DNA of 64,000 bases from Oscillospiraceae bacterium. GTDB taxonomy: Bacteria; Bacillota; Clostridia; Oscillospirales; Oscillospiraceae. The notes beneath the pieces are model-generated. The model ran no database searches, had not been told where the DNA came from, and worked only from the letters and a program-made list of their open reading frames with translations. Below are positions 1 to 64,000 of this stretch, piece by piece. Both the position numbers and the translations under genes were made by a program. The stretch lies in NCBI GenBank assembly GCA_017430455.1, contig JAFRMX010000009.1, forward strand, positions 1-64,000, written 5' to 3'. The first letter of the stretch is position 1, and each line of letters opens with the position of its first letter.

Positions 1-222
1 GTCTATGGCGTCGGCGTGTTTGTTGACAATCACAGTGTGCAGCCAGCCTGTCGTGGAATGAAATCCGGCGTCGGCGGGCGTAAATAAGCTGCGCTTCTCC
101 TCGAAGGAGTTGCGCAGCTTCCACCAGTTCTCGGCCTGTATCACGCGCTTTTCCAGCTTCTGTTTCGCGCTTTTGTACCTGCCAAGCGTGCTGTTGAGTT
201 TATTAAGTTGTTCTTTAGTCAT
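1..222 (-). CDS. Phage portal protein, N-terminal part (cut by window edge)
   Basis: This is the first 74 codons of a reading frame that continues past the left edge. Portal proteins form the dodecameric ring at one capsid vertex through which DNA is packaged. The visible residues begin MTKEQLNKLNSTLGRYKSAK and contain a WWKLRNSFEE stretch and a TGWLHTVIVNKHADAID stretch, which resembles the N-terminus of SPP1-gp6-like portals. It lies just downstream of the terminase large subunit on the same strand, the usual packaging order. The ATG at 220-222 follows an AGAAAGG ribosome site and comes straight after a repeat array. Only the N-terminus is visible, so the portal subfamily is not determined. 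Confidence 0.75.
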   Translation of the reverse strand, partial: MTKEQLNKLNSTLGRYKSAKQKLEKRVIQAENWWKLRNSFEEKRSLFTPADAGFHSTTGWLHTVIVNKHADAID

Positions 223-232
223 AACCTTTCTT

Positions 233-361
233 CTCACTCACTGTGCACTGTGCCCTGTGCACTTTGCACTTAACTCTGCCCTGTGCCCTGTGCACTTTGC
301 ACTTAACTCTGCCCTGTGCCCTGTGAACTTACTGTTCACTGTACTCTGTACACTGTTCACT
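233..361. repeat. Heptamer repeat array A (CACTGTG/CACTGTR family)
   Basis: A degenerate array with 7-bp periodicity (CACTGTG, CACTGTA, CACTGTT variants) fills the terminase-portal junction. Part of it is a perfect 33-bp tandem duplication (251-283 and 284-316) containing TGCCCTGTGCACTTTGCAC. Units contain self-complementary GTGCAC and TGTACA cores, so the transcript could fold extensively. The terminase stop codon at 357-359 falls inside the array. The same family recurs at four other junctions up to 7.6 kb and I did not find it elsewhere in the window. Confidence 0.85.
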
Positions 362-1715
362 TTTTCCCGAGCGGGTCATTGAACATCGGCCTTCGGATAA
401 CGATCGGCCGAACCGGCAGTATCGGATAAGCCATACAGGCGTATCTCCATTCGTCGGCAATGTGGTCCTCGCCGTCAGTGTCCAGATCCTCAGGTCGGTA
501 AGCCGAATACTGCAGCAGGGGAATGGTCCTTATGAATTCCTTGCAGTTGTCGAATACATAGAACCTCGCCCGGTCGTTCTCGTCCAGTTGAAGGCGGTAA
601 TGGCACTGCATCCAGCCGGGTATCCTGTCGTTTACTCCTTTCAAAAAGAAGAGCCCGTATTTGGCGGCGGTATCTGCGATCGACTCGCCCCGGCTTCCGT
701 CCCATATGCTCGGGTCGGCCACGCCTTCGATCTTCCTGTCTTTGAGCCAGGGGTGCGATTGTTCTATCTCGGCGATCTCCCTGAACTGCTGGTCAGGCGA
801 CATCCGGACTCCTTCATTCGGCTGCCCTGTACAGCCGTAGTATTCGAGTATCCTGTACATGGTCCCGTCCCTCGAGAGAGCGGTCCATCCACAGGAAAAG
901 GGGTGGTGATAGCCGAAGTCGTATGATCTGATGATCTTCCAGTATTTCTTCTCTCCGGTATTTAAGTCGAAGGGCTCGATCACATGCTTTTTTATCAGGA
1001 AATCCTCGAAAAACTGCCCTTCGTATACGTCCCAGTTTCCGTAGAGCCAGGCGTCCCTCAGCTTGGGCGGCAGCGCTTCCAGCTGCCTGACGTAATCGGG
1101 CTGCGCCTTCATTAAAGCCTCGTTATCCGTGACCAGAGACTGAATAAATGAATAGTTGTTTGGATCTTCGTTATCGAGATAACGTTGCTCTATAAACAGG
1201 CGTTTGGCCCAGTTGTGCCCCTCTCCGCCCGGGTTCATCGTGTAACAGACTCTCTTCGGGAAAGGATTGACTCCTCTTACGCAGGCGCTGAGCTTCTGGA
1301 GCCTCGCTTCGCTCTGCTGGGTGGCCTCGTCGATAAAGAGAACATCCACCTCAATGCCCTGGAATCGGTCGGCGTCCTTGTCCGTATCGCAATAGCGGAA
1401 CAGGATCTTGCTGTCGTTGGGAAACGAGATGAATTTCTTCTGGTCGTTGTAATTCGCGAGCCTCTTTCCGGGGTCCTCCTGATAGCATTTGAGCATCTTT
1501 ATGAGCGGCTCTATGTGGTTGTCCCAGAGCTCGGGGTAGGTCTTTCGGACTATCAGTACTTTTATTCCGGGGTACTTATAGCAGAGCAGTACGGCTTTGT
1601 TCCGTACTGCCCAGCTTTTCCCGCCTCCGCGGGCTCCTCCGTAGCCGATGTACTTGTGCGTGTCGAGCATGAAAAGCCTCTGTTTCTCGCTCGGCCTTTC
1701 CAGTATCAGTTCCAT
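357..1715 (-). CDS. terL: Phage terminase large subunit
   Basis: The 452-residue protein is the ATP-driven DNA packaging motor and nuclease of a tailed phage. The Walker A motif GGARGGGKS is near residue 27 and the Walker B motif VDVLFIDEA near residue 124, followed by a C-terminal nuclease-type half with conserved acidic positions (SYDFGYHH, EGVADPSIWD). The length is typical for the family. The ATG at 1713-1715 has no clear Shine-Dalgarno sequence because a repeat array (1719-1752) lies directly upstream. It follows small phage genes and precedes the portal gene, so it heads the packaging module. The frame is intact; the family call is firm. Confidence 0.93.
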   Translation of the reverse strand: MELILERPSEKQRLFMLDTHKYIGYGGARGGGKSWAVRNKAVLLCYKYPGIKVLIVRKTYPELWDNHIEPLIKMLKCYQEDPGKRLANYNDQKKFISFPNDSKILFRYCDTDKDADRFQGIEVDVLFIDEATQQSEARLQKLSACVRGVNPFPKRVCYTMNPGGEGHNWAKRLFIEQRYLDNEDPNNYSFIQSLVTDNEALMKAQPDYVRQLEALPPKLRDAWLYGNWDVYEGQFFEDFLIKKHVIEPFDLNTGEKKYWKIIRSYDFGYHHPFSCGWTALSRDGTMYRILEYYGCTGQPNEGVRMSPDQQFREIAEIEQSHPWLKDRKIEGVADPSIWDGSRGESIADTAAKYGLFFLKGVNDRIPGWMQCHYRLQLDENDRARFYVFDNCKEFIRTIPLLQYSAYRPEDLDTDGEDHIADEWRYACMAYPILPVRPIVIRRPMFNDPLGKK

Positions 1716-1718
1716 TCT

Positions 1719-1752
1719 TCACTGTGCACTGTGCACTGTGTCCTGTGCACTT
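1719..1752. repeat. Heptamer repeat array B
   Basis: This short array (about four CACTGTG units plus a TCCTGTGCAC variant) fills the gap between the 95-codon gene ending at 1751 and the terminase start at 1715. It occupies the place where the terminase ribosome-binding site would be expected. Confidence 0.8.
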
Positions 1753-2008
1753 ATTCGCCCAGCTTCTCCAGTTCGGGCGATTCGAACCTTACCGTCAGTT
1801 CCGCAGCTCCCTGGCCGAAGTGCTGCATGACCAGCGGATTCAGGGTGTTTACAACTGCGACAAGATCCTTGAGCGATCTCAGATCCGTGTCCGGAGCGTT
1901 TTTGTTAAGAGCGATGCACTGCTTAGTCATCTTCGAAAGCATGCTTACGCTTGTGCGGACATTTTTGATCTCCGCCGGGGTCCTGCTTCCGGTCTCGTTT
2001 TTATTCAT
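1751..2008 (-). CDS. Small phage protein upstream of terminase
   Basis: An 85-residue protein beginning MNKNETGSRTPAEIKNVRTS. I chose the ATG at 2006-2008 because an AAGGAG site sits just upstream; a longer frame to 2038 has no such support. It overlaps the end of the preceding gene by 8 bp. Its position just before the large terminase gene suggests a small-terminase or packaging accessory role, but I recognise no domain. The C-terminal part is acidic and may be helical. The function is inferred from position only. Confidence 0.65.
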   Translation of the reverse strand: MNKNETGSRTPAEIKNVRTSVSMLSKMTKQCIALNKNAPDTDLRSLKDLVAVVNTLNPLVMQHFGQGAAELTVRFESPELEKLGE

Positions 2009-2429
2009 CGGACTCCTTATCAGAAACACTGCTCTCAATGAGCATCATGCCTTTTTCCAGCATTCTGAGAACTTCAATGCTGCTGCAGCCCTCCAGCTCC
2101 GAGATCTCTCCGGAACACTTACCGTAATAGAAGAAGTCTTCCACAAAATGTCTTACATCTTCATCCTGTATGGTTCCGATCCGTTCCCAGGCAGACTCAA
2201 GATCTGTATCAAGGGCCTGTATTTCAGCCCTTATCCCTTTAATGGCATCATTAAGTTTTAAAACATCGCGTGACCAGGCATTGAGATCTTCAGTTCCTAA
2301 GATGTTCATGATCTTTCTTCTGCTGAGCCTTTTATTCAGCTGGTCATTCAGGTCCAGGAATGATTCAAGCAGCACGTCGACCCTCTTGCGGGCATTTCTT
2401 GTCTGCATTAGATATTCGATATCTGTCAT
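2001..2429 (-). CDS. Phage regulator-like protein, possible sigma-4/ArpU-type
   Basis: The 142-residue protein has an N-terminal helical region rich in charged residues and a C-terminal segment (DVRHFVEDFFYYGKCSGEIS, then SSIEVLRMLEKGMMLIE). That layout resembles the helix-turn-helix end of phage late-transcription regulators (RinA/ArpU/DUF1492 type), which commonly lie just before the packaging genes. Its start overlaps the stop of the preceding replication-type gene by 4 bp (ATGA), so they are translationally coupled. The family assignment is tentative because the motif match is by eye. Confidence 0.5.
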   Translation of the reverse strand: MTDIEYLMQTRNARKRVDVLLESFLDLNDQLNKRLSRRKIMNILGTEDLNAWSRDVLKLNDAIKGIRAEIQALDTDLESAWERIGTIQDEDVRHFVEDFFYYGKCSGEISELEGCSSIEVLRMLEKGMMLIESSVSDKESDE

Positions 2430-2926
2430 ATCTCTCTAGCCCTCACAGTCTTCTCATAGCTGCAGAGAGCGCTCTGCCAGTTTCTGATCTTGCCCTTCTT
2501 GCCGTACCAGTCGCGGCTGTCGTAGTAGGCGTAGAATTCTTCAGGGTCGGTGATAAAGTGCTTCTCTGTGATAAAAGCCCTGATCTCATCGAGTGAAGGC
2601 GTTACAAAAGCATCGTCGTTTACATCGATGACCGCGCGGTCTCTTGCAATGAGCCCGAGCTCGTCGAAGACCAACAGAGCCTGAGATACGGTCCTTAAGG
2701 AGAAGCAGCCCAGTCTCTTCTGGATGTTTATGACATCATAGGGGATATAGCAGTCGGTCTCGGGAGGCCAGGGCGCATTCTCGCCGTAGTGCCTGTTGTA
2801 TAAAAGCGTATAGAGTGCTATATAGTTTCGCCCGTCCGGCAGAGCACTCAGCTGCTCTGTCGTCTTATGGTCAAGACCTCTGGGCGTGAGATCCAGCCAG
2901 TACTTTGCAATCGGTGTGTTGTTCAT
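2426..2926 (-). CDS. Phage replication-type protein with C-terminal FYxYY...WYGKKGKIRNW motif
   Basis: The 166-residue protein starts MNNTPIAKYWLDLTPRGLDH and is probably a winged-helix replisome organiser or early regulator of a phage. The middle part (NIQKRLGCFSLRTVSQALLV) looks like a helix-turn-helix. The C-terminal segment EEFYAYYDSRDWYGKKGKIR-NWQ is a motif I associate with phage replication initiators and DnaD-like proteins of Firmicutes. The next gene upstream has a related C-terminal motif, so the two share a module. Start at 2926, with AAAGGAT about 10 nt upstream. Confidence 0.6.
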   Translation of the reverse strand: MNNTPIAKYWLDLTPRGLDHKTTEQLSALPDGRNYIALYTLLYNRHYGENAPWPPETDCYIPYDVINIQKRLGCFSLRTVSQALLVFDELGLIARDRAVIDVNDDAFVTPSLDEIRAFITEKHFITDPEEFYAYYDSRDWYGKKGKIRNWQSALCSYEKTVRAREI

Positions 2927-2951
2927 GGTCTTATGATCCTTTCATTATCAT

Positions 2952-3506
2952 CTATTGGTTTTTGTTATTAAGTATTGCCTTGATTTCATCTTTTGACAGG
3001 AATGCTGTGCTGCCGGCATTGGATGAATTGCTTTTCCCGGAATCCATATGGGCCCAGTAATCGACAAGTGCCTGCCAGTTTGCAACCGGCTTTCCGTTTA
3101 CTCTCCATCCCATTGCCTCATAGTATTTAAAGAAGGCTGTCGGATCGACAGAGTATCTTTTCCGTGTGACATATTTTTCGACTTCACTTTTTGTGGGAAG
3201 TGTGTTCCCCTCATACTCATTCTCATAATCAGCCTCATTCTCTATCTCATCCTCATTCTCTTTCTCGTTAATTTCACTGAACATTTCGGACTTTGACAGA
3301 CGATAGGCCGCTTGCCTTCTGCCTGAATCGATCGTGGGTTTTACAAGATCGAATCCGAAGGCTGCAGTTTTGTTAAGATCCTTCGGTTTTTTTTCAAAAA
3401 GCGCGTATTCCATTAGCGCAGTTATGAAAGGCTCCCGGCTGCTTTTGCTCAGTTTCATATAAGCATCATAATAAGACCGGTAGAACGTAAACTGTTTTCT
3501 CTGCAT
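2952..3506 (-). CDS. DUF6291-like phage replication protein
   Basis: The 184-residue protein has an N-terminal domain (FTFYRSYYDAYMKLSKSSRE, then TALMEYALFEKKP) typical of a small phage domain annotated as DUF6291. An acidic low-complexity linker (NEKENEDEIENEADYENEYE) follows. The C-terminal part (DPTAFFKYYEAMGWRVNGKP, then NWQALVDYW) is related to the end of the neighbouring 166-residue protein. The pairing suggests a DNA-replication role for both. The start overlaps the stop of the upstream gene by one base. Confidence 0.65.
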   Translation of the reverse strand: MQRKQFTFYRSYYDAYMKLSKSSREPFITALMEYALFEKKPKDLNKTAAFGFDLVKPTIDSGRRQAAYRLSKSEMFSEINEKENEDEIENEADYENEYEGNTLPTKSEVEKYVTRKRYSVDPTAFFKYYEAMGWRVNGKPVANWQALVDYWAHMDSGKSNSSNAGSTAFLSKDEIKAILNNKNQ

Positions 3507-3730
3507 TACTGCTCTGTATCCCTGATCCCGTATTTCTCATACGCAGCCTTTGCAAAGACCGGGTCACTCATAATTCTGCGTACGAAGTCTTTCTGCAGGA
3601 TGTACCCGATAACGTTTTCCTCAAATCCGCGCGGTTCTTCCGCGTTGGGAGGATACAAAGCCAGGGACTTAAGCTTGCTGAGACGGGTCATTTCGTTTAT
3701 CAGAAACTTCCGGTACCCGCTCTGAGTCAT
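3506..3730 (-). CDS. Small hypothetical phage protein
   Basis: A 74-residue protein beginning MTQSGYRKFLINEMTRLSKL. I do not recognise the family. It is basic at the N-terminus, has no membrane segment, and is followed at once by the DUF6291-like gene (one-base overlap, TAATG), so they share an operon. A good AAGGAGAG ribosome site precedes the ATG at 3728-3730, which supports it as a real gene. Confidence 0.6.
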   Translation of the reverse strand: MTQSGYRKFLINEMTRLSKLKSLALYPPNAEEPRGFEENVIGYILQKDFVRRIMSDPVFAKAAYEKYGIRDTEQ

Positions 3731-3848
3731 CTGTACGGATCTCTCCTTTCTTAAGTTTTATATTAAGGACCAACACTGATCCCTTGTTGAGCATTGTCGG
3801 ATCTTTTTGTTCCTCACTATACGGACAGAAAAATCGCGAAATACAACC

Positions 3849-4256
3849 TCAGGTCAGAAACTTTTTTAAATTTTTTATTGCTCTTTCAAGCTGCCTTGAT
3901 ACAGCCTGCTGAGTGATACCAAGCTCTTCAGCAACTTCATTCTGTGTTTTTCTCTCATAAAATATTTTTCTTACTATGAAGCGTGAGCGCTCATCGAGCC
4001 CGTCAAGAGCCTCCGGGAGCCTTTCCAGCATTGTCCTGCGCCAGACCTCCGGCCCGGTAGTTCCGGTCACAATGTCTTTATCGCTGATTTCAGAGCCCTC
4101 GTAATCCAGAGCTTCAATATGGTAGTGTCTGCGGCTTTCTTTTTTGTCATTGGCCTGTTCGGCCCTGTCTTCTCTTTTGAGGATCTCTTCAATTTCCCCG
4201 GATACTTCGACTTCGGTCTTTTCTCCCGTCACGGAGATGTAGGTGTAGTTTTTCAT
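3849..4256 (-). CDS. Sigma-70 region 4-type transcription factor
   Basis: The 135-residue protein has a C-terminal sigma region 4 domain: LDERSRFIVRKIFYERKTQN, then EVAEELGITQQAVSRQLERA, a clear helix-turn-helix of the RNA polymerase sigma family. No region 2 is visible, so it resembles phage regulators that act as sigma-like activators, not a full sigma factor. I chose the internal ATG at 4254-4256 because AAAAGGAG lies just upstream; a longer frame to 4313 would begin within the terminator-side DNA. It probably controls the early or late genes of this prophage segment. Confidence 0.8.
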   Translation of the reverse strand: MKNYTYISVTGEKTEVEVSGEIEEILKREDRAEQANDKKESRRHYHIEALDYEGSEISDKDIVTGTTGPEVWRRTMLERLPEALDGLDERSRFIVRKIFYERKTQNEVAEELGITQQAVSRQLERAIKNLKKFLT

Positions 4257-4446
4257 GTTTTTCTCCTTTTCGTTGTTCCCGAACCGGAGATCCGCATGAA
4301 AAAAGCGCGGCAAAGCAGCCGGAACGGGATTATTTCTCGTTTCAGCGCCCTGACCGTGCTCGTGGGTCGGCGTATATTTACTTTTCCGCCGGTTCAGCCC
4401 GAGCCGCTTCTGTACGTGAAGCGGACTTTCCCGGCGGTATTAAACA

Positions 4447-4524
4447 AAAAAAGGGGGCCGGAACCGCGGTTTCCCGCGAGTTTCCGACCCCCTTTGGTCC
4501 TTCGCAATACCACTTCGTATTGCG
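4447..4524. terminator. Two adjacent hairpins between sigma-like gene and small ORF
   Basis: The first hairpin has arms AAAGGGGG and CCCCCTTT at its base with inner CCGGAA/TTTCCG pairing (4447-4495) and flanking A and T runs, so it could terminate in either direction. The second has arms CGCAATAC (4503-4510) and GTATTGCG (4517-4524). Together they isolate the lexA-like transcript from the downstream phage operon. Confidence 0.7.
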
Positions 4525-4540
4525 GTTACTTTAATTAAAT

Positions 4541-4750
4541 TTAAGCGGCAGTGTGCGGATAGAGCTTTTTCATCGTGACCTTGTATATCACAAGGCCGTC
4601 CTTGCCCTGTCTGATCTCCAGATGCTCGAAGTCTCCGCCCTTCAGCTTCAGAGTCTTCGCAAGAGCTTCGAGCTCCTCGTGGCCGCGCCTTTTATCGTTG
4701 AGCCTTTGCTGCTCCTTGCTGAAATCGATGATATCTGCAGTTTTTTTCAT
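4541..4750 (-). CDS. Small hypothetical protein following lexA-like gene
   Basis: A 69-residue protein beginning MKKTADIIDFSKEQQRLNDK, with a charged helical first half and a possible beta-rich end (LVIYKVTMKKLYPHTAA). I do not recognise it. It starts 3 bp after the LexA-like gene, whose stop codon lies in the ribosome site (TTGAGGAG), so the two are co-transcribed and probably translationally coupled. Coupling suggests a role linked to the repressor switch, but nothing in the sequence states one. Confidence 0.6.
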   Translation of the reverse strand: MKKTADIIDFSKEQQRLNDKRRGHEELEALAKTLKLKGGDFEHLEIRQGKDGLVIYKVTMKKLYPHTAA

Positions 4751-4752
4751 TT

Positions 4753-5358
4753 CTATCTCCTCAATTTTTTAAATACGAATACCGCTACGCCCTGAATAAT
4801 GCACTGCTTAACATATATGTCTTCCATGTAATCGTTTTCAGGGTGGAGGATCACGCGCCTGTTTTCGTCGTCCCGGTAAAAACGCTTGAGCGTCGCCTCG
4901 TCCTCGATCAGAGCTACGACGATATCGCCGGGGTCAGCGTAATCCTGTCTTTTTATTAAAACCATGTCTCCGTCTTCGATGCCGGCGTTTATCATGGAAT
5001 TGCCGCTGGCATTCAGAATGAAAAAGTCTCCGCTGCCGAAGAGCGAAACGGGCAGCTTCACGAACTCCGCGATATTCTCCTCCGCGTACTTCGGGACTCC
5101 GCAGGCGATATCGCTGTAGAGCACGGCGGCTTTCGAATACTCGTAGAGCCTGCTAATCTCGTCTCTGGATCTGTTGACCCGGATGGAGGCGAGCCCGCTC
5201 TCTTTTTTCAGCTCGTTTAAATACCTGTTGACTGTGGAAAGGGAGAGCCCCGTCGCTTCGGAAATAGTTTTCTGGGTGGGATTGGTACCGTATTCCCAGG
5301 CCCATTCGTCCATAAAATCTTCGATAATTTTAAAGGTTTCCGATCTCTTGCTCTGCAT
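4753..5358 (-). CDS. LexA/S24-family repressor with self-cleavage domain
   Basis: The 201-residue protein starts MQSKRSETFKIIEDFMDEWA and has a LexA-type winged helix (PTQKTISEATGLSLSTVNRY) followed by an S24 peptidase domain. The Cys-Gly cleavage site is in SDIACGVPKY, the nucleophile Ser in NASGNSMI, and the general-base Lys in DEATLKRFY. I chose the ATG at 5356-5358 because AGGAGG lies just upstream; the longer frame to 5427 lacks one. It could be the host SOS repressor or the prophage repressor. Its position opposite the WYL gene, beside phage genes, favours a prophage switch responsive to DNA damage. It shares an operon with the small gene downstream. Confidence 0.85.
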   Translation of the reverse strand: MQSKRSETFKIIEDFMDEWAWEYGTNPTQKTISEATGLSLSTVNRYLNELKKESGLASIRVNRSRDEISRLYEYSKAAVLYSDIACGVPKYAEENIAEFVKLPVSLFGSGDFFILNASGNSMINAGIEDGDMVLIKRQDYADPGDIVVALIEDEATLKRFYRDDENRRVILHPENDYMEDIYVKQCIIQGVAVFVFKKLRR

Positions 5359-5394
5359 AAGCCCTCCTGTATGAAAATTTAAAATGTCATTTAG

Positions 5395-5454
5395 GTTGAA
5401 TTCAACTTGCATTTCGAAATTTATCACGGAAAGACATGAAATGCAACAGCATTT
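5395..5454. promoter_or_regulatory. Palindrome cluster in the divergent lexA-like/WYL control region
   Basis: Three dyad symmetries lie upstream of the repressor start: GTTGAATTCAAC (5395-5406, perfect), ATTTCGAAAT (5411-5420, perfect) and AAATGC-AACA-GCATTT (5439-5454, perfect 6-bp arms). None matches the CGAAC-N4-GTTCG SOS box. They are candidate operators for the adjacent repressor or for the WYL regulator; binding is inference. Confidence 0.5.
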
Positions 5455-5567
5455 TTCTATCTGACATACCTGTTTACGTTTACCTGCAAATGCTTTGTAA
5501 CTTTTAGTCTTTACGGGACAAAAATCGGTAGTATACTTAAGATGTAAAAAGCTCCGGAGGCTGTTTT

Positions 5568-6572
5568 ATGGAAAACAAAGTCAAGATAAAGCTTCTCAGG
5601 ATCTACGAGATCCTCAGGAACAACACGGACGAGCATCACATGATGACGACCTATGAGCTCATAGCGGCTCTCGCCCAGGACAAGATCAAAGCGGATCACC
5701 GTTCGGTAAAGTCCGACATAGAGACTCTGAATGAATTCGGCTACGAGATAATGTGCGAGAAGATCGGCAATCAGAACTGGTACTATGTGGCGGACAGGCT
5801 TTTCTCGGACGCCGAGATAAAAATGCTGATAGACGCGGTGCAGGCCGCGAACTTTATTCCTGAGGGAAAAACGGATGAGCTGACAAGGAAGCTCGCGCAC
5901 CTCAGCGGTCTGAAAAACCGTACTTTAAAGGCGAAGAACCTGATCTGCTACAATGTCAAGAAACACTCCAACGAGAACATATGGCTGATAGTCGAAACGA
6001 TCACGGAGGCTCTCGTAAGGAACAGGAAGATCTTTTTCCGGTACTACAGGATCGACGAGAACAAAAATCTGTATACGACGCATCCGGACGGATACGTTAC
6101 GGATCCTGTCGCTCTTGTATATGATGCAGACAATTATTATCTCGTGACCTACAACGAGAAGTACGACAGGATGGTAAATTACCGCGTCGACAGAATGAAG
6201 GACTGTTCCGTTCTCGAAGAGCCTGCGCATGAAAAGGCGGTCATATCGAGAAAGAACCTGCACTCATACAAAAAGGAATCCTTCAAGATGTACAACGGCG
6301 CGATCAGATCCGTAACGCTAGTGTTCGATAAGGAGCTTGTTCCCTCTATTGTAGATAAGTTCGGCGAGAAGGTCATAATAAAGAAGAGTCCGGACGGACG
6401 CTGCTTCATAACGGAAGACATAAAGACCGGCCCGACCTTCTACAGCTGGGTATTCGGCGCAGGAAAGAAGATGGAGATCGCGGAGCCCGCAGACATCCGC
6501 GAAGAATATCTGGGCATGTGCCGCGAAGTCATTGCTTCCAGTGTACAACGTACAGTGAACAGTGAACAGTGA
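5568..6572 (+). CDS. WYL-domain transcriptional regulator
   Basis: The 334-residue protein has an N-terminal winged helix (IKLLRIYEILRNNTDEHHMM) and a central WYL domain (LVRNRKIFFRYYRIDENKNL, then HPDGYVTDPVALVYDADNYY, LVTYN). WYL proteins sense nucleic-acid ligands and regulate defence, phage and DNA-damage genes. The start has GGAGG upstream. The last residues, SSVQRTVNSEQ, are encoded by the heptamer repeat, so the repeat has supplied the end of the coding region and the stop codon. It diverges from the LexA-like gene. Confidence 0.85.
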   Translation: MENKVKIKLLRIYEILRNNTDEHHMMTTYELIAALAQDKIKADHRSVKSDIETLNEFGYEIMCEKIGNQNWYYVADRLFSDAEIKMLIDAVQAANFIPEGKTDELTRKLAHLSGLKNRTLKAKNLICYNVKKHSNENIWLIVETITEALVRNRKIFFRYYRIDENKNLYTTHPDGYVTDPVALVYDADNYYLVTYNEKYDRMVNYRVDRMKDCSVLEEPAHEKAVISRKNLHSYKKESFKMYNGAIRSVTLVFDKELVPSIVDKFGEKVIIKKSPDGRCFITEDIKTGPTFYSWVFGAGKKMEIAEPADIREEYLGMCREVIASSVQRTVNSEQ

Positions 6573-6578
6573 ACAGTA
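6540..6578. repeat. Heptamer repeat array C, inside the end of the WYL gene
   Basis: Units GTACAGTGAACAGTGAACAG are the reverse-complement form of the same family. The array covers the last codons and stop of the WYL gene and ends just before the AGAGG ribosome site of the next gene. Confidence 0.8.
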
Positions 6579-6592
6579 AAGAGGTGAACGAG

Positions 6593-6967
6593 ATGGAGAA
6601 TGAAAGAAAAAGCCCGCTGACAGATCAGTCAATGGATTTTGCAGTGCGGATCGTGAATCTGTACAAATATCTGCGCGACAGCAAATACGAAACCGTTATA
6701 TCCAAGCAGCTGCTTAGAAGCGGAACATCGATAGGCGCTAATGTAAGAGAAGGATCATATGCACAGTCCAAAGCTGATTTCCGTACAAAAATGAACATAG
6801 CGCTGAAAGAAGCCAATGAAACGGATTACTGGATAGAACTGCTTTATAAGACTGAATACATATCTGAGAATGAATATAAAAGCTTGAAGGAGGATTGCCG
6901 GTCGCTGCTGCGTATGCTGATATCGACAGTCAAGAAGACCAGCGAACCCAAATCTCAATTGTTGTAA
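6593..6967 (+). CDS. Four-helix-bundle protein (S23/TIGR02436 family)
   Basis: The 124-residue protein carries the family hallmarks LRSGTSIGANVREGSYAQSK and MNIALKEANETDYWIELLYK. These proteins form pentameric four-helix bundles; some act as the accessory subunit (Avd) of diversity-generating retroelements, others are of unknown role. No reverse transcriptase or template repeat is visible nearby, so a retroelement role is not supported here. I chose ATG 6593 because AGAGG lies upstream; a GTG at 6569 falls within the repeat. Confidence 0.85.
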   Translation: MENERKSPLTDQSMDFAVRIVNLYKYLRDSKYETVISKQLLRSGTSIGANVREGSYAQSKADFRTKMNIALKEANETDYWIELLYKTEYISENEYKSLKEDCRSLLRMLISTVKKTSEPKSQLL

Positions 6968-6989
6968 ATAAAAATAAAAATAAAGGAGG

Positions 6990-7075
6990 AACTGTACGCT
7001 GTACACTAACTGTGCCCTGTGCACTGTGCATTGTGCACTTACTGTTCACTGTACGCTGTACACTGTACACTGAAT
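6990..7075. repeat. Heptamer repeat array D, between SD and ssb start
   Basis: The array of CACTGTG/CACTGTA units fills the 90 nt between a perfect AAAGGAGG (6982-6989) and the ssb ATG at 7080. A segment of about 58 nt, from GTGCCCTGTGCACTGTGCAT onward, is nearly identical to part of array E, showing duplication or exchange between sites. The flank ends CACTGAATTACG before ATG. Confidence 0.85.
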
Positions 7076-7079
7076 TACG

Positions 7080-7478
7080 ATGTTAAACTGTGTAACTCTA
7101 ATGGGAAGAATGACAAAGGATCATGAGCTCAGGTACACCCAGTCGCAGACCCCAGTCGCCACGTTTACGCTTGCAGTCGACAGGGATTACAAAAAAGGCG
7201 AGGAAAAGCAGACAGACTTTATAGACTGCGTCGCCTGGAAAAGCACAGCCGAATTTGTATCCCGGAGCTTTTCAAAAGGCATGCTCTGCGTAGTCGAAGG
7301 AAGGCTGCAGATACGCGCCTGGGAAGACGCGGCCGGAAATAAACGCAGAAACGCGGAGGTAGTCGTGGAGAACATCTATTACGGAGCGTCGAAGCCGAAA
7401 GAAGAGATGGAGAAGATGTCCGGGGAGGATCCGTTTAAGAGCATATCGCCGGAGGACGACGGCGACCTGCCGTTCTGA
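7080..7478 (+). CDS. ssb: Single-stranded DNA-binding protein
   Basis: The 132-residue OB-fold protein starts MLNCVTLMGRMTKDHELRYT and contains FIDCVAWKSTAEFVSRSFSK and VEGRLQIRAWED, all SSB hallmarks. It ends in the acidic tip DDGDLPF that recruits replication and repair partners. It is shorter than typical chromosomal SSB, as phage and accessory copies often are. The only strong ribosome site lies 90 nt upstream, separated from the ATG by repeat array D. It is followed by another SD-plus-array junction. Confidence 0.95.
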   Translation: MLNCVTLMGRMTKDHELRYTQSQTPVATFTLAVDRDYKKGEEKQTDFIDCVAWKSTAEFVSRSFSKGMLCVVEGRLQIRAWEDAAGNKRRNAEVVVENIYYGASKPKEEMEKMSGEDPFKSISPEDDGDLPF

Positions 7479-7486
7479 GAAAGGAG

Positions 7487-7592
7487 TAACTGTGCACTGT
7501 GCACTGTGAACTGTGAACTCATCCGTGCCCTGTGCACTGTGCATTGTGCACTTACTGTTCACTGTACACTGTACACTGTACACTTTACACTA
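7487..7592. repeat. Heptamer repeat array E, between SD and HTH gene start
   Basis: About 105 nt of CACTGTG, GAACTGT and CACTGTA units lie between AAAGGAG (7480-7486) and the ATG at 7600. The arrangement (SD, TAACTGTGCACTG..., CACTAAATTATC, ATG) parallels array D. Confidence 0.85.
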
Positions 7593-7599
7593 AATTATC

Positions 7600-7824
7600 A
7601 TGAACATGATAGAGAAAGTCCATTATTTCGCGGGGAAAAAAGGGGTCACCGTGAAAGAGCTTGCAAAAGCGCTGGATATAAATCCCCAGCTGCTGGTGCT
7701 GAGGGAGAACTCAAAAGGAAATCTCAGCTTGAGAAATATAACTAAGATATGCAATTATCTCAGCCTGGACCTTGTCTATTTTTACAGCTTCAGCCCGACG
7801 GAATTTGAGGACCTGAGCGCGTAA
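7600..7824 (+). CDS. Small helix-turn-helix (Cro/CI-like) protein
   Basis: The 74-residue protein begins MNMIEKVHYFAGKKGVTVKE and contains LAKALDINPQLLVLRENSKG and LSLRNITKICNYLSLDLVYF, a short Xre-like helix-turn-helix layout. It is probably a phage-type DNA-binding regulator. ATGs at 7600 and 7606 are both possible; neither has a close ribosome site because array E intervenes. It is the last gene of the plus-strand prophage-side operon. Confidence 0.65.
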   Translation: MNMIEKVHYFAGKKGVTVKELAKALDINPQLLVLRENSKGNLSLRNITKICNYLSLDLVYFYSFSPTEFEDLSA

Positions 7825-7831
7825 GCCACCG

Positions 7832-7870
7832 GTCATTGCGAGCTGATTTTAATCAGCGTGGCAATCCGTG
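7832..7870. repeat. REP-like element
   Basis: GTCATTGCGAG, then a CTGATTTTAATCAG inner stem, then GTGGCAATCCG. It is one copy of a family that recurs through 7.8-37.3 kb. Confidence 0.8.
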
Positions 7871-7917
7871 ATCCGTATATACCCGCACATTTATTGAAAA
7901 GTGCAAAAAAATAACAG

Positions 7918-7937
7918 CGGTACAGGAAACTGTACCG
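7918..7937. other. Perfect hairpin CGGTACAG-GAAA-CTGTACCG
   Basis: Eight-bp arms with a GAAA loop. A related hairpin (AGCGGTATAG...CTGTACCGCT, with GGAAAC before the right arm) occurs at 22076-22109, and a weaker relative near 12895-12935. It lacks a T run, so it is more likely a repeat than a terminator. Confidence 0.6.
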
Positions 7938-8101
7938 ATTGAAGATATAAATGGCTTTTGAGAGGGTTATTTCAGCTTAAGGAACTGGAGCCGTTGACTG
8001 AGAAAAGACTTGATGAAATGGAGATAAATGCAATGCGTCTTTATAAATACAACGATTCTCCGGATGTACACTTAGAATTCATTTGGCAGGATTATGAATA
8101 A
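7936..8101 (+). pseudogene. Possible 3' remnant of an unrecognised gene
   Basis: An open frame without a usable upstream start ends at TAA 8099-8101; its last part reads LEPLTEKRLDEMEINAMRLY and continues to IWQDYE. The protein-like composition suggests a decayed 3' end. An ATG at 8018 would give only 28 codons. The rest of 7825-8154 holds the REP element and hairpin above and nothing else I can support. Confidence 0.3.
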
Positions 8102-8154
8102 TACGAATAGATATTATTAAAGGGATAATCTGAAATTCCAGGGAAGTTGACTTT

Positions 8155-9390
8155 TTATTGATATATATCTTCCTCGGGTTCCGGTAAAAAAACCGTGGAG
8201 AAAAACCAAAGGAGCGGTGAAAGGCAGCACAAGGCAAGTGCTGCCTTCTGCGTGAAATTAACCGTCAAATAATCATATATTACCCCAATCAAAGCAGAAC
8301 CCAGGTTTGAGCTTAACATGATTAACGAAGTCCCTGCAGCCACCAAAGGCGGAGTGATATCCGGCAATTTCCACAATTGGCTCATTGCAACCGGAACATA
8401 TGCAAATGAACTGAATCCTGCCAAAAAGAACAGGATACAAAGTGCGATCAGATTATCCGTTAACAGCGTAGCTCCATAGAATAACGGCAGCAATGCTCCC
8501 CAGCCGCATATAATAAGTTTATCGCGATGAATCAGACGCGTTAATGGAGCCGCCGCCAAAGTAGCCGCTACTGAACCAATCGGTATCATCCCGACTGCCA
8601 AGCCTGCTGAAGAATAATTCAGCGCTGTATGGTCAAGTGCATATGAGGGCCAAAAGCTGTTGAACGCTACCCATATCATAGCCGCACCGGGCCAGCCTAA
8701 TGCCAGAAGTCTAACGGTTTTACGGCGTATGGCAAGAGCAAAAAAACGGATATTTGAATCGCCGTTTTTTATCCGGCAATCTTTAATGTCCCGATAAAAA
8801 CAGAACCAAATAATCGCTATCAGACTGGCTGCCAGCAGGCAAAAGCCGGACGCTCTGCGCCAGGAAAGAAATATAGAGAGCACAAGCGGGGCAAAAAAGG
8901 TTCCCATCATATGCCCGAGATTTGAAGAAAACTCCTGTGCCGAATTAATCCCCAGAATTTTTTTCTGCGGAACCCATTCTCCTTTCAGCATCTGAACTGC
9001 TCCGCCGAGGGAACAGATATGAAAAGCGAGGAGCATACGGCCGAGGACCAGCTGCCAAACACTCGATGCAATTGAGTGACACAAACATCCGCCGGCAAGG
9101 CAGAGAAAAGACAGCCCCATGCTGACCTTCGGATGAAGGCGCACTGCAACAGCTGCCGCAGGCAGCTGGGCGATCAGCAGCGTGAAAAAAGAGACGCTGC
9201 TCAGCAATCCCGCGCAGCTGTTCCCCGCAAGCATGTCTTCTTTCAACATAGGCAGCATCATGCCGAAACCGAAAGACAGATAATTACATACAATGAGAGA
9301 TAAAAAAACACAGACAAATGCAAGCTTCCCGGTGGGCAAAAGTACACCGGGATTTCTTATATCTTCATATTGTTTTTTGTTCTGTTCCAT
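8155..9390 (-). CDS. MFS transporter
   Basis: The 411-residue protein has about 12 hydrophobic segments and the layout of a major facilitator superfamily carrier of the cyanate/nitrate-like (NarK/CynX) type. The first helix is near residues 23-45 (LAFVCVFLSLIVCNYLSFGF); a cytoplasmic loop with basic residues separates the halves near residues 200-225. The substrate cannot be told from sequence. It is convergent with or isolated from its neighbours, with its own upstream region, and lies next to the first hydrolase gene with which it shares a divergent promoter region. Confidence 0.85.
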   Translation of the reverse strand: MEQNKKQYEDIRNPGVLLPTGKLAFVCVFLSLIVCNYLSFGFGMMLPMLKEDMLAGNSCAGLLSSVSFFTLLIAQLPAAAVAVRLHPKVSMGLSFLCLAGGCLCHSIASSVWQLVLGRMLLAFHICSLGGAVQMLKGEWVPQKKILGINSAQEFSSNLGHMMGTFFAPLVLSIFLSWRRASGFCLLAASLIAIIWFCFYRDIKDCRIKNGDSNIRFFALAIRRKTVRLLALGWPGAAMIWVAFNSFWPSYALDHTALNYSSAGLAVGMIPIGSVAATLAAAPLTRLIHRDKLIICGWGALLPLFYGATLLTDNLIALCILFFLAGFSSFAYVPVAMSQLWKLPDITPPLVAAGTSLIMLSSNLGSALIGVIYDYLTVNFTQKAALALCCLSPLLWFFSTVFLPEPEEDIYQ

Positions 9391-9500
9391 TCTTTCTTCT
9401 ATCAGCCGTCCTGGAATTACACCCGTATATCTTTAAATACAATTATATCATAGCTCGCATTTATTTCAACAAATTCAACTTAAAGGAGCTATAATACGTC

Positions 9501-9529
9501 TTGACGATTATATATTTATGATATATACT
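9501..9529 (+). promoter_or_regulatory. Promoter of hydrolase gene 1
   Basis: TTGACG (9501-9506) and TATACT (9524-9529) are 17 bp apart, an SigA-type promoter, about 48 bp before the hydrolase ATG. The spacer is part of a TATATA-rich imperfect dyad. Confidence 0.65.
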
Positions 9530-9577
9530 TAAAATACATTCTATAGCATAAATAAATTAAAAGGAGGTTCTGTAAAA

Positions 9578-11788
9578 ATGAAATTCCTGAAAACCCCTGC
9601 GGGCTGCAAAAAGATGATTGTTCTATTCATCTGTCTAATTCTTATTTTCAGCTTTGCAGCCAGTATGCTCCAGTCATCCAGCGGAAAAGTCAGTATTTCT
9701 AATGTGAAATTTGATGCCAGAGGCGCGGTGCAAGATGCCGACCTGTACATGCCTGTCGGCACCAATTCACACAGCTCTCTGCCCTGCGTGATTCTATCCC
9801 ACGGCGGCGGCTGCACCAAAGACACCATGACCGGCTATGCTTCCGAGCTTGCCAGACGCGGATTTGTCGTACTGAATGTCAGCTCATACGGTTCCGGCCT
9901 TTCAGAGCAGCCAATGTTTGATGAAGATGAAATCGGAGCATCATTGGAAGAACTGAATGTAGACGTCAGGGACACCAGCAGCGTCGAGGGGCAGGCCAAT
10001 GCTTCCATTGCCGTCAAGGCGCAGGGCATGTGGGACGCAATCAACTATGTCCGTACTCTGACCTTTGTGGACCAGTCAAACATAGTGATCGCCGGGCACT
10101 CCCAGGGCGGTTACCGTGTCTGTTACGCCGCACTGCATGACTGTCCCTTCCTTAGCTTCAACGATGCAATGATCAACTTTATGTATGATGAGTTCGGCAT
10201 CGCTTTTAAGGAAGAGGAAATCAGCAAAGATGCTGCTGAACTCGCAAAAGAGCATCTGAACGATGATCAGCTCCTTTACTTCCAGGCAAAATACGATGAA
10301 ACAAAAGAATACTATGATACCCGAGTCAAAGGCGTGGTATCTATAGGGAATACCGTCACTGGCGTTCCTGAAGCATTCAGCAAACAGAAGGTTATTGTGG
10401 CCGGTTATGAAGTTGAACGTTTCATCCAGACAAACCTTGCATTTCTCTGCGGTCAGTGGGACCACAACTTCATGTTCCTGGATCCGACTGTGGCTGCAAC
10501 TCAGTACTTCCAGACGGGGGACAGCATGCCGATTGACACTTGGGTAGCAGTTGATTCCAATGGCGATACCGGCACAATTCTCGGTGATTTCAATACAGAA
10601 TCCGTCGTCAGCAGCGATGCTCTTGCAGAAGCCATTGAAAACCGCTGTGCACGAGTCTATATGGCTCCGGAGAAGATTACCCATTCCAGTGAATTCCTTT
10701 CAAAGCGCGCTGTCTCTGATATGGTTCAGTACGCGGCACAGATTACCGGCTATAACAACGGACCGCTCGACGGAGCGAACAATGCAATTAAACCGGACAA
10801 CATCATTTGGCTGAACCGCGAATTCTGCAACTTTTTTGCCATGATCGCTATGCTCGGCCTTGCCGTTTCCATGCTCGGGCTTCTGAGCTGCGAGAAAGGT
10901 TTTGAGAAGCTCACATATGTTCCGAACGAGGAGAAACTCATTGCTTACAATAAGAAAGAGGTTGCGGCATTCTATATTATCGCAGTTCTGATCCTCTGCC
11001 AGGTTACATGGCTCTCGAACAACAGTATGAAGATGATGGCCAATCCTCTCGTAGTACTGCTGCCCTCCAACAAATTCTACCCGTTAGATAAAACGTCCTG
11101 TTTCTGCTATGTGTATCTGTGCTGGGGAGCTATCCTTCTGGCGGTTCTGATGGCAGTATTCTGCTTCTACAACAAAAAGAAATACGGGAAAACCGGACTT
11201 GAACAGCTCGGGATCCGTGTTGGCTGGAAGGCCTTCTTTAAAGCACTTCTCGCTGCTCTTATAGTCTTTCTCACCTGTTATGCTTCAGAAGTCGTCATCC
11301 GGTACATCTTCCATCAGGATTACAGGCTTTGGATGTGCATATTTACAGACATGAAGCTTTATCACTGGACACAGGCCCTGCGTTATCTGCCTTGGCTTGT
11401 GGTTCCCTATTTTGTGTTCTGCTCTGTCATCAATATGATTCCGGACAAGAAAGGGCGCAAGCTCTTTACAGCTGTGCTTATCTCCGTATTGATTGGCTCT
11501 GCCGGCGTCATTCTCAACCACTTTGTACATGTCACCGGCATGTACACCGGTTCGGACGCTGAGCACTTCTTTGTAAAGCTGATCAGTGAAGGTTCTATCT
11601 GCGGCGGCATGCTGATCTTTGTACCCATTACAGTGTTTATTGCAAAATTCACGTATAAGCAGACCGGATCTGTTTGGACAGGTGTTTGGATCAATTCCTT
11701 CCTGAATGCGTGGTTGTGGGTCTCCGCGATTTCCAGCACAAATGTCTATATGGGCACTACATTCGCGGAAAAATTCTTAGGCTTCTAA
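9578..11788 (+). CDS. Membrane-anchored alpha/beta hydrolase, paralogue 1
   Basis: The 736-residue protein has an N-terminal membrane anchor (residues 13-31), an alpha/beta-hydrolase domain (about 40-400) and a C-terminal domain with about eight membrane helices. The nucleophile elbow is GHSQGG with Ser near 175; an oxyanion-type SHGGG lies near 74-78; candidate His is in ITHSSEF. The hydrolase domain should face outside. Two paralogues in this window (29979-32027 and 37448-39298) share the order of domains, an ELARRGF motif and a D(F/Y)R(I/L)W motif in the membrane part. Good AAAGGAGG ribosome site. A MarR-type gene follows. The substrate is unknown; ester, lipid or peptidic targets are all possible. 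Confidence 0.8.
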   Translation: MKFLKTPAGCKKMIVLFICLILIFSFAASMLQSSSGKVSISNVKFDARGAVQDADLYMPVGTNSHSSLPCVILSHGGGCTKDTMTGYASELARRGFVVLNVSSYGSGLSEQPMFDEDEIGASLEELNVDVRDTSSVEGQANASIAVKAQGMWDAINYVRTLTFVDQSNIVIAGHSQGGYRVCYAALHDCPFLSFNDAMINFMYDEFGIAFKEEEISKDAAELAKEHLNDDQLLYFQAKYDETKEYYDTRVKGVVSIGNTVTGVPEAFSKQKVIVAGYEVERFIQTNLAFLCGQWDHNFMFLDPTVAATQYFQTGDSMPIDTWVAVDSNGDTGTILGDFNTESVVSSDALAEAIENRCARVYMAPEKITHSSEFLSKRAVSDMVQYAAQITGYNNGPLDGANNAIKPDNIIWLNREFCNFFAMIAMLGLAVSMLGLLSCEKGFEKLTYVPNEEKLIAYNKKEVAAFYIIAVLILCQVTWLSNNSMKMMANPLVVLLPSNKFYPLDKTSCFCYVYLCWGAILLAVLMAVFCFYNKKKYGKTGLEQLGIRVGWKAFFKALLAALIVFLTCYASEVVIRYIFHQDYRLWMCIFTDMKLYHWTQALRYLPWLVVPYFVFCSVINMIPDKKGRKLFTAVLISVLIGSAGVILNHFVHVTGMYTGSDAEHFFVKLISEGSICGGMLIFVPITVFIAKFTYKQTGSVWTGVWINSFLNAWLWVSAISSTNVYMGTTFAEKFLGF

Positions 11789-11808
11789 TTTTCTGGAGTT
11801 TCTCCTTT

Positions 11809-11839
11809 GATGCGGGTGGCGATAAAACCCACCCGCATC
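11809..11839 (+). terminator. Terminator after hydrolase 1
   Basis: GATGCGGGTGG and CCACCCGCATC form a perfect 11-bp stem with a short loop, followed by a T-rich stretch. Confidence 0.85.
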
Positions 11840-11878
11840 TTCGTTTCTATTCAACACACATCAAGAATATCATTTCTA

Positions 11879-11907
11879 TTGAATTATTCCGGACTCTCCA
11901 TTATAAT
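11879..11907 (+). promoter_or_regulatory. Promoter of MarR gene 1
   Basis: TTGAAT (11879-11884) and TATAAT (11902-11907) with a 17-bp spacer, 45 bp before the regulator start. This shows that the regulator is transcribed separately from the hydrolase upstream. Confidence 0.7.
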
Positions 11908-11951
11908 GTACACTCAAATAGGTCAATTATTCAAATGAAAGGTTAGGATCC

Positions 11952-12455
11952 ATGGAAACCGAATGGATGGGAAGATACAGAAGCTTGATCGCCTCACTTG
12001 TCAGACATGTGAATGTGGCCAGTACAGGCAACTTTGAGCGAGCCGACTTTGGGAACGGCATTCTGCTACGCCCTATCTCATGGCAAGCTTTGGAGTATTC
12101 CATTGAACATATCGATCATACAGATAGTATGTCAGATGTGGCGCGGACTCTTGGGATTACTCAGAGCACGTTCTCCAAGCTGGCGAAAGAGCTTGTTTCA
12201 TACGGATTTGTAGAGAAGTATGTAGCCACCAACAATAGGAAAAACGTGATCCTCCGCCCGACGGATAAAGGAATTAGATTTTACCATCAATATAACGACA
12301 ACAGGAACAGAGGACTCTTTACCGATTTTATGGCAGAACTCGAAACCTTCTCTGATGAGGAAATTGAACGGTTCACACACGCAATTGACACATTGACAAA
12401 TTCTCTTCCTCCGGCATCCAAACAAAATCCGGTAACACTCGTAAAAAAAGAATAA
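11952..12455 (+). CDS. MarR-type regulator 1, partner of hydrolase 1
   Basis: The 167-residue winged-helix protein starts METEWMGRYRSLIASLVRHV. The recognition region is MSDVARTLGITQSTFSKLAK, then ELVSYGFVEKY and NNRKNVILRPTDKG as the wing. Two other regulators in this window share the same N-terminal W(M/L)G(R/K)(H/Y)R signature, the S-x-FSK recognition motif and an N-K-K/N-N-x-K-N wing, and each also accompanies a membrane hydrolase. It is likely to regulate the hydrolase gene and perhaps itself; the effector is unknown. Terminated by a strong hairpin. Confidence 0.8.
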   Translation: METEWMGRYRSLIASLVRHVNVASTGNFERADFGNGILLRPISWQALEYSIEHIDHTDSMSDVARTLGITQSTFSKLAKELVSYGFVEKYVATNNRKNVILRPTDKGIRFYHQYNDNRNRGLFTDFMAELETFSDEEIERFTHAIDTLTNSLPPASKQNPVTLVKKE

Positions 12456-12479
12456 AAACGCAGAATAATTATTGAAATA

Positions 12480-12521
12480 GCCGACGGCCGTCCCTTGAAA
12501 GAGGGGCGGCGGTCGGCTTTC
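12480..12521 (+). terminator. Terminator after MarR gene 1
   Basis: GCCGACGGCCGTCCC pairs with GGGGCGGCGGTCGGC around a TTGAAAGA loop, followed by TTTCT. Confidence 0.85.
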
Positions 12522-12659
12522 TATGCGGTTGTGAAGAAAAAAACAGCAAGTATAATTCAGCCTGTATGAGGCAATGCCTTTATATAAGATCTTTAATGTC
12601 TTTTAATCCGTACCTGCTGCATATAATAAAACAAAGCCTATAGATCCAAAAAAAATGTT

Positions 12660-12821
12660 GCAGGGTGTCTGCTTTACGCAAAAACGAACGAAGAGATCAC
12701 GCCGGATCAGGAGCTGGTTAATGCCGGTCATAAGTATTACTTCAGAACGTTGGATTTAAGGGGAGATTTTAAGAGCATTTCAGATCAGCTGAATATACTT
12801 GCTGAGAAATGGTTCAAATAA
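12660..12821 (+). pseudogene. 3' remnant of mcrC (5-methylcytosine restriction subunit)
   Basis: A 53-codon open fragment reads AGCLLYAKTNEEITPDQELV, then GHKYYFRTLDLRGDFKSISD, then QLNILAEKWFK, stop. This matches the end of McrC-family proteins, which finish with a LLYAKT...TLDL..DF..I..QL pattern. There is no start and no mcrB or upstream mcrC in the 200 bp before it, so this is the stub of a lost type IV restriction locus. It lies just before the type III restriction locus. The 12522-12659 DNA upstream has nothing else I recognise. Confidence 0.65.
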
Positions 12822-12828
12822 AGAGAGA

Positions 12829-12863
12829 GCGGATTGCCACGCTCAAAGAGCTCGCAATGACAG
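12829..12863. repeat. REP-like element
   Basis: GCGGATTGCCACGCTC and GAGCTCGCAATGAC are the two halves. It follows the mcrC remnant by 8 bp. Confidence 0.8.
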
Positions 12864-12968
12864 GTAAGACAGGGAGTTAAAACATATTTAAAAAGCAGTA
12901 CGGGCTCCGAAAGGAAACCATACCGATGATTTTTGCATTTTGTTATAAAAATGCAGAAAAATGAAAAA

Positions 12969-13008
12969 AACAGCCTCGAAATACATACATATGTACTCGA
13001 GGCTGTTT
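12969..13008. terminator. Strong hairpin between mcrC remnant and type III locus
   Basis: AACAGCCTCGA pairs with TCGAGGCTGTTT across a loop containing CATATG; A run before and T run after allow terminator function in either direction. A half REP (TCATTGCGAGAAGCGG) lies at 13072-13087, 50 bp before the helicase start. Confidence 0.75.
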
Positions 13009-13135
13009 CAGGTTGCTTTACAGTTTTAAATGGGGGGAGTATAATACTAATTTGGAATAATGTAATACTTATCATTGCGAGAAGCGGTTTGCTGAGACGC
13101 GGTGATACGAATCTTTCTGATGTAAAGGATGTCTA

Positions 13136-16100
13136 ATGGAATATCAGCCTATTAAAGTACTGGACAACGTAAATGAAACTGTTCGAGATGATCTTGCAGC
13201 TACGATAAAAAAAGGCAGTAAAGTGTCCGTTGCGGCTGCTTGTTTTTCCATGTATGCATATAACGAGCTGAAAGAACAGCTTGAAGGTGTGGATGAATTC
13301 AGATTTATATTTACTTTTCCTACTTTTACGGCTGAAAAAGAAAGCAAACAGAGAAGAGAGTTTTATATTCCAAAACGTTCGAGAGAACAAAGCCTTTACG
13401 GTACAGAGTTTGAGATAAAACTGCGCAATGAGATGACTCAAAAGGCTATCTCGAGGGAATGTGCCGAATGGATCAGAAAAAAAGCAAAATTCCGCTCAAA
13501 CACTACCGGAGAAAATATGGGCGGGTTTATGAATGTGCAATCAGGTGAAGAAAACTATGCGTATTCAACGATAAACGGCTTTACAACGGTTGATCTCGGC
13601 TGTGAAAGAGGAAATAACGTTTATAACTATATAAACCGGATAAATGCTCCCGCTTCTAGCTATTATTTGCAGCTTTTCGAAAACATCTGGAACGATAAAA
13701 ACAAACTCCAGGATGTAACGGATACGGTGCTTGAAAATATATCAACGGCTTATACGGAGAATTCCCCTGAGCTTATATATTTCCTTACGCTGTACAACGT
13801 TTTCAGTGAATTTCTGGAAGATATATCTGAAGATGTTCTTCCAAATGAAGCGACAGGCTTCAAAAACAGCAAGATCTGGAACTTGCTCTACGATTTCCAG
13901 AAAGATGCAGCTCTTGCAATAATCAATAAACTTGAAAAGTACAACGGATGTATCCTTGCGGACAGTGTCGGTCTCGGCAAGACATTTACGGCTCTCGCTG
14001 TAATAAAGTACTACGAAAACAGAAACAAATCTGTACTGGTACTCTGCCCGAAAAAACTCGCAGATAACTGGAACACATATAAAGATAATTATTTGAACAA
14101 CCCGATCGCGGCTGACAGACTCAGATATGATGTTCTTTTCCATACAGATCTTTCAAGATCTCAGGGGCATTCAAACGGACTTGATCTCGAAAGACTCAAT
14201 TGGGGGAATTACGACCTTGTTGTAATCGATGAGTCCCACAATTTCCGTAACGGAGGAGAATACTCCGGAGAAGATCAGAAAGAGAACCGTTATTTAAAAC
14301 TGCTCAACAAGGTAATAAGAGCGGGCGTCAAGACCAAAGTTCTTATGCTCTCGGCAACGCCTGTAAACAACAAGTTCAACGATCTCAAAAATCAGCTGGC
14401 TCTTGCCTATGAAGGCTCTCCGGAACTTATAGATGATAAGCTTAAGACCGCTAAATCCATAGACGAGATCTTCAGGCAGGCCCAGAAGTCTTTCAACGCG
14501 TGGAGCAAGCTCCCGGCAGAATCACGTACAACTGATAATCTTTTGAAGACTCTGGATTTTGACTTCTTTGAAATGCTGGACAGTGTAACTATTGCAAGAT
14601 CAAGGAAGCATATAGAGAAATACTACAATACTGCAGAGATAGGAAAGTTTCCGGAGCGGCTGAAACCGATTTCAAAGAGACCTCACCTGACAGATCTTGC
14701 AAGTGCGATAAACTACAATCAGATCTATGAGCAGCTGAATATTCTGAATCTTGAAATATATACACCTTCAAAATATATATTTGACAGCAAGCTTGCCAAA
14801 TATGAAGACCTTACTCACAACAAAGGGAACAATCTTACCCAGTCCGGGCGTGAAGAAGGTATAAGAAGGCTTATGAGCGTCAACCTCTTAAAGAGGCTTG
14901 AAAGCTCGGTCCATTCTTTCAGGCTTACTATCGACCGTATAAGAGATCTGATCGTTAAAACAGTTGAAGCTATCAACAGGTTCGAAAAATACGGGGTCTC
15001 GGATATAAGCTTATTTGAGGCGAATGTGTCTGATTTCGATATGGAAGATCAGAACACAGATTATTTCATCATAGGTAGAAAAGTAAAAATCGATCTCGCG
15101 GATATGGATTATAAAAGCTGGAAACGCAATCTGAAAAAAGACGCGGATACACTTGAGCTTTTAAGTCTTATGGTAGCGGATATTACCCCTGAACATGACC
15201 TGAAACTTCAGGAACTGTTTGAATTGATCTCAGCCAAGACAAATGATCCTATAAATCCAGGGAACAAAAAAATGCTTATATTTTCTGCGTTTTCCGATAC
15301 AGCAGAATATCTTTACGATAATGTAAGCAGATTTGCGAAAGAGAGTTTCGGCCTTAACACGGCAATGATAAGCGGAAGTGTAGACGGTAGAACAACAATA
15401 AAAGGCTTCAAACCCACTTTCAATAATATCCTCACCTGTTTCTCTCCGATTTCAAAGGACAGAGAAGTGCTCATGCCGGGAAGCAACAGCAACATAGATA
15501 TATTGATCGCAACAGACTGTATATCCGAGGGCCAGAATCTGCAGGATTGCGATTATCTGGTCAATTACGATATACACTGGAATCCTGTAAGAATAATTCA
15601 GCGTTTCGGAAGGATAGACCGTATCGGAAGTCGGAATGAACGTATACAGCTTGTGAATTTCTGGCCTGATCTCACGCTGGATGAGTATATTAATCTCAAA
15701 GCCCGCGTTGAAACTCGGATGAAGATCACAGTAATGACTTCAACAGGAGATGATAATCCGATAAGCCCGGAGGAAAAGGGTGATCTCGAATACCGGAAGC
15801 AGCAGCTCATGAAGCTCCAGGAAGAGGTAGTCGATATAGAGGAAATGTCAGACGGCATTTCAATTATGGATCTCGGACTGAATGAATTCAGACTTGACCT
15901 TTTGGATTATATAAAAAAACATCCCGATCTCGATAAAAAACCGTTGGGGTTGCACAGTATCGCACCAAAGAATGAAGAGCTTCCTGAGGGCGTTATCTTT
16001 GTTCTGAAAAACAGAAATAACGGGGTGAATATAGACAGCCTCAATAGGATACATCCGTTTTATATGGTCTATATAAGCTCAGAAGGAGACGTGGTCTGCG

Positions 16101-16384
16101 ATTATTTGAATCCGAAGAAGCTTCTTGACGATATGCGTCTGCTTTGTAAAGGCAGATCCGAACCAGTAAAAGATCTTTACGATAGATTCAATGAAGAGAC
16201 AGACGACGGGAGAAATATGGAGGATATGTCCATGCTCCTCTCGGAGGCTATTGATTCAATTATCGACACAAAAGAAGAAAGTGATATAGACAGCCTGTTC
16301 AAGCGTGGGGGGACAACTGCTCTGTTGTCTGAAGTCAGAGGAATAGACGATTTTGAGCTCATTGACTTTCTCGTTATAAAGTGA
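13136..16384 (+). CDS. SNF2-type helicase of a type III restriction locus
   Basis: The 1082-residue protein has an N-terminal PLD-like region (about 1-170) followed by a SNF2/DEAH helicase core. Visible motifs are Walker A ADSVGLGKT (near 277), DESH in VVIDESHNF (near 364), SATPVNN (near 405), ATDCISEGQN (near 790) and QRFGRIDRIG (near 820). I see no intact HxK nuclease motif in the N-terminal part. It begins a tight four-gene run with DUF4391, Mod and Res. An AAAGGAT site precedes the ATG. It probably translocates on DNA as part of the restriction system; helicase families of this kind also occur in other defence loci. Confidence 0.85.
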   Translation: MEYQPIKVLDNVNETVRDDLAATIKKGSKVSVAAACFSMYAYNELKEQLEGVDEFRFIFTFPTFTAEKESKQRREFYIPKRSREQSLYGTEFEIKLRNEMTQKAISRECAEWIRKKAKFRSNTTGENMGGFMNVQSGEENYAYSTINGFTTVDLGCERGNNVYNYINRINAPASSYYLQLFENIWNDKNKLQDVTDTVLENISTAYTENSPELIYFLTLYNVFSEFLEDISEDVLPNEATGFKNSKIWNLLYDFQKDAALAIINKLEKYNGCILADSVGLGKTFTALAVIKYYENRNKSVLVLCPKKLADNWNTYKDNYLNNPIAADRLRYDVLFHTDLSRSQGHSNGLDLERLNWGNYDLVVIDESHNFRNGGEYSGEDQKENRYLKLLNKVIRAGVKTKVLMLSATPVNNKFNDLKNQLALAYEGSPELIDDKLKTAKSIDEIFRQAQKSFNAWSKLPAESRTTDNLLKTLDFDFFEMLDSVTIARSRKHIEKYYNTAEIGKFPERLKPISKRPHLTDLASAINYNQIYEQLNILNLEIYTPSKYIFDSKLAKYEDLTHNKGNNLTQSGREEGIRRLMSVNLLKRLESSVHSFRLTIDRIRDLIVKTVEAINRFEKYGVSDISLFEANVSDFDMEDQNTDYFIIGRKVKIDLADMDYKSWKRNLKKDADTLELLSLMVADITPEHDLKLQELFELISAKTNDPINPGNKKMLIFSAFSDTAEYLYDNVSRFAKESFGLNTAMISGSVDGRTTIKGFKPTFNNILTCFSPISKDREVLMPGSNSNIDILIATDCISEGQNLQDCDYLVNYDIHWNPVRIIQRFGRIDRIGSRNERIQLVNFWPDLTLDEYINLKARVETRMKITVMTSTGDDNPISPEEKGDLEYRKQQLMKLQEEVVDIEEMSDGISIMDLGLNEFRLDLLDYIKKHPDLDKKPLGLHSIAPKNEELPEGVIFVLKNRNNGVNIDSLNRIHPFYMVYISSEGDVVCDYLNPKKLLDDMRLLCKGRSEPVKDLYDRFNEETDDGRNMEDMSMLLSEAIDSIIDTKEESDIDSLFKRGGTTALLSEVRGIDDFELIDFLVIK

Positions 16385-16391
16385 GGGGAAT

Positions 16392-17048
16392 ATGACCGGC
16401 CTTCCGAGATCAACGGAGTTCGGGAAAAGGATCCCGAAGCAGAAGTTTTATGAAAATTTAAATATAAGCCCAGCTCTGAAGAAAAGTTTTGTCGAACAGA
16501 TAAAAATAATCTATTGGGCGAATAAAATAGCACCCTCGACAGTAAACATCGCCGAGGGTAAGGCTGTTTCCGAAATTGAAGTATTTCACATAAAGCTCAA
16601 TACGGAGATGATCGATGAAGCAGTTTTAAAACAAATAGACAGGGAAATTGCTTATCATATTGTTTTTATTTTGGAATATAACGGCCTGTTTCAGGCTTAT
16701 ATAGGATATAAAGAAGCCTCTTCGGGCAATAACGCGTTTAAAGTCGACCGGTATTATCATACGGATTGGATTCAGGAAGATGAACTTCCGTTGAAGCTTG
16801 AAGGACTTGACATGGATACCGTTTATGAAAACTTTATCCGCCAGATCGCCGGAGATGCCCTGCAGAGCAGGGAAGATGAAACTATAAAAGATTCCGTTGA
16901 GCGGGATAAGAAAACTACCGATATTCAAAAGCAGATAGATCTTTTGGAAAAGAAGATACGAAAAGAAAAACAACTCAACAGGCAGATGGAAATGAGCACC
17001 GTGCTGAAGAAATTGAAAAAATCATTGGAGGATATACAAAATGGATAA
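16392..17048 (+). CDS. DUF4391 protein of the type III restriction locus
   Basis: The 218-residue protein starts MTGLPRSTEFGKRIPKQKFY and has the DUF4391 pattern (VEQIKIIYWANKIAPSTVNI, then VSEIEVFHIKL, VFILEYNG). The C-terminal third is a basic/acidic coiled coil (QKQIDLLEKKIRKEKQLNRQ). The family is known mainly as a neighbour of SNF2 helicases and type III methylase genes; its role is unknown. Coil and position suggest a linker or regulatory subunit. It starts 7 bp after the helicase stop and overlaps mod by 8 bp. Confidence 0.8.
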   Translation: MTGLPRSTEFGKRIPKQKFYENLNISPALKKSFVEQIKIIYWANKIAPSTVNIAEGKAVSEIEVFHIKLNTEMIDEAVLKQIDREIAYHIVFILEYNGLFQAYIGYKEASSGNNAFKVDRYYHTDWIQEDELPLKLEGLDMDTVYENFIRQIAGDALQSREDETIKDSVERDKKTTDIQKQIDLLEKKIRKEKQLNRQMEMSTVLKKLKKSLEDIQNG

Positions 17049-18924
17049 AATGCGGATGGAGACTCCCAATATTACTTCAGAAAACATTGAAAATATCGGA
17101 GCATTATTCCCAAACTGTATAACGGAGACGAAAGATAAGGACGGTAATCTTAAAAAAGCAATAAACTTTGACATTCTTCAGCAGATGCTCTCTGAGGATA
17201 TAGTTGAAGGCGACGAAGCATATGAGTTTACTTGGGTGGGTAAGAAGGCGGCTATAGTAGAAGCCAACAAGCCCATTCGTAAAACTCTGCGTCCCTGCCC
17301 GGAAGAAAGTGTGGATTGGGATACTACGGAGAATCTTTATATTGAGGGCGATAATCTGGAAGTCCTTAAGCTTCTTCAAGAAAGTTACCTTGGAAAGATC
17401 AAGATGATCTACATTGATCCTCCGTATAACACGGGGAATGATTTTGTTTATGCAGACGACTTTCGTGTTTCATCTGAGCTTTGGGATGAGGAAAGCGGTG
17501 CAATAGATGAGAATGGAATCAGACTGTTTAGAAACACAGATTCTAATGGCCGTTTTCATTCAGACTGGTGTTCCATGATGTATTCTAGGCTGATATTAGC
17601 AAGAAATTTACTATCAGATGAGGGCGTTATTTTCATAAGCATCGATGATAATGAGTTAAATGCGTTACGGAAAATCTGTGACGAAGTGTTTGGAGTTGAC
17701 AATTTTAGGAATACAATACTTACACGTAGAAGAATAAAAAGCTTGAATTCGCAATTTGCTGAAAATGGATTGTTCAGTATGAATGTTGGTTTTGAGTATA
17801 TTCTTGTATATTCAAAGACAAAGTCATTTCTCATGAAGGCCCTACAGATGAAAAAACAAGCTACTTCTGAAAAAGGCAGATGGGATGTGTTTTGGAGCAA
17901 TGCTGATAGGCCAACTATGCGATATGAATTATTGGGATTTACTCCAACTACGGGACAATGGAGAAACTCAAAAGAGAAAGCTGATATAGCAGTTGCAAAC
18001 TATGAAAAATATCTTTCAGAATACTCCGAGAAAATGACTATCGAAGAGTATTACAAAAAGACTGGGATAAAGGAGTTTATTCGGCGTATTCCCAATGGAA
18101 TAGGTAAAAACGGTGGTGTTCAGCATTGGGTTGCACCAAGTGATACATTACTAAGAACATCTAACTGGACGGATATTGAAGTTTCACAAATAGGTAAGGA
18201 AATTGAAGTTCCTTTTGATAATCCAAAAAGCAAACAATTGTTGATGGAATTGGTAAAACTCTCTGAGTTTTCTCCGACCGATATTGTCTTGGATTTCTTT
18301 TCTGGCTCGGCAACTACCGCTCATGCAGTTATGCAGCTAAATGCTGAGGATAATGGTAGTCGCAAGTTTATTATGGTTCAAATCCCTGAAGAAACGGAAG
18401 AGAACAGCGAAGCACACAAACTTGGTTACAAGAATATTTGTGAGATTGGACAAGAACGTATACGTCGCGCAGGGGCAAAGATTAAAGAAGAAAATCCATT
18501 GACAACACAAGATCTTGACGTTGGATTCCGCGTTTTTAAGCTGGATGACAGTAATATGAACGACGTGTACTACACCGCGGGAGACTACACACAGGATCTT
18601 CTTACCATGCTGGAATCTAATGTAAAGCCTGACCGTACTGATCTGGACCTGCTGTTTGGTTGTCTTCTGGAATGGGGACTGCCCCTTTCCATGCCGTATA
18701 AGTCTGAAAAGATTGAAGGCTGCACTGTACACACGTATAACGATGGCGATTTGATAGCCTGTTTTGATGAAAATGTTCCGGAGACTGTTATTCGTGAGAT
18801 TGCAAAGAAAAAACCTTTGAGAGCGGTGTTCAGAGATTCAAGCTTCTCGGACAGTCCGGCAAAGATAAATGTTGAAGAGTTATTTAAGTACATATCACCG
18901 GATACAAGAGTAAAGGTTATATAA
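17041..18924 (+). CDS. mod: Type III restriction-modification methyltransferase (Mod)
   Basis: The 627-residue protein is a beta-class N6-adenine methyltransferase. DPPYNTG (motif IV) is near residue 126 and the SAM-binding LDFFSGSATTAHAV (motif I) near 415, the beta-class order. The target-recognition region lies between them, about 215-410. Its DNA (17,690-18,300) is more A+T-rich and uses codons unlike the flanks, which fits exchange of recognition domains. ATG 17041 has GGAGG 8 nt upstream and overlaps DUF4391. With Res it should methylate and recognise an asymmetric site. Confidence 0.93.
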   Translation: MDKMRMETPNITSENIENIGALFPNCITETKDKDGNLKKAINFDILQQMLSEDIVEGDEAYEFTWVGKKAAIVEANKPIRKTLRPCPEESVDWDTTENLYIEGDNLEVLKLLQESYLGKIKMIYIDPPYNTGNDFVYADDFRVSSELWDEESGAIDENGIRLFRNTDSNGRFHSDWCSMMYSRLILARNLLSDEGVIFISIDDNELNALRKICDEVFGVDNFRNTILTRRRIKSLNSQFAENGLFSMNVGFEYILVYSKTKSFLMKALQMKKQATSEKGRWDVFWSNADRPTMRYELLGFTPTTGQWRNSKEKADIAVANYEKYLSEYSEKMTIEEYYKKTGIKEFIRRIPNGIGKNGGVQHWVAPSDTLLRTSNWTDIEVSQIGKEIEVPFDNPKSKQLLMELVKLSEFSPTDIVLDFFSGSATTAHAVMQLNAEDNGSRKFIMVQIPEETEENSEAHKLGYKNICEIGQERIRRAGAKIKEENPLTTQDLDVGFRVFKLDDSNMNDVYYTAGDYTQDLLTMLESNVKPDRTDLDLLFGCLLEWGLPLSMPYKSEKIEGCTVHTYNDGDLIACFDENVPETVIREIAKKKPLRAVFRDSSFSDSPAKINVEELFKYISPDTRVKVI

Positions 18925-18939
18925 AAAGGTGTCGTAAAA

Positions 18940-21900
18940 ATGAAGCTTCAGTATAAACAACAAAGGTTTCAAGCGGATGCGGCGAAGGCAGTTGTAGATG
19001 TCTTTGCGGGACAGCCATATCTGACGTCTTCATATATGATCGATTACGGCAGTTCCGCTGCAGGGCAGACTGTAAAAGGCTTCGATGAATTTGTAGGCTG
19101 GAGAAACGAGCCTATCGTACCGGAGCTCTCTTCCGAGACTATTCTGAAGAATCTGCAGAATGTTCAGAAAGCAAATCAGCTGAACATATCCGATCATCTT
19201 GAGGGGAAGTATAACCTTACAATCGAGATGGAGACGGGCGTTGGAAAGACATATACATACATAAAAACCATGTACGAGCTCAACCGCGCTTACGGCTGGA
19301 GCAAGTTCATAATCGTAGTTCCGAGTATTGCCATAAGAGAAGGCGTATATAAGACTTTCCAGACGACCGAGGAGCATTTTGCTGAAGTTTACAGCAAAAA
19401 GATCAGATATTTCATATACAATTCTGCCCAGCTCACAGAGATAGACAGATTCGCCTCGGATAACTCCATAAATGTTATGATAATCAATTCCCAGGCGTTT
19501 AATGCCAAGGGAGAGGCGCACCAGAGAATTTATAAGAAGCTGGATGAATTCCGCTCCAGAAGACCTATAGATATTATCGCGAAGACCAATCCTGTCGTTA
19601 TTATAGATGAGCCTCAGTCTGTTGAAGGAGCAAGAACCAAGGAAAGATTAAAAGAGTTTAATGCTCTAATGACTCTTCGCTACAGCGCGACGCCGAGGGA
19701 GCAGTATAACCTTGTCTACAGGCTGGATGCTATGGATGCATACAATAAAAAGCTTGTAAAAAAGATATCCGTAAAAGGAATAAGCAAGAGCGGAACGGAA
19801 TCCGGAAACGGTTTTGTATATCTTGAAGGTATAAATCTCTCTGAAAAAGATCCTACTGCAACAATTACATTTAACTGTACAGGTGCCAACTCAGTAAAAA
19901 AAGTCACCAGGAAGGTCAGTGAGGGCTTTAATCTGTATCCCAATTCCAATAACCTCGAGGAATACAGAAACAATTATGTAGTCAGCAGAATAGACGGAAG
20001 AGACAATCATATCGAATTCGTAAATGGGATAAAGATATTTGCAGGCGATATTTCCGGGAAAGTTGACGATAACGAGCTGAGAAGGATCCAGATAAGAGAG
20101 ACAATAATCTCACATATAGAGCGGGAGCAGCAGCTTTACAGAAAAGGAATTAAAGTCCTCTCCCTGTTCTTCATTGACCAGGTTGACCATTACAGACAAT
20201 ATGACGAGAACGGGAATCCCCGGAACGGTATATTTGCCCAAATGTTTGAAGAGGAATATGAAAACGTAGTTGGAAATCTTTTAAGACAGTTCAACGACGA
20301 AGACTACATGGAGTATTTGGACTCGATAAAAGTTTCCAAAACTCACGCGGGATACTTCTCGATAGACAAAAAAGGGCACATGATAAACAGTAAAGTCGGA
20401 AGAAATGAGACTTCCTCCGACGATGTGAGCGCTTACGATCTTATTATGAAAGATAAAGAGCGGCTTCTGGATTTGAACCCGAAGCGTTCCCCGGTAAGAT
20501 TCATCTTCTCGCACTCAGCGCTTAAAGAGGGCTGGGATAACCCGAATGTGTTCCAGATCTGTACCCTGAAAGATTCCGACGCGACGATTAAGAAACGCCA
20601 GGAAGTGGGTCGCGGAATGCGCCTTTGCGTAAATCAGGAAGGCGAGAGAATGGACGAAAATGTTCTCGGTAACAACGTCCAGAGAGTAAATCTGCTCACG
20701 GTTATTGCAAGTGAAAGCTATGAGAAGTTTGCAAAGACTCTTCAAACTGAAATTGCCGATGCAGTTGCTGACAGGCCGAAAGAGATTACGGAAGATCTCT
20801 TCAAGGGGAAAACTGTTAAGGATGACAACGGAAATGAATATACGATCAGTCGCGATATAGCGGCAGAGATCGTGTTCCAGATGACTTTAGGCGGTTATCT
20901 GGACAGACATCACCGTCTCACGCCAAAGTATTATGAAGATAAAGCCGGCGGGACTGTTCAGCTTGCGGAGGAGATAAAGCCTTATCAAGCTGATGTTCAG
21001 AATATTATCGATTCTGTGTTTAATGAAGCTGCAATTGCTCCGGAAAATGCAAGAAGCAATAATGTTGAACTGAAGCTGGATGAAGAAAAGCTTAACAGCA
21101 GAGAATTCAAAGCCCTATGGTCAAGGATAAACTCAAAATCCGTATATGTTGTTGATTTTGATACGGATGAGCTTATCCGAAAGGCAATAACGGCTTTGAA
21201 TGAGAAGCTCAGAGTCTCGAAAATATTCTATACAGTTACAACAGGAAAGATCGACGAGATCAAATCAAAACAGGAGCTTCAAGCAGGTACGGTTGCATTC
21301 AGAACCAATACCGCGACATATACTTCCGCAAAACAGGTCGAGGCTGCAAGCAACGTTAAATACGATCTGATAGGCAAGATAGTTGAGGGAACCGGACTTA
21401 CAAGAAAAGATGCTGCAGCTATTCTTAAAGGCATTGAAAAAATAGTCTTTGAGCAGTTCAAAAACAACCCGGAGGAATTCATATTAAAAGCTGTAAACAT
21501 AATAAACGAGGAAAAAGCAACGGTCATAATTGAGCATATAACATACAATGTACTTGATGAAAAATACGATACAAGCGTCTTTACGGATGCAACGATCAAG
21601 GGCAAACTCGGGGCAAACGCGATGAAAGCCAATCATCATTTATACGATCATATCGTATATGACTCAACAAATGAGCATGACTTTGCCGAAGCGCTTGATA
21701 CGTATCAGGATGTTGCAGTTTATGTAAAACTGCCGAACGGGTTTTATATCAATACTCCTGTCGGACACTATAATCCTGACTGGGCAATAGCCTTTAAAGA
21801 CGGTACCGTTAAACATGTGTATTTTGTCGCGGAAACTAAAGGTTCAATGTCAACTATGGAGCTCCGCGCGGTAGAGAAAGCCAAAATAGACTGCGCGAGA

Positions 21901-21987
21901 GAGCACTTCAGAGCAATCAGCGGAGACAATATCGTCTATGACGTTGTAGACAGTTATACTTCACTTTTACAGAAAGTGATGAAGTGA
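18940..21987 (+). CDS. res: Type III restriction endonuclease (Res)
   Basis: The 1015-residue protein has an SF2 helicase core and a C-terminal nuclease. Motifs are METGVGKTYT (97-106), IIDEPQSVEG (near 222), RYSATPRE (near 248), EGWDNPNVFQ and QEVGRGMRLC in the second RecA domain, and the PD-(D/E)xK elements NPDWAIAF (near 945) and ETKGS (near 964). All catalytic residues are present, so it appears active. It lies 15 bp after mod with an AAAGGTG site. Type III cleavage needs the Mod-Res complex and ATP-driven communication between two sites. Confidence 0.93.
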   Translation: MKLQYKQQRFQADAAKAVVDVFAGQPYLTSSYMIDYGSSAAGQTVKGFDEFVGWRNEPIVPELSSETILKNLQNVQKANQLNISDHLEGKYNLTIEMETGVGKTYTYIKTMYELNRAYGWSKFIIVVPSIAIREGVYKTFQTTEEHFAEVYSKKIRYFIYNSAQLTEIDRFASDNSINVMIINSQAFNAKGEAHQRIYKKLDEFRSRRPIDIIAKTNPVVIIDEPQSVEGARTKERLKEFNALMTLRYSATPREQYNLVYRLDAMDAYNKKLVKKISVKGISKSGTESGNGFVYLEGINLSEKDPTATITFNCTGANSVKKVTRKVSEGFNLYPNSNNLEEYRNNYVVSRIDGRDNHIEFVNGIKIFAGDISGKVDDNELRRIQIRETIISHIEREQQLYRKGIKVLSLFFIDQVDHYRQYDENGNPRNGIFAQMFEEEYENVVGNLLRQFNDEDYMEYLDSIKVSKTHAGYFSIDKKGHMINSKVGRNETSSDDVSAYDLIMKDKERLLDLNPKRSPVRFIFSHSALKEGWDNPNVFQICTLKDSDATIKKRQEVGRGMRLCVNQEGERMDENVLGNNVQRVNLLTVIASESYEKFAKTLQTEIADAVADRPKEITEDLFKGKTVKDDNGNEYTISRDIAAEIVFQMTLGGYLDRHHRLTPKYYEDKAGGTVQLAEEIKPYQADVQNIIDSVFNEAAIAPENARSNNVELKLDEEKLNSREFKALWSRINSKSVYVVDFDTDELIRKAITALNEKLRVSKIFYTVTTGKIDEIKSKQELQAGTVAFRTNTATYTSAKQVEAASNVKYDLIGKIVEGTGLTRKDAAAILKGIEKIVFEQFKNNPEEFILKAVNIINEEKATVIIEHITYNVLDEKYDTSVFTDATIKGKLGANAMKANHHLYDHIVYDSTNEHDFAEALDTYQDVAVYVKLPNGFYINTPVGHYNPDWAIAFKDGTVKHVYFVAETKGSMSTMELRAVEKAKIDCAREHFRAISGDNIVYDVVDSYTSLLQKVMK

Positions 21988-22271
21988 AAAGAGACATTTG
22001 TGTCAATTATTATGCACTGGGGTCGGACCCGTATATTTTGTAACGCTATCAGTAAACGAAAGTAATGGCCGAAAAAGCGGTATAGAATCCTAATGGAAAC
22101 TGTACCGCTTGAACAACGATAGGAAAGTCTCTTATTATTTCATTCTAAAATTTGAGGTTTAAGCTATGAATGATTCTGTCGGAAATGTGATTCTGTATAT
22201 ACAGAAAACACTATACGAAGGAAAAGCTCCGGATGAGGACGGGAATTTTATATATGGTCGAGTTCATTAAG
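21988..22271. other. Intergenic region with repeat hairpin and gene fragment
   Basis: Between res and the RhuM-like gene are a GGGTCGGACCC palindrome (about 22020-22030), a hairpin AGCGGTATAG...CTGTACCGCT (22076-22109) related to one at 7918-7937, and a 34-codon open frame (22166-22270, begins MNDSVGNVILYIQKTLYEGK) that may be the 5' stub of a lost gene. No complete gene is visible. Confidence 0.5.
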
Positions 22272-22313
22272 GATAATTGGAGTTGTTTGAAAGATAATTG
22301 GAGTTATTCGAAG
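22272..22313. repeat. Two tandem 21-bp direct repeats, candidate operator
   Basis: GATAATTGGAGTTGTTTGAA-A and GATAATTGGAGTTATTCGAA-G are exactly adjacent with three mismatches. The 21-bp spacing equals two DNA turns, so a dimeric regulator could bind both on one face. They lie about 115 bp before the RhuM-like gene. Confidence 0.65.
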
Positions 22314-22427
22314 AATAACTAGGGGTTTTCCAGACGAGCAGTCTGAAAATGGTTTTCATGCTTTTTTTGTTGAGCCCTGCGCACTGCAGCATTATTATAA
22401 ATACTTTTCAGACCATTGGAGGTTAAA

Positions 22428-23456
22428 ATGGCTAAAGATTTAACAACATCGAGAGTCGATAGGCAAAACATACTGAATAACGAATTGGCTTTGCAAGAGA
22501 TCCAAGTATCCTCAAATATCAAAGGCATTTTGTATGAAGGAAAGATTTGCCTTACCAAAAATATGGTTGCTGCGTTCTTTGATGTTGAACCAAGAACTAT
22601 AGAGAGATATGTCAGCGATAATGCAGATGAGCTGATGAATAATGGATATGAGATTCTTCGTGGACAACGATTGAAATCATTCATCCAGTGTGTTAGGGAG
22701 CAGGATGTTCCCGACATTAATGTCGGGAACATCAGTAATCGAACTCCTCAATTGGCCATTTTTGATTTTCGCTCTTTCCTTAACATAGCTATGCTACTCA
22801 CAGAGAGCGAAAACGCAAGAGTTCTTCGGCAGTTGATCCTAGACATAGTTATCGATCTGGTCAACCAGAAGACTGGCGGAGGAACAAAATATATAAATCA
22901 ACGAGATAAAGACTTTATAAGTACATATCTACAAGAAGAAAACTATCGCAGGGAGTTTACCGATGCCCTCCGTGATTATGTAGATATGGGCAATGCAAAA
23001 TATGCAATATATACTGATAAGATTTATCAAAGCATTTTTAAAGAAAAGGCAAGAGAGTATCGCGAAATCCTAAGATTGAAGAAAAATGACAAAGTAAGAG
23101 ATACGCTTTATTCTGAAGTCCTAAATCTGGTTGCATCTTATGAATGCGGCCTTGCAGCATTATTAAAAGAACAATCGGAGCAGCTTGGGAGAAAATTAAA
23201 TAACTGGGAAACGGATGATGTGTTTAGAGCGTTTGAACAACTCCCCCTTTGGAAACCCCTTGTTCATAGTGCCAGAGTTAAAATGGCAAGCCGAGATCTT
23301 GCTCTGAGAGATGCGTTCCATCAGCATTTGGAAGAATATATACAACCGCTTGAATCTGAAGAGTATCACAGATTCCTTGGTGCAGAGGGTGATGAAATAG
23401 AACGTTTAATGATTGAGAATGAGGCTGTTCTTAAGCGTCTGAAGGAGCGAGAATAA
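22428..23456 (+). CDS. RhuM-like DNA-binding protein, likely partner of Doc
   Basis: The 342-residue protein starts MAKDLTTSRVDRQNILNNEL and has the RhuM-type region (LYEGKICLTKNMVAAFFDVE, then RTIERYVSDNADELMNNGYE) followed by a long helical C-terminal half. RhuM-like proteins combine a phage-antirepressor/winged-helix-like domain with unknown tails. I chose ATG 22428 because GGAGG lies just upstream; a TTG at 22416 overlaps that site. A one-base overlap with the Doc-like gene suggests that it is the antitoxin or regulator of a toxin-antitoxin pair. The tandem 21-bp repeats upstream are a possible binding site. Confidence 0.75.
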   Translation: MAKDLTTSRVDRQNILNNELALQEIQVSSNIKGILYEGKICLTKNMVAAFFDVEPRTIERYVSDNADELMNNGYEILRGQRLKSFIQCVREQDVPDINVGNISNRTPQLAIFDFRSFLNIAMLLTESENARVLRQLILDIVIDLVNQKTGGGTKYINQRDKDFISTYLQEENYRREFTDALRDYVDMGNAKYAIYTDKIYQSIFKEKAREYREILRLKKNDKVRDTLYSEVLNLVASYECGLAALLKEQSEQLGRKLNNWETDDVFRAFEQLPLWKPLVHSARVKMASRDLALRDAFHQHLEEYIQPLESEEYHRFLGAEGDEIERLMIENEAVLKRLKERE

Positions 23457-23893
23457 TGGGGAATTTGAACTATATCCCGCTTGAAAGCGCACGCGAAATC
23501 CATCGATTGACCATCACTCATAGTGGTGGCGGAGTGTATGAATCTCTTGATCTTGGTCGGTTAGATAGTGTTCTTTTTAATATCCAGAATGACGATTACT
23601 ATCCGACTTTTGTGGACAAACTTACACATCTGTTTTTCTGCACATGTCAATTCCATTGCTTCGCAGATGGAAATAAACGTCTGGCAATAACTCTGTCAGC
23701 TCAGTTTTTGCTGATTAATGGTTATATGGCAGTTGCAAAGCACTTTTTTGAGATTACGGAAAACATAAGCTATCAGGTTGCTGCAGGAAAAATTGACAAG
23801 GAATTGCTACATCGAATTCTTCAAGCAATTATAGAGGATACATACGACGAAGATGAGGAACTAAAAATCGATATAATAAATGCTATAAGCTAG
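23456..23893 (+). CDS. Doc/Fic-family toxin
   Basis: The 145-residue protein has the Fic motif HCFADGNKR (His near 67), with the catalytic His and the DGNKR loop of Doc-type enzymes, so it appears active. Doc enzymes phosphorylate EF-Tu and stop translation, and other Fic proteins transfer AMP. No inhibitory (S/T)xxxE(G/N) helix is obvious in this chain, so inhibition would come from a partner, most likely the preceding RhuM-like protein. The start overlaps that gene's stop by one base (TAATG). The last 20 residues are acidic. Confidence 0.8.
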   Translation: MGNLNYIPLESAREIHRLTITHSGGGVYESLDLGRLDSVLFNIQNDDYYPTFVDKLTHLFFCTCQFHCFADGNKRLAITLSAQFLLINGYMAVAKHFFEITENISYQVAAGKIDKELLHRILQAIIEDTYDEDEELKIDIINAIS

Positions 23894-23908
23894 AAGAGGA
23901 CTAAATAT

Positions 23909-24844
23909 ATGAATGGGACAGAGATTATTTCATTTTTATCGGAGAATTTTCCATCAATAGCTAATGCTGTAAGTGCAGTTACAGGGGGGCTGTTTACAGC
24001 TATTTTCCTGCGACATAATACAGCTGCCAAGGAATTTGAAAAGATAAAAGCTGGTCATTTTAAAGAAGTTGCCGATGAATTGCTAAAAACTGGAGAGATG
24101 ACCCATACCGAGTACTATAAAGCCAATAATTTCTTGGCTGTTGCTCAAAAAGCTGATAAGCATTATGCAAAGCTTCCTCAACGAGATAGCTTTGACGCTT
24201 ACGATTTTGATTGGTTTATTCGGTTCTATGAAGCTGTAGGGAATATTAGTAATGAAGAAATGCAAGATTTATGGGCTAAGATCCTTGCAGGGGAAATCAG
24301 TCACCCGTCCACGTATTCTTTACGTACAATCGATGTCCTGAAGAACTTAAACAAAACCGATGCCTCATTGTTTGAAAAAGTGTGCATGCACTCCGTATTC
24401 TCAGATGGAAAGTTTTTTTTGCCCCGTTATGATAAGTACCTCGATGAGATTGGAATTAGCTATTCTGAGATAATGCTATTGAGCGAACTTGGATTAATGT
24501 ATAATGATGGGACAATAGTACTTAAATTCAAGCCGCAAATAGGGACTAATATATTGTTATCAAACAGAAATCTATTAATGACGTACACCTCATCATCTGA
24601 GATTAATAGAATGATCAATATCAATCAATATCCATTTACACAGGTCGGCTATGAAATCGCTTCACTTAAAGGGTATTGTGCTTCAAATGATGACTTTATG
24701 CTTTTTGCCAAAGAAGTAAGTGCTGGAATAAAGGACGTGACGTTCGAGGTACATAGAATAATTAATCGGACGAATAATCAGGTCCAGTATGATGCAACTG
24801 ATCTTCTTGCTGAAAAGCTCGCAACCGAGAGTAATGCCGGATAA
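23909..24844 (+). CDS. DUF2806-like membrane-tethered protein
   Basis: The 311-residue protein begins MNGTEIISFLSENFPSIANA and has one N-terminal hydrophobic segment (about 17-35) followed by a soluble domain. NISNEEMQDLWAKILAGEIS and YSLRTIDVLKNLNKTDASLF match DUF2806/TIGR03899-type domains of unknown function. It is 15 bp after the Doc-like gene and 84 bp before the SIR2 gene, on the same strand. A role as membrane sensor or effector of the defence group is inference from position. An AGAGGA site supports the start. Confidence 0.65.
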   Translation: MNGTEIISFLSENFPSIANAVSAVTGGLFTAIFLRHNTAAKEFEKIKAGHFKEVADELLKTGEMTHTEYYKANNFLAVAQKADKHYAKLPQRDSFDAYDFDWFIRFYEAVGNISNEEMQDLWAKILAGEISHPSTYSLRTIDVLKNLNKTDASLFEKVCMHSVFSDGKFFLPRYDKYLDEIGISYSEIMLLSELGLMYNDGTIVLKFKPQIGTNILLSNRNLLMTYTSSSEINRMININQYPFTQVGYEIASLKGYCASNDDFMLFAKEVSAGIKDVTFEVHRIINRTNNQVQYDATDLLAEKLATESNAG

Positions 24845-24928
24845 TATTGCTCTTTATCTTTGTAACTTTTTTGAAATATAGATTTACGGGGAACAGAAAC
24901 ATATTATATAGCATAACCAGCAACGAGG

Positions 24929-27901
24929 ATGTTGACGATGTATGAAAGAGAATTTCAGAGAATAATTAACGCTTCACAGAATAATGCACTTACTTTTTTT
25001 GTAGGAGCAGGCGTTTCAGCACTCTCCGGAGCACCAACCTGGAAAGGGCTGATTTATGCAATTAGCGATAAATTGGGACAAGTTCGAAAAGATGAGTATT
25101 CTTCCGATGAGTATCTTCAAATTCCGCAGATATTTTATTATTCTTTAGGGGAGAACAAGGAAGAATACTATAAATTTGTAAAAGAACAACTGTGTTCTTC
25201 TTTCTTATTGCCAAATACAATACATCGGGAAATGTTAAATCTGAATCCAGTATCCTTTATTACCACCAATTATGACACGCTATTGGAGGATGCCGCAGTC
25301 CAGTATTGTCAAAGCTTTAAGGTTGTTTCGCGAGACGAAGACGTTCCGACCATCTTTGGCGATAGATTTATACTAAAACTACACGGAGATTTCAAACACA
25401 ATAATTTTGTGCTTAAGGAAGAGGATTACCTAAACTATAGTGAGAATTTCAAATTAATAGAAACCTTGGTGAAATCTGTTTTTTCCACCAACACGGTTGT
25501 CTTTATTGGATATAGCCTAAATGATTATAATATTAAACTGATTCTCAACTGGACGAAAACACTACTTAAAGGCAGCTTCCGAGAGCCTATCTTCCTTTAT
25601 GTTGGCAATTCCGCCCTTACAGATACCGAGATTATTTATCAGCAGTCGAAGGGGCTCGCGGTTGTCGAATGGAATAAACTCATTAGTTCAACCGATACAT
25701 ATTTAGATCGTTACAATGCTATCTTTGATGCGCTAAAGACTCAATATAAGCTGTCATTGGATGGGAAATCAGAGGACGAAGCGTTTGAGATCCTGTATAA
25801 TTTGCTTCAACCGTTAAACTGCTTGAATGCCCTTCGAATTGAGGACGTTTCGAAACGGCTATATCCATATATAAGAATAAGCGATGACGGAGTTATAGGA
25901 TTATCTCAAAATAATAACCTTTTGCTTAAGAGATTCTTTGCCATTAATCTTATGGCAGATGCTCAGCAGAATATTCTTTCAAAAGATGTATTAGATAAAT
26001 ACCATTGCATTCTCAATGTCTTCAGAAAAGCGAGAATACTTGAGGTAGAAGATGGTCACAAATACAGGCGTTTTGTTGATGGCGAAGTGCCCTTTGCAGA
26101 TAAGAATTGTATTCTGTTCGATTATTCTGCTATGCACGCATTTTCAGAAAAGACATATAAATCACTAGATAAAAACTATAAAAAAGCATTTTATCTGTCT
26201 AGGCTAAGGCGGTATGACGAAGCGTTTTTTCACTTTTCAGAGGTCGCGAAGCAAGCTTTTAAGGTTTCGGACTTTCTGCTGTATTATTTTGCAGAATCCA
26301 ACTGTATCAGCTTACGAAAAGTAATAAAGAATGTTAATACGTGGTATCGATGCTACGATCTTGATGCTGTCGAAGCATTGTCTCCAAATGATTTAGAGAC
26401 TGAAAACTTGTTTAGACGCCTTCCGGTAGAATTCCGAAACACATATGACAACCTCAGAGATATCCATAGTGCGAATATGTTGTATAGGTATTCGTATGAG
26501 GCTTTTACTGACGGACAAAAGCTTCAAAAGGCGATTGAGTCTGGATCAACAGAGTTTGGCATGACAAGTAGCGGTAAGGCAATTTGTAGAGTAAACGATT
26601 ATTTGCATTTCTTACTTGGAAATGGGATTGTAGCAGATGTGTTCTCTGAGTATAGAAATGCAGTAAAAAATCTGATGTCCCTGTTAGTATATAAATACTC
26701 CACACAGGGCAAGAAAGTATTGCATGAGCGGCTGTTCCCTGTTATTGATGGAAATGATGTTTATTTTGACGAAAACGACTTCCACTGTTTCATAGAGTAT
26801 TTTGATGCAAAAGAAATAGTTGCACTATTGAGCAAATACCATATTGAAACAATCGAGTTTCAGAATATGGCTTCGATTGAGATCGCTGTAAACAACTTGC
26901 TGGATTACTACGATTTTGCGGTCAAATCTTCAAAAAACAACATTGATGTAATTGGGTTGCAAACGCAAATCAAGAATTGTCTCGCATTACTCAGATATGT
27001 TAGCATTTCACAGGGGTTGGTTGAAAAGATATGCAGATTCATCCTCACACAAGAGTTTAGGGAAATACTGATAAACGATAAGATCCTATTCCTTGACCGC
27101 CAACTGGCACGCAGGAAAATGTACAGCAAAACAACGAGCAAAATCGTAGAGAATACTCTGATTTCTTATTTGGATAAGCAAATTGCTGCGCTGGAAAAGG
27201 GCGAGAGATTTGAGGTGTTCTCAACAAGCACAGGCATTAATTATTACAATCTTGTCCATTACATTTCTGCACCAGGAGAAAAATACTATTCGCGAAGACT
27301 GTCTATGAGAATCTCGCAGATTGTAAAGAACAATTTGTCCCAGATGTATTTTCAGATTACTCAGCACTACTGCGGATATGTTTCAAAAAACCAGCAGAAA
27401 AAACTTATTACATGGGCCAACAAACTGATGCTCACGGATTTTAGCTTTGATTTGTTCAAGATGCTTGTGCAATGTGATGCACACATAAGTAATGCAACAA
27501 AGCTTCAATTAAAGGCCTTCCTTAAACAGAAAATAGATGATGCTAAAAAGAGTGGCGGCAACAAAGGGATTGTTGTATACCCTGCTAAACATGCATATGA
27601 AGAATTGGACCAAGTGGGTTATTGGTGTCTAATTAATATACTCAAAGCAAAGGACTTCAAGGAGTTTCTTGGTAATAGCGCAGCGTTTGACTTCTATTGC
27701 GAATATGCGAAATTTGATTTTAATAGGTTTGACGTTTCGTGGCTGCTAAACCTTTACCCGCACACATTGGAGCGGATAGCGAAGAATGCTAAAGTGAAAG
27801 AGAATATTCGAGTAGCAATAGCAACTGCATTGGCAGAAAAAACAATATCATCATCTGACAGTCAACAGCTAGAAGATATTCTGATTAATCATTTCTGTTA
27901 A
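24929..27901 (+). CDS. SIR2-domain defence effector (DSR-like)
   Basis: The 990-residue protein has an N-terminal SIR2-type domain of about 280 residues: FFVGAGVSALSGAP (near 23), TTNYDTLLE (near 110), LKLHGDF with the catalytic His (near 150), and FIGYSLND (near 193). The remaining ~700 residues are helical without a motif I recognise. In known defence systems (Thoeris ThsA, DSR1, DSR2) such domains deplete NAD when phage proteins are sensed. Length and layout most resemble DSR2, roughly 1000 residues, but I cannot confirm homology of the C-terminal part. ATG 24938 is an alternative start with ACGAGG 9 nt upstream. Confidence 0.8.
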   Translation: MLTMYEREFQRIINASQNNALTFFVGAGVSALSGAPTWKGLIYAISDKLGQVRKDEYSSDEYLQIPQIFYYSLGENKEEYYKFVKEQLCSSFLLPNTIHREMLNLNPVSFITTNYDTLLEDAAVQYCQSFKVVSRDEDVPTIFGDRFILKLHGDFKHNNFVLKEEDYLNYSENFKLIETLVKSVFSTNTVVFIGYSLNDYNIKLILNWTKTLLKGSFREPIFLYVGNSALTDTEIIYQQSKGLAVVEWNKLISSTDTYLDRYNAIFDALKTQYKLSLDGKSEDEAFEILYNLLQPLNCLNALRIEDVSKRLYPYIRISDDGVIGLSQNNNLLLKRFFAINLMADAQQNILSKDVLDKYHCILNVFRKARILEVEDGHKYRRFVDGEVPFADKNCILFDYSAMHAFSEKTYKSLDKNYKKAFYLSRLRRYDEAFFHFSEVAKQAFKVSDFLLYYFAESNCISLRKVIKNVNTWYRCYDLDAVEALSPNDLETENLFRRLPVEFRNTYDNLRDIHSANMLYRYSYEAFTDGQKLQKAIESGSTEFGMTSSGKAICRVNDYLHFLLGNGIVADVFSEYRNAVKNLMSLLVYKYSTQGKKVLHERLFPVIDGNDVYFDENDFHCFIEYFDAKEIVALLSKYHIETIEFQNMASIEIAVNNLLDYYDFAVKSSKNNIDVIGLQTQIKNCLALLRYVSISQGLVEKICRFILTQEFREILINDKILFLDRQLARRKMYSKTTSKIVENTLISYLDKQIAALEKGERFEVFSTSTGINYYNLVHYISAPGEKYYSRRLSMRISQIVKNNLSQMYFQITQHYCGYVSKNQQKKLITWANKLMLTDFSFDLFKMLVQCDAHISNATKLQLKAFLKQKIDDAKKSGGNKGIVVYPAKHAYEELDQVGYWCLINILKAKDFKEFLGNSAAFDFYCEYAKFDFNRFDVSWLLNLYPHTLERIAKNAKVKENIRVAIATALAEKTISSSDSQQLEDILINHFC

Positions 27902-27905
27902 TTCT

Positions 27906-28526
27906 GTGCTATGTAATATTGAAGCAAAAGTGAGGATCCCTGCTTTTATGTCGTCATCCATCGCCCTGGGATGCAATGGGTATGAAGCACATATGCAGCA
28001 AATCCTCACTCTATACGGGGTTTACGTTGTAATCGGGGATCACGGTTTTTGCTTACAGAAACCGCCAGAATCAAGCAAAACCGAGCGGAAAACGCAAAAC
28101 CATCTCAGTATTTGCGAGTGTTTTTGGAAGTGCCTGGCGGTCTCCGAAGAGATAATTGGAATTCACGAAGCGGTAACTGTAATGAAAGAGAAATCGTTTA
28201 CACATATCCCCATCCTTGAGGACGGCTATGTTAAAGGTGTTTTTAGCGAAAATACAATATTCAGCAGCATAATAAGGGACAAAATAATAGAGATAGACGA
28301 GTCAACAAAGTTTTCTGAGTATGAAGAATTCCTTCCGCCTGAAAAGCATCAGACTGAAACAATAGTATTTGAACCTAATAATATGATGAAAACGGAACTT
28401 GATATCGTATTCGCGAAGGCTAGGAAAAACCAGGAAAGAATAGGTATGGTCCTGGTCACGCAAAACGGAAAGCCAAATGAGAGACTCCTTGGTATTATAA
28501 CAGCATGGGATTTCCCTGAAGGGTAA
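27906..28526 (+). CDS. CBS-domain protein, N-terminus uncertain
   Basis: Residues from about 75 onward form a CBS-domain pair (IIGIHEAVTVMKEKSFTHIP, then EDGYVKGVFSENTIFSSIIR, and later RIGMVLVTQNGKPNERLLGI). CBS pairs bind adenine nucleotides such as AMP, ATP or c-di-AMP. The first 70 residues look unlike any family I know, the GTG at 27906 has no ribosome site, and candidate starts lie at 27948 and 27993. The protein may be truncated or fused at the 5' end. It follows the SIR2 gene by 4 bp; a nucleotide-sensing role in that defence group would be attractive but is speculation. Confidence 0.55.
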   Translation: MLCNIEAKVRIPAFMSSSIALGCNGYEAHMQQILTLYGVYVVIGDHGFCLQKPPESSKTERKTQNHLSICECFWKCLAVSEEIIGIHEAVTVMKEKSFTHIPILEDGYVKGVFSENTIFSSIIRDKIIEIDESTKFSEYEEFLPPEKHQTETIVFEPNNMMKTELDIVFAKARKNQERIGMVLVTQNGKPNERLLGIITAWDFPEG

Positions 28527-28557
28527 AACAAAGGAATTGTGTGCAGACCCGTAACAG

Positions 28558-28664
28558 AGCAGATTGCCGCGCTTCGGTCTCGCCTGCGTGCTCGGTCACC
28601 GGCGGATCTGAAGCATGCTTCATTCAATACCGCCGGGTCGCGATAAATCGCTCCGCGCAATGAC
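28558..28664. repeat. Composite REP element (long form)
   Basis: AGCAGATTGCCGCG, then GGTCACCGGCGGATCTGAAG, then CATGCTTCATTCAATACCGC, then CGGGTCGCGATAAATCGCTC and CGCAATGAC. It has an inner palindrome TGAAGCATGCTTCA and outer REP halves. Three other long copies lie at 29061, 34470 and 37191. Confidence 0.8.
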
Positions 28665-28694
28665 GGAAAACTTCGTTTCGTCAGAATAAACAAA

Positions 28695-28742
28695 AAAAGC
28701 CCGCCAAAATTGTTGAAAGTACACAATTTAAGGCGGGCTTTG
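28695..28742 (+). terminator. Terminator between CBS gene and zinc-ribbon gene
   Basis: AAAGCCCGCC pairs with GGCGGGCTTT, with an inner AAATTGT/ACAATTT stem; T run after. TATAAT at 28750-28755 directly follows and is a likely -10 for the next gene. Confidence 0.85.
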
Positions 28743-28794
28743 AGTTTGGTATAATATAAAAGCGGATCGCTTTGGAATGACAGGGAGCAGAAAA

Positions 28795-28986
28795 ATGGCG
28801 TATTGGACAGAAGAAGAGCATCTGTTTTCAGGAACAAAATATGTGTGCAGCAATTGCGGGTGCGAAACGGACCGGCCTTACAGCAGCTGCCCGGAGTGCG
28901 GGGCGGATATGAGCGGAAGGCAGAAATACGACCCGAAATTCGTCGACGAGTGCGAGATTCTGGATATACTCGACGGAGGGTGGTAG
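28795..28986 (+). CDS. Small zinc-ribbon protein
   Basis: The 63-residue protein has two CxxC motifs, CSNCG and CPECG, separated by 15 residues, forming a rubredoxin/zinc-ribbon knuckle. The rest is acidic (DECEILDILDGGW). I chose ATG 28795 with a GGGAG site; an earlier in-frame ATG at 28777 is possible. It is a lone gene with its own -10 (TATAAT 28750). The 400-residue membrane protein at 35919 carries a similar zinc ribbon. Function unknown. Confidence 0.6.
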   Translation: MAYWTEEEHLFSGTKYVCSNCGCETDRPYSSCPECGADMSGRQKYDPKFVDECEILDILDGGW

Positions 28987-28987
28987 A

Positions 28988-29149
28988 AGCGGATTGCCGC
29001 GCTCAAAGAGCTCGCAATGACGAGAGGTCGAACCCTCATCAGTCTGCATAAAGCAGACAGCGTCTCGCCTGCGGGCTCGGTCACCGGCGGGTCTGAAACA
29101 TGTTTCATTCAATACCGCCGGGTCGCGATAGATCGCTCCGCGGAATGAC
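28988..29149. repeat. REP element and composite REP element in tandem
   Basis: A short REP (GCGGATTGCCGCGCTC / GAGCTCGCAATGAC, 28988-29023) is followed by a long composite copy (29061-29149) with the palindrome TGAAACATGTTTCA. Confidence 0.8.
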
Positions 29150-29189
29150 AAGGGAGAACGGATTCTTCGTTACGCTCAGAATGACAAAT

Positions 29190-29214
29190 AAAGCCACCCG
29201 GAAGGGTGGCTTTT
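29190..29214. terminator. Terminator, bidirectional, after MarR gene 2
   Basis: AAAGCCACCC-GGAA-GGGTGGCTTT; perfect 10-bp stem. Confidence 0.85.
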
Positions 29215-29226
29215 GTTTTATAGTCA

Positions 29227-29748
29227 TTATTCTTCTATTTTTATCAGGTCTATTTCTTCAAGTTCTTTCTGATTATATTTCTCAACCTGGCCGTTACAGA
29301 GATTCGTAAAAGCAGTAATTACATCGATCATTGATTCTTCATCTTTTTCAGAAAGCTTATCCATGTTATCAAGAATGGGCTTCCATCTCAATGCTGCTGA
29401 TTCAGCGTATTCTTTATAGACTTTTCTTCCAAATTTTGATGGCCTGATTATTACGTTTTTGGAATTGTTGGCTTCATGAAACCTGTCAAGCAGTTTCTTG
29501 GATACCAGCTGCTTGACGAGCTTAGAAAACGCACTTTTCGAATATTGCAGCCTTTCCGCAATAACGCTCATGTTATCGCGTCTTTCTTCATTTTCCAGAA
29601 GATATTCCAAAACCTGGATCTCATTGGGGCTCAGTTCAAGCTCACCGGTTGATATTACAGGCATATAAGAGATCGCAGTATAAGCATTGCACATTTTGAT
29701 AATTGCCTCAATGCTGTTTCTGTGTCTCCCCATCCACTCCAGTTTCAT
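29227..29748 (-). CDS. MarR-type regulator 2, divergent from hydrolase 2
   Basis: The 173-residue winged-helix protein begins MKLEWMGRHRNSIEAIIKMC. Recognition region: MSVIAERLQYSKSAFSKLVK; wing: NNSKNVIIRPSKFG. It closely resembles regulators 1 and 3 and ends LIKIEE, as regulator 3 ends LIKIE. AAGAGGTG precedes the ATG at 29746-29748. It shares a 230-bp divergent control region with hydrolase 2, and several dyads there are candidate operators, which fits reciprocal autoregulation. Confidence 0.85.
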   Translation of the reverse strand: MKLEWMGRHRNSIEAIIKMCNAYTAISYMPVISTGELELSPNEIQVLEYLLENEERRDNMSVIAERLQYSKSAFSKLVKQLVSKKLLDRFHEANNSKNVIIRPSKFGRKVYKEYAESAALRWKPILDNMDKLSEKDEESMIDVITAFTNLCNGQVEKYNQKELEEIDLIKIEE

Positions 29749-29883
29749 TATTACACCTCTTGCCTTTGGTTTACAAACAAATATTTTATCTTTTCAGTAT
29801 TGTCATGTCAAGAAATTGAAACGTGTTTTTCAAATTCGTTATTCTGCACAAAAAGTATAATTTATTTTTGTTGATGTTGTATA

Positions 29884-29945
29884 TTGTTTTTCAAGGAAAC
29901 AAAATATATAATTCAGTTGACGATTTTCAAGTAAACAAACTTGAA
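29884..29945. promoter_or_regulatory. Dyads in MarR2/hydrolase 2 divergent region
   Basis: TTGTTT-N7-AAACAA (29884-29902) and TTCAAGT-AAACAA-ACTTGAA (29926-29945, perfect 7-bp arms) lie 34-95 bp before the hydrolase ATG. Both contain AAACAA/TTGTTT, so they may be sites for the divergently encoded MarR protein. Confidence 0.5.
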
Positions 29946-29978
29946 TCAACAAAAATTGTTTGGAGAGAAAGGAGAAAA

Positions 29979-32027
29979 ATGAAAACCCTGTTCAAAAACG
30001 ACAAAGCCTTCCGATGGTTTTGCATTGCACTTATCCTGATTCTGTTAAGCGGAATCGTTTGCAGTCTAACAGAAACAAGCGGTTATTCTGTAAAAGTCAA
30101 AGACTACAAGCTCAGATGGGAAGAAATGGCAGCTCAAACCCGTGAAAATGCTGAAAAATACGGTAAAGATGTTGTCGTAACATATGACGGATCCAATGGT
30201 TCCGTAAATATGACTACTTCCACTAAACAGTTATGCTTCAAACTGCTTATCCCCAAAAATGCATCAGCAGAAAATCCTGTTCCTGCGATTGTCACGAACC
30301 ACGGCTTCTATAACAATAAGGAAATGCAGGATTCCTATTATGTAGAACTTGCAAGGCGCGGCTATGCTGTTATAGCTCTTGATATGGCAGGACACGGAAG
30401 CAGTGATGTAACCTTCGATCCCTCAGCCAATATCATTACTGCTACAGACAACTGCGGTATGGAAGCAGCCGTTGAATGGCTTATGAGCCAGCCTTACGTA
30501 GATGAGACTAAGATCGGAATTACCGGACACTCACAGGGCGGCCGTGCTTGCGGGTGGACAATGCAGCACCTGATCCGTGCAGGACATGCAGATTATGTTA
30601 AAGCTTACCTCGGTCAGTCCAACTCGGCAGGACTTACAGCAATATTGGACGAATTCGGTGAATTCCCGGAAACGCTGGTTACCGGAACCATAATGTGCAG
30701 ATATGACGAATTCAGCATCGTCAGAGATAACTCTTACGACTATCTAAATTCTGACCAGGCAAGACTTTTGACCGGAAAAGTCTATAGCGGAATAAAAGAT
30801 ACCGATGTAATTGAAGAAGGCGCTTTTTATACTGCTGACGGAATCGCTTCATTTGATATCTCCAAAGGCGAAACTGTCGGAAAACAGGCAAATGTAATCT
30901 ACTGGCCTTGGATCATTCACCCTTGGGAACACTTCTCAATGCCGTGCAGTGCAATGGGAACGACGTTCTTCTATTCAACACTCGGAATCCCCTCAGGTGC
31001 GAAGTTCATTAATCCTTCAAATCAGATTTGGGAGATCAAAGAAATATTCAACCTTGTAGGATTAATCGGTTTCTTCCTCTTGATAGTTCCTCTGGTAACA
31101 TTGCTGCTCAGACTTCCTGTCTTTGCTCCTCTTGCAAAAGGAACTTCAGAAATTGACGAAAGACTTCCTGCATTTAAAGGTGCAAAAGTACAGATTCCGT
31201 TCTGGCTCAGCGGCCTGATAATGACAACTCTGTGTGCGGCGATCTTCCAGAAGATGTATTCAGGCTACAGATGGGGAAATAATCTGTTCCCCGTAACAGC
31301 CCAATATCCTCAGACTACATCCAACACGATAGGAATGTGGACCGCTGCGTGCGGAATTATCTGCCTGATTGTTGTTCTGGTGTTCTGGTTTGTCAGATGG
31401 CTTATGAACAGAAAAGATGAAAATTACTACGACAATCCGTTTGCCGTTGCTAAACTGGACAGTGTCGGTGAATTCCTGAGAACAATTCTTCTTACAGCTG
31501 TCACCATTATTGCTCTTTATGCAGTTGTATGGCTCCAATATATCATTTGGGGTACAGATTTCAGGATCTGGTATCTTGCAGTTCTGCCGTTTGAATTTAC
31601 CAAGGTCGGAGTTGTCCTCCGCTATGTTCCGTTCTGGCTTGTCTTTTATGTTATTAATGCAATGTGCAATGCAAACAACAGATTTAAAGATATGGCCGAA
31701 TGGAAGACGATAGCACTTTCTTCATTGTTCAGTATACTTGGACTTGCAGTAATTGTTATTATCGAGTATGTGACTATGAAAACTCAAGGAACACAGGCTG
31801 TTTGGATGGCAGAAAACAGGTCAATTATGGGCGGAGTTTCAATGGCTCTTGGCTACATTCTACTTATTGGAATAATGCCTGTTATAGTTGTTGCAAACAT
31901 CATATCCCGTAAGATATTCCTCAAGACGGGGAACATCTGGCTTGGCGGTCTGATAACAGGGTGTCTGGCTGCTATAATGTGGTGTGTAAATACCTTTACA
32001 CAATTCGCATATACTCTTGCTACGTAA
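29979..32027 (+). CDS. Membrane-anchored alpha/beta hydrolase, paralogue 2
   Basis: The 682-residue protein starts MKTLFKNDKAFRWFCIALIL with an N-terminal anchor (13-30), an external hydrolase domain and about eight C-terminal helices. The nucleophile elbow is GHSQGG (Ser near 185); NHGFYNN is the oxyanion loop, GHGSSD follows, and IHPWEHFS contains candidate catalytic His residues. The membrane part has TDFRIW, shared with paralogue 3. I chose ATG 29979 because AAAGGAG precedes it; an open frame further upstream to 29823 crosses the operator region. Divergent MarR gene. The substrate is unknown. Confidence 0.83.
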   Translation: MKTLFKNDKAFRWFCIALILILLSGIVCSLTETSGYSVKVKDYKLRWEEMAAQTRENAEKYGKDVVVTYDGSNGSVNMTTSTKQLCFKLLIPKNASAENPVPAIVTNHGFYNNKEMQDSYYVELARRGYAVIALDMAGHGSSDVTFDPSANIITATDNCGMEAAVEWLMSQPYVDETKIGITGHSQGGRACGWTMQHLIRAGHADYVKAYLGQSNSAGLTAILDEFGEFPETLVTGTIMCRYDEFSIVRDNSYDYLNSDQARLLTGKVYSGIKDTDVIEEGAFYTADGIASFDISKGETVGKQANVIYWPWIIHPWEHFSMPCSAMGTTFFYSTLGIPSGAKFINPSNQIWEIKEIFNLVGLIGFFLLIVPLVTLLLRLPVFAPLAKGTSEIDERLPAFKGAKVQIPFWLSGLIMTTLCAAIFQKMYSGYRWGNNLFPVTAQYPQTTSNTIGMWTAACGIICLIVVLVFWFVRWLMNRKDENYYDNPFAVAKLDSVGEFLRTILLTAVTIIALYAVVWLQYIIWGTDFRIWYLAVLPFEFTKVGVVLRYVPFWLVFYVINAMCNANNRFKDMAEWKTIALSSLFSILGLAVIVIIEYVTMKTQGTQAVWMAENRSIMGGVSMALGYILLIGIMPVIVVANIISRKIFLKTGNIWLGGLITGCLAAIMWCVNTFTQFAYTLAT

Positions 32028-32048
32028 TAAACATTAATGCTAAAACCG

Positions 32049-32078
32049 GCGCGGAAGGTTTTTCACCTTCCGCGCTTT
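32049..32078 (+). terminator. Terminator after hydrolase 2
   Basis: GCGCGGAAGGT-TTTTC-ACCTTCCGCGC, then TTTTA; perfect stem. Confidence 0.85.
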
Positions 32079-32096
32079 TAATTTGAAAACTGAGGT

Positions 32097-32132
32097 GCGG
32101 ATTGCCACGGCGTTTTGGCGCCTCGCAATGAC
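32097..32132. repeat. REP-like element
   Basis: GCGGATTGCCACGGCG and CGCCTCGCAATGACG around GTTTTGG. Confidence 0.75.
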
Positions 32133-32193
32133 GAAGTATGATTATTTTGAAACTCCGGATCCCTTGCGGGAGAAGCGAGAACAAGTGTTTCGG

Positions 32194-32304
32194 AAAAAGT
32201 GTCGCCTGCCAGGCGGATGCTTGCATCCATCGCGGTATTGAATGGCCTTCCTGCGGATGGCCAGACCCGCGATCGACCAAGCCCTCAGGCGCGACATTTT
32301 TTGA
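32194..32304. repeat. TGTCGCC hairpin with an ~85-bp structured insert
   Basis: The outer arms GTGTCGCCTG and CAGGCGCGACATTTTTT match the compact terminator found at 34371-34398 and 54173-54200. Here the loop is replaced by nested stems: GGATGC-TTGCATCC, a TCGCGGT/ACCCGCGA pair and GGCC...GGCC. The insert shares CGCGGTATTGAATG with the composite REP element. Confidence 0.65.
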
Positions 32305-32370
32305 TTTTCTTTGTTTTATAATCGTACCATAAAACAGAGAAAGGAGAATACCATATAATATACTTGACTT

Positions 32371-32389
32371 ATAATTATGGTATAATTAT
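32371..32389 (+). promoter_or_regulatory. Extended -10 and twin palindromes before brnT1
   Basis: ATAATTAT palindromes at 32371-32378 and 32382-32389 are 11 bp apart, one helical turn. TGGTATAAT (32378-32386) forms an extended -10 only 9 bp before the brnT1 ATG. They are candidate BrnA-binding operators; the mRNA may be leaderless. Confidence 0.55.
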
Positions 32390-32395
32390 AATTGG

Positions 32396-32689
32396 ATGGA
32401 ACAGATCAGTTTCGAATGGGATGAAAACAAAAACAAACTCAACAGGAAAAAGCATTCGGTATCTTTTGAAGAAGCATCAACAGTGTTTTATGACGAAGAG
32501 GCTTTGCTCATTGCTGACCCGGATCATTCGGAAAATGAAGACAGGTTCGTTATTCTGGGCATGAGCGCGAGAGCAAACGTGCTGACAGTCTGCCACTGCT
32601 ACAGAAGTTCCGATACTGTAATCAGAATTATTTCAGCAAGAAGAGCGACCGGAAACGAAGTAAAAACATATACGGAACGGAGAAGGTGA
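32396..32689 (+). CDS. brnT: BrnT-family ribonuclease toxin 1
   Basis: The 97-residue protein begins MEQISFEWDENKNKLNRKKH and contains VSFEEASTVFYDEEALLIAD and ISARRATGNEVKTYTERRR, the BrnT pattern (F-E-W-D-x-x-K, HxVxFEEA, R-I-I-S-A-R-x-A). BrnT is a RelE-fold mRNA-cleaving toxin neutralised by BrnA. No ribosome site precedes the ATG, which lies 9 bp from the -10. It overlaps the region just before brnA (stop at 32687-32689). Confidence 0.9.
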   Translation: MEQISFEWDENKNKLNRKKHSVSFEEASTVFYDEEALLIADPDHSENEDRFVILGMSARANVLTVCHCYRSSDTVIRIISARRATGNEVKTYTERRR

Positions 32690-32694
32690 GAACT

Positions 32695-32904
32695 ATGAGA
32701 GAAGAATACGACTTCAGCAACGCGGAAAAGAACCCTTATGCCAGGAGACTCAAAAAACAGATAACCATCAACATAGACAGTGAAGCGATCGATTATTTCA
32801 AAAGCCAGGCATCGGATTCGGGTATACCGTATCAGACGCTTATTAATCTTTATCTGGTTGATTGTGCAAAGCAGAAAAAGCAGCTTAAGCTCGCGTGGAA
32901 CTGA
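32695..32904 (+). CDS. brnA: BrnA-family antitoxin 1
   Basis: The 69-residue protein starts MREEYDFSNAEKNPYARRLK and contains KQITINIDSEAIDYFKSQAS and IPYQTLINLYLVDCA, the ribbon-helix-helix antitoxin pattern. It binds BrnT and represses the operon. I chose ATG 32695 with an AGAAGGTG site; a GTG at 32686 overlaps the brnT stop. Five bp separate it from brnT1. Confidence 0.85.
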   Translation: MREEYDFSNAEKNPYARRLKKQITINIDSEAIDYFKSQASDSGIPYQTLINLYLVDCAKQKKQLKLAWN

Positions 32905-32943
32905 AAGGACGGACCGGGTAGCTGGTAAAGACAGGGGAAGAAC

Positions 32944-33336
32944 ATGAAAACACTGAATGTAGTGGCGGCGGTGATCTGCGAAGGAGAAAGGATACTGGCG
33001 ACACAGCGCGGATACGGAGAGCATAAGGACAGATGGGAGTTCCCGGGCGGGAAGATCGAGCCGGGAGAGACGCCCAGGGAGGCGCTCGTCCGGGAGATAA
33101 GGGAAGAACTTAAGACGGAGATCGTCCCTGGGGAGCTCATAACGACGGTCGAGACGGACTATCCGTCATTTCACCTGAGCATGCAATGCTTCATCTGTAC
33201 GATAAAAGAAGGGTCTCCGGTCCTGCTGGAGCACGAGGCTGCAAAGTGGCTTTCTTACAATGAGCTCGACAGCGTGGACTGGCTTCCCGCGGACAGGATC
33301 GTCGTGGAAGAAATAAAACGGATTGCCATGCTCTAA
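32944..33336 (+). CDS. mutT: Nudix hydrolase, MutT-type (8-oxo-dGTP diphosphatase)
   Basis: The 130-residue protein has the Nudix box GGKIEPGETPREALVREIRE-EL at residues 38-59, with all conserved Glu residues, and an N-terminal MKTLNVVAAVICEGERILAT as in MutT. It removes oxidised nucleotides or similar substrates. The last residues, RIAML, and the stop codon are encoded inside a REP-like repeat (33318-33353), so the original C-terminus may differ. It follows brnTA1 by 39 bp with GGGGAAG before the ATG. Confidence 0.85.
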   Translation: MKTLNVVAAVICEGERILATQRGYGEHKDRWEFPGGKIEPGETPREALVREIREELKTEIVPGELITTVETDYPSFHLSMQCFICTIKEGSPVLLEHEAAKWLSYNELDSVDWLPADRIVVEEIKRIAML

Positions 33337-33353
33337 AGAGCTCGCAATGACAG
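33318..33353. repeat. REP element overlapping the end of mutT
   Basis: CGGATTGCCATGCTC and GAGCTCGCAATGACAG flank TAAA; the element contributes the mutT stop codon at 33334-33336. Confidence 0.8.
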
Positions 33354-33394
33354 GTCGGAGACTGGGAAAAATCCTTTGACAGCTTTAAGCGCAA

Positions 33395-33425
33395 GAAGAA
33401 GGGCCGCTTTCGGGCCCTTCTTTTT
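33395..33425 (+). terminator. Terminator after mutT
   Basis: GAAGGGCCG-CTTT-CGGGCCCTTC followed by TTTTT. From 33426 to 33640 I see only A+T-rich DNA without a gene. Confidence 0.85.
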
Positions 33426-33643
33426 GCTTTAGCTGTCCTTTTTCTTCCGTGAGGGAAAAAGGGAAAGGAAAATATATATATAACCGCGTTCCGCTTCACT
33501 TGGAATTTTGGTATTTTCCGGAAATTTCCGTTTTTCCCGATGTATGGGAGAAAAAGTCAAATCATAATTAATGATAAAATCTGTAACGTTAAATTGCCTT
33601 TTTATTATTTTGTTTTATTATGTTTTAATTCCTTGTCTTACTT

Positions 33644-33672
33644 GTCATTGCGAGCGAAGCGCGGCAATCCGC
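33644..33672. repeat. REP element at the end of brnA2
   Basis: GTCATTGCGAGCGAAGCGCG and GCAATCCGC; 4 bp from the brnA2 stop codon. Confidence 0.75.
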
Positions 33673-33675
33673 TTC

Positions 33676-33999
33676 TCAGGCGCCAATGAGGCCTTCGGCC
33701 ATCGCTGTTTTCCTCAGATCGCTGTTGATCCTTGTCTGATAACCTTTGCCAGTCGCCCTGTAGGCTGCTATCAGATCCGCGTCAAGCTTCAGTGTTATCT
33801 GCTGTTTTCTCGGTTTAAAAAGCGCGGGGTCTGCCCTCAGTTCCGGGTGGACTGCATGAAACTGTGCAAGCTCTTCATCCGTAAGTTTCGGACTGTCCTT
33901 GTCATAAGAAACCGGTCTGGAATCCAGTTCTTCGAGCATTTTCTGCTCATCACTCGTCAGCTCTTCCCCAGCCTTCGGTCTGTATATTACTGTAGCCAT
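33676..33999 (-). CDS. BrnA/DUF4415-type antitoxin 2
   Basis: The 107-residue protein begins MATVIYRPKAGEELTSDEQK and ends with the ribbon-helix-helix segment QQITLKLDADLIAAYRATGK-GYQTRINSDLRKTA, typical of the BrnA/DUF4415 antitoxin family. I chose ATG at 33997-33999 because GAGAGGG lies upstream. The start lies 50 bp inside the BrnT-like gene, in another frame, so the two are coupled. It is unlike BrnA1, so the two pairs are probably not cross-reactive. A REP element ends it. Confidence 0.8.
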   Translation of the reverse strand: MATVIYRPKAGEELTSDEQKMLEELDSRPVSYDKDSPKLTDEELAQFHAVHPELRADPALFKPRKQQITLKLDADLIAAYRATGKGYQTRINSDLRKTAMAEGLIGA

Positions 34000-34270
34000 A
34001 GTATAATTCCCTCTCCTTTGCATTTGCTTTTCTGGCGGATATGATCCTGCACCTGTTATTTCTCTCCGTGTATACGACAAAGATCACTTTGCCTATGCTT
34101 CCGATCGTCTGTATCCTGTATTCACTGAAATCGTTGTGAGCAGAAAGATCCTCCCTCTCTATCCTGTAGTCATCTTCAAAAACTCTGGAAGCAAGTCTGA
34201 AGCTGATACCGTGGATCTCAATATTCCGCTGATTCTTTTCTTCATCCCATTCAAATTCTTCGTATTTCAT
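33950..34270 (-). CDS. BrnT-family toxin 2
   Basis: The 106-residue protein starts MKYEEFEWDEEKNQRNIEIH and contains GISFRLASRVFEDDYRIERE and RCRIISARKANAKERELYYG, the BrnT pattern. ATG 34276 would add two residues; I prefer 34270, but the starts cannot be separated because no clear ribosome site is visible. It overlaps its antitoxin gene by 50 bp. The palindromic operator candidate lies 20-44 bp upstream. Confidence 0.8.
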   Translation of the reverse strand: MKYEEFEWDEEKNQRNIEIHGISFRLASRVFEDDYRIEREDLSAHNDFSEYRIQTIGSIGKVIFVVYTERNNRCRIISARKANAKERELYYGYSNIQTEGWGRADE

Positions 34271-34289
34271 GATCATAATACTCCACTAA

Positions 34290-34314
34290 AGTAGTTACTG
34301 TCAAGTAATTACTT
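34290..34314 (-). promoter_or_regulatory. Operator candidate of brnTA2
   Basis: AAGTAATTACTT (34303-34314) is a perfect 12-bp palindrome, and AGTAGTTACT (34290-34299) is a near copy 14 bp away. A TTGACA on the minus strand overlaps the gap. Expected binding protein: the BrnA-like antitoxin. Confidence 0.5.
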
Positions 34315-34370
34315 ATTTATAATTACTCAACACCTCAACAGCTGCTTTTATTATACAGATAAAAAAATTT

Positions 34371-34398
34371 AAAATGTCGCCTGCCAGGCGACATTTTT
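34371..34398. terminator. TGTCGCC terminator hairpin
   Basis: AAAATGTCGCCTG-CCAGGCGACATTTTTT; A and T runs on both sides allow either direction. The same core occurs at 54173-54200. Confidence 0.8.
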
Positions 34399-34469
34399 TA
34401 TTAATATCCATGGTATAATTATTTGCTGAATAGCCGACCCTCATCCGCCTTAATAAATTAAGGCAGGGG

Positions 34470-34580
34470 ACGGATTGCCACGGGATCTTCGATCTCGCTG
34501 CGGCTCGGTCACCGGCGGGTCTGAAACATGTTTCATTCAATACCGCCGGGTCGCAACGAGTTGCTCCGCCTCGCAATGAC
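34470..34580. repeat. Composite REP element
   Basis: ACGGATTGCCACGGG, GGTCACCGGCGGGTCTGAAA, CATGTTTCATTCAATACCGC and CTCCGCCTCGCAATGAC. It contains no coding potential of its own. Confidence 0.8.
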
Positions 34581-34741
34581 AGCGGTCGAAAGAGGGAAGG
34601 CAGGAGACGGGGAAACGGTTTTCAAATTTTCTGTTAAAAAAACATGATAATAAATACAAACAATTCAAACCCGTTGCGCCGCAACGGGTTCAGAATTCGG
34701 AAATTAATACGGAAATTGATTTTTTTTGATAATAAACAGGT

Positions 34742-34840
34742 TTAGGGAACAAACAGAACGTTTTTAAATCAAAATGTTCCCTAACCGGACTTGAAAGTTA
34801 GGGAACATTTTGATATAGTAACCATAGAAATGTTCCCTAA
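34742..34840 (+). promoter_or_regulatory. Four TTAGGGAACA boxes before the Fic gene, with an 18-bp inverted repeat
   Basis: TTAGGGAACA occurs at 34742-34751, inverted at 34776-34783/85 (TGTTCCCTAA), direct at 34798-34807, and inverted at 34831-34840, the last touching the ribosome site AAGGAGG. The middle pair forms a perfect inverted repeat of 18 bp arms: 34768-34785 and 34797-34814. This pattern is an operator array or an attenuating hairpin for the Fic gene. Confidence 0.75.
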
Positions 34841-34855
34841 AAGGAGGATATATCC

Positions 34856-35806
34856 ATGTCGGCGTTTGATGAGATCCGGATTCTTCTCAGTGAAAGAGCA
34901 GATCTGAATGCAAGACTGGCGCTGATTCCCTACGAAGGGACTCCCGAAATAAAGGACGTAAACGGGCAGAAATACCTTTATATCAGGAAGCGCGTGGGCA
35001 GCAGAGTCACTTCAACATATGTCGGAGCATATTCGGATGAGCTGTATCAGCTTCTTCTCAGAAACAGCAGAGAAGCCAGAGAACTCAGAAGGCAGATCAG
35101 AAAGCTGGATAAGCGACTGGCTGAGCTCGGATATCAGGAAGGAGAGCTTCCTTCCCGTGTGATCCAAAATCTGGACTTTGCCCGGGCGAATATGAAGACA
35201 AACATATATGATCAGGCTGTTCTGGAAGGTGTTGCCACGTCTTTTCCTCAGACCGAAGAGATCATTGAGAACGGAAAAGTAAACGGCATGACGGCTTCAG
35301 ATGTTCAGAAGATCCTGAATCTGAAGCATTCATGGGAGTTCATACTCGACCGGGATGTCATACAGGCAAAAAGCGATTACTATATTCTGTGCCACATTGC
35401 CCGTCTGGTAAACGAGGGCTTTTTCGCGGATGGAGGAAGAATTCGCGGAGTTCCTGTTACGATAGGAGGGTCTTCATACATTCCTCCGCTTCCGATCGAA
35501 TCTGTCGTGAAAGAGCATATAGAGGACATCCTGCTGGCCGATACAGATGATATTGACAAGGCGATCCGCCTGTGCCTGTATACGATGAAAACACAGGTGT
35601 TCATTGACGGGAATAAACGCGCCGCGATCATCTACGCAAATCATTATCTGATCGCCCACGGTCAAGGTGTTCTGGTGATTCCTGAAGCTCATGTTTCCGA
35701 GTTTAAAAAACTTCTTGCAGCGTATTACGAAGGAGAAGATCCGAAGCTGATCACCGATTTTTTGAAAACAAATTGCTGGAAGACATTCATCGCCGGGTCG
35801 CAATAG
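34856..35806 (+). CDS. Fic-family protein with Q-for-H active site
   Basis: The 316-residue protein has an N-terminal helical region with a possible coiled coil (about 60-95), a segment with the inhibitory pattern (VATSFPQTEEIIENGKVNG, near 123-141) and a Fic core. The Fic motif reads QVFIDGNKR near residue 247; canonical enzymes have His at the first position, so this protein may lack AMP transfer or use another chemistry. An AAGGAGG site precedes the ATG, and four TTAGGGAACA boxes lie upstream. The last residues and the TAG stop lie in a REP element, so the native C-terminus may be altered. Confidence 0.8.
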   Translation: MSAFDEIRILLSERADLNARLALIPYEGTPEIKDVNGQKYLYIRKRVGSRVTSTYVGAYSDELYQLLLRNSREARELRRQIRKLDKRLAELGYQEGELPSRVIQNLDFARANMKTNIYDQAVLEGVATSFPQTEEIIENGKVNGMTASDVQKILNLKHSWEFILDRDVIQAKSDYYILCHIARLVNEGFFADGGRIRGVPVTIGGSSYIPPLPIESVVKEHIEDILLADTDDIDKAIRLCLYTMKTQVFIDGNKRAAIIYANHYLIAHGQGVLVIPEAHVSEFKKLLAAYYEGEDPKLITDFLKTNCWKTFIAGSQ

Positions 35807-35827
35807 ATCGCTCCGCCTCGCAATGAC
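35791..35827. repeat. Partial composite REP overlapping the end of the Fic gene
   Basis: CGCCGGGTCGCAATAGATCG and CTCCGCCTCGCAATGAC: the right half of the long element; it supplies the Fic stop codon (35804-35806). Confidence 0.8.
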
Positions 35828-35918
35828 AATTTCCCGATTTTAATTTTACAATAAAAAACATGATAAAAAATACAAACAATTCAAACCCGTTCCGGGAAGT
35901 ATATAAGGGGAAAAAGAA

Positions 35919-37121
35919 ATGTTTTTTATTCTGGCGACAGCAGCTTTTTTCGCGGCGATCGTGCTGCTTCTCGTGTATACGATCCAGATAAACCGCACGA
36001 AAAGAGATTATCTGGGCAGAAACGCGGTCAGGAAAATAACGGAACAGGCAGTCGAGTCCTCTCTGAAAACGCAGACACATCTGACCTGTGACTACTGCGG
36101 CTGCGTTATAGATACGACCAGGTACAAGACATGCCCGCAGTGCGGCGCGACTTACGGGGAAGACAGGGAGTGGAAGAACCGTATCGGCGTCAACAGAGAC
36201 CGGATGGAGGAGCTCATCGCTTCCGGAATCGGGAGAAACAGGGATGAGCTCAGAGCCCTGAACGCCGGCAGAATGAAGAAGGCGCGGACTCTTCTGACAG
36301 CTTTGGGCCTTGTGACGGCTTTCTTTGTCGCGATGATGGTCATCGGTCTGAGCACAGCCGCGAAGGAAAAGAACCGTTCGGAAAAGATCGGCAGCGATTA
36401 TCTGCCTGCAGGCTACTCATTCACGGAAACGCTGATAGGCGAAAGCGGCGGCCTGAGAGTCGAATTCGGGGATATCTATGTCAAACAGGATAATTACTGG
36501 GGAGAGACGGAGACTTCATACGGGATAGAAGTTAAGATCTCGAATCCGGAAAAGAAAAAAGGCAGCCTCGCGATGTATCTTGCCGCCGCGAACAGCAAGT
36601 GCTTTGACAGAATATTTTATGAAGATATAGGCCCGAAGAGCGAGATCGTAAGGATCCTGGAGATCCCCTATTATTATTTCGGAGAGGATACGCTGAAGAC
36701 CCTGGTGATATACGACGCTCATTTTTCGGGAGACGATTACAATGATTCGGCAGATCTTCAGAAAGAAGCCAGGGTATTTGAAACGGATGCCGATCATACC
36801 GTGCAGGAGCCTCAGATTAAAGGCGATATTCTGCTTGAAAACAACGGTCTGACTGTTTCCGTCTACAGTGAGGGCGAAAAGACATACCTCCAGATCACCG
36901 GCTCCGATACCGACGATTTTCAGATCGTAACTTATACACCGGATTTAAGAAGCGATTACAACGGTATGTGGGTCAATGTATTTGTCCCGGCCGGCTGCCA
37001 GTACAATGACGAAGTGCCGCCTCCCGGCACGGACGCGGATCGGACGCTGCAGCTTGAATGTACGTGCCGCAGCAGACCCGAACTGAGTTTTATAACAGGC
37101 ATGATGAAGATCAGCGAATGA
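35919..37121 (+). CDS. Membrane protein with zinc ribbon
   Basis: The 400-residue protein has an N-terminal membrane helix (residues 3-22), a cytoplasmic or external zinc ribbon (CDYCGCVIDTTRYKTCPQCG, near 58-77), a second membrane helix (near 124-148) and a C-terminal beta-rich domain of about 240 residues. I do not recognise the C-terminal domain. A GGGGAAAAAG site supports the start. It lies alone between two REP-rich regions. Its similar zinc knuckle links it loosely to the 63-residue gene at 28795. Confidence 0.6.
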   Translation: MFFILATAAFFAAIVLLLVYTIQINRTKRDYLGRNAVRKITEQAVESSLKTQTHLTCDYCGCVIDTTRYKTCPQCGATYGEDREWKNRIGVNRDRMEELIASGIGRNRDELRALNAGRMKKARTLLTALGLVTAFFVAMMVIGLSTAAKEKNRSEKIGSDYLPAGYSFTETLIGESGGLRVEFGDIYVKQDNYWGETETSYGIEVKISNPEKKKGSLAMYLAAANSKCFDRIFYEDIGPKSEIVRILEIPYYYFGEDTLKTLVIYDAHFSGDDYNDSADLQKEARVFETDADHTVQEPQIKGDILLENNGLTVSVYSEGEKTYLQITGSDTDDFQIVTYTPDLRSDYNGMWVNVFVPAGCQYNDEVPPPGTDADRTLQLECTCRSRPELSFITGMMKISE

Positions 37122-37168
37122 ACCCGCTCCGCAGGGTCGATTGCGGGAAGCCGGGAAGGACGGGGGAA

Positions 37169-37328
37169 CGGATTGCCACAGAAAATCTGTCTGTCATTCC
37201 GCGGAGCAATTTATCGCGACCCGGCGGTATTGAATGAAACATGTTTCAGACCCGCCGGTGACCGAGCCCGAAGGCGAGACCGAAGCGTGGGAATCCGTAT
37301 TCCCCTGACAGATTTTCTTCGCAATGAC
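37169..37328. repeat. Nested REP elements
   Basis: An outer REP (CGGATTGCCACAGAAAATCT at 37169 and AGATTTTCTTCGCAATGAC ending 37328) is split by a long composite REP in reverse orientation (about 37191-37305, with TGAAACATGTTTCA). The flanks ACAGAAAATCTGT and CAGATTTTCT form an inverted pair. Confidence 0.7.
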
Positions 37329-37375
37329 ATAATATATTTATTCAAACGCCGGATCCCTTGCGAGAGATCTGAAAA

Positions 37376-37401
37376 CGCGGAGGGCTTTAAAGCCCTCCGC
37401 G
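37376..37401. terminator. Perfect palindromic terminator downstream of hydrolase 3
   Basis: CGCGGAGGGCTTT/AAAGCCCTCCGCG is a 26-bp perfect palindrome, followed by a T-rich tract on the plus strand. Confidence 0.75.
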
Positions 37402-37447
37402 CTGTATTTTTGTTTATTTCAAACGGTTTATGCTGAGATAAGGAAAC

Positions 37448-39298
37448 TCAGAGAACTGTACCGAGGCACATTGTGTTGGCAACAGTCATCATGCAGTAAA
37501 GGAAAGCAATGATCAAAGAACCAGCGTATATGTTTCCGGTCTCTTTGAAGAAACGGCGGGATATTATCGAGCCGACGGGAATAAGGAAGACAAGCGGGAA
37601 GAGATTGACTATTCGCATTGAGTTGAATGTGAACTGTCCGTTTGCGATAATTCCGTGATACTGAATGAATATGAGGATCCCTATTCCGATTATATTGCCT
37701 ATGCAGCTGAGAAGAAGAGTAAGCCATTCCGGTCTTCCTTCGACTCTGTTTCCTCCGTTGACCAGAAGCGAGTTCACCAGGTAGAAGACGACCCAGGCCG
37801 GGAAGTAAGCCACAAAGTAGAGCAGCTTCTGGACATTGAACACTCTCATGTCGATGACCCAGATACGGAAGTCGACATTGAATATAAGATCCGTCGTGAA
37901 GAGAATGACATAAGCGGTGAAGACCGTGACCGCTGCAAGAAGAACCGATTTCCAGATAACTCTGCCGGAAGCTTTAAGACCCCAGTATTCCGGAACAAAA
38001 GCCTCTTCTTTTTGCTTGGTCAATGCTCTGGAGATGAAGAACACAGCCAGCAGAGCAAGTCCGACGATCAGCGTCCAGGTTGCAAGTTCGTTCGTGTTCG
38101 GCTCTCCAAACCACTTATTGTACGTGAAAGGAACGAACGATTCTTTACCGACGAGCTTATAGCATACAGGAACAACAAGCAGAGCGGGCAATATGCAGTT
38201 AATGGCATATGTGACCCAGTAATATGCTTTTTTCTTTCCGTCAGAGAGCCTGGGAGCCGCGACCGGTTCCGGCTGCCTGAGTTCGCCAAAGAATTTCGTG
38301 TCACAGATCAGCATGTCAGCGAACGGGAAAAGAAACACGAATATACCGACCAGTCCTACCAGGTTGAAGAATTCTTTCATTTGCCAGATCTGATCTCCGG
38401 AGTCTATTTTTGCATATCCCGAAGGTACGCCGAAAACTTCATAGAAGAAATCGATAAGGTTTGCACAGCTGGCCTTGGAGAAATGGTTTAAGGGATGAAT
38501 CTCGTTGTTCTGATTGATAACTCTTATATATTCCTCGCCGTCGATTGTACCTTTATAGAATTTGTGGTTTTCGACCTGCCCGCTGATGTCGACGCCTTCG
38601 AGCTGATTGATGAATGAGATCGCGGCGTCGCTGCTCAGGTATTGACGGGGATCACCGGTTTCTCCGGTAAAGAACCACTCATCGTATTTTGCAGCAATTA
38701 CACCCCAGTCGATCTTGACATCGACCGGCTCGCCGACGCCTTCAAATTCATAGGGAGTGTACTGGGGATCATAACCTACCGTGCATATTGCGGCAATTTT
38801 GTTTTCACCCGTTCCATTGGCTTCACGTTCAAAATTCAGCTGTACTGCCAGAGATGCGATCTGTCCGCCCATTGAATGCCCGCTGACACCGATCTTATCG
38901 GTATCGATAAAATCGAAACATGCCGTGGCATAATCAATTATGTGGAACATATTCGTGACTTCCAGACCGGTATCCAGTACGGAAGATGAACCGTGACCGT
39001 AGGCGTCTGAGGATATAACAACAAATCCTCTTCTGGAAAGTTCGATCATGTTCAGATCCTGGTGCTCAAGGTTGTTATAGCTGCCGTGACTGAGCACGAT
39101 AAGCGGCAGTTTATTCTCGGGAGAGGCCAGCTTGGGAATGTATACCTGCCCGTTGATATAGCGGCCGTCGTCTACAACTACCTTAATATCTTCCACAGTG
39201 ACTGCTCCCATGGAAGACTGGTAAAATGAAGCGAAGATACCGCTCAGCAGACACAAGACCAATGCTATGACCAGGGTCACTTTTGTTGCCTTTTTCAT
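37448..39298 (-). CDS. Membrane-anchored alpha/beta hydrolase, paralogue 3
   Basis: The 616-residue protein has an N-terminal anchor (7-27), an external hydrolase domain with nucleophile elbow GHSMGG (Ser near 142), SHGSYNN and GHGSSS loops, and candidate His in IHPLNHFS, then about eight membrane helices with VDFRIW. It is the shortest of the three and keeps all the shared motifs. AAAAGGAG lies upstream of the ATG. The MarR gene 3 is divergent, with a 12-bp inverted repeat in the shared control region. Substrate unknown; a surface esterase, lipase or amidase is possible. Confidence 0.83.
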   Translation of the reverse strand: MKKATKVTLVIALVLCLLSGIFASFYQSSMGAVTVEDIKVVVDDGRYINGQVYIPKLASPENKLPLIVLSHGSYNNLEHQDLNMIELSRRGFVVISSDAYGHGSSSVLDTGLEVTNMFHIIDYATACFDFIDTDKIGVSGHSMGGQIASLAVQLNFEREANGTGENKIAAICTVGYDPQYTPYEFEGVGEPVDVKIDWGVIAAKYDEWFFTGETGDPRQYLSSDAAISFINQLEGVDISGQVENHKFYKGTIDGEEYIRVINQNNEIHPLNHFSKASCANLIDFFYEVFGVPSGYAKIDSGDQIWQMKEFFNLVGLVGIFVFLFPFADMLICDTKFFGELRQPEPVAAPRLSDGKKKAYYWVTYAINCILPALLVVPVCYKLVGKESFVPFTYNKWFGEPNTNELATWTLIVGLALLAVFFISRALTKQKEEAFVPEYWGLKASGRVIWKSVLLAAVTVFTAYVILFTTDLIFNVDFRIWVIDMRVFNVQKLLYFVAYFPAWVVFYLVNSLLVNGGNRVEGRPEWLTLLLSCIGNIIGIGILIFIQYHGIIANGQFTFNSMRIVNLFPLVFLIPVGSIISRRFFKETGNIYAGSLIIAFLYCMMTVANTMCLGTVL

Positions 39299-39380
39299 TT
39301 CTTTTTCTCCTTTTCAAAATAGTTTTTATAGCGGAAACTATCAACATAATACATTAAATACTTTCCAATGTAAATTGTTT

Positions 39381-39418
39381 ATATTCCACAAAAATTTGTT
39401 TGATTATTTGTGGAATAT
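39381..39418. promoter_or_regulatory. 12-bp inverted repeat in hydrolase 3/MarR3 control region
   Basis: ATATTCCACAAA (39381-39392) and TTTGTGGAATAT (39407-39418) are perfect inverted arms with a 14-bp spacer. The site lies between the divergent genes (39298 and 39494), where a MarR protein would repress both. Confidence 0.7.
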
Positions 39419-39493
39419 GACGAATGCTCTTTTCTTGTAATTATTGTTTCCAAATGATATAATCAAGCGTTAAGATTAAGGAGCGTTATCATT

Positions 39494-40012
39494 ATGGAAT
39501 TGACATGGTTAGGGAAATACAGGCAATTCGTGGGAACTCTGTTCAGGAGCGCCAATGCCTATTCCCAGGTATGCAAATTTGAAGCATCTTTTGGTGATAC
39601 GGAGATCAGCACATATGAGATCCAGATCATGGAGCATATCCTGGAATACAGCGATCAGCATAAGAATATGAGCTGGTATGCCGAATTGCTCGGACTGAGC
39701 CAGAGCGTTTTTTCCAAATACGTAAAAAAGCTTGTGAGCAAGGGCCTTGTTGAAAAGTATTATCTGAAAGGCAACAAAAAAAATATTGTCCTCATGGTCT
39801 CGGAGAGAGGACAGGAGGTATATAAAAGCTATTCGGAATATGCTGAAAGCACGTGGTTCAGAGATTTTTTCGCCATGCTGGATACGGTTCCGGCCGTTCA
39901 GCTTGAAATGTTTGAAAAAATAATAGGGACCTGGGGAAGCTGGTTCCAGGCGTCATTGAAAGCTGAAGAAGACAAGGAAGAAGAGGAAACGGAACTTATA
40001 AAGATCGAATAA
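39494..40012 (+). CDS. MarR-type regulator 3, divergent from hydrolase 3
   Basis: The 172-residue winged-helix protein begins MELTWLGKYRQFVGTLFRSA. Recognition region: MSWYAELLGLSQSVFSKYVK; wing: NKKNIVLMVSERG. It ends in an acidic tail, then LIKIE, as in regulator 2. AAGGAG lies 7-12 nt before the ATG. The inverted repeat at 39381-39418 is its likely target. A terminator hairpin follows directly. Confidence 0.85.
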   Translation: MELTWLGKYRQFVGTLFRSANAYSQVCKFEASFGDTEISTYEIQIMEHILEYSDQHKNMSWYAELLGLSQSVFSKYVKKLVSKGLVEKYYLKGNKKNIVLMVSERGQEVYKSYSEYAESTWFRDFFAMLDTVPAVQLEMFEKIIGTWGSWFQASLKAEEDKEEEETELIKIE

Positions 40013-40017
40013 AGAGA

Positions 40018-40045
40018 AAACCCGAAGCTTTGACGCTTCGGGTTT
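40018..40045 (+). terminator. Terminator after MarR gene 3
   Basis: AACCCGAAGC-TTTGAC-GCTTCGGGTTT; perfect stem and T run. This marks the end of the accessory region. Confidence 0.85.
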
Positions 40046-40092
40046 AATAATGCCCATCCGGGAAGATCGTATGGAAAACCGCAAAATATCTG

Positions 40093-40101
40093 TGATATAA
40101 T
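40093..40101 (+). promoter_or_regulatory. Extended -10 before ybaK
   Basis: TGATATAAT with TG motif (40093-40101), about 48 bp before the ATG. No strong -35 is visible. Confidence 0.55.
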
Positions 40102-40148
40102 GGCGTCAGATCAACTGGAGAAAGGACCGGAACAGGAAGAGGACGGAT

Positions 40149-40640
40149 ATGAAAGACCAGAAGCTTCAGAAGACGAACGTATACAGGCTCCTCGACCAGG
40201 CCGGGGCAGTCTACACGCAGCATTATTACGGGGATACGGAAGCTGTCAGCGGAACTGAGGTGGCGGAAGCTCTTCACGAGGACCCGGACCGGGTCTTCAA
40301 GACGCTTGTGACCGCCGGACGCTCGGGGGAGCACTATGTGTTCATGATCCCTGTCGCGGAAGAGCTGGATCTCAGAAAAGCGGCGTCCGCTGCAGGGGAA
40401 AAATCGGTCGGGATGATAAAGGCCAGAGAGCTGCTTCCTCTCACGGGCTATATCCACGGTGGCTGCAGCCCGATAGGCATGAAAAAGCAGTTCGCGACAT
40501 TTGTCGACGAGACGGCGTTATTGTACGATACCGTGTTTTTCAGCGCCGGGAAGATAGGATACCAGGTAGAGATGAGCGTCTCGGACCTTGAAGCGGTGAT
40601 ACCTCTGAAATACGCGGACCTGACGGAGGAGCGGCGTTGA
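40149..40640 (+). CDS. ybaK: Cys-tRNA(Pro)/Cys-tRNA(Cys) deacylase
   Basis: The 163-residue protein is a YbaK/EbsC-family editing enzyme that removes mischarged Cys from tRNA(Pro). It starts MKDQKLQKTNVYRLLDQAGA and has the family motifs VFKTLV, GYIHGGCSPIGMKK and DETALLYDTVFFSAGKIGYQ. The length is normal. It has its own promoter and is the first clear core gene after the accessory region. Confidence 0.92.
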   Translation: MKDQKLQKTNVYRLLDQAGAVYTQHYYGDTEAVSGTEVAEALHEDPDRVFKTLVTAGRSGEHYVFMIPVAEELDLRKAASAAGEKSVGMIKARELLPLTGYIHGGCSPIGMKKQFATFVDETALLYDTVFFSAGKIGYQVEMSVSDLEAVIPLKYADLTEERR

Positions 40641-40674
40641 GGGCACTGTCACGGAATTAATGGTCCCGAGGTAT

Positions 40675-40702
40675 TTGCCAGGGAACTGCTTTGTGATATA
40701 AT
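40675..40702 (+). promoter_or_regulatory. Promoter of the TSCPD-ferredoxin-phosphorylase-glyoxalase run
   Basis: TTGCCA (40675-40680) and TATAAT (40697-40702), spacer 16 bp, with TG one base upstream of the -10. Confidence 0.7.
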
Positions 40703-40734
40703 ATATAATTACCGAAAAAGAAAAGGGAGAGACT

Positions 40735-40992
40735 ATGCGCTACAGATACAAGACAAAGGGGACCTGCTCCACGGAGATAAGCTTCGACATAAACGGCAAC
40801 GTGATCACGGATATCAGCTTTAAAAACGGCTGCAACGGCAACCTGAAGATGATCTCGAAGCTTGTCGACGGGATGAGCGTCGACGAGATAGAATCCAAAT
40901 GCCTGGGCAACCTCTGCGGGACCAGAGGCACATCCTGCGCGGACCAGCTTGCGAAGGCTGTCAGGGCAGCTGCGAATGAAACTGCCGTATGA
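40735..40992 (+). CDS. TSCPD-domain protein (TIGR03905 type)
   Basis: The 85-residue protein has a TSCPD-type fold: CSTEISFDINGNVITDISFK, then GCNGNLKMISKLVDG, and CLGNLCGTRGTSCADQLAKA. Conserved Cys residues (C11, C34, C56, C61, C68 by my count) suggest metal or thiol chemistry. The family is common in Clostridia and has no proven function. GGGAGAG precedes the ATG. Its end overlaps the ferredoxin start by 4 bp, so they are coupled. Confidence 0.85.
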   Translation: MRYRYKTKGTCSTEISFDINGNVITDISFKNGCNGNLKMISKLVDGMSVDEIESKCLGNLCGTRGTSCADQLAKAVRAAANETAV

Positions 40993-41204
40993 AAGTAAAC
41001 ATCAGAAGAGACAAATGCATGGGCTGCGAGATGTGCCAGGGCATAGCCGGAGATGTCTTTAAAGTGAACGGGCTCGGCTACAGCGAGGAGATCGGCCCCG
41101 TCAAAGCGTCCAACTTGAGAGAGGTGAAGGACGCCATAAGATCCTGCCCGATGCAGGCAATATCGCTCAGTCCCGGATTTTTCAAGGGAAAAAGCGCTAA
41201 GTGA
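40989..41204 (+). CDS. Single-cluster ferredoxin
   Basis: The 71-residue protein has CMGCEMC (Cys 10, 13, 16) and a distant CP (Cys near 54), so all four ligands of one [4Fe-4S] cluster are present, as in small ferredoxins of anaerobes. It is coupled to the TSCPD gene upstream and lies 11 bp before the phosphorylase gene. The electron partner is not known. Confidence 0.85.
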   Translation: MKVNIRRDKCMGCEMCQGIAGDVFKVNGLGYSEEIGPVKASNLREVKDAIRSCPMQAISLSPGFFKGKSAK

Positions 41205-41215
41205 GGTGATCGTAT

Positions 41216-42520
41216 ATGCTGATGACTGACATTATCTGCAAAAAGAGGGACGGAGAAGCCCTTACAAAAGAGGAGATCGGGTTTTTCGTAAAGGGATATG
41301 TCTCGGGAGAGATCCCGGACTACCAGGCCTCCGCGCTATGCATGGCCATTTATTTCCGCGGAATGAACGACGATGAGATTCTGGACCTGACGCTCGCCAT
41401 GATGAACAGCGGGGAGACCGTCGATCTGTCGGGGATAGAGGGGATCAAGGCCGACAAGCACTCCACCGGAGGAGTCGGGGACAAGACCTCTCTCGTGCTC
41501 TGCCCGATGGCCGCGGCGGCGGGGCTCAAGATCGCCAAGATGTCCGGCAGGGGGCTCGGCCACACGGGAGGCACCATAGACAAGCTCGAGAGCTTTCCGG
41601 GCTTTACGGTCGAGATATCCGAGGAAAGATTTCTCGAAAACGTAAACAGGATCGGGATCTCGATAATCGGCCAGAGCAAAAACCTGGTGCCGGCTGACAA
41701 GAAGCTCTACGCGCTCCGTGATGTCACGGGAACGGTCCCGAGCGTTCCGCTGATCGTTTCGAGCATAATGTCCAAGAAACTCGCCTCCGGAGGGGATATC
41801 ATCGTTCTGGATGTAAAATGCGGGAGCGGGTCCTTCATGAAGACGAAAGAGGAGGCAGAAGCCCTCGCAAAGCAGCTGGTACGTGTCGGAAAAGCGGCGG
41901 GGAAGAAGACAGCCGCTGTCATCACCGACATGGACGAACCGCTCGGAAACGCTGTGGGCAACGCTCTCGAGGTAAAGGAGGCCATAGCGGTTCTGAAGGG
42001 CGAAAAGAAGGGTGATCTCTATGAGCTCTGCATGACCCTGGGCTCTCTCATGCTGGTGAGCGCGGAGAAAGCCGCTTCGCTTGAAGATGCCCGAAAGATG
42101 CTCGAAAAGACGATATCCGACGGATCCGCGCTCGAAAAGCTCGCGCTTATGGTGGAGGCCCAGGGCGGCGACAGCAGGTATGTGTATGACGAGTCCATGC
42201 TGCCCGCGGCAAAATACACGCTCGAAGTATTGGCGCCGATGTCCGGATACGTAAAGCACATAGAAGCTGACGACATAGGACTTGCCTCGATGCATCTCGG
42301 AGGAGGCAGGGCGACCAAAGAGGATACTATAGACCTCTCGGTCGGGATCATCATAAACAGGAAAGTCGGGGATTACGCGGCCAAAGGTGAGAGCATCGCC
42401 ACGATACACGCCGACGACATGAACAGGGCGCGGGCCGCGGCGGAGGCTGTCCTCAGGGCATATGAATTCTCGGAAGAAAAAACTGAGCGCGAGCCGCTTA
42501 TAAAGGAGATAATACAATGA
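41216..42520 (+). CDS. pdp: Pyrimidine-nucleoside phosphorylase
   Basis: The 434-residue protein splits thymidine, uridine and deoxyuridine with phosphate. Motifs: [20 protein letters not shown] (phosphate/nucleoside binding, near 78-97), [20 protein letters not shown] (the family signature, near 109-128) and [11 protein letters not shown]. The length is typical. AGGTGAT precedes the ATG; another ATG follows two codons later. It ends overlapping the glyoxalase gene by 4 bp (ATGA). Confidence 0.93.
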
Positions 42521-42885
42521 AATTCCGTATGCAGCATCAGAACTTCAACGTTTCCGACCTTGAGACATCGCTCAGGTTTTATGAAAAGGCACTGGGCTTT
42601 ACGGAGATAAAGCGCAAGACCGGCGACGGCTTTACCATAGTCTTTGTCGGAAACGACACTACGGATTTCCAGCTCGAGCTCACATGCCTCGACGATCACC
42701 CTCAGAAATACGATCTGGGCGAGTGCGAATTCCACTTGGCGGTCAGGACTGAGGAATATGAAAAAGCCCATCTGCTGCATGAGCAGATGGGATGCATATG
42801 CTTTGAAAACCCGAAGATGGGGATCTATTTCATCGAGGACCCGGACGGCTACTGGATAGAGGTCCTGAGAGAGAAAAACAGATAG
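42517..42885 (+). CDS. gloA: Lactoylglutathione lyase-like glyoxalase I
   Basis: The 122-residue protein is a one-domain VOC enzyme. It has [20 protein letters not shown] (His metal ligand), LELTCL (Glu ligand), EFHLAV (His ligand) and [14 protein letters not shown] (Glu ligand), so all four metal ligands of glyoxalase I are present. It detoxifies methylglyoxal using a thiol; with mgsA in the same core region, the cell can make and remove methylglyoxal. Confidence 0.88.
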
Positions 42886-42891
42886 GAAAGC

Positions 42892-43881
42892 TTATTTCTT
42901 TCTGAGCCTTATGTCGTCACCGGCAAAAGGCAGTGCGACAAATTCACCGTTAATGCGGCTCGCGATCTGCGGGCCGTATTTTTTTCCAATGTCCGCCGGC
43001 CTGATATTTGAGGAGATTATGGTCTTCCTCCCGTTTATGAGCCTTGTGTTTATGAGCTCGTAGAGCGCGCTCTGGGTCACGGAGGTCACGACCTCCGTTC
43101 CGAGATCGTCGAGTATCATGAGGTCGCAGTCGAGCATCCTCTTCCACTTTGAAGCGGCCGTGTCCCCGGCTTCGCTGTCGCGGGAGAAGCGTTTCGTCTC
43201 GTAGATGTCGAAGGCCGCCCCGCAGCTTTCATAGCACACGGAAAAGCCGCTTCCGGCGACAGCCCTCGCCACGCAGGCTGAGAGATATGTCTTGCCGACG
43301 CCCGTCGGGCCGAAGAAATAGAGATTTCTGTCGTCGTCACGGAAATTGTCCGCATAGGAGACGCAGATATCGCGGATATCCGACATGTAATCCCGCGGGC
43401 TTCCCTCCAGGGAGCTGTCGAATTCGTTGCTGTAGAGGCTGAGGTCGAAGCTCTCGAAGCTCTCGTCGTTTTTCAGAAGCGTGCCGAGCATCTTCGTCAC
43501 CTCGGCGTTGTAGAGCCTTTTGAGGCATGAACAGACGCGATTGCCGTCCATCCCCGTATCGCGGCAGATCGGGCAGGAATAGATCTCGTCGAGATAATCC
43601 CGGGCAAAGCCGTGCGCCTCGAGCGCGGAGGCCCTCTCCTCCTGAAGACGGAGATTGCGGTCCTGCAGCGCCTTGAGGTCCTCGAGCTGCGTGCCGCTCT
43701 TCGAAAAGGCAAGCCTTGCAAGCTCACTCATCTGGCGCGAGAGAGCCCTGTCCGTCTCGGCGATCTCCGGATATCTGGAATGTATAAAGGCGATCCTGCG
43801 CTCCCTCTCGGCGCGGTTTGCCTCTCTTATGTCAGCGAGGGCGGCGTTTGCCTTCGCAAGGAGTTTTCCGTCGTATGCCAT
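42892..43881 (-). CDS. DnaC/DnaI-like helicase loader ATPase
   Basis: The 329-residue protein has an N-terminal coiled region, a Zn-binding stretch (CPICRDTG, CSCL; near 101-118) and a DnaC-type AAA+ core. Walker A is GPTGVGKTYL (near 192) and Walker B LMILDDLG (near 254); the C-terminus has SRINGEF and lysine/arginine tail. It loads the replicative helicase. Start overlaps the stop of the DnaD gene by one base; the two probably form a loading unit. Confidence 0.88.
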   Translation of the reverse strand: MAYDGKLLAKANAALADIREANRAERERRIAFIHSRYPEIAETDRALSRQMSELARLAFSKSGTQLEDLKALQDRNLRLQEERASALEAHGFARDYLDEIYSCPICRDTGMDGNRVCSCLKRLYNAEVTKMLGTLLKNDESFESFDLSLYSNEFDSSLEGSPRDYMSDIRDICVSYADNFRDDDRNLYFFGPTGVGKTYLSACVARAVAGSGFSVCYESCGAAFDIYETKRFSRDSEAGDTAASKWKRMLDCDLMILDDLGTEVVTSVTQSALYELINTRLINGRKTIISSNIRPADIGKKYGPQIASRINGEFVALPFAGDDIRLRKK

Positions 43882-44807
43882 TACTCCTCCTGCCTCCTGT
43901 GCCTGTTCTTAAGCTTTTCCCTCTCTTGTGGGGTCAGCGCGGTGTAGCTCCCGCCCTGCTGCGGAGGACGTGTCACCTTTCTGGAAGGTTCGGCCGCCTC
44001 GATCTCAGCGGCGGTATGGAGGCCTTTCGCGTGCCAGTTTCTCAGTATGGTGTCCATGTACTTCCACGCGAGCTTTCCGGTATTTAAAACGGTGATGTCG
44101 AATGCCCGGCTCACGGCCTCGTCCTCAAAGCCCATATCTGCCCAGGCCTCGGCGTATTTCTTCTCGCTCGGAGAATAGTCCCTTCCGCTTATTCCGAAGA
44201 TCTTTTTGTACTGCTCGGACTTTTCGCGCTTTCTGCGCTTTTCGGCCACATATTTTTCCGCGGCGTCATAGTCCCTTATGCCCTCCTCATACCATTCGAA
44301 GGCTTCGTTTTCGAGGTAGCGGATAAAGGGGGAGCGGCTGCCTTTGTATTTTCTGTCTATCTCCTCCTTGCAGTAGTGCATCATGAAGATGATCACGTCC
44401 GGAGAGAGCGCCAGATGGTCGTAGATCCCGTATATTTTTATCATCTCGCTAGAGCTGAGCTGGTGCCCGAGGATCTGCCCGGCCTCGGATATGAGATCCC
44501 TGAAGGTCGGGTCGCCCTTTTCACGGCCGGTTATCTCGTCGGCCGTATATACCGGGAGCTTCGGGGCCTCTTTTATTGGCCTTCCGGTTCCGGGCACATT
44601 TGCCCGTGGAGAGAAAAGCCCGGCGTTTTCAAGCTTTTCGCGGGCGTTTTCGATCTGTTCTTTTGTGCGGCAGAGCTCTCTGGCGGCGTTGTCCGGGTCG
44701 TAGCCGCGAAGCCCCGTATAGATATAGAGCAGGGCCATGTCGCCGTCGTGGGCGGCGATCAGTGCCTCCGCGGCCTCTGCCGGATCAAATTGTTTTTTGC
44801 TGTTCAT
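43881..44807 (-). CDS. DnaD-domain replication protein
   Basis: The 308-residue protein has an N-terminal winged-helix-like region (ARELCRTKEQIENAREKLEN) and two DnaD-type C-terminal domains (about 95-180, LSSSEMIKIYGIYDHLALSP, and 205-270, KKYAEAWADMGFEDEAVSRA with YMDTILRNWHAKGL). The YxxxIxxxW motif at the end of the second domain is the family hallmark. It acts with the DnaC-like ATPase in helicase loading. Confidence 0.88.
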   Translation of the reverse strand: MNSKKQFDPAEAAEALIAAHDGDMALLYIYTGLRGYDPDNAARELCRTKEQIENAREKLENAGLFSPRANVPGTGRPIKEAPKLPVYTADEITGREKGDPTFRDLISEAGQILGHQLSSSEMIKIYGIYDHLALSPDVIIFMMHYCKEEIDRKYKGSRSPFIRYLENEAFEWYEEGIRDYDAAEKYVAEKRRKREKSEQYKKIFGISGRDYSPSEKKYAEAWADMGFEDEAVSRAFDITVLNTGKLAWKYMDTILRNWHAKGLHTAAEIEAAEPSRKVTRPPQQGGSYTALTPQEREKLKNRHRRQEE

Positions 44808-44928
44808 AGATTCACCGGAATTTACCGAAAATTTACTTTATGTACAATCATTGCAGCGCCTGCCGGAGTATAATGGCCAAAAATGCCCGCGGCTTCGGCG
44901 TATCGGACATTATATCATTAAAATTAAC

Positions 44929-44958
44929 TTGTCGCAATAAGTATATGTGTGGTATAAT
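44929..44958 (+). promoter_or_regulatory. Promoter of U32-mreC operon
   Basis: TTGTCG (44929-44934) and TATAAT (44953-44958) with an 18-bp spacer and a TG extension; 28 bp before the ATG. Confidence 0.7.
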
Positions 44959-44985
44959 CTATTGCTTTAAGGCAGGAGAATATTT

Positions 44986-47070
44986 ATGCTTGAATTACTT
45001 TCGCCGGCAGGCTCGCCTGAGGCAGTCATAGCGGCGGTTCAAAACGGAGCAGATTCCGTATATATGGGCTTTGGCGACTTTAACGCCAGAAGGGGCGCGA
45101 AGAACTTCTCACCGCAAGAGCTTGAGAAGGCGATCCGCTATTGCAGGATAAGAGGCTGCAAGACCTATGTATGCCTCAATACCCTGATCTCCGACAGGGA
45201 GACGGCGGCAGCTTTAAACTATGCCGGCCTTGCCGCGGATATGGGCGCCACGGGCTTCATAGTTCAGGATCTGGGCCTTGTCAGCATACTTAAAAGGAGC
45301 CTTCCTTCGATGCCCGTTCACGCGAGCACGCAGATGAGCATCCACAACCTGGCGGGCGCAAAAGCGGCGGCCGAGATGGGCTGCTCCAGAGTCGTTCTGG
45401 CAAGGGAGCTCAGCCTTGAACAGATAAAATATATAACGCAGAATGCAGGAGTCGAGACCGAGATATTCGTACACGGCGCTCTCTGCTTCTGCCACAGCGG
45501 CCAGTGCTATATGAGCGCGTGCATCGGCAGGAGAAGCGGTAACAGGGGCATGTGTGCCCAGCCCTGCAGGATGCAGTACTCTCTCGGCGGCAGAATGGAT
45601 GAATATCCGCTCTCCCTCAAGGACAACTGCCTCGTTCAGAGCCTTGACGTGATAGATCAGGCGGGAGTCGCCTGCATAAAGATAGAGGGCAGGATGAAAC
45701 GCCCCGAGTACACAGCGATAGTCACCGGAGTATATTCCGACGCCATAAAGAAAGGGATCTCTCCGAGCGCCGCGGATATGCAGAGGCTGGAGTCGGCCTT
45801 CTCGAGACAGGGCTTTACGGACGGATATTTCACCGGCAGCAAAGAGGACATGTTCGGAGTCAGGGCGGAGAACGACAGCGGAAACGAAAAGCTCTATTCC
45901 GACGCCAGGAAGAAATACTCCGACAGCGAAGTGCGCAGAGTCGGGATAAACTTCTACACCGTCTGCAAAAAAGGCGAGAAGATAGCCGCGGCGGCCAGCG
46001 ACGAGGACGGAAACAAGGCCGTAGCTTACGGGATCATGCCGGAAGCCGCGAGAAGCACCGGGCTCACCGCGGAGTACCTGCGCGACCAGATGCAGAAGAC
46101 CGGCGGAACGCCCTATGAATGCATAGAGAACAAAGCGATCACAGATCCGGATCTCTTCCTCCCTGCAAGCTCGATAAACGAGCTGAGAAGAGACCTTATA
46201 GCCAAGATAACGAAGCTCAGGGCGGAAGCTCCCCCCGTCGTGCATTACCCCAAGCCTCCGCTTCCCGCGGGAAGGAAGGTGCAGGGCGCTCCCAAATGGA
46301 TAATCCAGGTGACGGACCCGGAGCAGCTCACAGAGGAGCTCGCGGCTGAGAGGCCCGACTACATATATTTCCCGGCCATGAGGCTCATCGCCAGTCCGCA
46401 GAGATTGAAGCCCTTCACGGACAACGGCTGTGTTCCCGTCGCGGTATTGCCGAGGGTAATAACCGATACTGAGGAGCAGGACGTCAGAGCAGTTCTGGAG
46501 CAGCTCAGGAAAGAGGGCATTGAAGAAGTGCTGGCAGGGAACCTCGGCCACGTGATGATGGCCAGAGACCTGGGGCTGGCGGTCCGCGGGGATTTCGGAC
46601 TCAACGTGTTCAACTCCTACTCGCTCGATGTCCTGAGAAACGCGGGGCTCATTTCCGTTACGGCGTCATTCGAGCTCAGGATAGCGCAGATAAAGGACAT
46701 GCTCAAATCCATAGACACCGAGATCATCACTTACGGCAGACTGCCCGTCATGGTTTCGGACCAGTGCATAATAAGGCAGAGCGCCGGCAAATGCGCCTGC
46801 GCCAAGCCCGGAAGCCTCTCCGACAGAACGGGGAACGTGTTCCCGGTAGTCAAGGAATTCGGCTGCAGGAATGTCATATACAATGCCCACAAGCTGTACA
46901 TGGCAGACAAGCAGGAGGACATTAAGGCGGCGGGCGTGTGGGGCACAAGGCTTCTGTTCACGACGGAGAGCCCGAGGGAGACCGTCGAGGTCTTCAGGTG
47001 CTACAAGGGCACTTCGGATTACAAGCCCAACGTGCTCACAAGAGGGCTTTACTACAGGGGAGTCGACTGA
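44986..47070 (+). CDS. U32-family peptidase/RNA hydroxylase-like protein
   Basis: The 694-residue protein starts MLELLSPAGSPEAVIAAVQN and contains the U32 signature EIFVHGALCFCHSGQCYMS (near 158-176), further Cys residues for an iron-sulfur site (GNRGMCAQPCR) and a C-terminal DUF3656-like extension. Family members include collagenase-type peptidases and the RlhA/TrhP tRNA or rRNA modification enzymes, so I keep the call general. It is the first gene of a run with mreC; mreC starts 4 bp after its stop. Confidence 0.9.
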   Translation: MLELLSPAGSPEAVIAAVQNGADSVYMGFGDFNARRGAKNFSPQELEKAIRYCRIRGCKTYVCLNTLISDRETAAALNYAGLAADMGATGFIVQDLGLVSILKRSLPSMPVHASTQMSIHNLAGAKAAAEMGCSRVVLARELSLEQIKYITQNAGVETEIFVHGALCFCHSGQCYMSACIGRRSGNRGMCAQPCRMQYSLGGRMDEYPLSLKDNCLVQSLDVIDQAGVACIKIEGRMKRPEYTAIVTGVYSDAIKKGISPSAADMQRLESAFSRQGFTDGYFTGSKEDMFGVRAENDSGNEKLYSDARKKYSDSEVRRVGINFYTVCKKGEKIAAAASDEDGNKAVAYGIMPEAARSTGLTAEYLRDQMQKTGGTPYECIENKAITDPDLFLPASSINELRRDLIAKITKLRAEAPPVVHYPKPPLPAGRKVQGAPKWIIQVTDPEQLTEELAAERPDYIYFPAMRLIASPQRLKPFTDNGCVPVAVLPRVITDTEEQDVRAVLEQLRKEGIEEVLAGNLGHVMMARDLGLAVRGDFGLNVFNSYSLDVLRNAGLISVTASFELRIAQIKDMLKSIDTEIITYGRLPVMVSDQCIIRQSAGKCACAKPGSLSDRTGNVFPVVKEFGCRNVIYNAHKLYMADKQEDIKAAGVWGTRLLFTTESPRETVEVFRCYKGTSDYKPNVLTRGLYYRGVD

Positions 47071-47074
47071 ACAA

Positions 47075-47917
47075 TTGAAAGACTTTATCAGGAAAAACGG
47101 AATAAAGGTCGGCGTAATAGTACTGGCAGTCATCGTCCTGATCGGTTTCGGGAGCGTTGCGCGCAACGGACAGGTCGGAGCCGGGCATAACGCCCTCGGA
47201 ATAGTCAAGGCACCGATCCAGAAGGCGGTCTCCTCGGCAGTCAACTGGCTGAACAGCATCTACGGTTACCTGTACAACTACGATTCCCTGCTCGCAGAGA
47301 ACGAATCGCTGAGGTCCCAGCTGGCGGACGCGCAGGAAAGCGCCAGGGAAGGCATCGCTGCGTCCGAAGAGAACAGAAGGCTCAGAGAGCTTCTGAACCT
47401 CAGGGAAAAGCACAGGGACTATGTGCTTGAATCTTCCAAGGTCGTATTGTGGTCCTCAACGAACTGGTCTTCGGCATTTACGATTAGCAAGGGCTCGTCC
47501 AGCGGAATAGAGCTCGGCGATCCGGTCATTACAGAGTACGGGGTGCTCGTCGGGCAGGTAACGGAGCTCGGCAGCTCCTGGGCGACAGTCAGTACGCTTA
47601 TAGACGTCAATATGTCCGTCGGCGCCTTTGTAGGCCATCAGGAGGCGTCAGGAATGGTCGTCGGCGATTACGCGCTTATGAAAAACAAGAATGCCAAGGT
47701 CAGCTATCTCGCGGACAACGCCCAGATCTACGTCGGGGACGAGGTCCTCACTTCGGGCTCTGGCACTTCGTTTCCCGCGGGTCTCGTTATAGGGACGCTT
47801 ACAAATGTCCAGACGGAGGCGGGAGGCCAGATAGAGTTCGGGATCCTGAAGCCGGCCATAGATTATTCGGACCTTGTGCAGGTGTTTATAATAAAGGAAT
47901 TCGATGTTGTCGAATAG
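47075..47917 (+). CDS. mreC: Rod-shape protein MreC
   Basis: The 280-residue protein begins at TTG 47075 (read as Met, then KDFIRKNGIKVGVIVLAVIV), with an N-terminal membrane helix, a coiled coil (about 70-110, NESLRSQLADAQESAREGIA) and beta-barrel domains (FTISKGSSSGIELGDPVITE and DEVLTSGSGTSFPAGLVIGT). The TTG is the only start near the expected N-terminus; GGGGAG lies about 12 nt upstream. MreC links MreB, MreD and PBP2 in the elongasome. Four bp separate it from the U32 gene. Confidence 0.9.
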   Translation: MKDFIRKNGIKVGVIVLAVIVLIGFGSVARNGQVGAGHNALGIVKAPIQKAVSSAVNWLNSIYGYLYNYDSLLAENESLRSQLADAQESAREGIAASEENRRLRELLNLREKHRDYVLESSKVVLWSSTNWSSAFTISKGSSSGIELGDPVITEYGVLVGQVTELGSSWATVSTLIDVNMSVGAFVGHQEASGMVVGDYALMKNKNAKVSYLADNAQIYVGDEVLTSGSGTSFPAGLVIGTLTNVQTEAGGQIEFGILKPAIDYSDLVQVFIIKEFDVVE

Positions 47918-48427
47918 ATGAAGCTCAGAGAATACTTTACAAGAGAACGGCTGCGTAAAATAATCTTTTATGCGCTGTATATGTTTATTGCCCTTGTCGT
48001 GCAAGAGATCGTGCTTTCCGGGCTCAGGCTCGGGAAATACTATGCGTTTCTGCTGCCCTCGGTGGCCGTAGCTCTCGGCATGTTCGAAGGCTCGTTCTGG
48101 GGAAGCATGCTGGCGCTCGTTCTCGGACTATTTACGGATCTGATGTATCCGGAGACCGTGATCATGTACATGATCCTTTTCCCGGCCACGGCATTCACAG
48201 TGGGTTTTCTGGTCAGGTTTTTTCTCAACAGGAGCTTTCTTGCATATATGGGCTCGGCATTCATATGCCTGATAGTGACGGGACTTGTACAGGGGCTTAA
48301 GGTGCTCATGACAGACAGCTTCACGATCGAGGTGTTCGTGACTGTCGTTGTACAGACTCTTATATCGCTTCCGCTTGCGGTGCTTTGCTATTTTCCGCCC
48401 ATGAGGTTCAGGGAGAGTTTGAGTTAG
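47918..48427 (+). CDS. mreD: Rod-shape protein MreD
   Basis: The 169-residue protein has five to six membrane helices and the MreD pattern (GMFEGSFWGSMLALVLGLFT, then DLMYPETV). It starts directly after the mreC stop codon and precedes PBP2, the standard mreC-mreD-mrdA order. No mreB is in the window. Confidence 0.88.
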   Translation: MKLREYFTRERLRKIIFYALYMFIALVVQEIVLSGLRLGKYYAFLLPSVAVALGMFEGSFWGSMLALVLGLFTDLMYPETVIMYMILFPATAFTVGFLVRFFLNRSFLAYMGSAFICLIVTGLVQGLKVLMTDSFTIEVFVTVVVQTLISLPLAVLCYFPPMRFRESLS

Positions 48428-48429
48428 AG

Positions 48430-50538
48430 ATGAACAGAACGGTAAACAAGGGAAGACTGGCAGTTCTTGCCGTCATCGTCGTTATACTTCTTTTCGTATA
48501 CATTGCGTTCCTTTATGATCTTCAGATAATACAGGGTGAGGAATACTACCTCAGAAGCAGCGAGACCAAGGTAAAGGACGAGATTGTTCCGGCCTCCAGG
48601 GGCAATATTCTGGACAGATACGGCAGGGTGCTCGTCAGCAATGAGGAATGTTACAACCTTACGATAGATGTCACCAAGCTCTTCGCTGACGGAAGCGAGG
48701 CTGCAAACAAGACGATCCTGGATCTTATCAACCTGGTGGATGAACACGGGGACGTGTACATCGACGATCTCCCGATAACAAAGGCGCCTCCGTTCGAGTA
48801 TACGGAGATGACAGAGATCCAGAAGAATATGCTCGAGGCGTATTTCAGGGACAAGGCCAAGGAAGGCCTGAGCACCGACACCACAGCGGTAGAGCTGATG
48901 AGCTATATGCGTACGAGATACGACATACCGAACGATTTCTCGGCGGAGGACATGAGAAAGGTCTGCGGGCTGAGATACTCGATAAACGTCCGTTACGCGA
49001 TCAACACCTCCGAGTATGTCTTTGTTGAGGACGCCAGCATGGGGCTTATTGCCACCATAATGGAGAGAAAGCTCGACGGCATAGAGGTAAAAAGAGCGTA
49101 TACCCGTGTATACAACACGAATTATGCCGCACATCTGCTCGGTTACGTCGGACTCATGACCCAGGAGGAATACGAGAAGTACTCTCTCGTCGACTATGCG
49201 AATGACGCAGTGGTCGGAAAAGACGGAGTTGAGTATACCTTCGAGGACTACCTGCACGGGCAGGAAGGCGAGGTCAAGGTGACGACGACTGCGGACGGGA
49301 CCATACTGAGCCAGTACTATACCAAGGACCCGGTTCCCGGCAACAACGTGTATCTTACCATAGACATCACCCTCCAGGAGGCGACCGAACGCGCGCTCGC
49401 GAGCGGCATAGAAGCGCTTATCGCGACGAGGGAAGTCGAGATGCAGGAGTTCGCCGCCAGAGGCGAGCCCTATCCCGAGAAGTATGAGATAACAGGCGCT
49501 TCGGCTGTGGTAATAGATGTTAAGACAGGTGAGCCTCTCGCTCTGGCGAGCTGGCCGACTTATAATCCTGCCACGGTCGTCGAGGACTATGCAGATCTCA
49601 TGAAAGCCGATAACACTCCGCTCTTCAACAGGACCCTGCTCGGCGCATACGCTCCGGGTTCCTGTTTCAAGCCCTGTACTGCAATAGCCTGTCTCTCCGA
49701 GGGTATCATCAATACGGAAGACAAGATAAAGTGTGAGGGCGTCTTCACGAAATACGCAGCCGAAGGCTACGCCCCTGAGTGCTGGATCTGGTCTTCGTAT
49801 CAGTGGACTCACGACGAGGAGAATGTTACAACAGCCGTCAGAGACTCGTGCAACTATTTCTTTTATACGATAGTCAATGACCTCGGTGTCGACCTGCTGG
49901 GCAAATACGCGCACGATTTCGGCCTGGGCTCATCGACGGGTATAGAACTCATAGAGACGACAGGCAACATGGCAAACCGCGAAAACCACATGGACTACGC
50001 GGGCGCCGTGTGGCGTATAGGTGATACGCTGCAGGCAGGTATCGGCCAGTCCGACTCTATATTCACACCGCTTCAGATGGGCGTCTACTGTTCGACGATC
50101 GCCAACAGCGGGACAAGGTATTCCGCGTCGATCTTAAAGCAGGTGAGAAACTACGACTACAGCGAACAGATCTATGAACGCAAACCGGAAGTGCTCGCAA
50201 CGGTCAAGAGCGCCCGGTTCAATTGGGACGCTGTTCAGGACGGGATGTGGCGAGTGGCCAATGAGCCCGGAGGCACGGGCTATGAGACATGGTTCGACTA
50301 TCCCTACCAGGTGGCCGCTAAAACGGGAACGGCCCAGAAGGGCGAGAACATAGTCAACGACGGTATCTTCATGTGTTATGCTCCGTACAGAGACCCTCAG
50401 GTCGCGATAGCGATCATTGTCGAGAGAGGCGGATCCGGATCGGCGGTTTCATTCATAGCAAGGAACATACTTGACGTTTATTTCAATATTCAAAGTTACA
50501 GTGATACTCAGGAACATGAGATGGCACTGCTGAGATAA
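48430..50538 (+). CDS. mrdA: Penicillin-binding protein 2 (elongation transpeptidase)
   Basis: The 702-residue class B PBP has an N-terminal helix (15-35), a dimerisation region and a transpeptidase domain. The active-site motif is SCFK (Ser near 413), SCN near 473 and KTGT near 633, all intact. ATG 48430 starts MNRTVNKGRLAVLAVIVVIL; a longer frame from 48385 overlaps mreD and has no reason to be used. It follows the mreD stop by 2 bp. It is the transpeptidase of the rod complex. Confidence 0.92.
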   Translation: MNRTVNKGRLAVLAVIVVILLFVYIAFLYDLQIIQGEEYYLRSSETKVKDEIVPASRGNILDRYGRVLVSNEECYNLTIDVTKLFADGSEAANKTILDLINLVDEHGDVYIDDLPITKAPPFEYTEMTEIQKNMLEAYFRDKAKEGLSTDTTAVELMSYMRTRYDIPNDFSAEDMRKVCGLRYSINVRYAINTSEYVFVEDASMGLIATIMERKLDGIEVKRAYTRVYNTNYAAHLLGYVGLMTQEEYEKYSLVDYANDAVVGKDGVEYTFEDYLHGQEGEVKVTTTADGTILSQYYTKDPVPGNNVYLTIDITLQEATERALASGIEALIATREVEMQEFAARGEPYPEKYEITGASAVVIDVKTGEPLALASWPTYNPATVVEDYADLMKADNTPLFNRTLLGAYAPGSCFKPCTAIACLSEGIINTEDKIKCEGVFTKYAAEGYAPECWIWSSYQWTHDEENVTTAVRDSCNYFFYTIVNDLGVDLLGKYAHDFGLGSSTGIELIETTGNMANRENHMDYAGAVWRIGDTLQAGIGQSDSIFTPLQMGVYCSTIANSGTRYSASILKQVRNYDYSEQIYERKPEVLATVKSARFNWDAVQDGMWRVANEPGGTGYETWFDYPYQVAAKTGTAQKGENIVNDGIFMCYAPYRDPQVAIAIIVERGGSGSAVSFIARNILDVYFNIQSYSDTQEHEMALLR

Positions 50539-50558
50539 AAGAGGAGAACGGATTATAT

Positions 50559-50963
50559 ATGAATATAGCATTGATGGCCCATGACAGAAAAAAGGAACTT
50601 ATGGTTCAGTTCTGCATCGCATACTGCGGGATACTGGCCGAGCACAGCATATGCGCGACACATGTGACCGGCAAGCTGGTTGCCGAATCGACGGGACTTC
50701 CCATAACGCTGTATATGCACGCGGACCAGGGCGGAGCACAGCAGATCGCGTCGAGGATATCTTATAACGAGATAGACCTTGTGCTGTTTTTCTGCGATCC
50801 GGACAATCCCGGAGGCTTCAATGACATCAACCGCATAGAGCGCCTCTGTGACAAATACCAGATCCCCTTTGCCACAAATGCCGCCACAGCCGAGGTCATG
50901 ATCCAGGGGCTGCGCCGCGGAGATCTTGACTGGCGCAACATAGTAAATCCGACCAACAGATAA
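50559..50963 (+). CDS. mgsA: Methylglyoxal synthase
   Basis: The 134-residue protein turns dihydroxyacetone phosphate into methylglyoxal and phosphate. It starts MNIALMAHDRKKELMVQFCI and has the family motifs HVTGKLV, DLVLFFCDPDN with the catalytic Asp, and PFATNAATAE. The length is normal. AGAGGAG precedes the ATG. It follows PBP2 by 20 bp and may be part of the same transcript. Confidence 0.92.
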   Translation: MNIALMAHDRKKELMVQFCIAYCGILAEHSICATHVTGKLVAESTGLPITLYMHADQGGAQQIASRISYNEIDLVLFFCDPDNPGGFNDINRIERLCDKYQIPFATNAATAEVMIQGLRRGDLDWRNIVNPTNR

Positions 50964-50982
50964 AGGAAAGAAACACAGAGAT

Positions 50983-52335
50983 ATGAAGGTCAGGCCCAGA
51001 ACTCTTTCAGGCTTCATGGAGCTCCTCCCGCAGGAGCAGATGAAGATGGAGAAGATAACGGATATCCTCAGGGAGAGTTATTCGCTCTACGGTTTTTCCC
51101 CGCTGGATACGCCGCTCATAGAATCCTCCGAGGTCCTGCTCGCCAAGGGCGGCGGCGAGACCGAAAAACAGATATACCGCTTTACGAAAGGCGACAGCGA
51201 TCTTTCGCTCCGCTTTGATCTCACCGTGCCTCTGGCCAGGTATGTGGCGGAGCACTATTCGGAACTCACGTTCCCTTTCAGACGCTATCAGATCGGCAAG
51301 GTATACCGCGGAGAGAGAGCCCAGAGAGGCAGATTCAGGGAATTCTATCAGGCCGACATAGATATCATCGGTGACGGGAAGCTTGACATACTGAATGAGG
51401 CTGAGATCCCCGCAGTAATATACAGGACTTTTACAAAGCTCGGCATAAACAGGTTCACGATCCGCGTGAACAACAGAAAGCTCCTGAACGGCTTTTATGA
51501 GATCAGCGGCATGACCGAGAAAGCTCCGGAGATAATGCGCACGGTCGACAAGCTGGACAAGATCGGAGCCGAGAAAGTCAAGCAGATCCTTATAGACGAT
51601 GTCAAGATGCTGCCCTGCAAGACGGAATCACTTCTGGACTTCATGGCAATACAGGGCACAAACGCCGAGGTCATATCCGGGCTCGAGCAATACAGAGGCA
51701 TGAGCCCCGTTTTCGATGAAGGACTCGACGAGCTCATCAAGGTAACCGAGTATCTCGGAGCATTCGGAGTCCCGCAGGAGAATTTCGCGATTGATCTCAA
51801 GATAGCGAGAGGCCTGGACTACTATACCGGAACGGTGTATGAGACAACTCTGACCGATCATCCGGAGATAGGTTCAGTCTGTTCGGGCGGAAGATATGAC
51901 AATCTCGCGGAGTACTACACAGACAAAACTCTGCCGGGCGTCGGGATCTCGATCGGACTTACAAGGCTGTTCTATGTGCTCTCCGAGCAGGGACTCCTCT
52001 CGGATGAGATGATCACCTCGCCCTGCGACGTTCTGGTGATACCGATGACGGAGGATCTGAAAACGGCGGCAGAGACGGCCACTGTCTTCAGGAAAAACGG
52101 CATAAGGACCCAGCTCTATGTCGAAAAGAAGAAATTCAAGGCCAAAATGACGTACGCGGACAGAATAAAAGTCCCCTATTGCGCCATAATCGGCGAGGAT
52201 GAGGAAGCTCAGGGCATAGTAGCCTTAAAGGATATGAAAACAGGGGAGCAGGTCGGACTCAAGGCGGAGGACGCTGCAGCACTGATGAAAGAAAAGCTCT
52301 CCGCGATGTCGGAGACAGCTCCCGTCAAACTGTGA
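50983..52335 (+). CDS. hisS: Histidyl-tRNA synthetase
   Basis: The 450-residue class II synthetase has motif 2 (FRRYQIGKVYRGERAQRGRF, near 97-116), the His-binding LKIARGLDYYTGTVYE (near 270-285) and the class-II motif 3 GISIGLTRL (near 325). The C-terminal anticodon-binding domain is present. This full set argues for HisS, not the HisZ paralogue. AAAGGAAAG precedes the ATG. It is followed 22 bp later by aspS, a common pair in Firmicutes. Confidence 0.93.
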   Translation: MKVRPRTLSGFMELLPQEQMKMEKITDILRESYSLYGFSPLDTPLIESSEVLLAKGGGETEKQIYRFTKGDSDLSLRFDLTVPLARYVAEHYSELTFPFRRYQIGKVYRGERAQRGRFREFYQADIDIIGDGKLDILNEAEIPAVIYRTFTKLGINRFTIRVNNRKLLNGFYEISGMTEKAPEIMRTVDKLDKIGAEKVKQILIDDVKMLPCKTESLLDFMAIQGTNAEVISGLEQYRGMSPVFDEGLDELIKVTEYLGAFGVPQENFAIDLKIARGLDYYTGTVYETTLTDHPEIGSVCSGGRYDNLAEYYTDKTLPGVGISIGLTRLFYVLSEQGLLSDEMITSPCDVLVIPMTEDLKTAAETATVFRKNGIRTQLYVEKKKFKAKMTYADRIKVPYCAIIGEDEEAQGIVALKDMKTGEQVGLKAEDAAALMKEKLSAMSETAPVKL

Positions 52336-52357
52336 AAGATAATAAAGAGGACAAAAA

Positions 52358-54136
52358 ATGATTCAGTCAAGAACACATACCTGCAATGAACTCCGGCTTG
52401 AAAATGCCGGCGAGAAGGTCAAGATCTCCGGCTGGCTGGAGAATGTCAGGGAAGTAGGAAACGGCTTCGCGTTCGCAATAGTCCGCGACTTCTACGGGAC
52501 CACACAGGTCGTAGTTGAAAACGAGGAGATGCACAGCATCATCAAGGGCATCAACAAGGAATCGACGATATCGGTCGAGGGCACCGTCAGGGAGAGAAGC
52601 TCCAAAAACCCGAAGATCGCGACAGGCGACATAGAGATAGTTCCGGAAAAGATAGAGGTACTCGGAAAATGCCGCTATAATGAGCTCCCGTTTGAGATAA
52701 ACAGATCGAGGGAAGCCGATGAGCAGCTGAGACTCAAATACCGCTATCTGGACCTCAGAAATCCTGCCGTAAAGAAGAATATAATTCTGAGATGCAATGT
52801 AATTGCAGCCATAAGAAAGGCAATGCTCGAGCATGACTTTCTCGAGATTACCACGCCTATTCTCACCGCCTCTTCTCCTGAGGGCGCGAGAGACTACCTT
52901 GTCCCCGCCAGAAAGGCTCCCGGCAAATTCTATGCTCTTCCGCAGGCTCCCCAGCAGTTCAAGCAGCTGCTGATGACCTCGGGCTTTGACAGATATTTCC
53001 AGATCGCCCCCTGCTTCAGGGATGAGGACGCGAGAGGCGACAGAAGCCCCGGAGAGTTCTACCAGCTCGATATGGAGATGGCTTTTGCGACTCAGGACGA
53101 TGTCTTCTCGATCCTTGAGGATGTGCTTCCTCCGATTTTCGCCGAATACGGGAAATACAACATTGCCTCCTCCGCTCCTTTCAGACGCATATCCTACAAT
53201 GAGTCCATGGAGAGATACGGCTCCGATAAGCCGGATCTGAGAATAGACCTCGAGGTGAAGGATATCACAGAGATCGCTTCCTGCGAGGACTTTGCTCCGT
53301 TTTCCAAGGGCAATGTCATAAAGGCGGTTGCAGTGTCCGACTGCAGCCTCACCCGCAAACATATCGACAAGCTCTGCAGCGATGTCGAGGTGCAGGCCGG
53401 GTCCAAGCCCTATTGGTTCAGAATTGATGAAAGCGGCGAACTCGCGGGCGGAGTTTCGAAATTCCTGGCAAGCAGGAAGGAAGAGCTTGCAAAAGCTCTG
53501 GATCTCAAGCCGAATACGCTTGTGCTGGTAGCAGCGGGAGAGAAAGATGCCGCAGTCAAGACATCCGGAGTCATGCTCAAGATGGCTGGCAATGCCTGCC
53601 CGAACCATATGGACAGGGAGCGTTACGAATTCTGCTGGATCGTAGATTTCCCGATGTATGAGATCGGGGATGAATCGGGTGAGCTCGAGTTTTGCCACAA
53701 TCCGTTCTCGATGCCCGCCGGTGGCCTTGATGTTCTGCTGAAGGCTGAGAGAGGAGAGATAGATCCCCTGAGCATTACGGCAGACCAGTATGACCTTGTC
53801 TGCAACGGAGTAGAGCTTTCTTCCGGCGCAGTCAGAAACCACGATCCGGAGATCATGGTCAAGGCCTTTGAGCTGGTTAGACTGGGCGAAGATGATGTCA
53901 AGAAGAAGTTCCCGGCCATGTACAACGCCTTCTGCTACGGAGCTCCTCCCCACGCGGGAATTGCCCCGGGAATCGACAGAATGGTCATGCTCCTGGCGGG
54001 TGAGGACAGCATAAGGGAGATCATCCCGTTCCCGATGAACAAAAACGCCCAGGATGTCATGATGGGAGCACCCGCCGAGGTAGAGCAGAAGCAGCTCGAC
54101 GAGCTGCACCTTGCGGTAGTCGGTGTTGAAAAGTAA
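52358..54136 (+). CDS. aspS: Aspartyl-tRNA synthetase
   Basis: The 592-residue bacterial-type enzyme has an N-terminal OB domain (KVKISGWLENVREVGNGFAF), class-II motif 2 (FQIAPCFRDEDARGDRSPGE), the bacterial GAD insertion (about 285-415) and motif 3 (GIAPGIDRMVMLLAGEDSIR). It carries Asp onto tRNA(Asp), and possibly tRNA(Asn) if no AsnRS is present. An AGAGGAC site lies before the ATG; a terminator follows. Confidence 0.95.
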   Translation: MIQSRTHTCNELRLENAGEKVKISGWLENVREVGNGFAFAIVRDFYGTTQVVVENEEMHSIIKGINKESTISVEGTVRERSSKNPKIATGDIEIVPEKIEVLGKCRYNELPFEINRSREADEQLRLKYRYLDLRNPAVKKNIILRCNVIAAIRKAMLEHDFLEITTPILTASSPEGARDYLVPARKAPGKFYALPQAPQQFKQLLMTSGFDRYFQIAPCFRDEDARGDRSPGEFYQLDMEMAFATQDDVFSILEDVLPPIFAEYGKYNIASSAPFRRISYNESMERYGSDKPDLRIDLEVKDITEIASCEDFAPFSKGNVIKAVAVSDCSLTRKHIDKLCSDVEVQAGSKPYWFRIDESGELAGGVSKFLASRKEELAKALDLKPNTLVLVAAGEKDAAVKTSGVMLKMAGNACPNHMDRERYEFCWIVDFPMYEIGDESGELEFCHNPFSMPAGGLDVLLKAERGEIDPLSITADQYDLVCNGVELSSGAVRNHDPEIMVKAFELVRLGEDDVKKKFPAMYNAFCYGAPPHAGIAPGIDRMVMLLAGEDSIREIIPFPMNKNAQDVMMGAPAEVEQKQLDELHLAVVGVEK

Positions 54137-54172
54137 AAAGGGTAAACTTATATTATAACATCAGAATTACAG

Positions 54173-54200
54173 AAAATGTCGCCTGCCAGGCGACATTTTT
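54173..54200. terminator. TGTCGCC terminator after aspS
   Basis: AAAATGTCGCCTG-CCAGGCGACATTTTT, the same sequence as the hairpin at 34371-34398, so the element is repeated in core and accessory DNA. Confidence 0.85.
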
Positions 54201-54243
54201 ATTTTTTTTCCTGCTATACTTTTAATGAAAACAAAGGAAGCGG

Positions 54244-55758
54244 GTGACAGGAATGTATTCAAATATAAAGAGTTTCGGGGTTTCAGGCATAGGCGGCTTC
54301 GAGGTCTCTGTCGAGGCGTACATCTCCGGAGGACTTTTCCAGTTTGAGATGGTGGGGCTTCCTGACGCGGCAGTCAAAGAGGCGAGGGAGCGCGTAAGGG
54401 CGTCGATAAAAAACAACCGGCTTGAGTTTCCCCCGGGGCACGTTACGGTCAATCTCGCTCCTGCAGACAAAAAGAAATCCGGCACAGCCTACGATCTTCC
54501 GATTTTTATAGCCATCGCGTCAGCTGAAGGAGAACTTAAAGTCAGGGACGATATGGCCTTTATCGGAGAACTGAGCCTGACGGGAGAACTCAGACCTGTC
54601 AGCGGAGCCTTGCCTATGGCCTTATGTGCAGAAAGGTGCGGAATAACCGATCTGTTCGTGCCGGCAGAAAACGCGTCCGAAGCTGCTTTTGCCGAGAATA
54701 TCCATGTATACGGGGCAGATAATGTGAGTCAGATAATCAGACACCTCAGGGGTGAAGAGTATCTGGAAGCTGTCCCGGCCTCAAGGCCTGAGAAATATGA
54801 ACAGCCCGTCCCGGATTTCTCCGAGGTCAAGGGTCAGGAGAATGTAAAGAGAGCCTTTGAGATAGCCGCGGCAGGCGGGCACAATATACTGATAATAGGT
54901 CCTCCGGGAGCAGGAAAATCCATGATGGCAAAACGTCTTCCCGGTATACTTCCGGATATGACGAGAGAAGAGATGATAGAATGCACCGAGATCCATTCCG
55001 TATCCGGGCTGACATCAAGAGCAGTTCCGATCGTTTCCTCAAGGCCTTTCAGGTCCCCGCATCATACAGTCTCCGCTATCGGATTGTCGGGCGGAGGGAC
55101 TTATCCCAAGCCGGGAGAGATAAGCCTCGCGCATAACGGGGTGCTGTTTCTGGATGAACTGCCTGAGTTTCATTCCGATGTGCTTGAAGTGCTCAGACAG
55201 CCGCTTGAAGACGGGGAGATAACCGTCTCGCGCGTTTCAGGCTCCGCTACATATCCCGCGGGCTTTATGCTGGTATGTGCGATGAACCCGTGCAAATGCG
55301 GCTGGTACGGGCACCCCTCTGGCAGATGCAGGTGCTCAGAATATGAAGTGAAACGCTACAGGAGCAGGATCTCCGGCCCTCTGCTCGACAGAATAGACAT
55401 TATCGTTGAGGTTCCGGCACTGGAGTATGACGAACTCAAATTGAAAAAACCTGCCGAGTCTTCGGCAGATATAAAACAGAGAGTCAATGCCGCAAGGGAA
55501 ATCCAGAATAACCGGTATAAGGAGGACTGCATAAGCAGCAATGCCAGAATGAACGGAAAGCAGATAAATAAGTTCTGTAATTTATCCGAAGAAAGCGAGC
55601 TGCTTATGCATCAGGCATATGACAGGATGGGACTCACCGGCAGGAGCTACGACAGGATCCTGCGGGTTGCGAGGACCATAGCGGATCTCGACGGAAGTGA
55701 AAACATCGAGGTGAACCACCTCGCCGAGGCCATACAGTACAGAACCGTCGAAATCTGA
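54244..55758 (+). CDS. comM: ComM/YifB-family Mg-chelatase-like ATPase
   Basis: The 504-residue protein has an N-terminal Lon-like substrate domain (FQFEMVGLPDAAVKEARERV) and an AAA+ core. Walker A is GPPGAGKSMM (near 219), Walker B is GVLFLDELPEF, and a zinc-like CNPCKCGW region follows. ComM is a branch-migration helicase that helps natural transformation. Start could be GTG 54244 (AAAGGA 6 nt away) or ATG 54253; the GTG fits spacing better. Confidence 0.9.
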   Translation: MTGMYSNIKSFGVSGIGGFEVSVEAYISGGLFQFEMVGLPDAAVKEARERVRASIKNNRLEFPPGHVTVNLAPADKKKSGTAYDLPIFIAIASAEGELKVRDDMAFIGELSLTGELRPVSGALPMALCAERCGITDLFVPAENASEAAFAENIHVYGADNVSQIIRHLRGEEYLEAVPASRPEKYEQPVPDFSEVKGQENVKRAFEIAAAGGHNILIIGPPGAGKSMMAKRLPGILPDMTREEMIECTEIHSVSGLTSRAVPIVSSRPFRSPHHTVSAIGLSGGGTYPKPGEISLAHNGVLFLDELPEFHSDVLEVLRQPLEDGEITVSRVSGSATYPAGFMLVCAMNPCKCGWYGHPSGRCRCSEYEVKRYRSRISGPLLDRIDIIVEVPALEYDELKLKKPAESSADIKQRVNAAREIQNNRYKEDCISSNARMNGKQINKFCNLSEESELLMHQAYDRMGLTGRSYDRILRVARTIADLDGSENIEVNHLAEAIQYRTVEI

Positions 55759-55825
55759 ATTGACACTGCAGGGAATAAATGATATTTTGGTTAGCACACA
55801 ATATATTTAATTAATGGAGATAATT

Positions 55826-56212
55826 ATGAAGACTTTATTTTACCGCTGCAAAGGCTGCGGAAATTTTGTGCTGTTCGTTGACGAGAAGACCAGGTGCACC
55901 CCTAAGTGCTGCGGAGAGCCAATGGAAGAGCTCGTTGCAAATACTGAGGATGCAGCGGTTGAGAAGCATATTCCCCAAGTCGGTCTCGATGGAAATATTG
56001 TGAAGGTCCAGGTCGGTTCGACGATACACCCGATGCTCGACGCACACTATATCGGGTTCATCTGCCTTGAGACTGATAAAGGCGTCCAGATCAAATATCT
56101 GAAGCCCGGCGAGGAGCCGAAGGCTGAGTTCATTCCGGCAGGCGGGGAAAAGGCAATTGCAGTTTACGAATTCTGCAATCTGCACGGACTCTGGAAGAAA
56201 GAGCTGCTGTAA
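55826..56212 (+). CDS. dfx: Desulfoferrodoxin (superoxide reductase)
   Basis: The 128-residue protein has an N-terminal desulforedoxin-like centre (CKGC and CCGEPM) and a C-terminal superoxide reductase centre with EKHIPQV (Glu, His), HPMLDAHY (His ligands) and CNLHG (Cys, His). All ligands of the reactive Fe(His4Cys) site are visible. It reduces superoxide to peroxide without making oxygen, typical for anaerobes. I chose ATG 55826 with an ATGGAG site; a longer frame starts at 55814. Confidence 0.93.
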   Translation: MKTLFYRCKGCGNFVLFVDEKTRCTPKCCGEPMEELVANTEDAAVEKHIPQVGLDGNIVKVQVGSTIHPMLDAHYIGFICLETDKGVQIKYLKPGEEPKAEFIPAGGEKAIAVYEFCNLHGLWKKELL

Positions 56213-56214
56213 GT

Positions 56215-57384
56215 ATGCAGGATATAATCCTGGTAAAGCTTGGGGAGATAATACTGAAAGGTCTCAACAGGCGGTCATTTGAGCAGAAACTGATGGCGAA
56301 TATGCGAAAAAAGATCGCCCCTTACGGCAACTTTTCGGTGTATTGCCTTCAGTCGACCGTATATGTAGAAGCAAAGGATGAAGAGGCGGATGTCGGTGCC
56401 GCATTTGAGGCACTCAAAAAGGTTTTCGGGATCATTACCCTTACCAGAGCTGCAGCCTGTGAAAAAGACAAGGATGCTATAACAGCGCTTGCCAGGGAGT
56501 ACCTCAAAGAGGATCTTAAGAAAGCTGCTTCCTTTAAGGTGGAATCCAAGCGCAGCGACAAGAGCTTTCCGCTTACAAGCATAGAACTCAGCCAATATGT
56601 AGGGGGAGAGCTTTCAGAGGCCTTTCCGGATATAAAAGTCGAGATGCACGACCCGGAGCTCACTGTATTCATCGAGGTAAGAGACAAGGCGGCATACGTG
56701 CACTCAAGTCCTGTCAAGGGCGCCGGAGGGATGCCTGTAGGCTCGAACGGCAAAGCCGTGTCACTGCTTTCCGGAGGCATAGACAGCCCGGTGTCGACAT
56801 ATATGATAGCCAAAAGAGGGGTCAAAGTAATACCCGTTCATTTCTTCTCCTTCCCCTATACTTCGGAAGCAGCCAAGGAGAAAGTACTTGAGCTTGCACA
56901 CATTCTGGAGGATTACTGCGGAAAACTGACGGTGGAAATAGTACCCTTTACCCGTATACAGGAGGAGATACGCGACAAGTGCCCGGAGGAGTATTTCACC
57001 CTCATTATGAGAAGGTTCATGATGAGGATCGCGGAGCGTATAGCAAACGATTACGGAGCTAAAGCGATAGTTACCGGAGAGAATCTCGGCCAGGTCGCCT
57101 CGCAGACAATGGAGGCGATGGCCTCCACACAGTCGGTGATCTCCATGCCTGTTCTCCAGCCTCTGATAGGCATGGATAAGGAGGAAATAATCGCGCTTGC
57201 GAGAAAACTCGGGACTTTTGATACATCTGTGCTCCCTTATGAGGATTGCTGTACGGTTTTCACACCGCGTCACCCCAGAACACATCCGAAGACAGAAGAA
57301 GTGGAAAAGGCCGAGTCGGCGCTTGATGTAGAAGCTTTGGTCGAAGAAGCTCTTGCAGGCATAGAAAAGGCGGAACTGTTTTGA
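56215..57384 (+). CDS. thiI: tRNA 4-thiouridine synthase
   Basis: The 389-residue protein has an N-terminal ferredoxin-like/THUMP region (about 1-165), the PP-loop SGGIDSPVSTYM (near 182-193) and a C-terminal adenylation domain (TGENLGQVASQTMEAM). The rhodanese domain of the E. coli protein is absent, as usual in Gram-positives. It uses ATP and a sulfur donor to make s4U at position 8 of tRNA. Two bp separate it from the desulfoferrodoxin stop; the end overlaps cinA by 4 bp. Confidence 0.93.
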   Translation: MQDIILVKLGEIILKGLNRRSFEQKLMANMRKKIAPYGNFSVYCLQSTVYVEAKDEEADVGAAFEALKKVFGIITLTRAAACEKDKDAITALAREYLKEDLKKAASFKVESKRSDKSFPLTSIELSQYVGGELSEAFPDIKVEMHDPELTVFIEVRDKAAYVHSSPVKGAGGMPVGSNGKAVSLLSGGIDSPVSTYMIAKRGVKVIPVHFFSFPYTSEAAKEKVLELAHILEDYCGKLTVEIVPFTRIQEEIRDKCPEEYFTLIMRRFMMRIAERIANDYGAKAIVTGENLGQVASQTMEAMASTQSVISMPVLQPLIGMDKEEIIALARKLGTFDTSVLPYEDCCTVFTPRHPRTHPKTEEVEKAESALDVEALVEEALAGIEKAELF

Positions 57385-58634
57385 GAGAATACAATACGGA
57401 AATCATATCCGTGGGGACCGAGATCCTGCTCGGACATATTGTTAATACAGACGCGAGAGATATCTCGGAAATGCTCTCAAAGATCGGAATAAATGTCAAA
57501 TACCATACGGTCGTCGGGGACAATCCCGAGAGGCTCAGACAGTGTATTGAGACCGCAAAAAAAAGAGCGGATATCATCATAACTACGGGCGGACTGGGGC
57601 CGACCTGTGACGATCTGACCAAATTCACTCTCGCAGAGGCTTTCGGCGTGAAGCTCGTGATGAATGAGGCCGAAAAGAAAGGGCTCTACGACTATATCCA
57701 TCCGGAAATGCCTTTTACGGAGAACAACCTGCAGCAGGCTATGCTCCCTGAAAACTGCACGGTCTTTCACAACACCTGCGGAACAGCGCCGGGCTGCGCC
57801 TTTGAAGCGCAGGGAAAGATCGTGATAATGGTCCCCGGGCCACCGAAGGAGTGCAACGCTATGTTCGCGCTCAGTGCCGTTCCGTATCTGAAGAGTCTTT
57901 CCGAAGAGGAGATCGTGTCCCATTCGGTGAGGATCTTCGGAATAGGCGAGAGCAGCGTGGATCAGATCTTCAGAGATGAGATGAACGTCATGGAAAACCC
58001 GACCATGGCACCCTATGCTAAGGAATGCGACTGTTTTCTTCAGGTAACTGCAAAGGCGGGAAGCCGAGCAGAGGCCGAGAAGATGACCGGACCCGTTATA
58101 GAGCACATAAAAGAACGGCTGGGCGAATATGTCTACGGTATCGATGTTGAATGCATAGAGGAAGAAGTTATAAAACTTCTGGAACAGAGGAAACTGACCT
58201 TTTCCGCTGCGGAGAGCTGCACGGGAGGCGAGGTGGCGAAGAGATTTACCGATATTCCCGGAGCCAGCAGTTATTTCAGGGGCGGAGTGGTGACATATAC
58301 AAATGAGGCCAAAGAAAAACTCCTGGGGATAGATGCCGAACTCCTCGAAAACTATGGAGCCGTGAGTTACCCTGTGGCTGCAGAGATGGCGGAGAAAGTC
58401 AGAGAGCTTCTCAGGACGGATCTTGCAGTCGGGATCACAGGACTTGCAGGCCCTGACGGGGACGGAGTCAACGAAGTGGGTACGGTCTTTGTATCGCTCG
58501 CAACCGAAAACGAGACCTTTGTCAGGGAACTTCATCTTGGAACAGGCAGAAGCAGAAGCTATATACGCCGCATGTCGGGCAACCATGCCTATGACATGAT
58601 GAGAAGATATCTTACGGGGCTGAAAGTAATCTGA
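57381..58634 (+). CDS. cinA: CinA-family protein, ADP-ribose pyrophosphatase/NMN amidase type
   Basis: The 417-residue protein has an N-terminal MoCF-type domain (SVGTEILLGHIVNTDARDIS and TTGGLGPTCDD) and a C-terminal amidase domain (AAESCTGGEVAKRFTDIPGA, then GITGLAGPDG). It recycles pyridine nucleotides and is linked to competence in Gram-positives. The start ATGA overlaps the thiI stop. Next to comM, it could form part of a competence/repair group, but that is inference. Confidence 0.92.
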   Translation: MREYNTEIISVGTEILLGHIVNTDARDISEMLSKIGINVKYHTVVGDNPERLRQCIETAKKRADIIITTGGLGPTCDDLTKFTLAEAFGVKLVMNEAEKKGLYDYIHPEMPFTENNLQQAMLPENCTVFHNTCGTAPGCAFEAQGKIVIMVPGPPKECNAMFALSAVPYLKSLSEEEIVSHSVRIFGIGESSVDQIFRDEMNVMENPTMAPYAKECDCFLQVTAKAGSRAEAEKMTGPVIEHIKERLGEYVYGIDVECIEEEVIKLLEQRKLTFSAAESCTGGEVAKRFTDIPGASSYFRGGVVTYTNEAKEKLLGIDAELLENYGAVSYPVAAEMAEKVRELLRTDLAVGITGLAGPDGDGVNEVGTVFVSLATENETFVRELHLGTGRSRSYIRRMSGNHAYDMMRRYLTGLKVI

Positions 58635-58651
58635 GATTTATCCCGGAAGAA

Positions 58652-58686
58652 CAGGCGGCTTTTATTAACAAAAGCTGCCTTTTTTA
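58652..58686 (+). terminator. Terminator after cinA
   Basis: AGGCGGCTTTT-ATTAAC-AAAAGCTGCCT then TTTTT; one mismatch in the stem. Confidence 0.8.
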
Positions 58687-58752
58687 TTCATTTAAATTTC
58701 ATAAATCGGTATTATATTATCATCATTAAAAAAGCGAAAGCAGGTGTCAGCT

Positions 58753-60330
58753 ATGAATGAGCACGAAGATCCCAGGACAGGCGGCGAACAGACTCCGGAA
58801 AGCTGGGTCACGCCAGATACGGGAAGCGCTCCCGATCTGGGAGAAACTCCCTATACAGGATCTGTTCCCGAGGTTAATGAAACAGAATCTGTTCCGGCTG
58901 AAGAGAATGAATACCATTTTACCAGAGATTCGATCTACTCGGATGCACATTATACATCCGTTGATGAGAGCACGGAGCCTCCGCGCTACTATACGCCTCC
59001 GGTAAAAGAGGAAAAACCCGAGAAGCCTAAGAAAGAGAAGAAAGACCGCAAGTGGGTAAAGATTGCCGCGATCGCTCTCGTCTGTGCTATACTCGGCTCT
59101 CTCGGAGGAGCAGCGATAGTCGGCAGCATTCTTAACGACAGAATCGATGAGTTGAATTCCAAGGTAAGCGAACTTCAGGATTCATCAGCTTCAATGGGAG
59201 CTGCGCTTGAGGAAGCAAAGGCGGAAAAAGCTGCAGATGAAGCTGAGATGGCGGCTGTTTCAAATTCGGTCGGAATGAATGCAAACGATATCTATGACAT
59301 GGCCTGCAGTCAGACAGTCGGAATAAGCACTGATTATGAAGTGACCGGATTCTTCGGGCAGACTTCACCTGCTAAAGTCACGGGCTCGGGATTCATTATT
59401 TCCGAGGACGGATATATCGTAACCAATTACCACGTTGTCGAATATGCTGACAAATACGGTTATGACATGACTGTTACCCTGTTTGACGGGACGGAGTATG
59501 AGGCAAAGATAGCGGGAACGGAAGGAGACAACGATCTTGCCATAATCAAGATAGAAGCAACAGGTCTGACCCCTGCAACGCTTGGCGAGAGCTCCTCCAT
59601 CAAGGTCGGCGATACCGTATATGCAGTGGGCAATCCTCTCGGAGATCTGACTTTCACAATGACTACGGGAACAGTTACCGCTCTCAACAGGGAAGTTACG
59701 ACGAACGAATACTCCGGTTCCATAGAGATGCTCCAGATAGACGCTGCCGTCAACGAGGGCAATTCCGGAGGCCCGCTCTATGATAAAGAAGGAAAAGTCA
59801 TCGGCGTTGTCAGCGCGAAGAGCAGCGGAACAGGTATCGAGGGCATAGGCTTTGCGATCCCGATAGATGATGTCACGAGGATCGCCGACGATCTTATGAC
59901 GAAAGGCTATGTCTCAGGGAAAGCCGCGATGGGAATAACCATCAATACCGATCAGAATGTCATCTCGGCGATGCAGTCCATGTATAATATGCCGGACGGA
60001 GCTTTTGTGTACGGAGTCAATCCCGGAAGTGCTGCAGAAAAAGCCGGTATTGAAAAGGGAGACGTTATCACAAAGCTGGGCGAAGCCGAAATCAAAAGCT
60101 ATTTGAATCTCACCTCCGCTTTGAAAGAATACTCCGCAGGTGATACCGCGTCCGTAACCGTATACCGCAGCGGAGATTACCTGGAGCTTTCGATCACGTT
60201 TGACGAATATCAGTCGACAATAGGAAGCAATGCTCAGGAAGAAAAGGAAGATCAGGAAGATCAGGAAGATCAGGAGACTGAAGGATACGGATTCGGTGAC
60301 GACTTCTTCCAGTTCCCGTTCGGAAACTGA
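58753..60330 (+). CDS. htrA: HtrA-type membrane serine protease
   Basis: The 525-residue protein has an unusually long acidic, Pro/Glu-rich N-terminal cytoplasmic tail (about 1-95), one membrane helix (about 100-120), a short coiled region, a trypsin-like domain and a C-terminal PDZ domain. The catalytic His is in TNYHVVEY (near 226), the Asp in GDNDLAI (near 260) and the Ser in NEGNSGGPL (near 338). The PDZ carries VYGVNPGSAAEKAGIEKGDV. ATG 58753 has AGGTG 6 nt upstream. The C-terminus has three EDQ repeats (9-bp DNA tandem near 60245-60273), then an aromatic tail (FFQFPFGN). It degrades misfolded envelope proteins. Confidence 0.92.
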   Translation: MNEHEDPRTGGEQTPESWVTPDTGSAPDLGETPYTGSVPEVNETESVPAEENEYHFTRDSIYSDAHYTSVDESTEPPRYYTPPVKEEKPEKPKKEKKDRKWVKIAAIALVCAILGSLGGAAIVGSILNDRIDELNSKVSELQDSSASMGAALEEAKAEKAADEAEMAAVSNSVGMNANDIYDMACSQTVGISTDYEVTGFFGQTSPAKVTGSGFIISEDGYIVTNYHVVEYADKYGYDMTVTLFDGTEYEAKIAGTEGDNDLAIIKIEATGLTPATLGESSSIKVGDTVYAVGNPLGDLTFTMTTGTVTALNREVTTNEYSGSIEMLQIDAAVNEGNSGGPLYDKEGKVIGVVSAKSSGTGIEGIGFAIPIDDVTRIADDLMTKGYVSGKAAMGITINTDQNVISAMQSMYNMPDGAFVYGVNPGSAAEKAGIEKGDVITKLGEAEIKSYLNLTSALKEYSAGDTASVTVYRSGDYLELSITFDEYQSTIGSNAQEEKEDQEDQEDQETEGYGFGDDFFQFPFGN

Positions 60331-60348
60331 CATACAGCAGTTATTTAC

Positions 60349-60380
60349 AGCACCGCAGGGGTTTCCTGCGGTGCTTTTTT
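60349..60380 (+). terminator. Terminator after htrA
   Basis: AGCACCGCAGG-GGTT-TCCTGCGGTGCT then TTTTT. Confidence 0.85.
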
Positions 60381-60467
60381 ATCCGCAAAAGGGAACAAAA
60401 ATATTGACCGGCCTTGACTGAGGTGATAAATTAAACAGGTAAAAAACTTTATTCGGAGGAAATACAA

Positions 60468-61022
60468 ATGACATATGAGATAGACATAGCCGGGCTTAAG
60501 AGAGATCTGCCTCTGTGCAAGGTTACTGACGACCTCTATATCGGTGCTTTCGTAATGTTCGGCGACGTAGAGCTGACCGTACATTGCGCAAAGGAACTCT
60601 TGAAGCGCGCACCGGAATATGACTACATGCTCGCGCCCGAGGCAAAGTCGATCCCTCTTATCTATGAGATGGCCCGTCAGACCGGCGCCAAAAAATACTT
60701 CATTGCCAGGAAAAAAGCCAAGGCTTATATGAAGGGCGTGTTTGAGGTCTCCGTCAAGTCGATAACCACCATGGGAGTTCAGAAACTGGTCCTTGATACC
60801 GAGGACGCTGCAATGATCAAAGGCAAGAGAGTTTTGATAATAGATGATGTTATCTCTACCGGAGAGTCGCTCCGCGCGACAGAGACTCTGGTCAATGAAG
60901 CGGGAGGAATAATTGCCGGAAGGATGGCTGTCCTGGCAGAGGGAGACGCTTACGACAGGGAAGATATATGCTGCCTTGCAAAGCTGCCCGTATTCAATCC
61001 CGACGGAACGGTCAAAAACTGA
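60468..61022 (+). CDS. Phosphoribosyltransferase, adenine/xanthine type
   Basis: The 184-residue protein has the PRPP-binding motif VLIIDDVISTGESLR (near 123-137) and starts MTYEIDIAGLKRDLPLCKVT. This matches a purine phosphoribosyltransferase family related to Apt/Xpt. The hood that sets base specificity is not clear to me, so adenine or xanthine cannot be separated. CGGAGGA precedes the ATG. It lies between two strong terminators, so it is a single-gene transcript. Confidence 0.85.
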   Translation: MTYEIDIAGLKRDLPLCKVTDDLYIGAFVMFGDVELTVHCAKELLKRAPEYDYMLAPEAKSIPLIYEMARQTGAKKYFIARKKAKAYMKGVFEVSVKSITTMGVQKLVLDTEDAAMIKGKRVLIIDDVISTGESLRATETLVNEAGGIIAGRMAVLAEGDAYDREDICCLAKLPVFNPDGTVKN

Positions 61023-61039
61023 AGCTGAACAGAATAATG

Positions 61040-61068
61040 AAAAAGCGCGGATTCCCGCGCTTTTTTTG
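61040..61068. terminator. Terminator between phosphoribosyltransferase and lon
   Basis: AAAAGCGCGG-ATT-CCCGCGC then TTTTTTT. The genes converge here, and A/T tracts on both sides let it serve both. Confidence 0.85.
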
Positions 61069-61081
61069 TTGTTATTATAAG

Positions 61082-63355
61082 TCATGGTTTAAGCTCCAGA
61101 GCATTCAGGACTTCGCTCACTTCTTTCACTGGGATGATCTCAAGCGAGGATCTGACTTCTTCAGCGACATCCCGCAGATCTTCAATGTTGTCGGAAGGAA
61201 TAAAGACTTTTTTTACCCCGGCTCTCTGGGCAGCCATAAGCTTTTCAGGAAGACCCCCGATTGGGTTGACTCCGCCTCTTAGCGAGACTTCACCGGTCAT
61301 CGCAACAGCGGGTGAAACAGGTGTGCCGTTGAGCAGAGAAGCAATCGCGGAAGTCAGAGCGATACCCGCGGAAGGTCCGTCTTTGGGTGTGGCGCCGTCA
61401 GGGACATGGATGTGCAGATCGTTCTTCTCCAGGAGCTCTGCCTTGTCGGGGTAAACGGACTTGACCAGGCTTACCGCGATCTGCGCGCTCTCTTTCATAA
61501 CGTCACCCAGCCGGCCGGTAATTGTAAGTTTTCCCGTTCCTTTGGTGAGCAGCGTCTCAATATAGAGGATCTCACCGCCCACAGGTGTCCAGGCAAGACC
61601 GGTTATGACGCCTGGCCTTGCGTTTTCAGGCACATGCCTGTGAGGAATGGGGTGGTCTTCCAGAACATCGCGCAGATTCTCCGGCGTGACGGTAAGACTG
61701 CTGCTCCCGCCTCTTACCAGTTCTACCGCCTCAGTGCGGCAGAGAGTCTCAAGTCTCTTTTTCAGACCTCTGACTCCGCCTTCTCTTGTGTAATCGGTGA
61801 TTATGGTCTCAATAGCCTCGTCGGTAACACTGAGCTGCTCGTCCTTGAGCCCGACGGATCTCATGGCCTTAGGCAGCAGATGCCTTTTTGCGATCTGGAG
61901 TTTTTCGATCGGAGTGTAACCCTGGAACTGGATGACTTCCATGCGGTTTAACAGCGGCTCCGGTATGGAATCGAGAGAGTTTGCGGTGCAGATAAAGAGC
62001 ACGTTCGAAAGATCATAGGGGACATTGAGATAATGGTCCGTGAAAGTGCTGTTCTGCTCCGGATCCAGTACCTCGAGCAGAGCGCTTGCGGGGTCTCCGT
62101 TATATGAGCCGTAAAGCTTGTCCACTTCGTCAAGGACCATTACGGGGTTTGAAACGCCGCACTTGCTGATCCCGTCCATTATTCTTCCGGGCATAGCTCC
62201 GATGTATGTGCGCCGGTGGCCTCTTATATCCGCCTCATCTCTCGCGCCGCCGAGAGAGACTCTGACATATTCTCTCTGCAGAGCCTTGGCAATGCTCTGA
62301 CCTATGCTCGTCTTGCCCGTACCAGGAGCTCCGACGAACAGAAGTATTGAACCGGACTGCTGACGTTTGAGACTCATTACGGCGATCTGCTGGATAATGC
62401 GCTCCTTGACTTTCTTTAGTCCGTAGTGTTCCTCATCCAGAACTTTGGCCGCTTCATCAAGCGAGATGTCCTTCGGCTTCTCCTTTTTCCAGGGCAGTCC
62501 CGCCAGAAAATCCAGATAGTCGTAAAGAAGAGCAGATTCTGCTCCCTGTCCCTCGTGCTTGAGACGGGACAGGACCTTGTCAGCTTCCTTGCGGGCGGTC
62601 TCGTTCATTCCGGACTCTTCTATCTTTATCTCGAGCTTTCTTATGTCCGTGACATTTTCGGGATTCATCTCGTCGAGCTCACGCTGCAGATACTCCATCT
62701 GCTTGCGTATGGCGGATTCCCTGTATATCTTCTGATGATCCTCTTCCTGGGCGTGTTCGGCTTCTCTGTTCACCTTGTTCATCTCAAGGTTTTCGTAGAT
62801 CAGCTTCTCAAGAAGCTCCGTCCTTTTTGCCACACTGTCTTCTGCGAGCACCGCGTAGCGCTCCGAATTCGAGCTCAGCATCCAGGGAGACATCACAACG
62901 GCGGCCTCGCCTATGCTGTTCCACTGGGCGATGAACCCGCGTGCAGCCTGGCCCCACTGAAAGCTTTCGGAAAACTTCATCATTGCAGTCTTTACCGAAT
63001 ACAGTTTTCTGCGGGCTTCCTCAGGGTCCAGATCGTTTATGTCGTTCCTGCGGGAAATGGTCAGATCGATAGTATGGTCGCGATATACCGCCACATCGTC
63101 TATATTCACGCGGTTCGAGGTCCTGAGCATAATAAATCCGTTGCTGTTTACCTCTGCAATAGTCGCGCGAAGCCCGATCGGATAGAAGCTGTCTGAAGCA
63201 AATTCCTCACGCTTCAGGTCCTCTTTGGCAACCACGATGACGAGCTTGTCATCTGCAACAGCAGATCTGCCCGTTACTTTTTCATAGGTATCGGTCTTGA
63301 TATAGATGTTCGCGTCCGGAACGACAAGAATGTTGTAAATGGGAAATACGTTCAT
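61082..63355 (-). CDS. lon: ATP-dependent Lon protease
   Basis: The 757-residue LonA-type protein has an N-terminal substrate domain, a central AAA+ domain with Walker A GAPGTGKTS (near 342) and Walker B VMVLDEVDK, and a C-terminal protease domain with catalytic Ser in PKDGPSAG (near 660) and Lys in GGLPEKLMAAQRAGVKKVF (near 703). The N-terminal domain (MNVFPIYNILVVPDANIYIK) is diverged from the enterobacterial form. The start at 63355 has AGGAGA upstream. A CIRCE operator lies 22-48 bp upstream, indicating HrcA control. Confidence 0.95.
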   Translation of the reverse strand: MNVFPIYNILVVPDANIYIKTDTYEKVTGRSAVADDKLVIVVAKEDLKREEFASDSFYPIGLRATIAEVNSNGFIMLRTSNRVNIDDVAVYRDHTIDLTISRRNDINDLDPEEARRKLYSVKTAMMKFSESFQWGQAARGFIAQWNSIGEAAVVMSPWMLSSNSERYAVLAEDSVAKRTELLEKLIYENLEMNKVNREAEHAQEEDHQKIYRESAIRKQMEYLQRELDEMNPENVTDIRKLEIKIEESGMNETARKEADKVLSRLKHEGQGAESALLYDYLDFLAGLPWKKEKPKDISLDEAAKVLDEEHYGLKKVKERIIQQIAVMSLKRQQSGSILLFVGAPGTGKTSIGQSIAKALQREYVRVSLGGARDEADIRGHRRTYIGAMPGRIMDGISKCGVSNPVMVLDEVDKLYGSYNGDPASALLEVLDPEQNSTFTDHYLNVPYDLSNVLFICTANSLDSIPEPLLNRMEVIQFQGYTPIEKLQIAKRHLLPKAMRSVGLKDEQLSVTDEAIETIITDYTREGGVRGLKKRLETLCRTEAVELVRGGSSSLTVTPENLRDVLEDHPIPHRHVPENARPGVITGLAWTPVGGEILYIETLLTKGTGKLTITGRLGDVMKESAQIAVSLVKSVYPDKAELLEKNDLHIHVPDGATPKDGPSAGIALTSAIASLLNGTPVSPAVAMTGEVSLRGGVNPIGGLPEKLMAAQRAGVKKVFIPSDNIEDLRDVAEEVRSSLEIIPVKEVSEVLNALELKP

Positions 63356-63376
63356 ATGATTCTCCTGATATCCGTG

Positions 63377-63403
63377 TTAGCACTCAAATTAAATGAGTGC
63401 TAA
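63377..63403 (-). promoter_or_regulatory. CIRCE operator (HrcA-binding site) before lon
   Basis: TTAGCACTC (63377-63385) - N9 - GAGTGCTAA (63395-63403) is a perfect CIRCE element. It is 22 bp from the lon start codon. No hrcA, groES or dnaK gene is in the window. Confidence 0.95.
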
Positions 63404-63413
63404 TGCCTGGGTG

Positions 63414-63448
63414 AAAATTAAGGCATCCGGCACGGATGCCTTAATTTT
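63414..63448 (-). terminator. Terminator after the symporter gene
   Basis: AAAATTAAGGCATCC and GGATGCCTTAATTTT form a perfect 15-bp stem. It ends the symporter transcript before the lon promoter. Confidence 0.85.
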
Positions 63449-63521
63449 GTACGGCCTTATATTAAAATTTTCCTCCAAATTTGTCAAGCATGTTCACAAA
63501 ATTTTTAAAATTTTGATCCGG

Positions 63522-64000
63522 TCAATCGGCTACAGCTGCATCAAAGATATCTGTCACCTCTTTTGAAGGAGCTTTTGTGAGCAGTGTTACGACGACTGAA
63601 GCTATGAGTCCGCAGAGGAAACCGGGGACAATTTCGTAGATACCTGTTGAGGAGAAACAGTAGAGCCATATGATATCTGCAAGAGCTCCGGCGATGACTC
63701 CCGCACAGGCACCGGCGTAATTGAACCTTCTCCAGAAATAGCTCAGGATCATTACAGGGCCGAAAGCGGCGCCGAAGATACCCCATGCATTCTCCACCAG
63801 ATTCATGATCGCCTGAGCGCCCGAGCCTTTTGATGAGGATATCAGGAAGGCGACGATGGCGCAAAGCATAACGACCAGTCTTCCGACCCACAGCATCTCC
63901 CTGTCACTTGCATTCTTGCGGAACAGAGGCTTGTATATATCCGACGCAAAGGAACTGGATGCGACGAGCAGCTGGCTGTCTGCCGTGGAGACGGCGGCGG
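63522..64000 (-). CDS. PutP-type sodium/solute symporter, C-terminal part (cut by window edge)
   Basis: At least 159 residues of the C-terminal half are visible. AVSTADSQLLVASSSFASDI is a hallmark of the sodium:solute symporter family around helix 8-9; the following helices (LVVMLCAIVAFLISS, then GIFGAAFGPVMILSYFW and GVIAGALADIIWLYCF) fit PutP-like proline transporters. The start lies beyond 64000. Proline is the likely substrate of close relatives, but other SSS carriers cannot be excluded. Confidence 0.85.
   Translation of the reverse strand, partial: AAVSTADSQLLVASSSFASDIYKPLFRKNASDREMLWVGRLVVMLCAIVAFLISSSKGSGAQAIMNLVENAWGIFGAAFGPVMILSYFWRRFNYAGACAGVIAGALADIIWLYCFSSTGIYEIVPGFLCGLIASVVVTLLTKAPSKEVTDIFDAAVAD

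What the first reader, a model, noticed from the sequence alone, without database searches (positions are those of the whole stretch)
233..7592. Heptamer repeat family at five prophage gene junctions
Seen: degenerate CACTGTG/CACTGTA heptamers at 233-361, 1719-1752, 6540-6578, 6990-7075 and 7487-7592, each at a gene junction and none found elsewhere in the window. Units have self-complementary GTGCAC and TGTACA cores. A 33-bp tandem duplication is in array A. Arrays D and E share about 58 nearly identical bases. Known: short tandem heptamer repeats (STRR) have been described in cyanobacteria; I do not recall a description in clostridial prophages. Inference: a copying or recombination process places this unit at gene boundaries.
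Basis: partly seen in the sequence, partly recalled or inferred. Interest (0 to 1): 0.75.

Follow-up and report, generated by a model that had tools for sequence, protein, structure and literature searches.

The report
Seven-base-armed gene cassettes in phages
Arrays of a seven-base repeat sit between the genes of a bacterial virus, and two of them flank, as mirror images, one small four-helix-bundle gene; the same mirror-image layout surrounds relatives of that gene in many bacteria and phages, so the scattered arrays are likely arms or scars of a little-known, probably mobile cassette.

Summary
The arrays are real, with a 7-base period, and none lies elsewhere in the window. The layout recurs. 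Among 80 relatives from many bacteria, 43 of 95 gaps beside the gene hold 7-periodic arrays, against 13 of 191 other gaps in the same loci. Flanks are inverted copies in 55 of 77 loci (controls 3 of 142) and in 8 of 9 phage loci. Units differ between elements, but upstream arms are purine-rich (35 of 37) and downstream arms rarely so (4 of 40). Sister prophages differ in array presence at 7 of 12 compared sites; one lacks array C and the gene. I read the solo arrays as arms or scars of a selfish, IVS-like cassette that slip and recombine and so reshuffle phage genes. Movement and the protein's role are inferred. Against: 34 array-bearing viral contigs and 80 relatives of the phage show no such gene in the stretches held, and the inverted layout is weak in the host's own family (3 of 14).

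The parts
233..361 (-). Array A, left-arm type on the coding strand, between terminase (its TGA stop lies in the array) and portal; absent from both sister prophages
357..1715 (-). Terminase large subunit gene
   Evidence: Pfam and PHROGs
1719..1752 (-). Array B, left-arm type, starting at the TAA of a 95-aa gene and ending before the terminase start; present in all three prophages; the holin gene found beside it in the two sisters is missing here
5568..6572 (+). WYL/WCX-domain regulator gene; its TGA stop lies in array C
6540..6578 (+). Array C, left arm of the four-helix-bundle cassette (ACAGTGA along the + strand)
6593..6967 (+). Four-helix-bundle gene, PF05635 (23S_rRNA_IVP), ATG start with GAGGTG in front
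6984..6991 (+). SD-like AAAGGAGG, about 88 nt before the SSB start, with array D in between
6992..7075 (+). Array D, right arm of the cassette (CACTGTG along the + strand), directly before the SSB start
7080..7478 (+). Single-strand binding protein gene; two copies with an array between them in the sister prophage
7481..7486 (+). SD-like AAGGAG, about 113 nt before the HTH start, with array E in between
7487..7592 (+). Array E, right-arm type, before the HTH gene
7600..7824 (+). Small helix-turn-helix gene behind array E

Best explanation
Arrays C and D flank a four-helix-bundle (PF05635) gene as inverted heptamer arms, and the other arrays are likely solo arms or scars of the same selfish cassette, which probably spreads among gene junctions of this phage. 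Shown: the anatomy (left arm, gene, right arm, in the direction of the neighbouring genes), its recurrence with different unit sequences in bacteria and phages, and the presence or absence of arrays and of two such genes between close relatives. Inferred: the cassette is moved or copied by way of its arms; the protein acts on the arms as nucleic acid; loss of the gene between the arms leaves solo arrays. Supported by comparison but not seen as events: arrays grow and shrink by units of seven, and recombination between arrays duplicates or removes the genes between them (SSB, holin). The surviving arrays probably lie at stop codons, before start codons or in protein linkers because they are tolerated there.
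For: PF05635 gene between inverted arms: inverted score 22 against at most 10 in 30 shuffles. Relatives (best 80 of 286): 43 of 95 neighbouring gaps against 13 of 191 other gaps are 7-periodic; inverted flanks in 55 of 77, controls 3 of 142; phylum sample 15 of 25, controls 0 of 24; phage contigs 8 of 9, controls 0 of 15. Arm polarity: purine-rich in 35 of 37 upstream and 4 of 40 downstream arms. Presence or absence at 7 of 12 sites between sister prophages, including array C plus gene. The genome's second such gene is absent from a same-genus genome that keeps a short array there. Shared composite blocks between non-allelic arrays. Array and gene co-occur by genome: 6 of 11 against 67 of 387, p 0.007; without the window's own genome 5 of 10, p 0.02.
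Against: No PF05635 gene in the held stretches of 34 viral contigs with this unit, nor of 80 relatives of the terminase, 8 of which carry arrays; 5 of 11 genomes with the unit lack the gene. In the host family only 3 of 14 scored loci show the inverted layout, and the genome's second gene scores 12 against 11 in shuffles. Inverted matches with another locus's flank reach the cut-off in 60 of 385 pairings, and direct matches in 15 of 77 same-locus pairs, partly because arms everywhere are low in complexity. No transposase, reverse transcriptase or target duplication was identified; only RVT_1 was searched. No new insertion was observed, and the direction (gain or loss) is not settled at any single site.
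Confidence: 0.62

Rival explanations
1. Ordinary heptanucleotide microsatellites: replication slippage grows them wherever selection tolerates them, and the four-helix-bundle gene merely lands in or near such arrays.
For: Length changes in units of seven; arrays without the gene in many phages; earlier authors proposed slippage for heptamers (PMC4679880 introduction).
Against: Does not predict inverted arms on the two sides, constant polarity, excess beside this gene over other gaps of the same loci, or 69-99 bp composite blocks shared by unlinked sites.
Confidence: 0.2
2. The arrays are regulatory leader or processing sequences of the phage operons, kept because they set translation or RNA cleavage; the gene is a regulator that binds them.
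For: D and E stand between an SD-like sequence and the start codon; a Coxiella IVS and Beggiatoaceae heptamers also stand before start codons (PMC4990558; PMC4679880); A and E fold better than shuffles.
Against: 7 of 12 sites differ between sister prophages; arrays lie inside reading frames; C and D do not fold better than shuffles.
Confidence: 0.1
3. A reverse-transcriptase process, as in diversity-generating retroelements or telomerase-like repeat addition, lays the arrays down, with the four-helix-bundle protein as an Avd-like helper.
For: PF05635 is described as resembling Avd (PMC10053308, passages); several left-type arrays overlap or abut the stop codon of the gene in front, as if primed there.
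Against: No RVT_1 match in the genome, which is about 95% complete.
Confidence: 0.05

Closest known systems
Intervening sequences (IVS) of 23S rRNA with an S23/PF05635 reading frame, e.g. that of Coxiella burnetii (PMC4990558, passages read)
   Same: Same protein family; ends that are complementary; tandem heptamers between an SD-like sequence and the gene's start codon, with strain-variable number; regarded there as a selfish element
   Different: Lies in rRNA helices; that paper describes heptamers in one organism only; here the cassette and solo arrays lie among phage protein genes with another unit
Heptamer repeats of cyanobacteria (STRR) and of Beggiatoaceae, TAACTGA (PMC4679880: abstract, introduction, sections 10 and 24, passages)
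   Same: Intergenic tandem heptamers, often near start codons, with 7-nt length changes between strains
   Different: The parts read do not mention this gene, and the words S23, helix bundle and reverse transcriptase do not occur in the main text
GGGAATC heptamers of Xanthomonas and GGGGA(C/T)T of Nostoc (PMC4692102, passages read)
   Same: Degenerate heptamer arrays, about 70 inverted pairs per Xanthomonas genome
   Different: Studied as G-quadruplexes; no four-helix-bundle gene mentioned (0 occurrences of four-helix and S23)
Avd proteins of diversity-generating retroelements (PMC10053308, passages read)
   Same: Related four-helix-bundle fold according to that paper
   Different: No reverse transcriptase in this genome; repeats are short tandem heptamers, not template and variable repeats
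REP/BIME sequences with RAYT transposases, and MITEs (recalled, not from a call)
   Same: Short dispersed repeats thought to be moved in trans
   Different: Their ends have a fixed sequence; here elements share a 7-base period, inversion and polarity but not the unit sequence; RAYT was not searched

Membership tests
rRNA intervening sequence (IVS) | Encodes an S23/PF05635 protein | tested here: met
   104.5 bits
rRNA intervening sequence (IVS) | Bordered by complementary sequences | tested here: met
   Arrays C and D, inverted score 22 against at most 10 in 30 shuffles
rRNA intervening sequence (IVS) | Lies within an rRNA gene | tested here: not met
   Lies between WYL and SSB genes of a prophage; no Rfam match in window 1-12000
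rRNA intervening sequence (IVS) | Excised from the transcript by RNase III | not testable with these tools
   needs RNA work
Heptanucleotide tandem repeats (STRR-like) | Tandem units of seven bases | tested here: met
Heptanucleotide tandem repeats (STRR-like) | Intergenic location in cyanobacteria (as recalled for STRR) | tested here: not met
Diversity-generating retroelement | Reverse transcriptase | tested here: not met
   No RVT_1 in the genome
Diversity-generating retroelement | Template and variable repeats | not tested
   -
MITE | Terminal inverted repeats | tested here: met
   As inverted arrays, not as a fixed sequence
MITE | Target-site duplication of constant length | tested here: inconclusive
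   No clear duplication in the filled/empty pairs seen
REP/RAYT | Associated Y1-type transposase | not tested

The most novel reading that the evidence does not exclude
Heptamer-armed four-helix-bundle cassettes are a bacteria-wide class of mobile element whose ends share no sequence, only a 7-base period, inversion and purine polarity; rRNA IVSs, and at least part of the unexplained heptamer arrays of cyanobacteria, Beggiatoaceae, xanthomonads and phages, are its inserted copies and scars, and its pentameric protein works by gripping the repeat at seven bases per subunit.
Probability: 0.4. Interest if true: 0.9.

Novelty: new variant of a known kind. Interest (0 to 1): 0.78.

Why it matters
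PF05635 proteins are widespread and, as far as I know (recalled), without an agreed function, and heptamer arrays have been reported piecemeal without an agreed origin. Tying the two together as gene and arms of one cassette would give both a common, testable explanation. It also suggests how related prophages come to carry new protein linkers, to lack genes such as holin, and to carry duplicated genes such as SSB between repeats.

Tried and rejected
Pattern of variable bases: GGGANTN in Xanthomonas (PMC4692102) resembles the window's ACAGNGN, but over the arms of relatives the two most variable positions stand at distance 1, 2 and 3 in 13, 16 and 24 cases, so this was dropped.

Stop codons in all three frames as the reason for a period of seven: upstream arms close all frames in 30 of 37 cases, but reshuffled units do so at 75%, so this is not evidence by itself.

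Genome specificity of units: three unit patterns searched in ten genomes. L101's unit has many places in its own genome and L076's lies on two further contigs, but L095's only on its own contig, and other genomes also have hits (for L095's unit far more hits in another genome than in its own; for L076's unit the backwards control exceeded the pattern in one genome). Weak, and not used as support.

RNA folding as the arrays' function: mixed (z -0.15 for D, -2.96 for E, +0.28 for C, -4.62 for A). Insertion into tRNA terminators: seen by eye in part of the host family, but of the 80 distant loci only L072 has a tRNA within 400 bases of the gene; kept as a side observation. A search of viral contigs with the window's protein alone found no relative; an alignment found nine. 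The copies C18:1-99 and C9:275-373 (99 of 99 identical) lie at contig ends, so their identity may be partly assembly.

'Not in print' rests on paper searches of an open-access library only.
Full report
WHAT IS THERE. The doubled unit has 47 matches in the window against 2.4 expected, and 46 lie in or overlap the arrays. Lag-7 autocorrelation is 0.66-0.81 in all five and no shuffle of 1000 reaches it. A lag scan of the window finds six stretches at period 7, two at 14, one at 9 and none at the other periods from 4 to 13. In the 2.09-Mb genome the arrays lie only on three contigs, C8 (the window), C9 and C18. C18 and C9 carry a second, related prophage; its terminase is 97% identical to the window's.

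THE MISSED PIECE. Between arrays C and D lies an intact gene of family PF05635, named after a protein encoded in intervening sequences of 23S rRNA. Array C reads ACAGTGA along the gene's strand and array D reads CACTGTG, so the gene is flanked by inverted heptamer arms; the inverted match of its flanks scores 22, against at most 10 in 30 shuffles. Array C holds the stop codon of the WYL gene and array A that of the terminase. Arrays D and E lie between an SD-like sequence and the start codons of SSB and of an HTH gene.

IT RECURS. I fetched the best 80 of 286 relatives found in a collection of one genome for each of 84,980 species. Seven-periodic arrays occur within 400 bp upstream in 19 of 80 and downstream in 13 of 79, against 12 of 867 control blocks; periods 4-6 and 8-13 give 0 or 1. 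With intergenic controls it is 43 of 95 gaps beside the gene against 13 of 191 other gaps in the same loci (p 7e-14). The flanks match each other in inverted orientation in 55 of 77 loci (three of 80 had flanks too short); direct matches reach the cut-off in 15 of 77, pairings with another locus's flank in 60 of 385, and points 2.5 kb away in 3 of 142. In 398 genomes of the phylum 73 have the gene; of the 30 fetched loci 25 were scored, and 15 are inverted (direct 7) against 0 of 24 controls. The other five were missed by my local profile; a relaxed rerun scored four of them, three reaching the cut-off. Nine viral contigs with the gene were found, two of them nearly identical: 8 of 9 are inverted, controls 0 of 15. 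Units differ from element to element (GAGAATT, GATAAGG, AATTGAG, GTGAAGA, GTAATGA), but the upstream arm is purine-rich in 35 of 37 cases and the downstream arm in 4 of 40 (90 loci given, counting arms that passed the period filter).

WHERE IT IS WEAK. In the host's own family only 3 of 14 scored loci reach the cut-off (two of 16 were not scored). Several of these sit near tRNA genes or have other repeats. The genome's own second PF05635 gene has heptamer-like repeats on both sides, but its symmetry score (12) is close to shuffles (11).

COMING AND GOING. Three related prophages can be compared: P1 (window), P2 (C18 and C9) and P3 in a same-genus genome (G515; loci L398 and L399). Of 12 array sites comparable in at least two of them, seven differ in presence: array A (P1; P2 and P3 have about 16 bp there); array C with its gene (P1; P3 has an SSB copy there); both arrays around a 73-aa gene behind the capsid gene (P2, not P3); the array behind the small gene upstream of holin (P2, not P3); the linker array of an NlpC/P60-like protein (P2, not P3; domain name recalled from its sequence, not from a call); and a short array in a 617-aa protein (P2, not P3, where another palindromic stretch stands). 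Five are shared: B, D, E, the in-frame array in the ORF between capsid and portal, and the portal end. One further P2 array (C18:11908-11950) was not compared. In P3 one SSB copy has a normally spaced SD and start, and the second has array D between them: an empty and a filled leader side by side. The in-frame array differs by 42 nt, six heptamers, and the ORFs by 14 codons. P1 lacks the holin gene that P2 and P3 have beside array B. At the genome's second PF05635 gene, G515 (98% identical neighbour) lacks the gene and most of the arms but keeps a short array. In Planktothrix plasmids the arrays beside the gene differ by 7 and 21 nt upstream, and by 10 nt downstream in the alignment, which is not a multiple of seven; two nearly identical phage contigs differ by one unit.

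COPYING. Non-allelic arrays share composite blocks, not only units: A with C18:35-102 at 93%, A with C9:251-339 at 90%, C with C18:2015-2057 at 93%, E with C18:46-104 at 83%, and C18:1-99 with C9:275-373 at 100% (the last at contig ends). So blocks were copied or converted between sites. The D/E likeness goes with an SSB-plus-array segment duplicated in P3.

READING. The simplest account is a small cassette (left arm, four-helix-bundle gene, right arm) that enters between genes in their direction of transcription. The solo arrays are arms left behind or copied, which then slip and recombine. On the coding strand A, B and C are of left-arm type and abut or contain the stop of the gene before them; D and E are of right-arm type and stand before start codons. 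Movement and the protein's part in it are inferred. The solved relative 2rld has five chains in its entry; a pentamer gripping seven bases per subunit is my speculation.

AGAINST. None of 34 viral contigs with this unit and none of 80 terminase relatives has a PF05635 gene in the stretch held, though 8 of those 80 carry 17 arrays, the commonest of the periods scanned. By genome the window's unit and the gene co-occur (6 of 11 with the unit against 67 of 387 without; p 0.007, or 5 of 10 and p 0.02 without the window's own), but 5 of 11 lack the gene. No reverse transcriptase family match is in the genome. Whether G515 holds a PF05635 gene elsewhere was not tested; the 36 kb fetched from it hold none by my profile.

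LITERATURE. The one explicit link found is the IVS of Coxiella burnetii: a possible SD followed by tandem GACAGAT heptamers before the S23 reading frame, their number varying by strain, within complementary ends (PMC4990558, passages). Heptamers in Beggiatoaceae and cyanobacteria (PMC4679880: abstract, introduction, sections 10 and 24, passages) and in Xanthomonas and Nostoc (PMC4692102, passages) are described, in what I saw, without this gene. Geobacter metallireducens has further heptanucleotide families (PMC2700814, passages). The Avd likeness of PF05635 is from PMC10053308 (passages). Paper searches listed no paper that I could see stating the general association; I judged most listed papers by title and the start of the abstract only.

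Noticed in passing
L155, L156, L160, L163 (upstream side), L153, L164 (downstream side), phage L383: PF05635 genes of the host family sit next to a tRNA gene and its terminator-like hairpin, with heptamers or a second copy of a terminator arm inside or beside it (in L383 read by eye). It looks like insertion at hairpins, as for IVS in rRNA helices.
   Followed up: partly
C8:124972-125283 of the window's genome (L148:1492-1845, outside the window): A second PF05635 gene with a different repeat (GAATTAA/GAATGAA upstream; about 57-bp composite repeats downstream) between a sugar-dehydratase-like and an aminotransferase-like gene (names recalled from sequence); absent from the same-genus genome G515.
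   Followed up: yes
L399:8697-8842 against L032:6400-6520: At one site in a 617-aa protein, P2 has a heptamer array and P3 an unrelated palindromic stretch (CCTTCCCCC..GGGGGAAGG): one linker site that takes different repeats.
   Followed up: no
L380, L381, L382 (Planktothrix agardhii plasmids): A heptamer-flanked four-helix-bundle gene stands between drmD (DISARM helicase) and a methyltransferase or restriction gene, by the record annotation.
   Followed up: no
window 3210-3266: Another short-period repeat (period 6/18, CTCATT-like) lies inside the ORF at 2952-3506.
   Followed up: no
L032:2889-3650 and L031:17979-18749: Two copies of a secreted, membrane-anchored-looking protein gene, 90% identical, lie near both pieces of the second prophage.
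   Followed up: no
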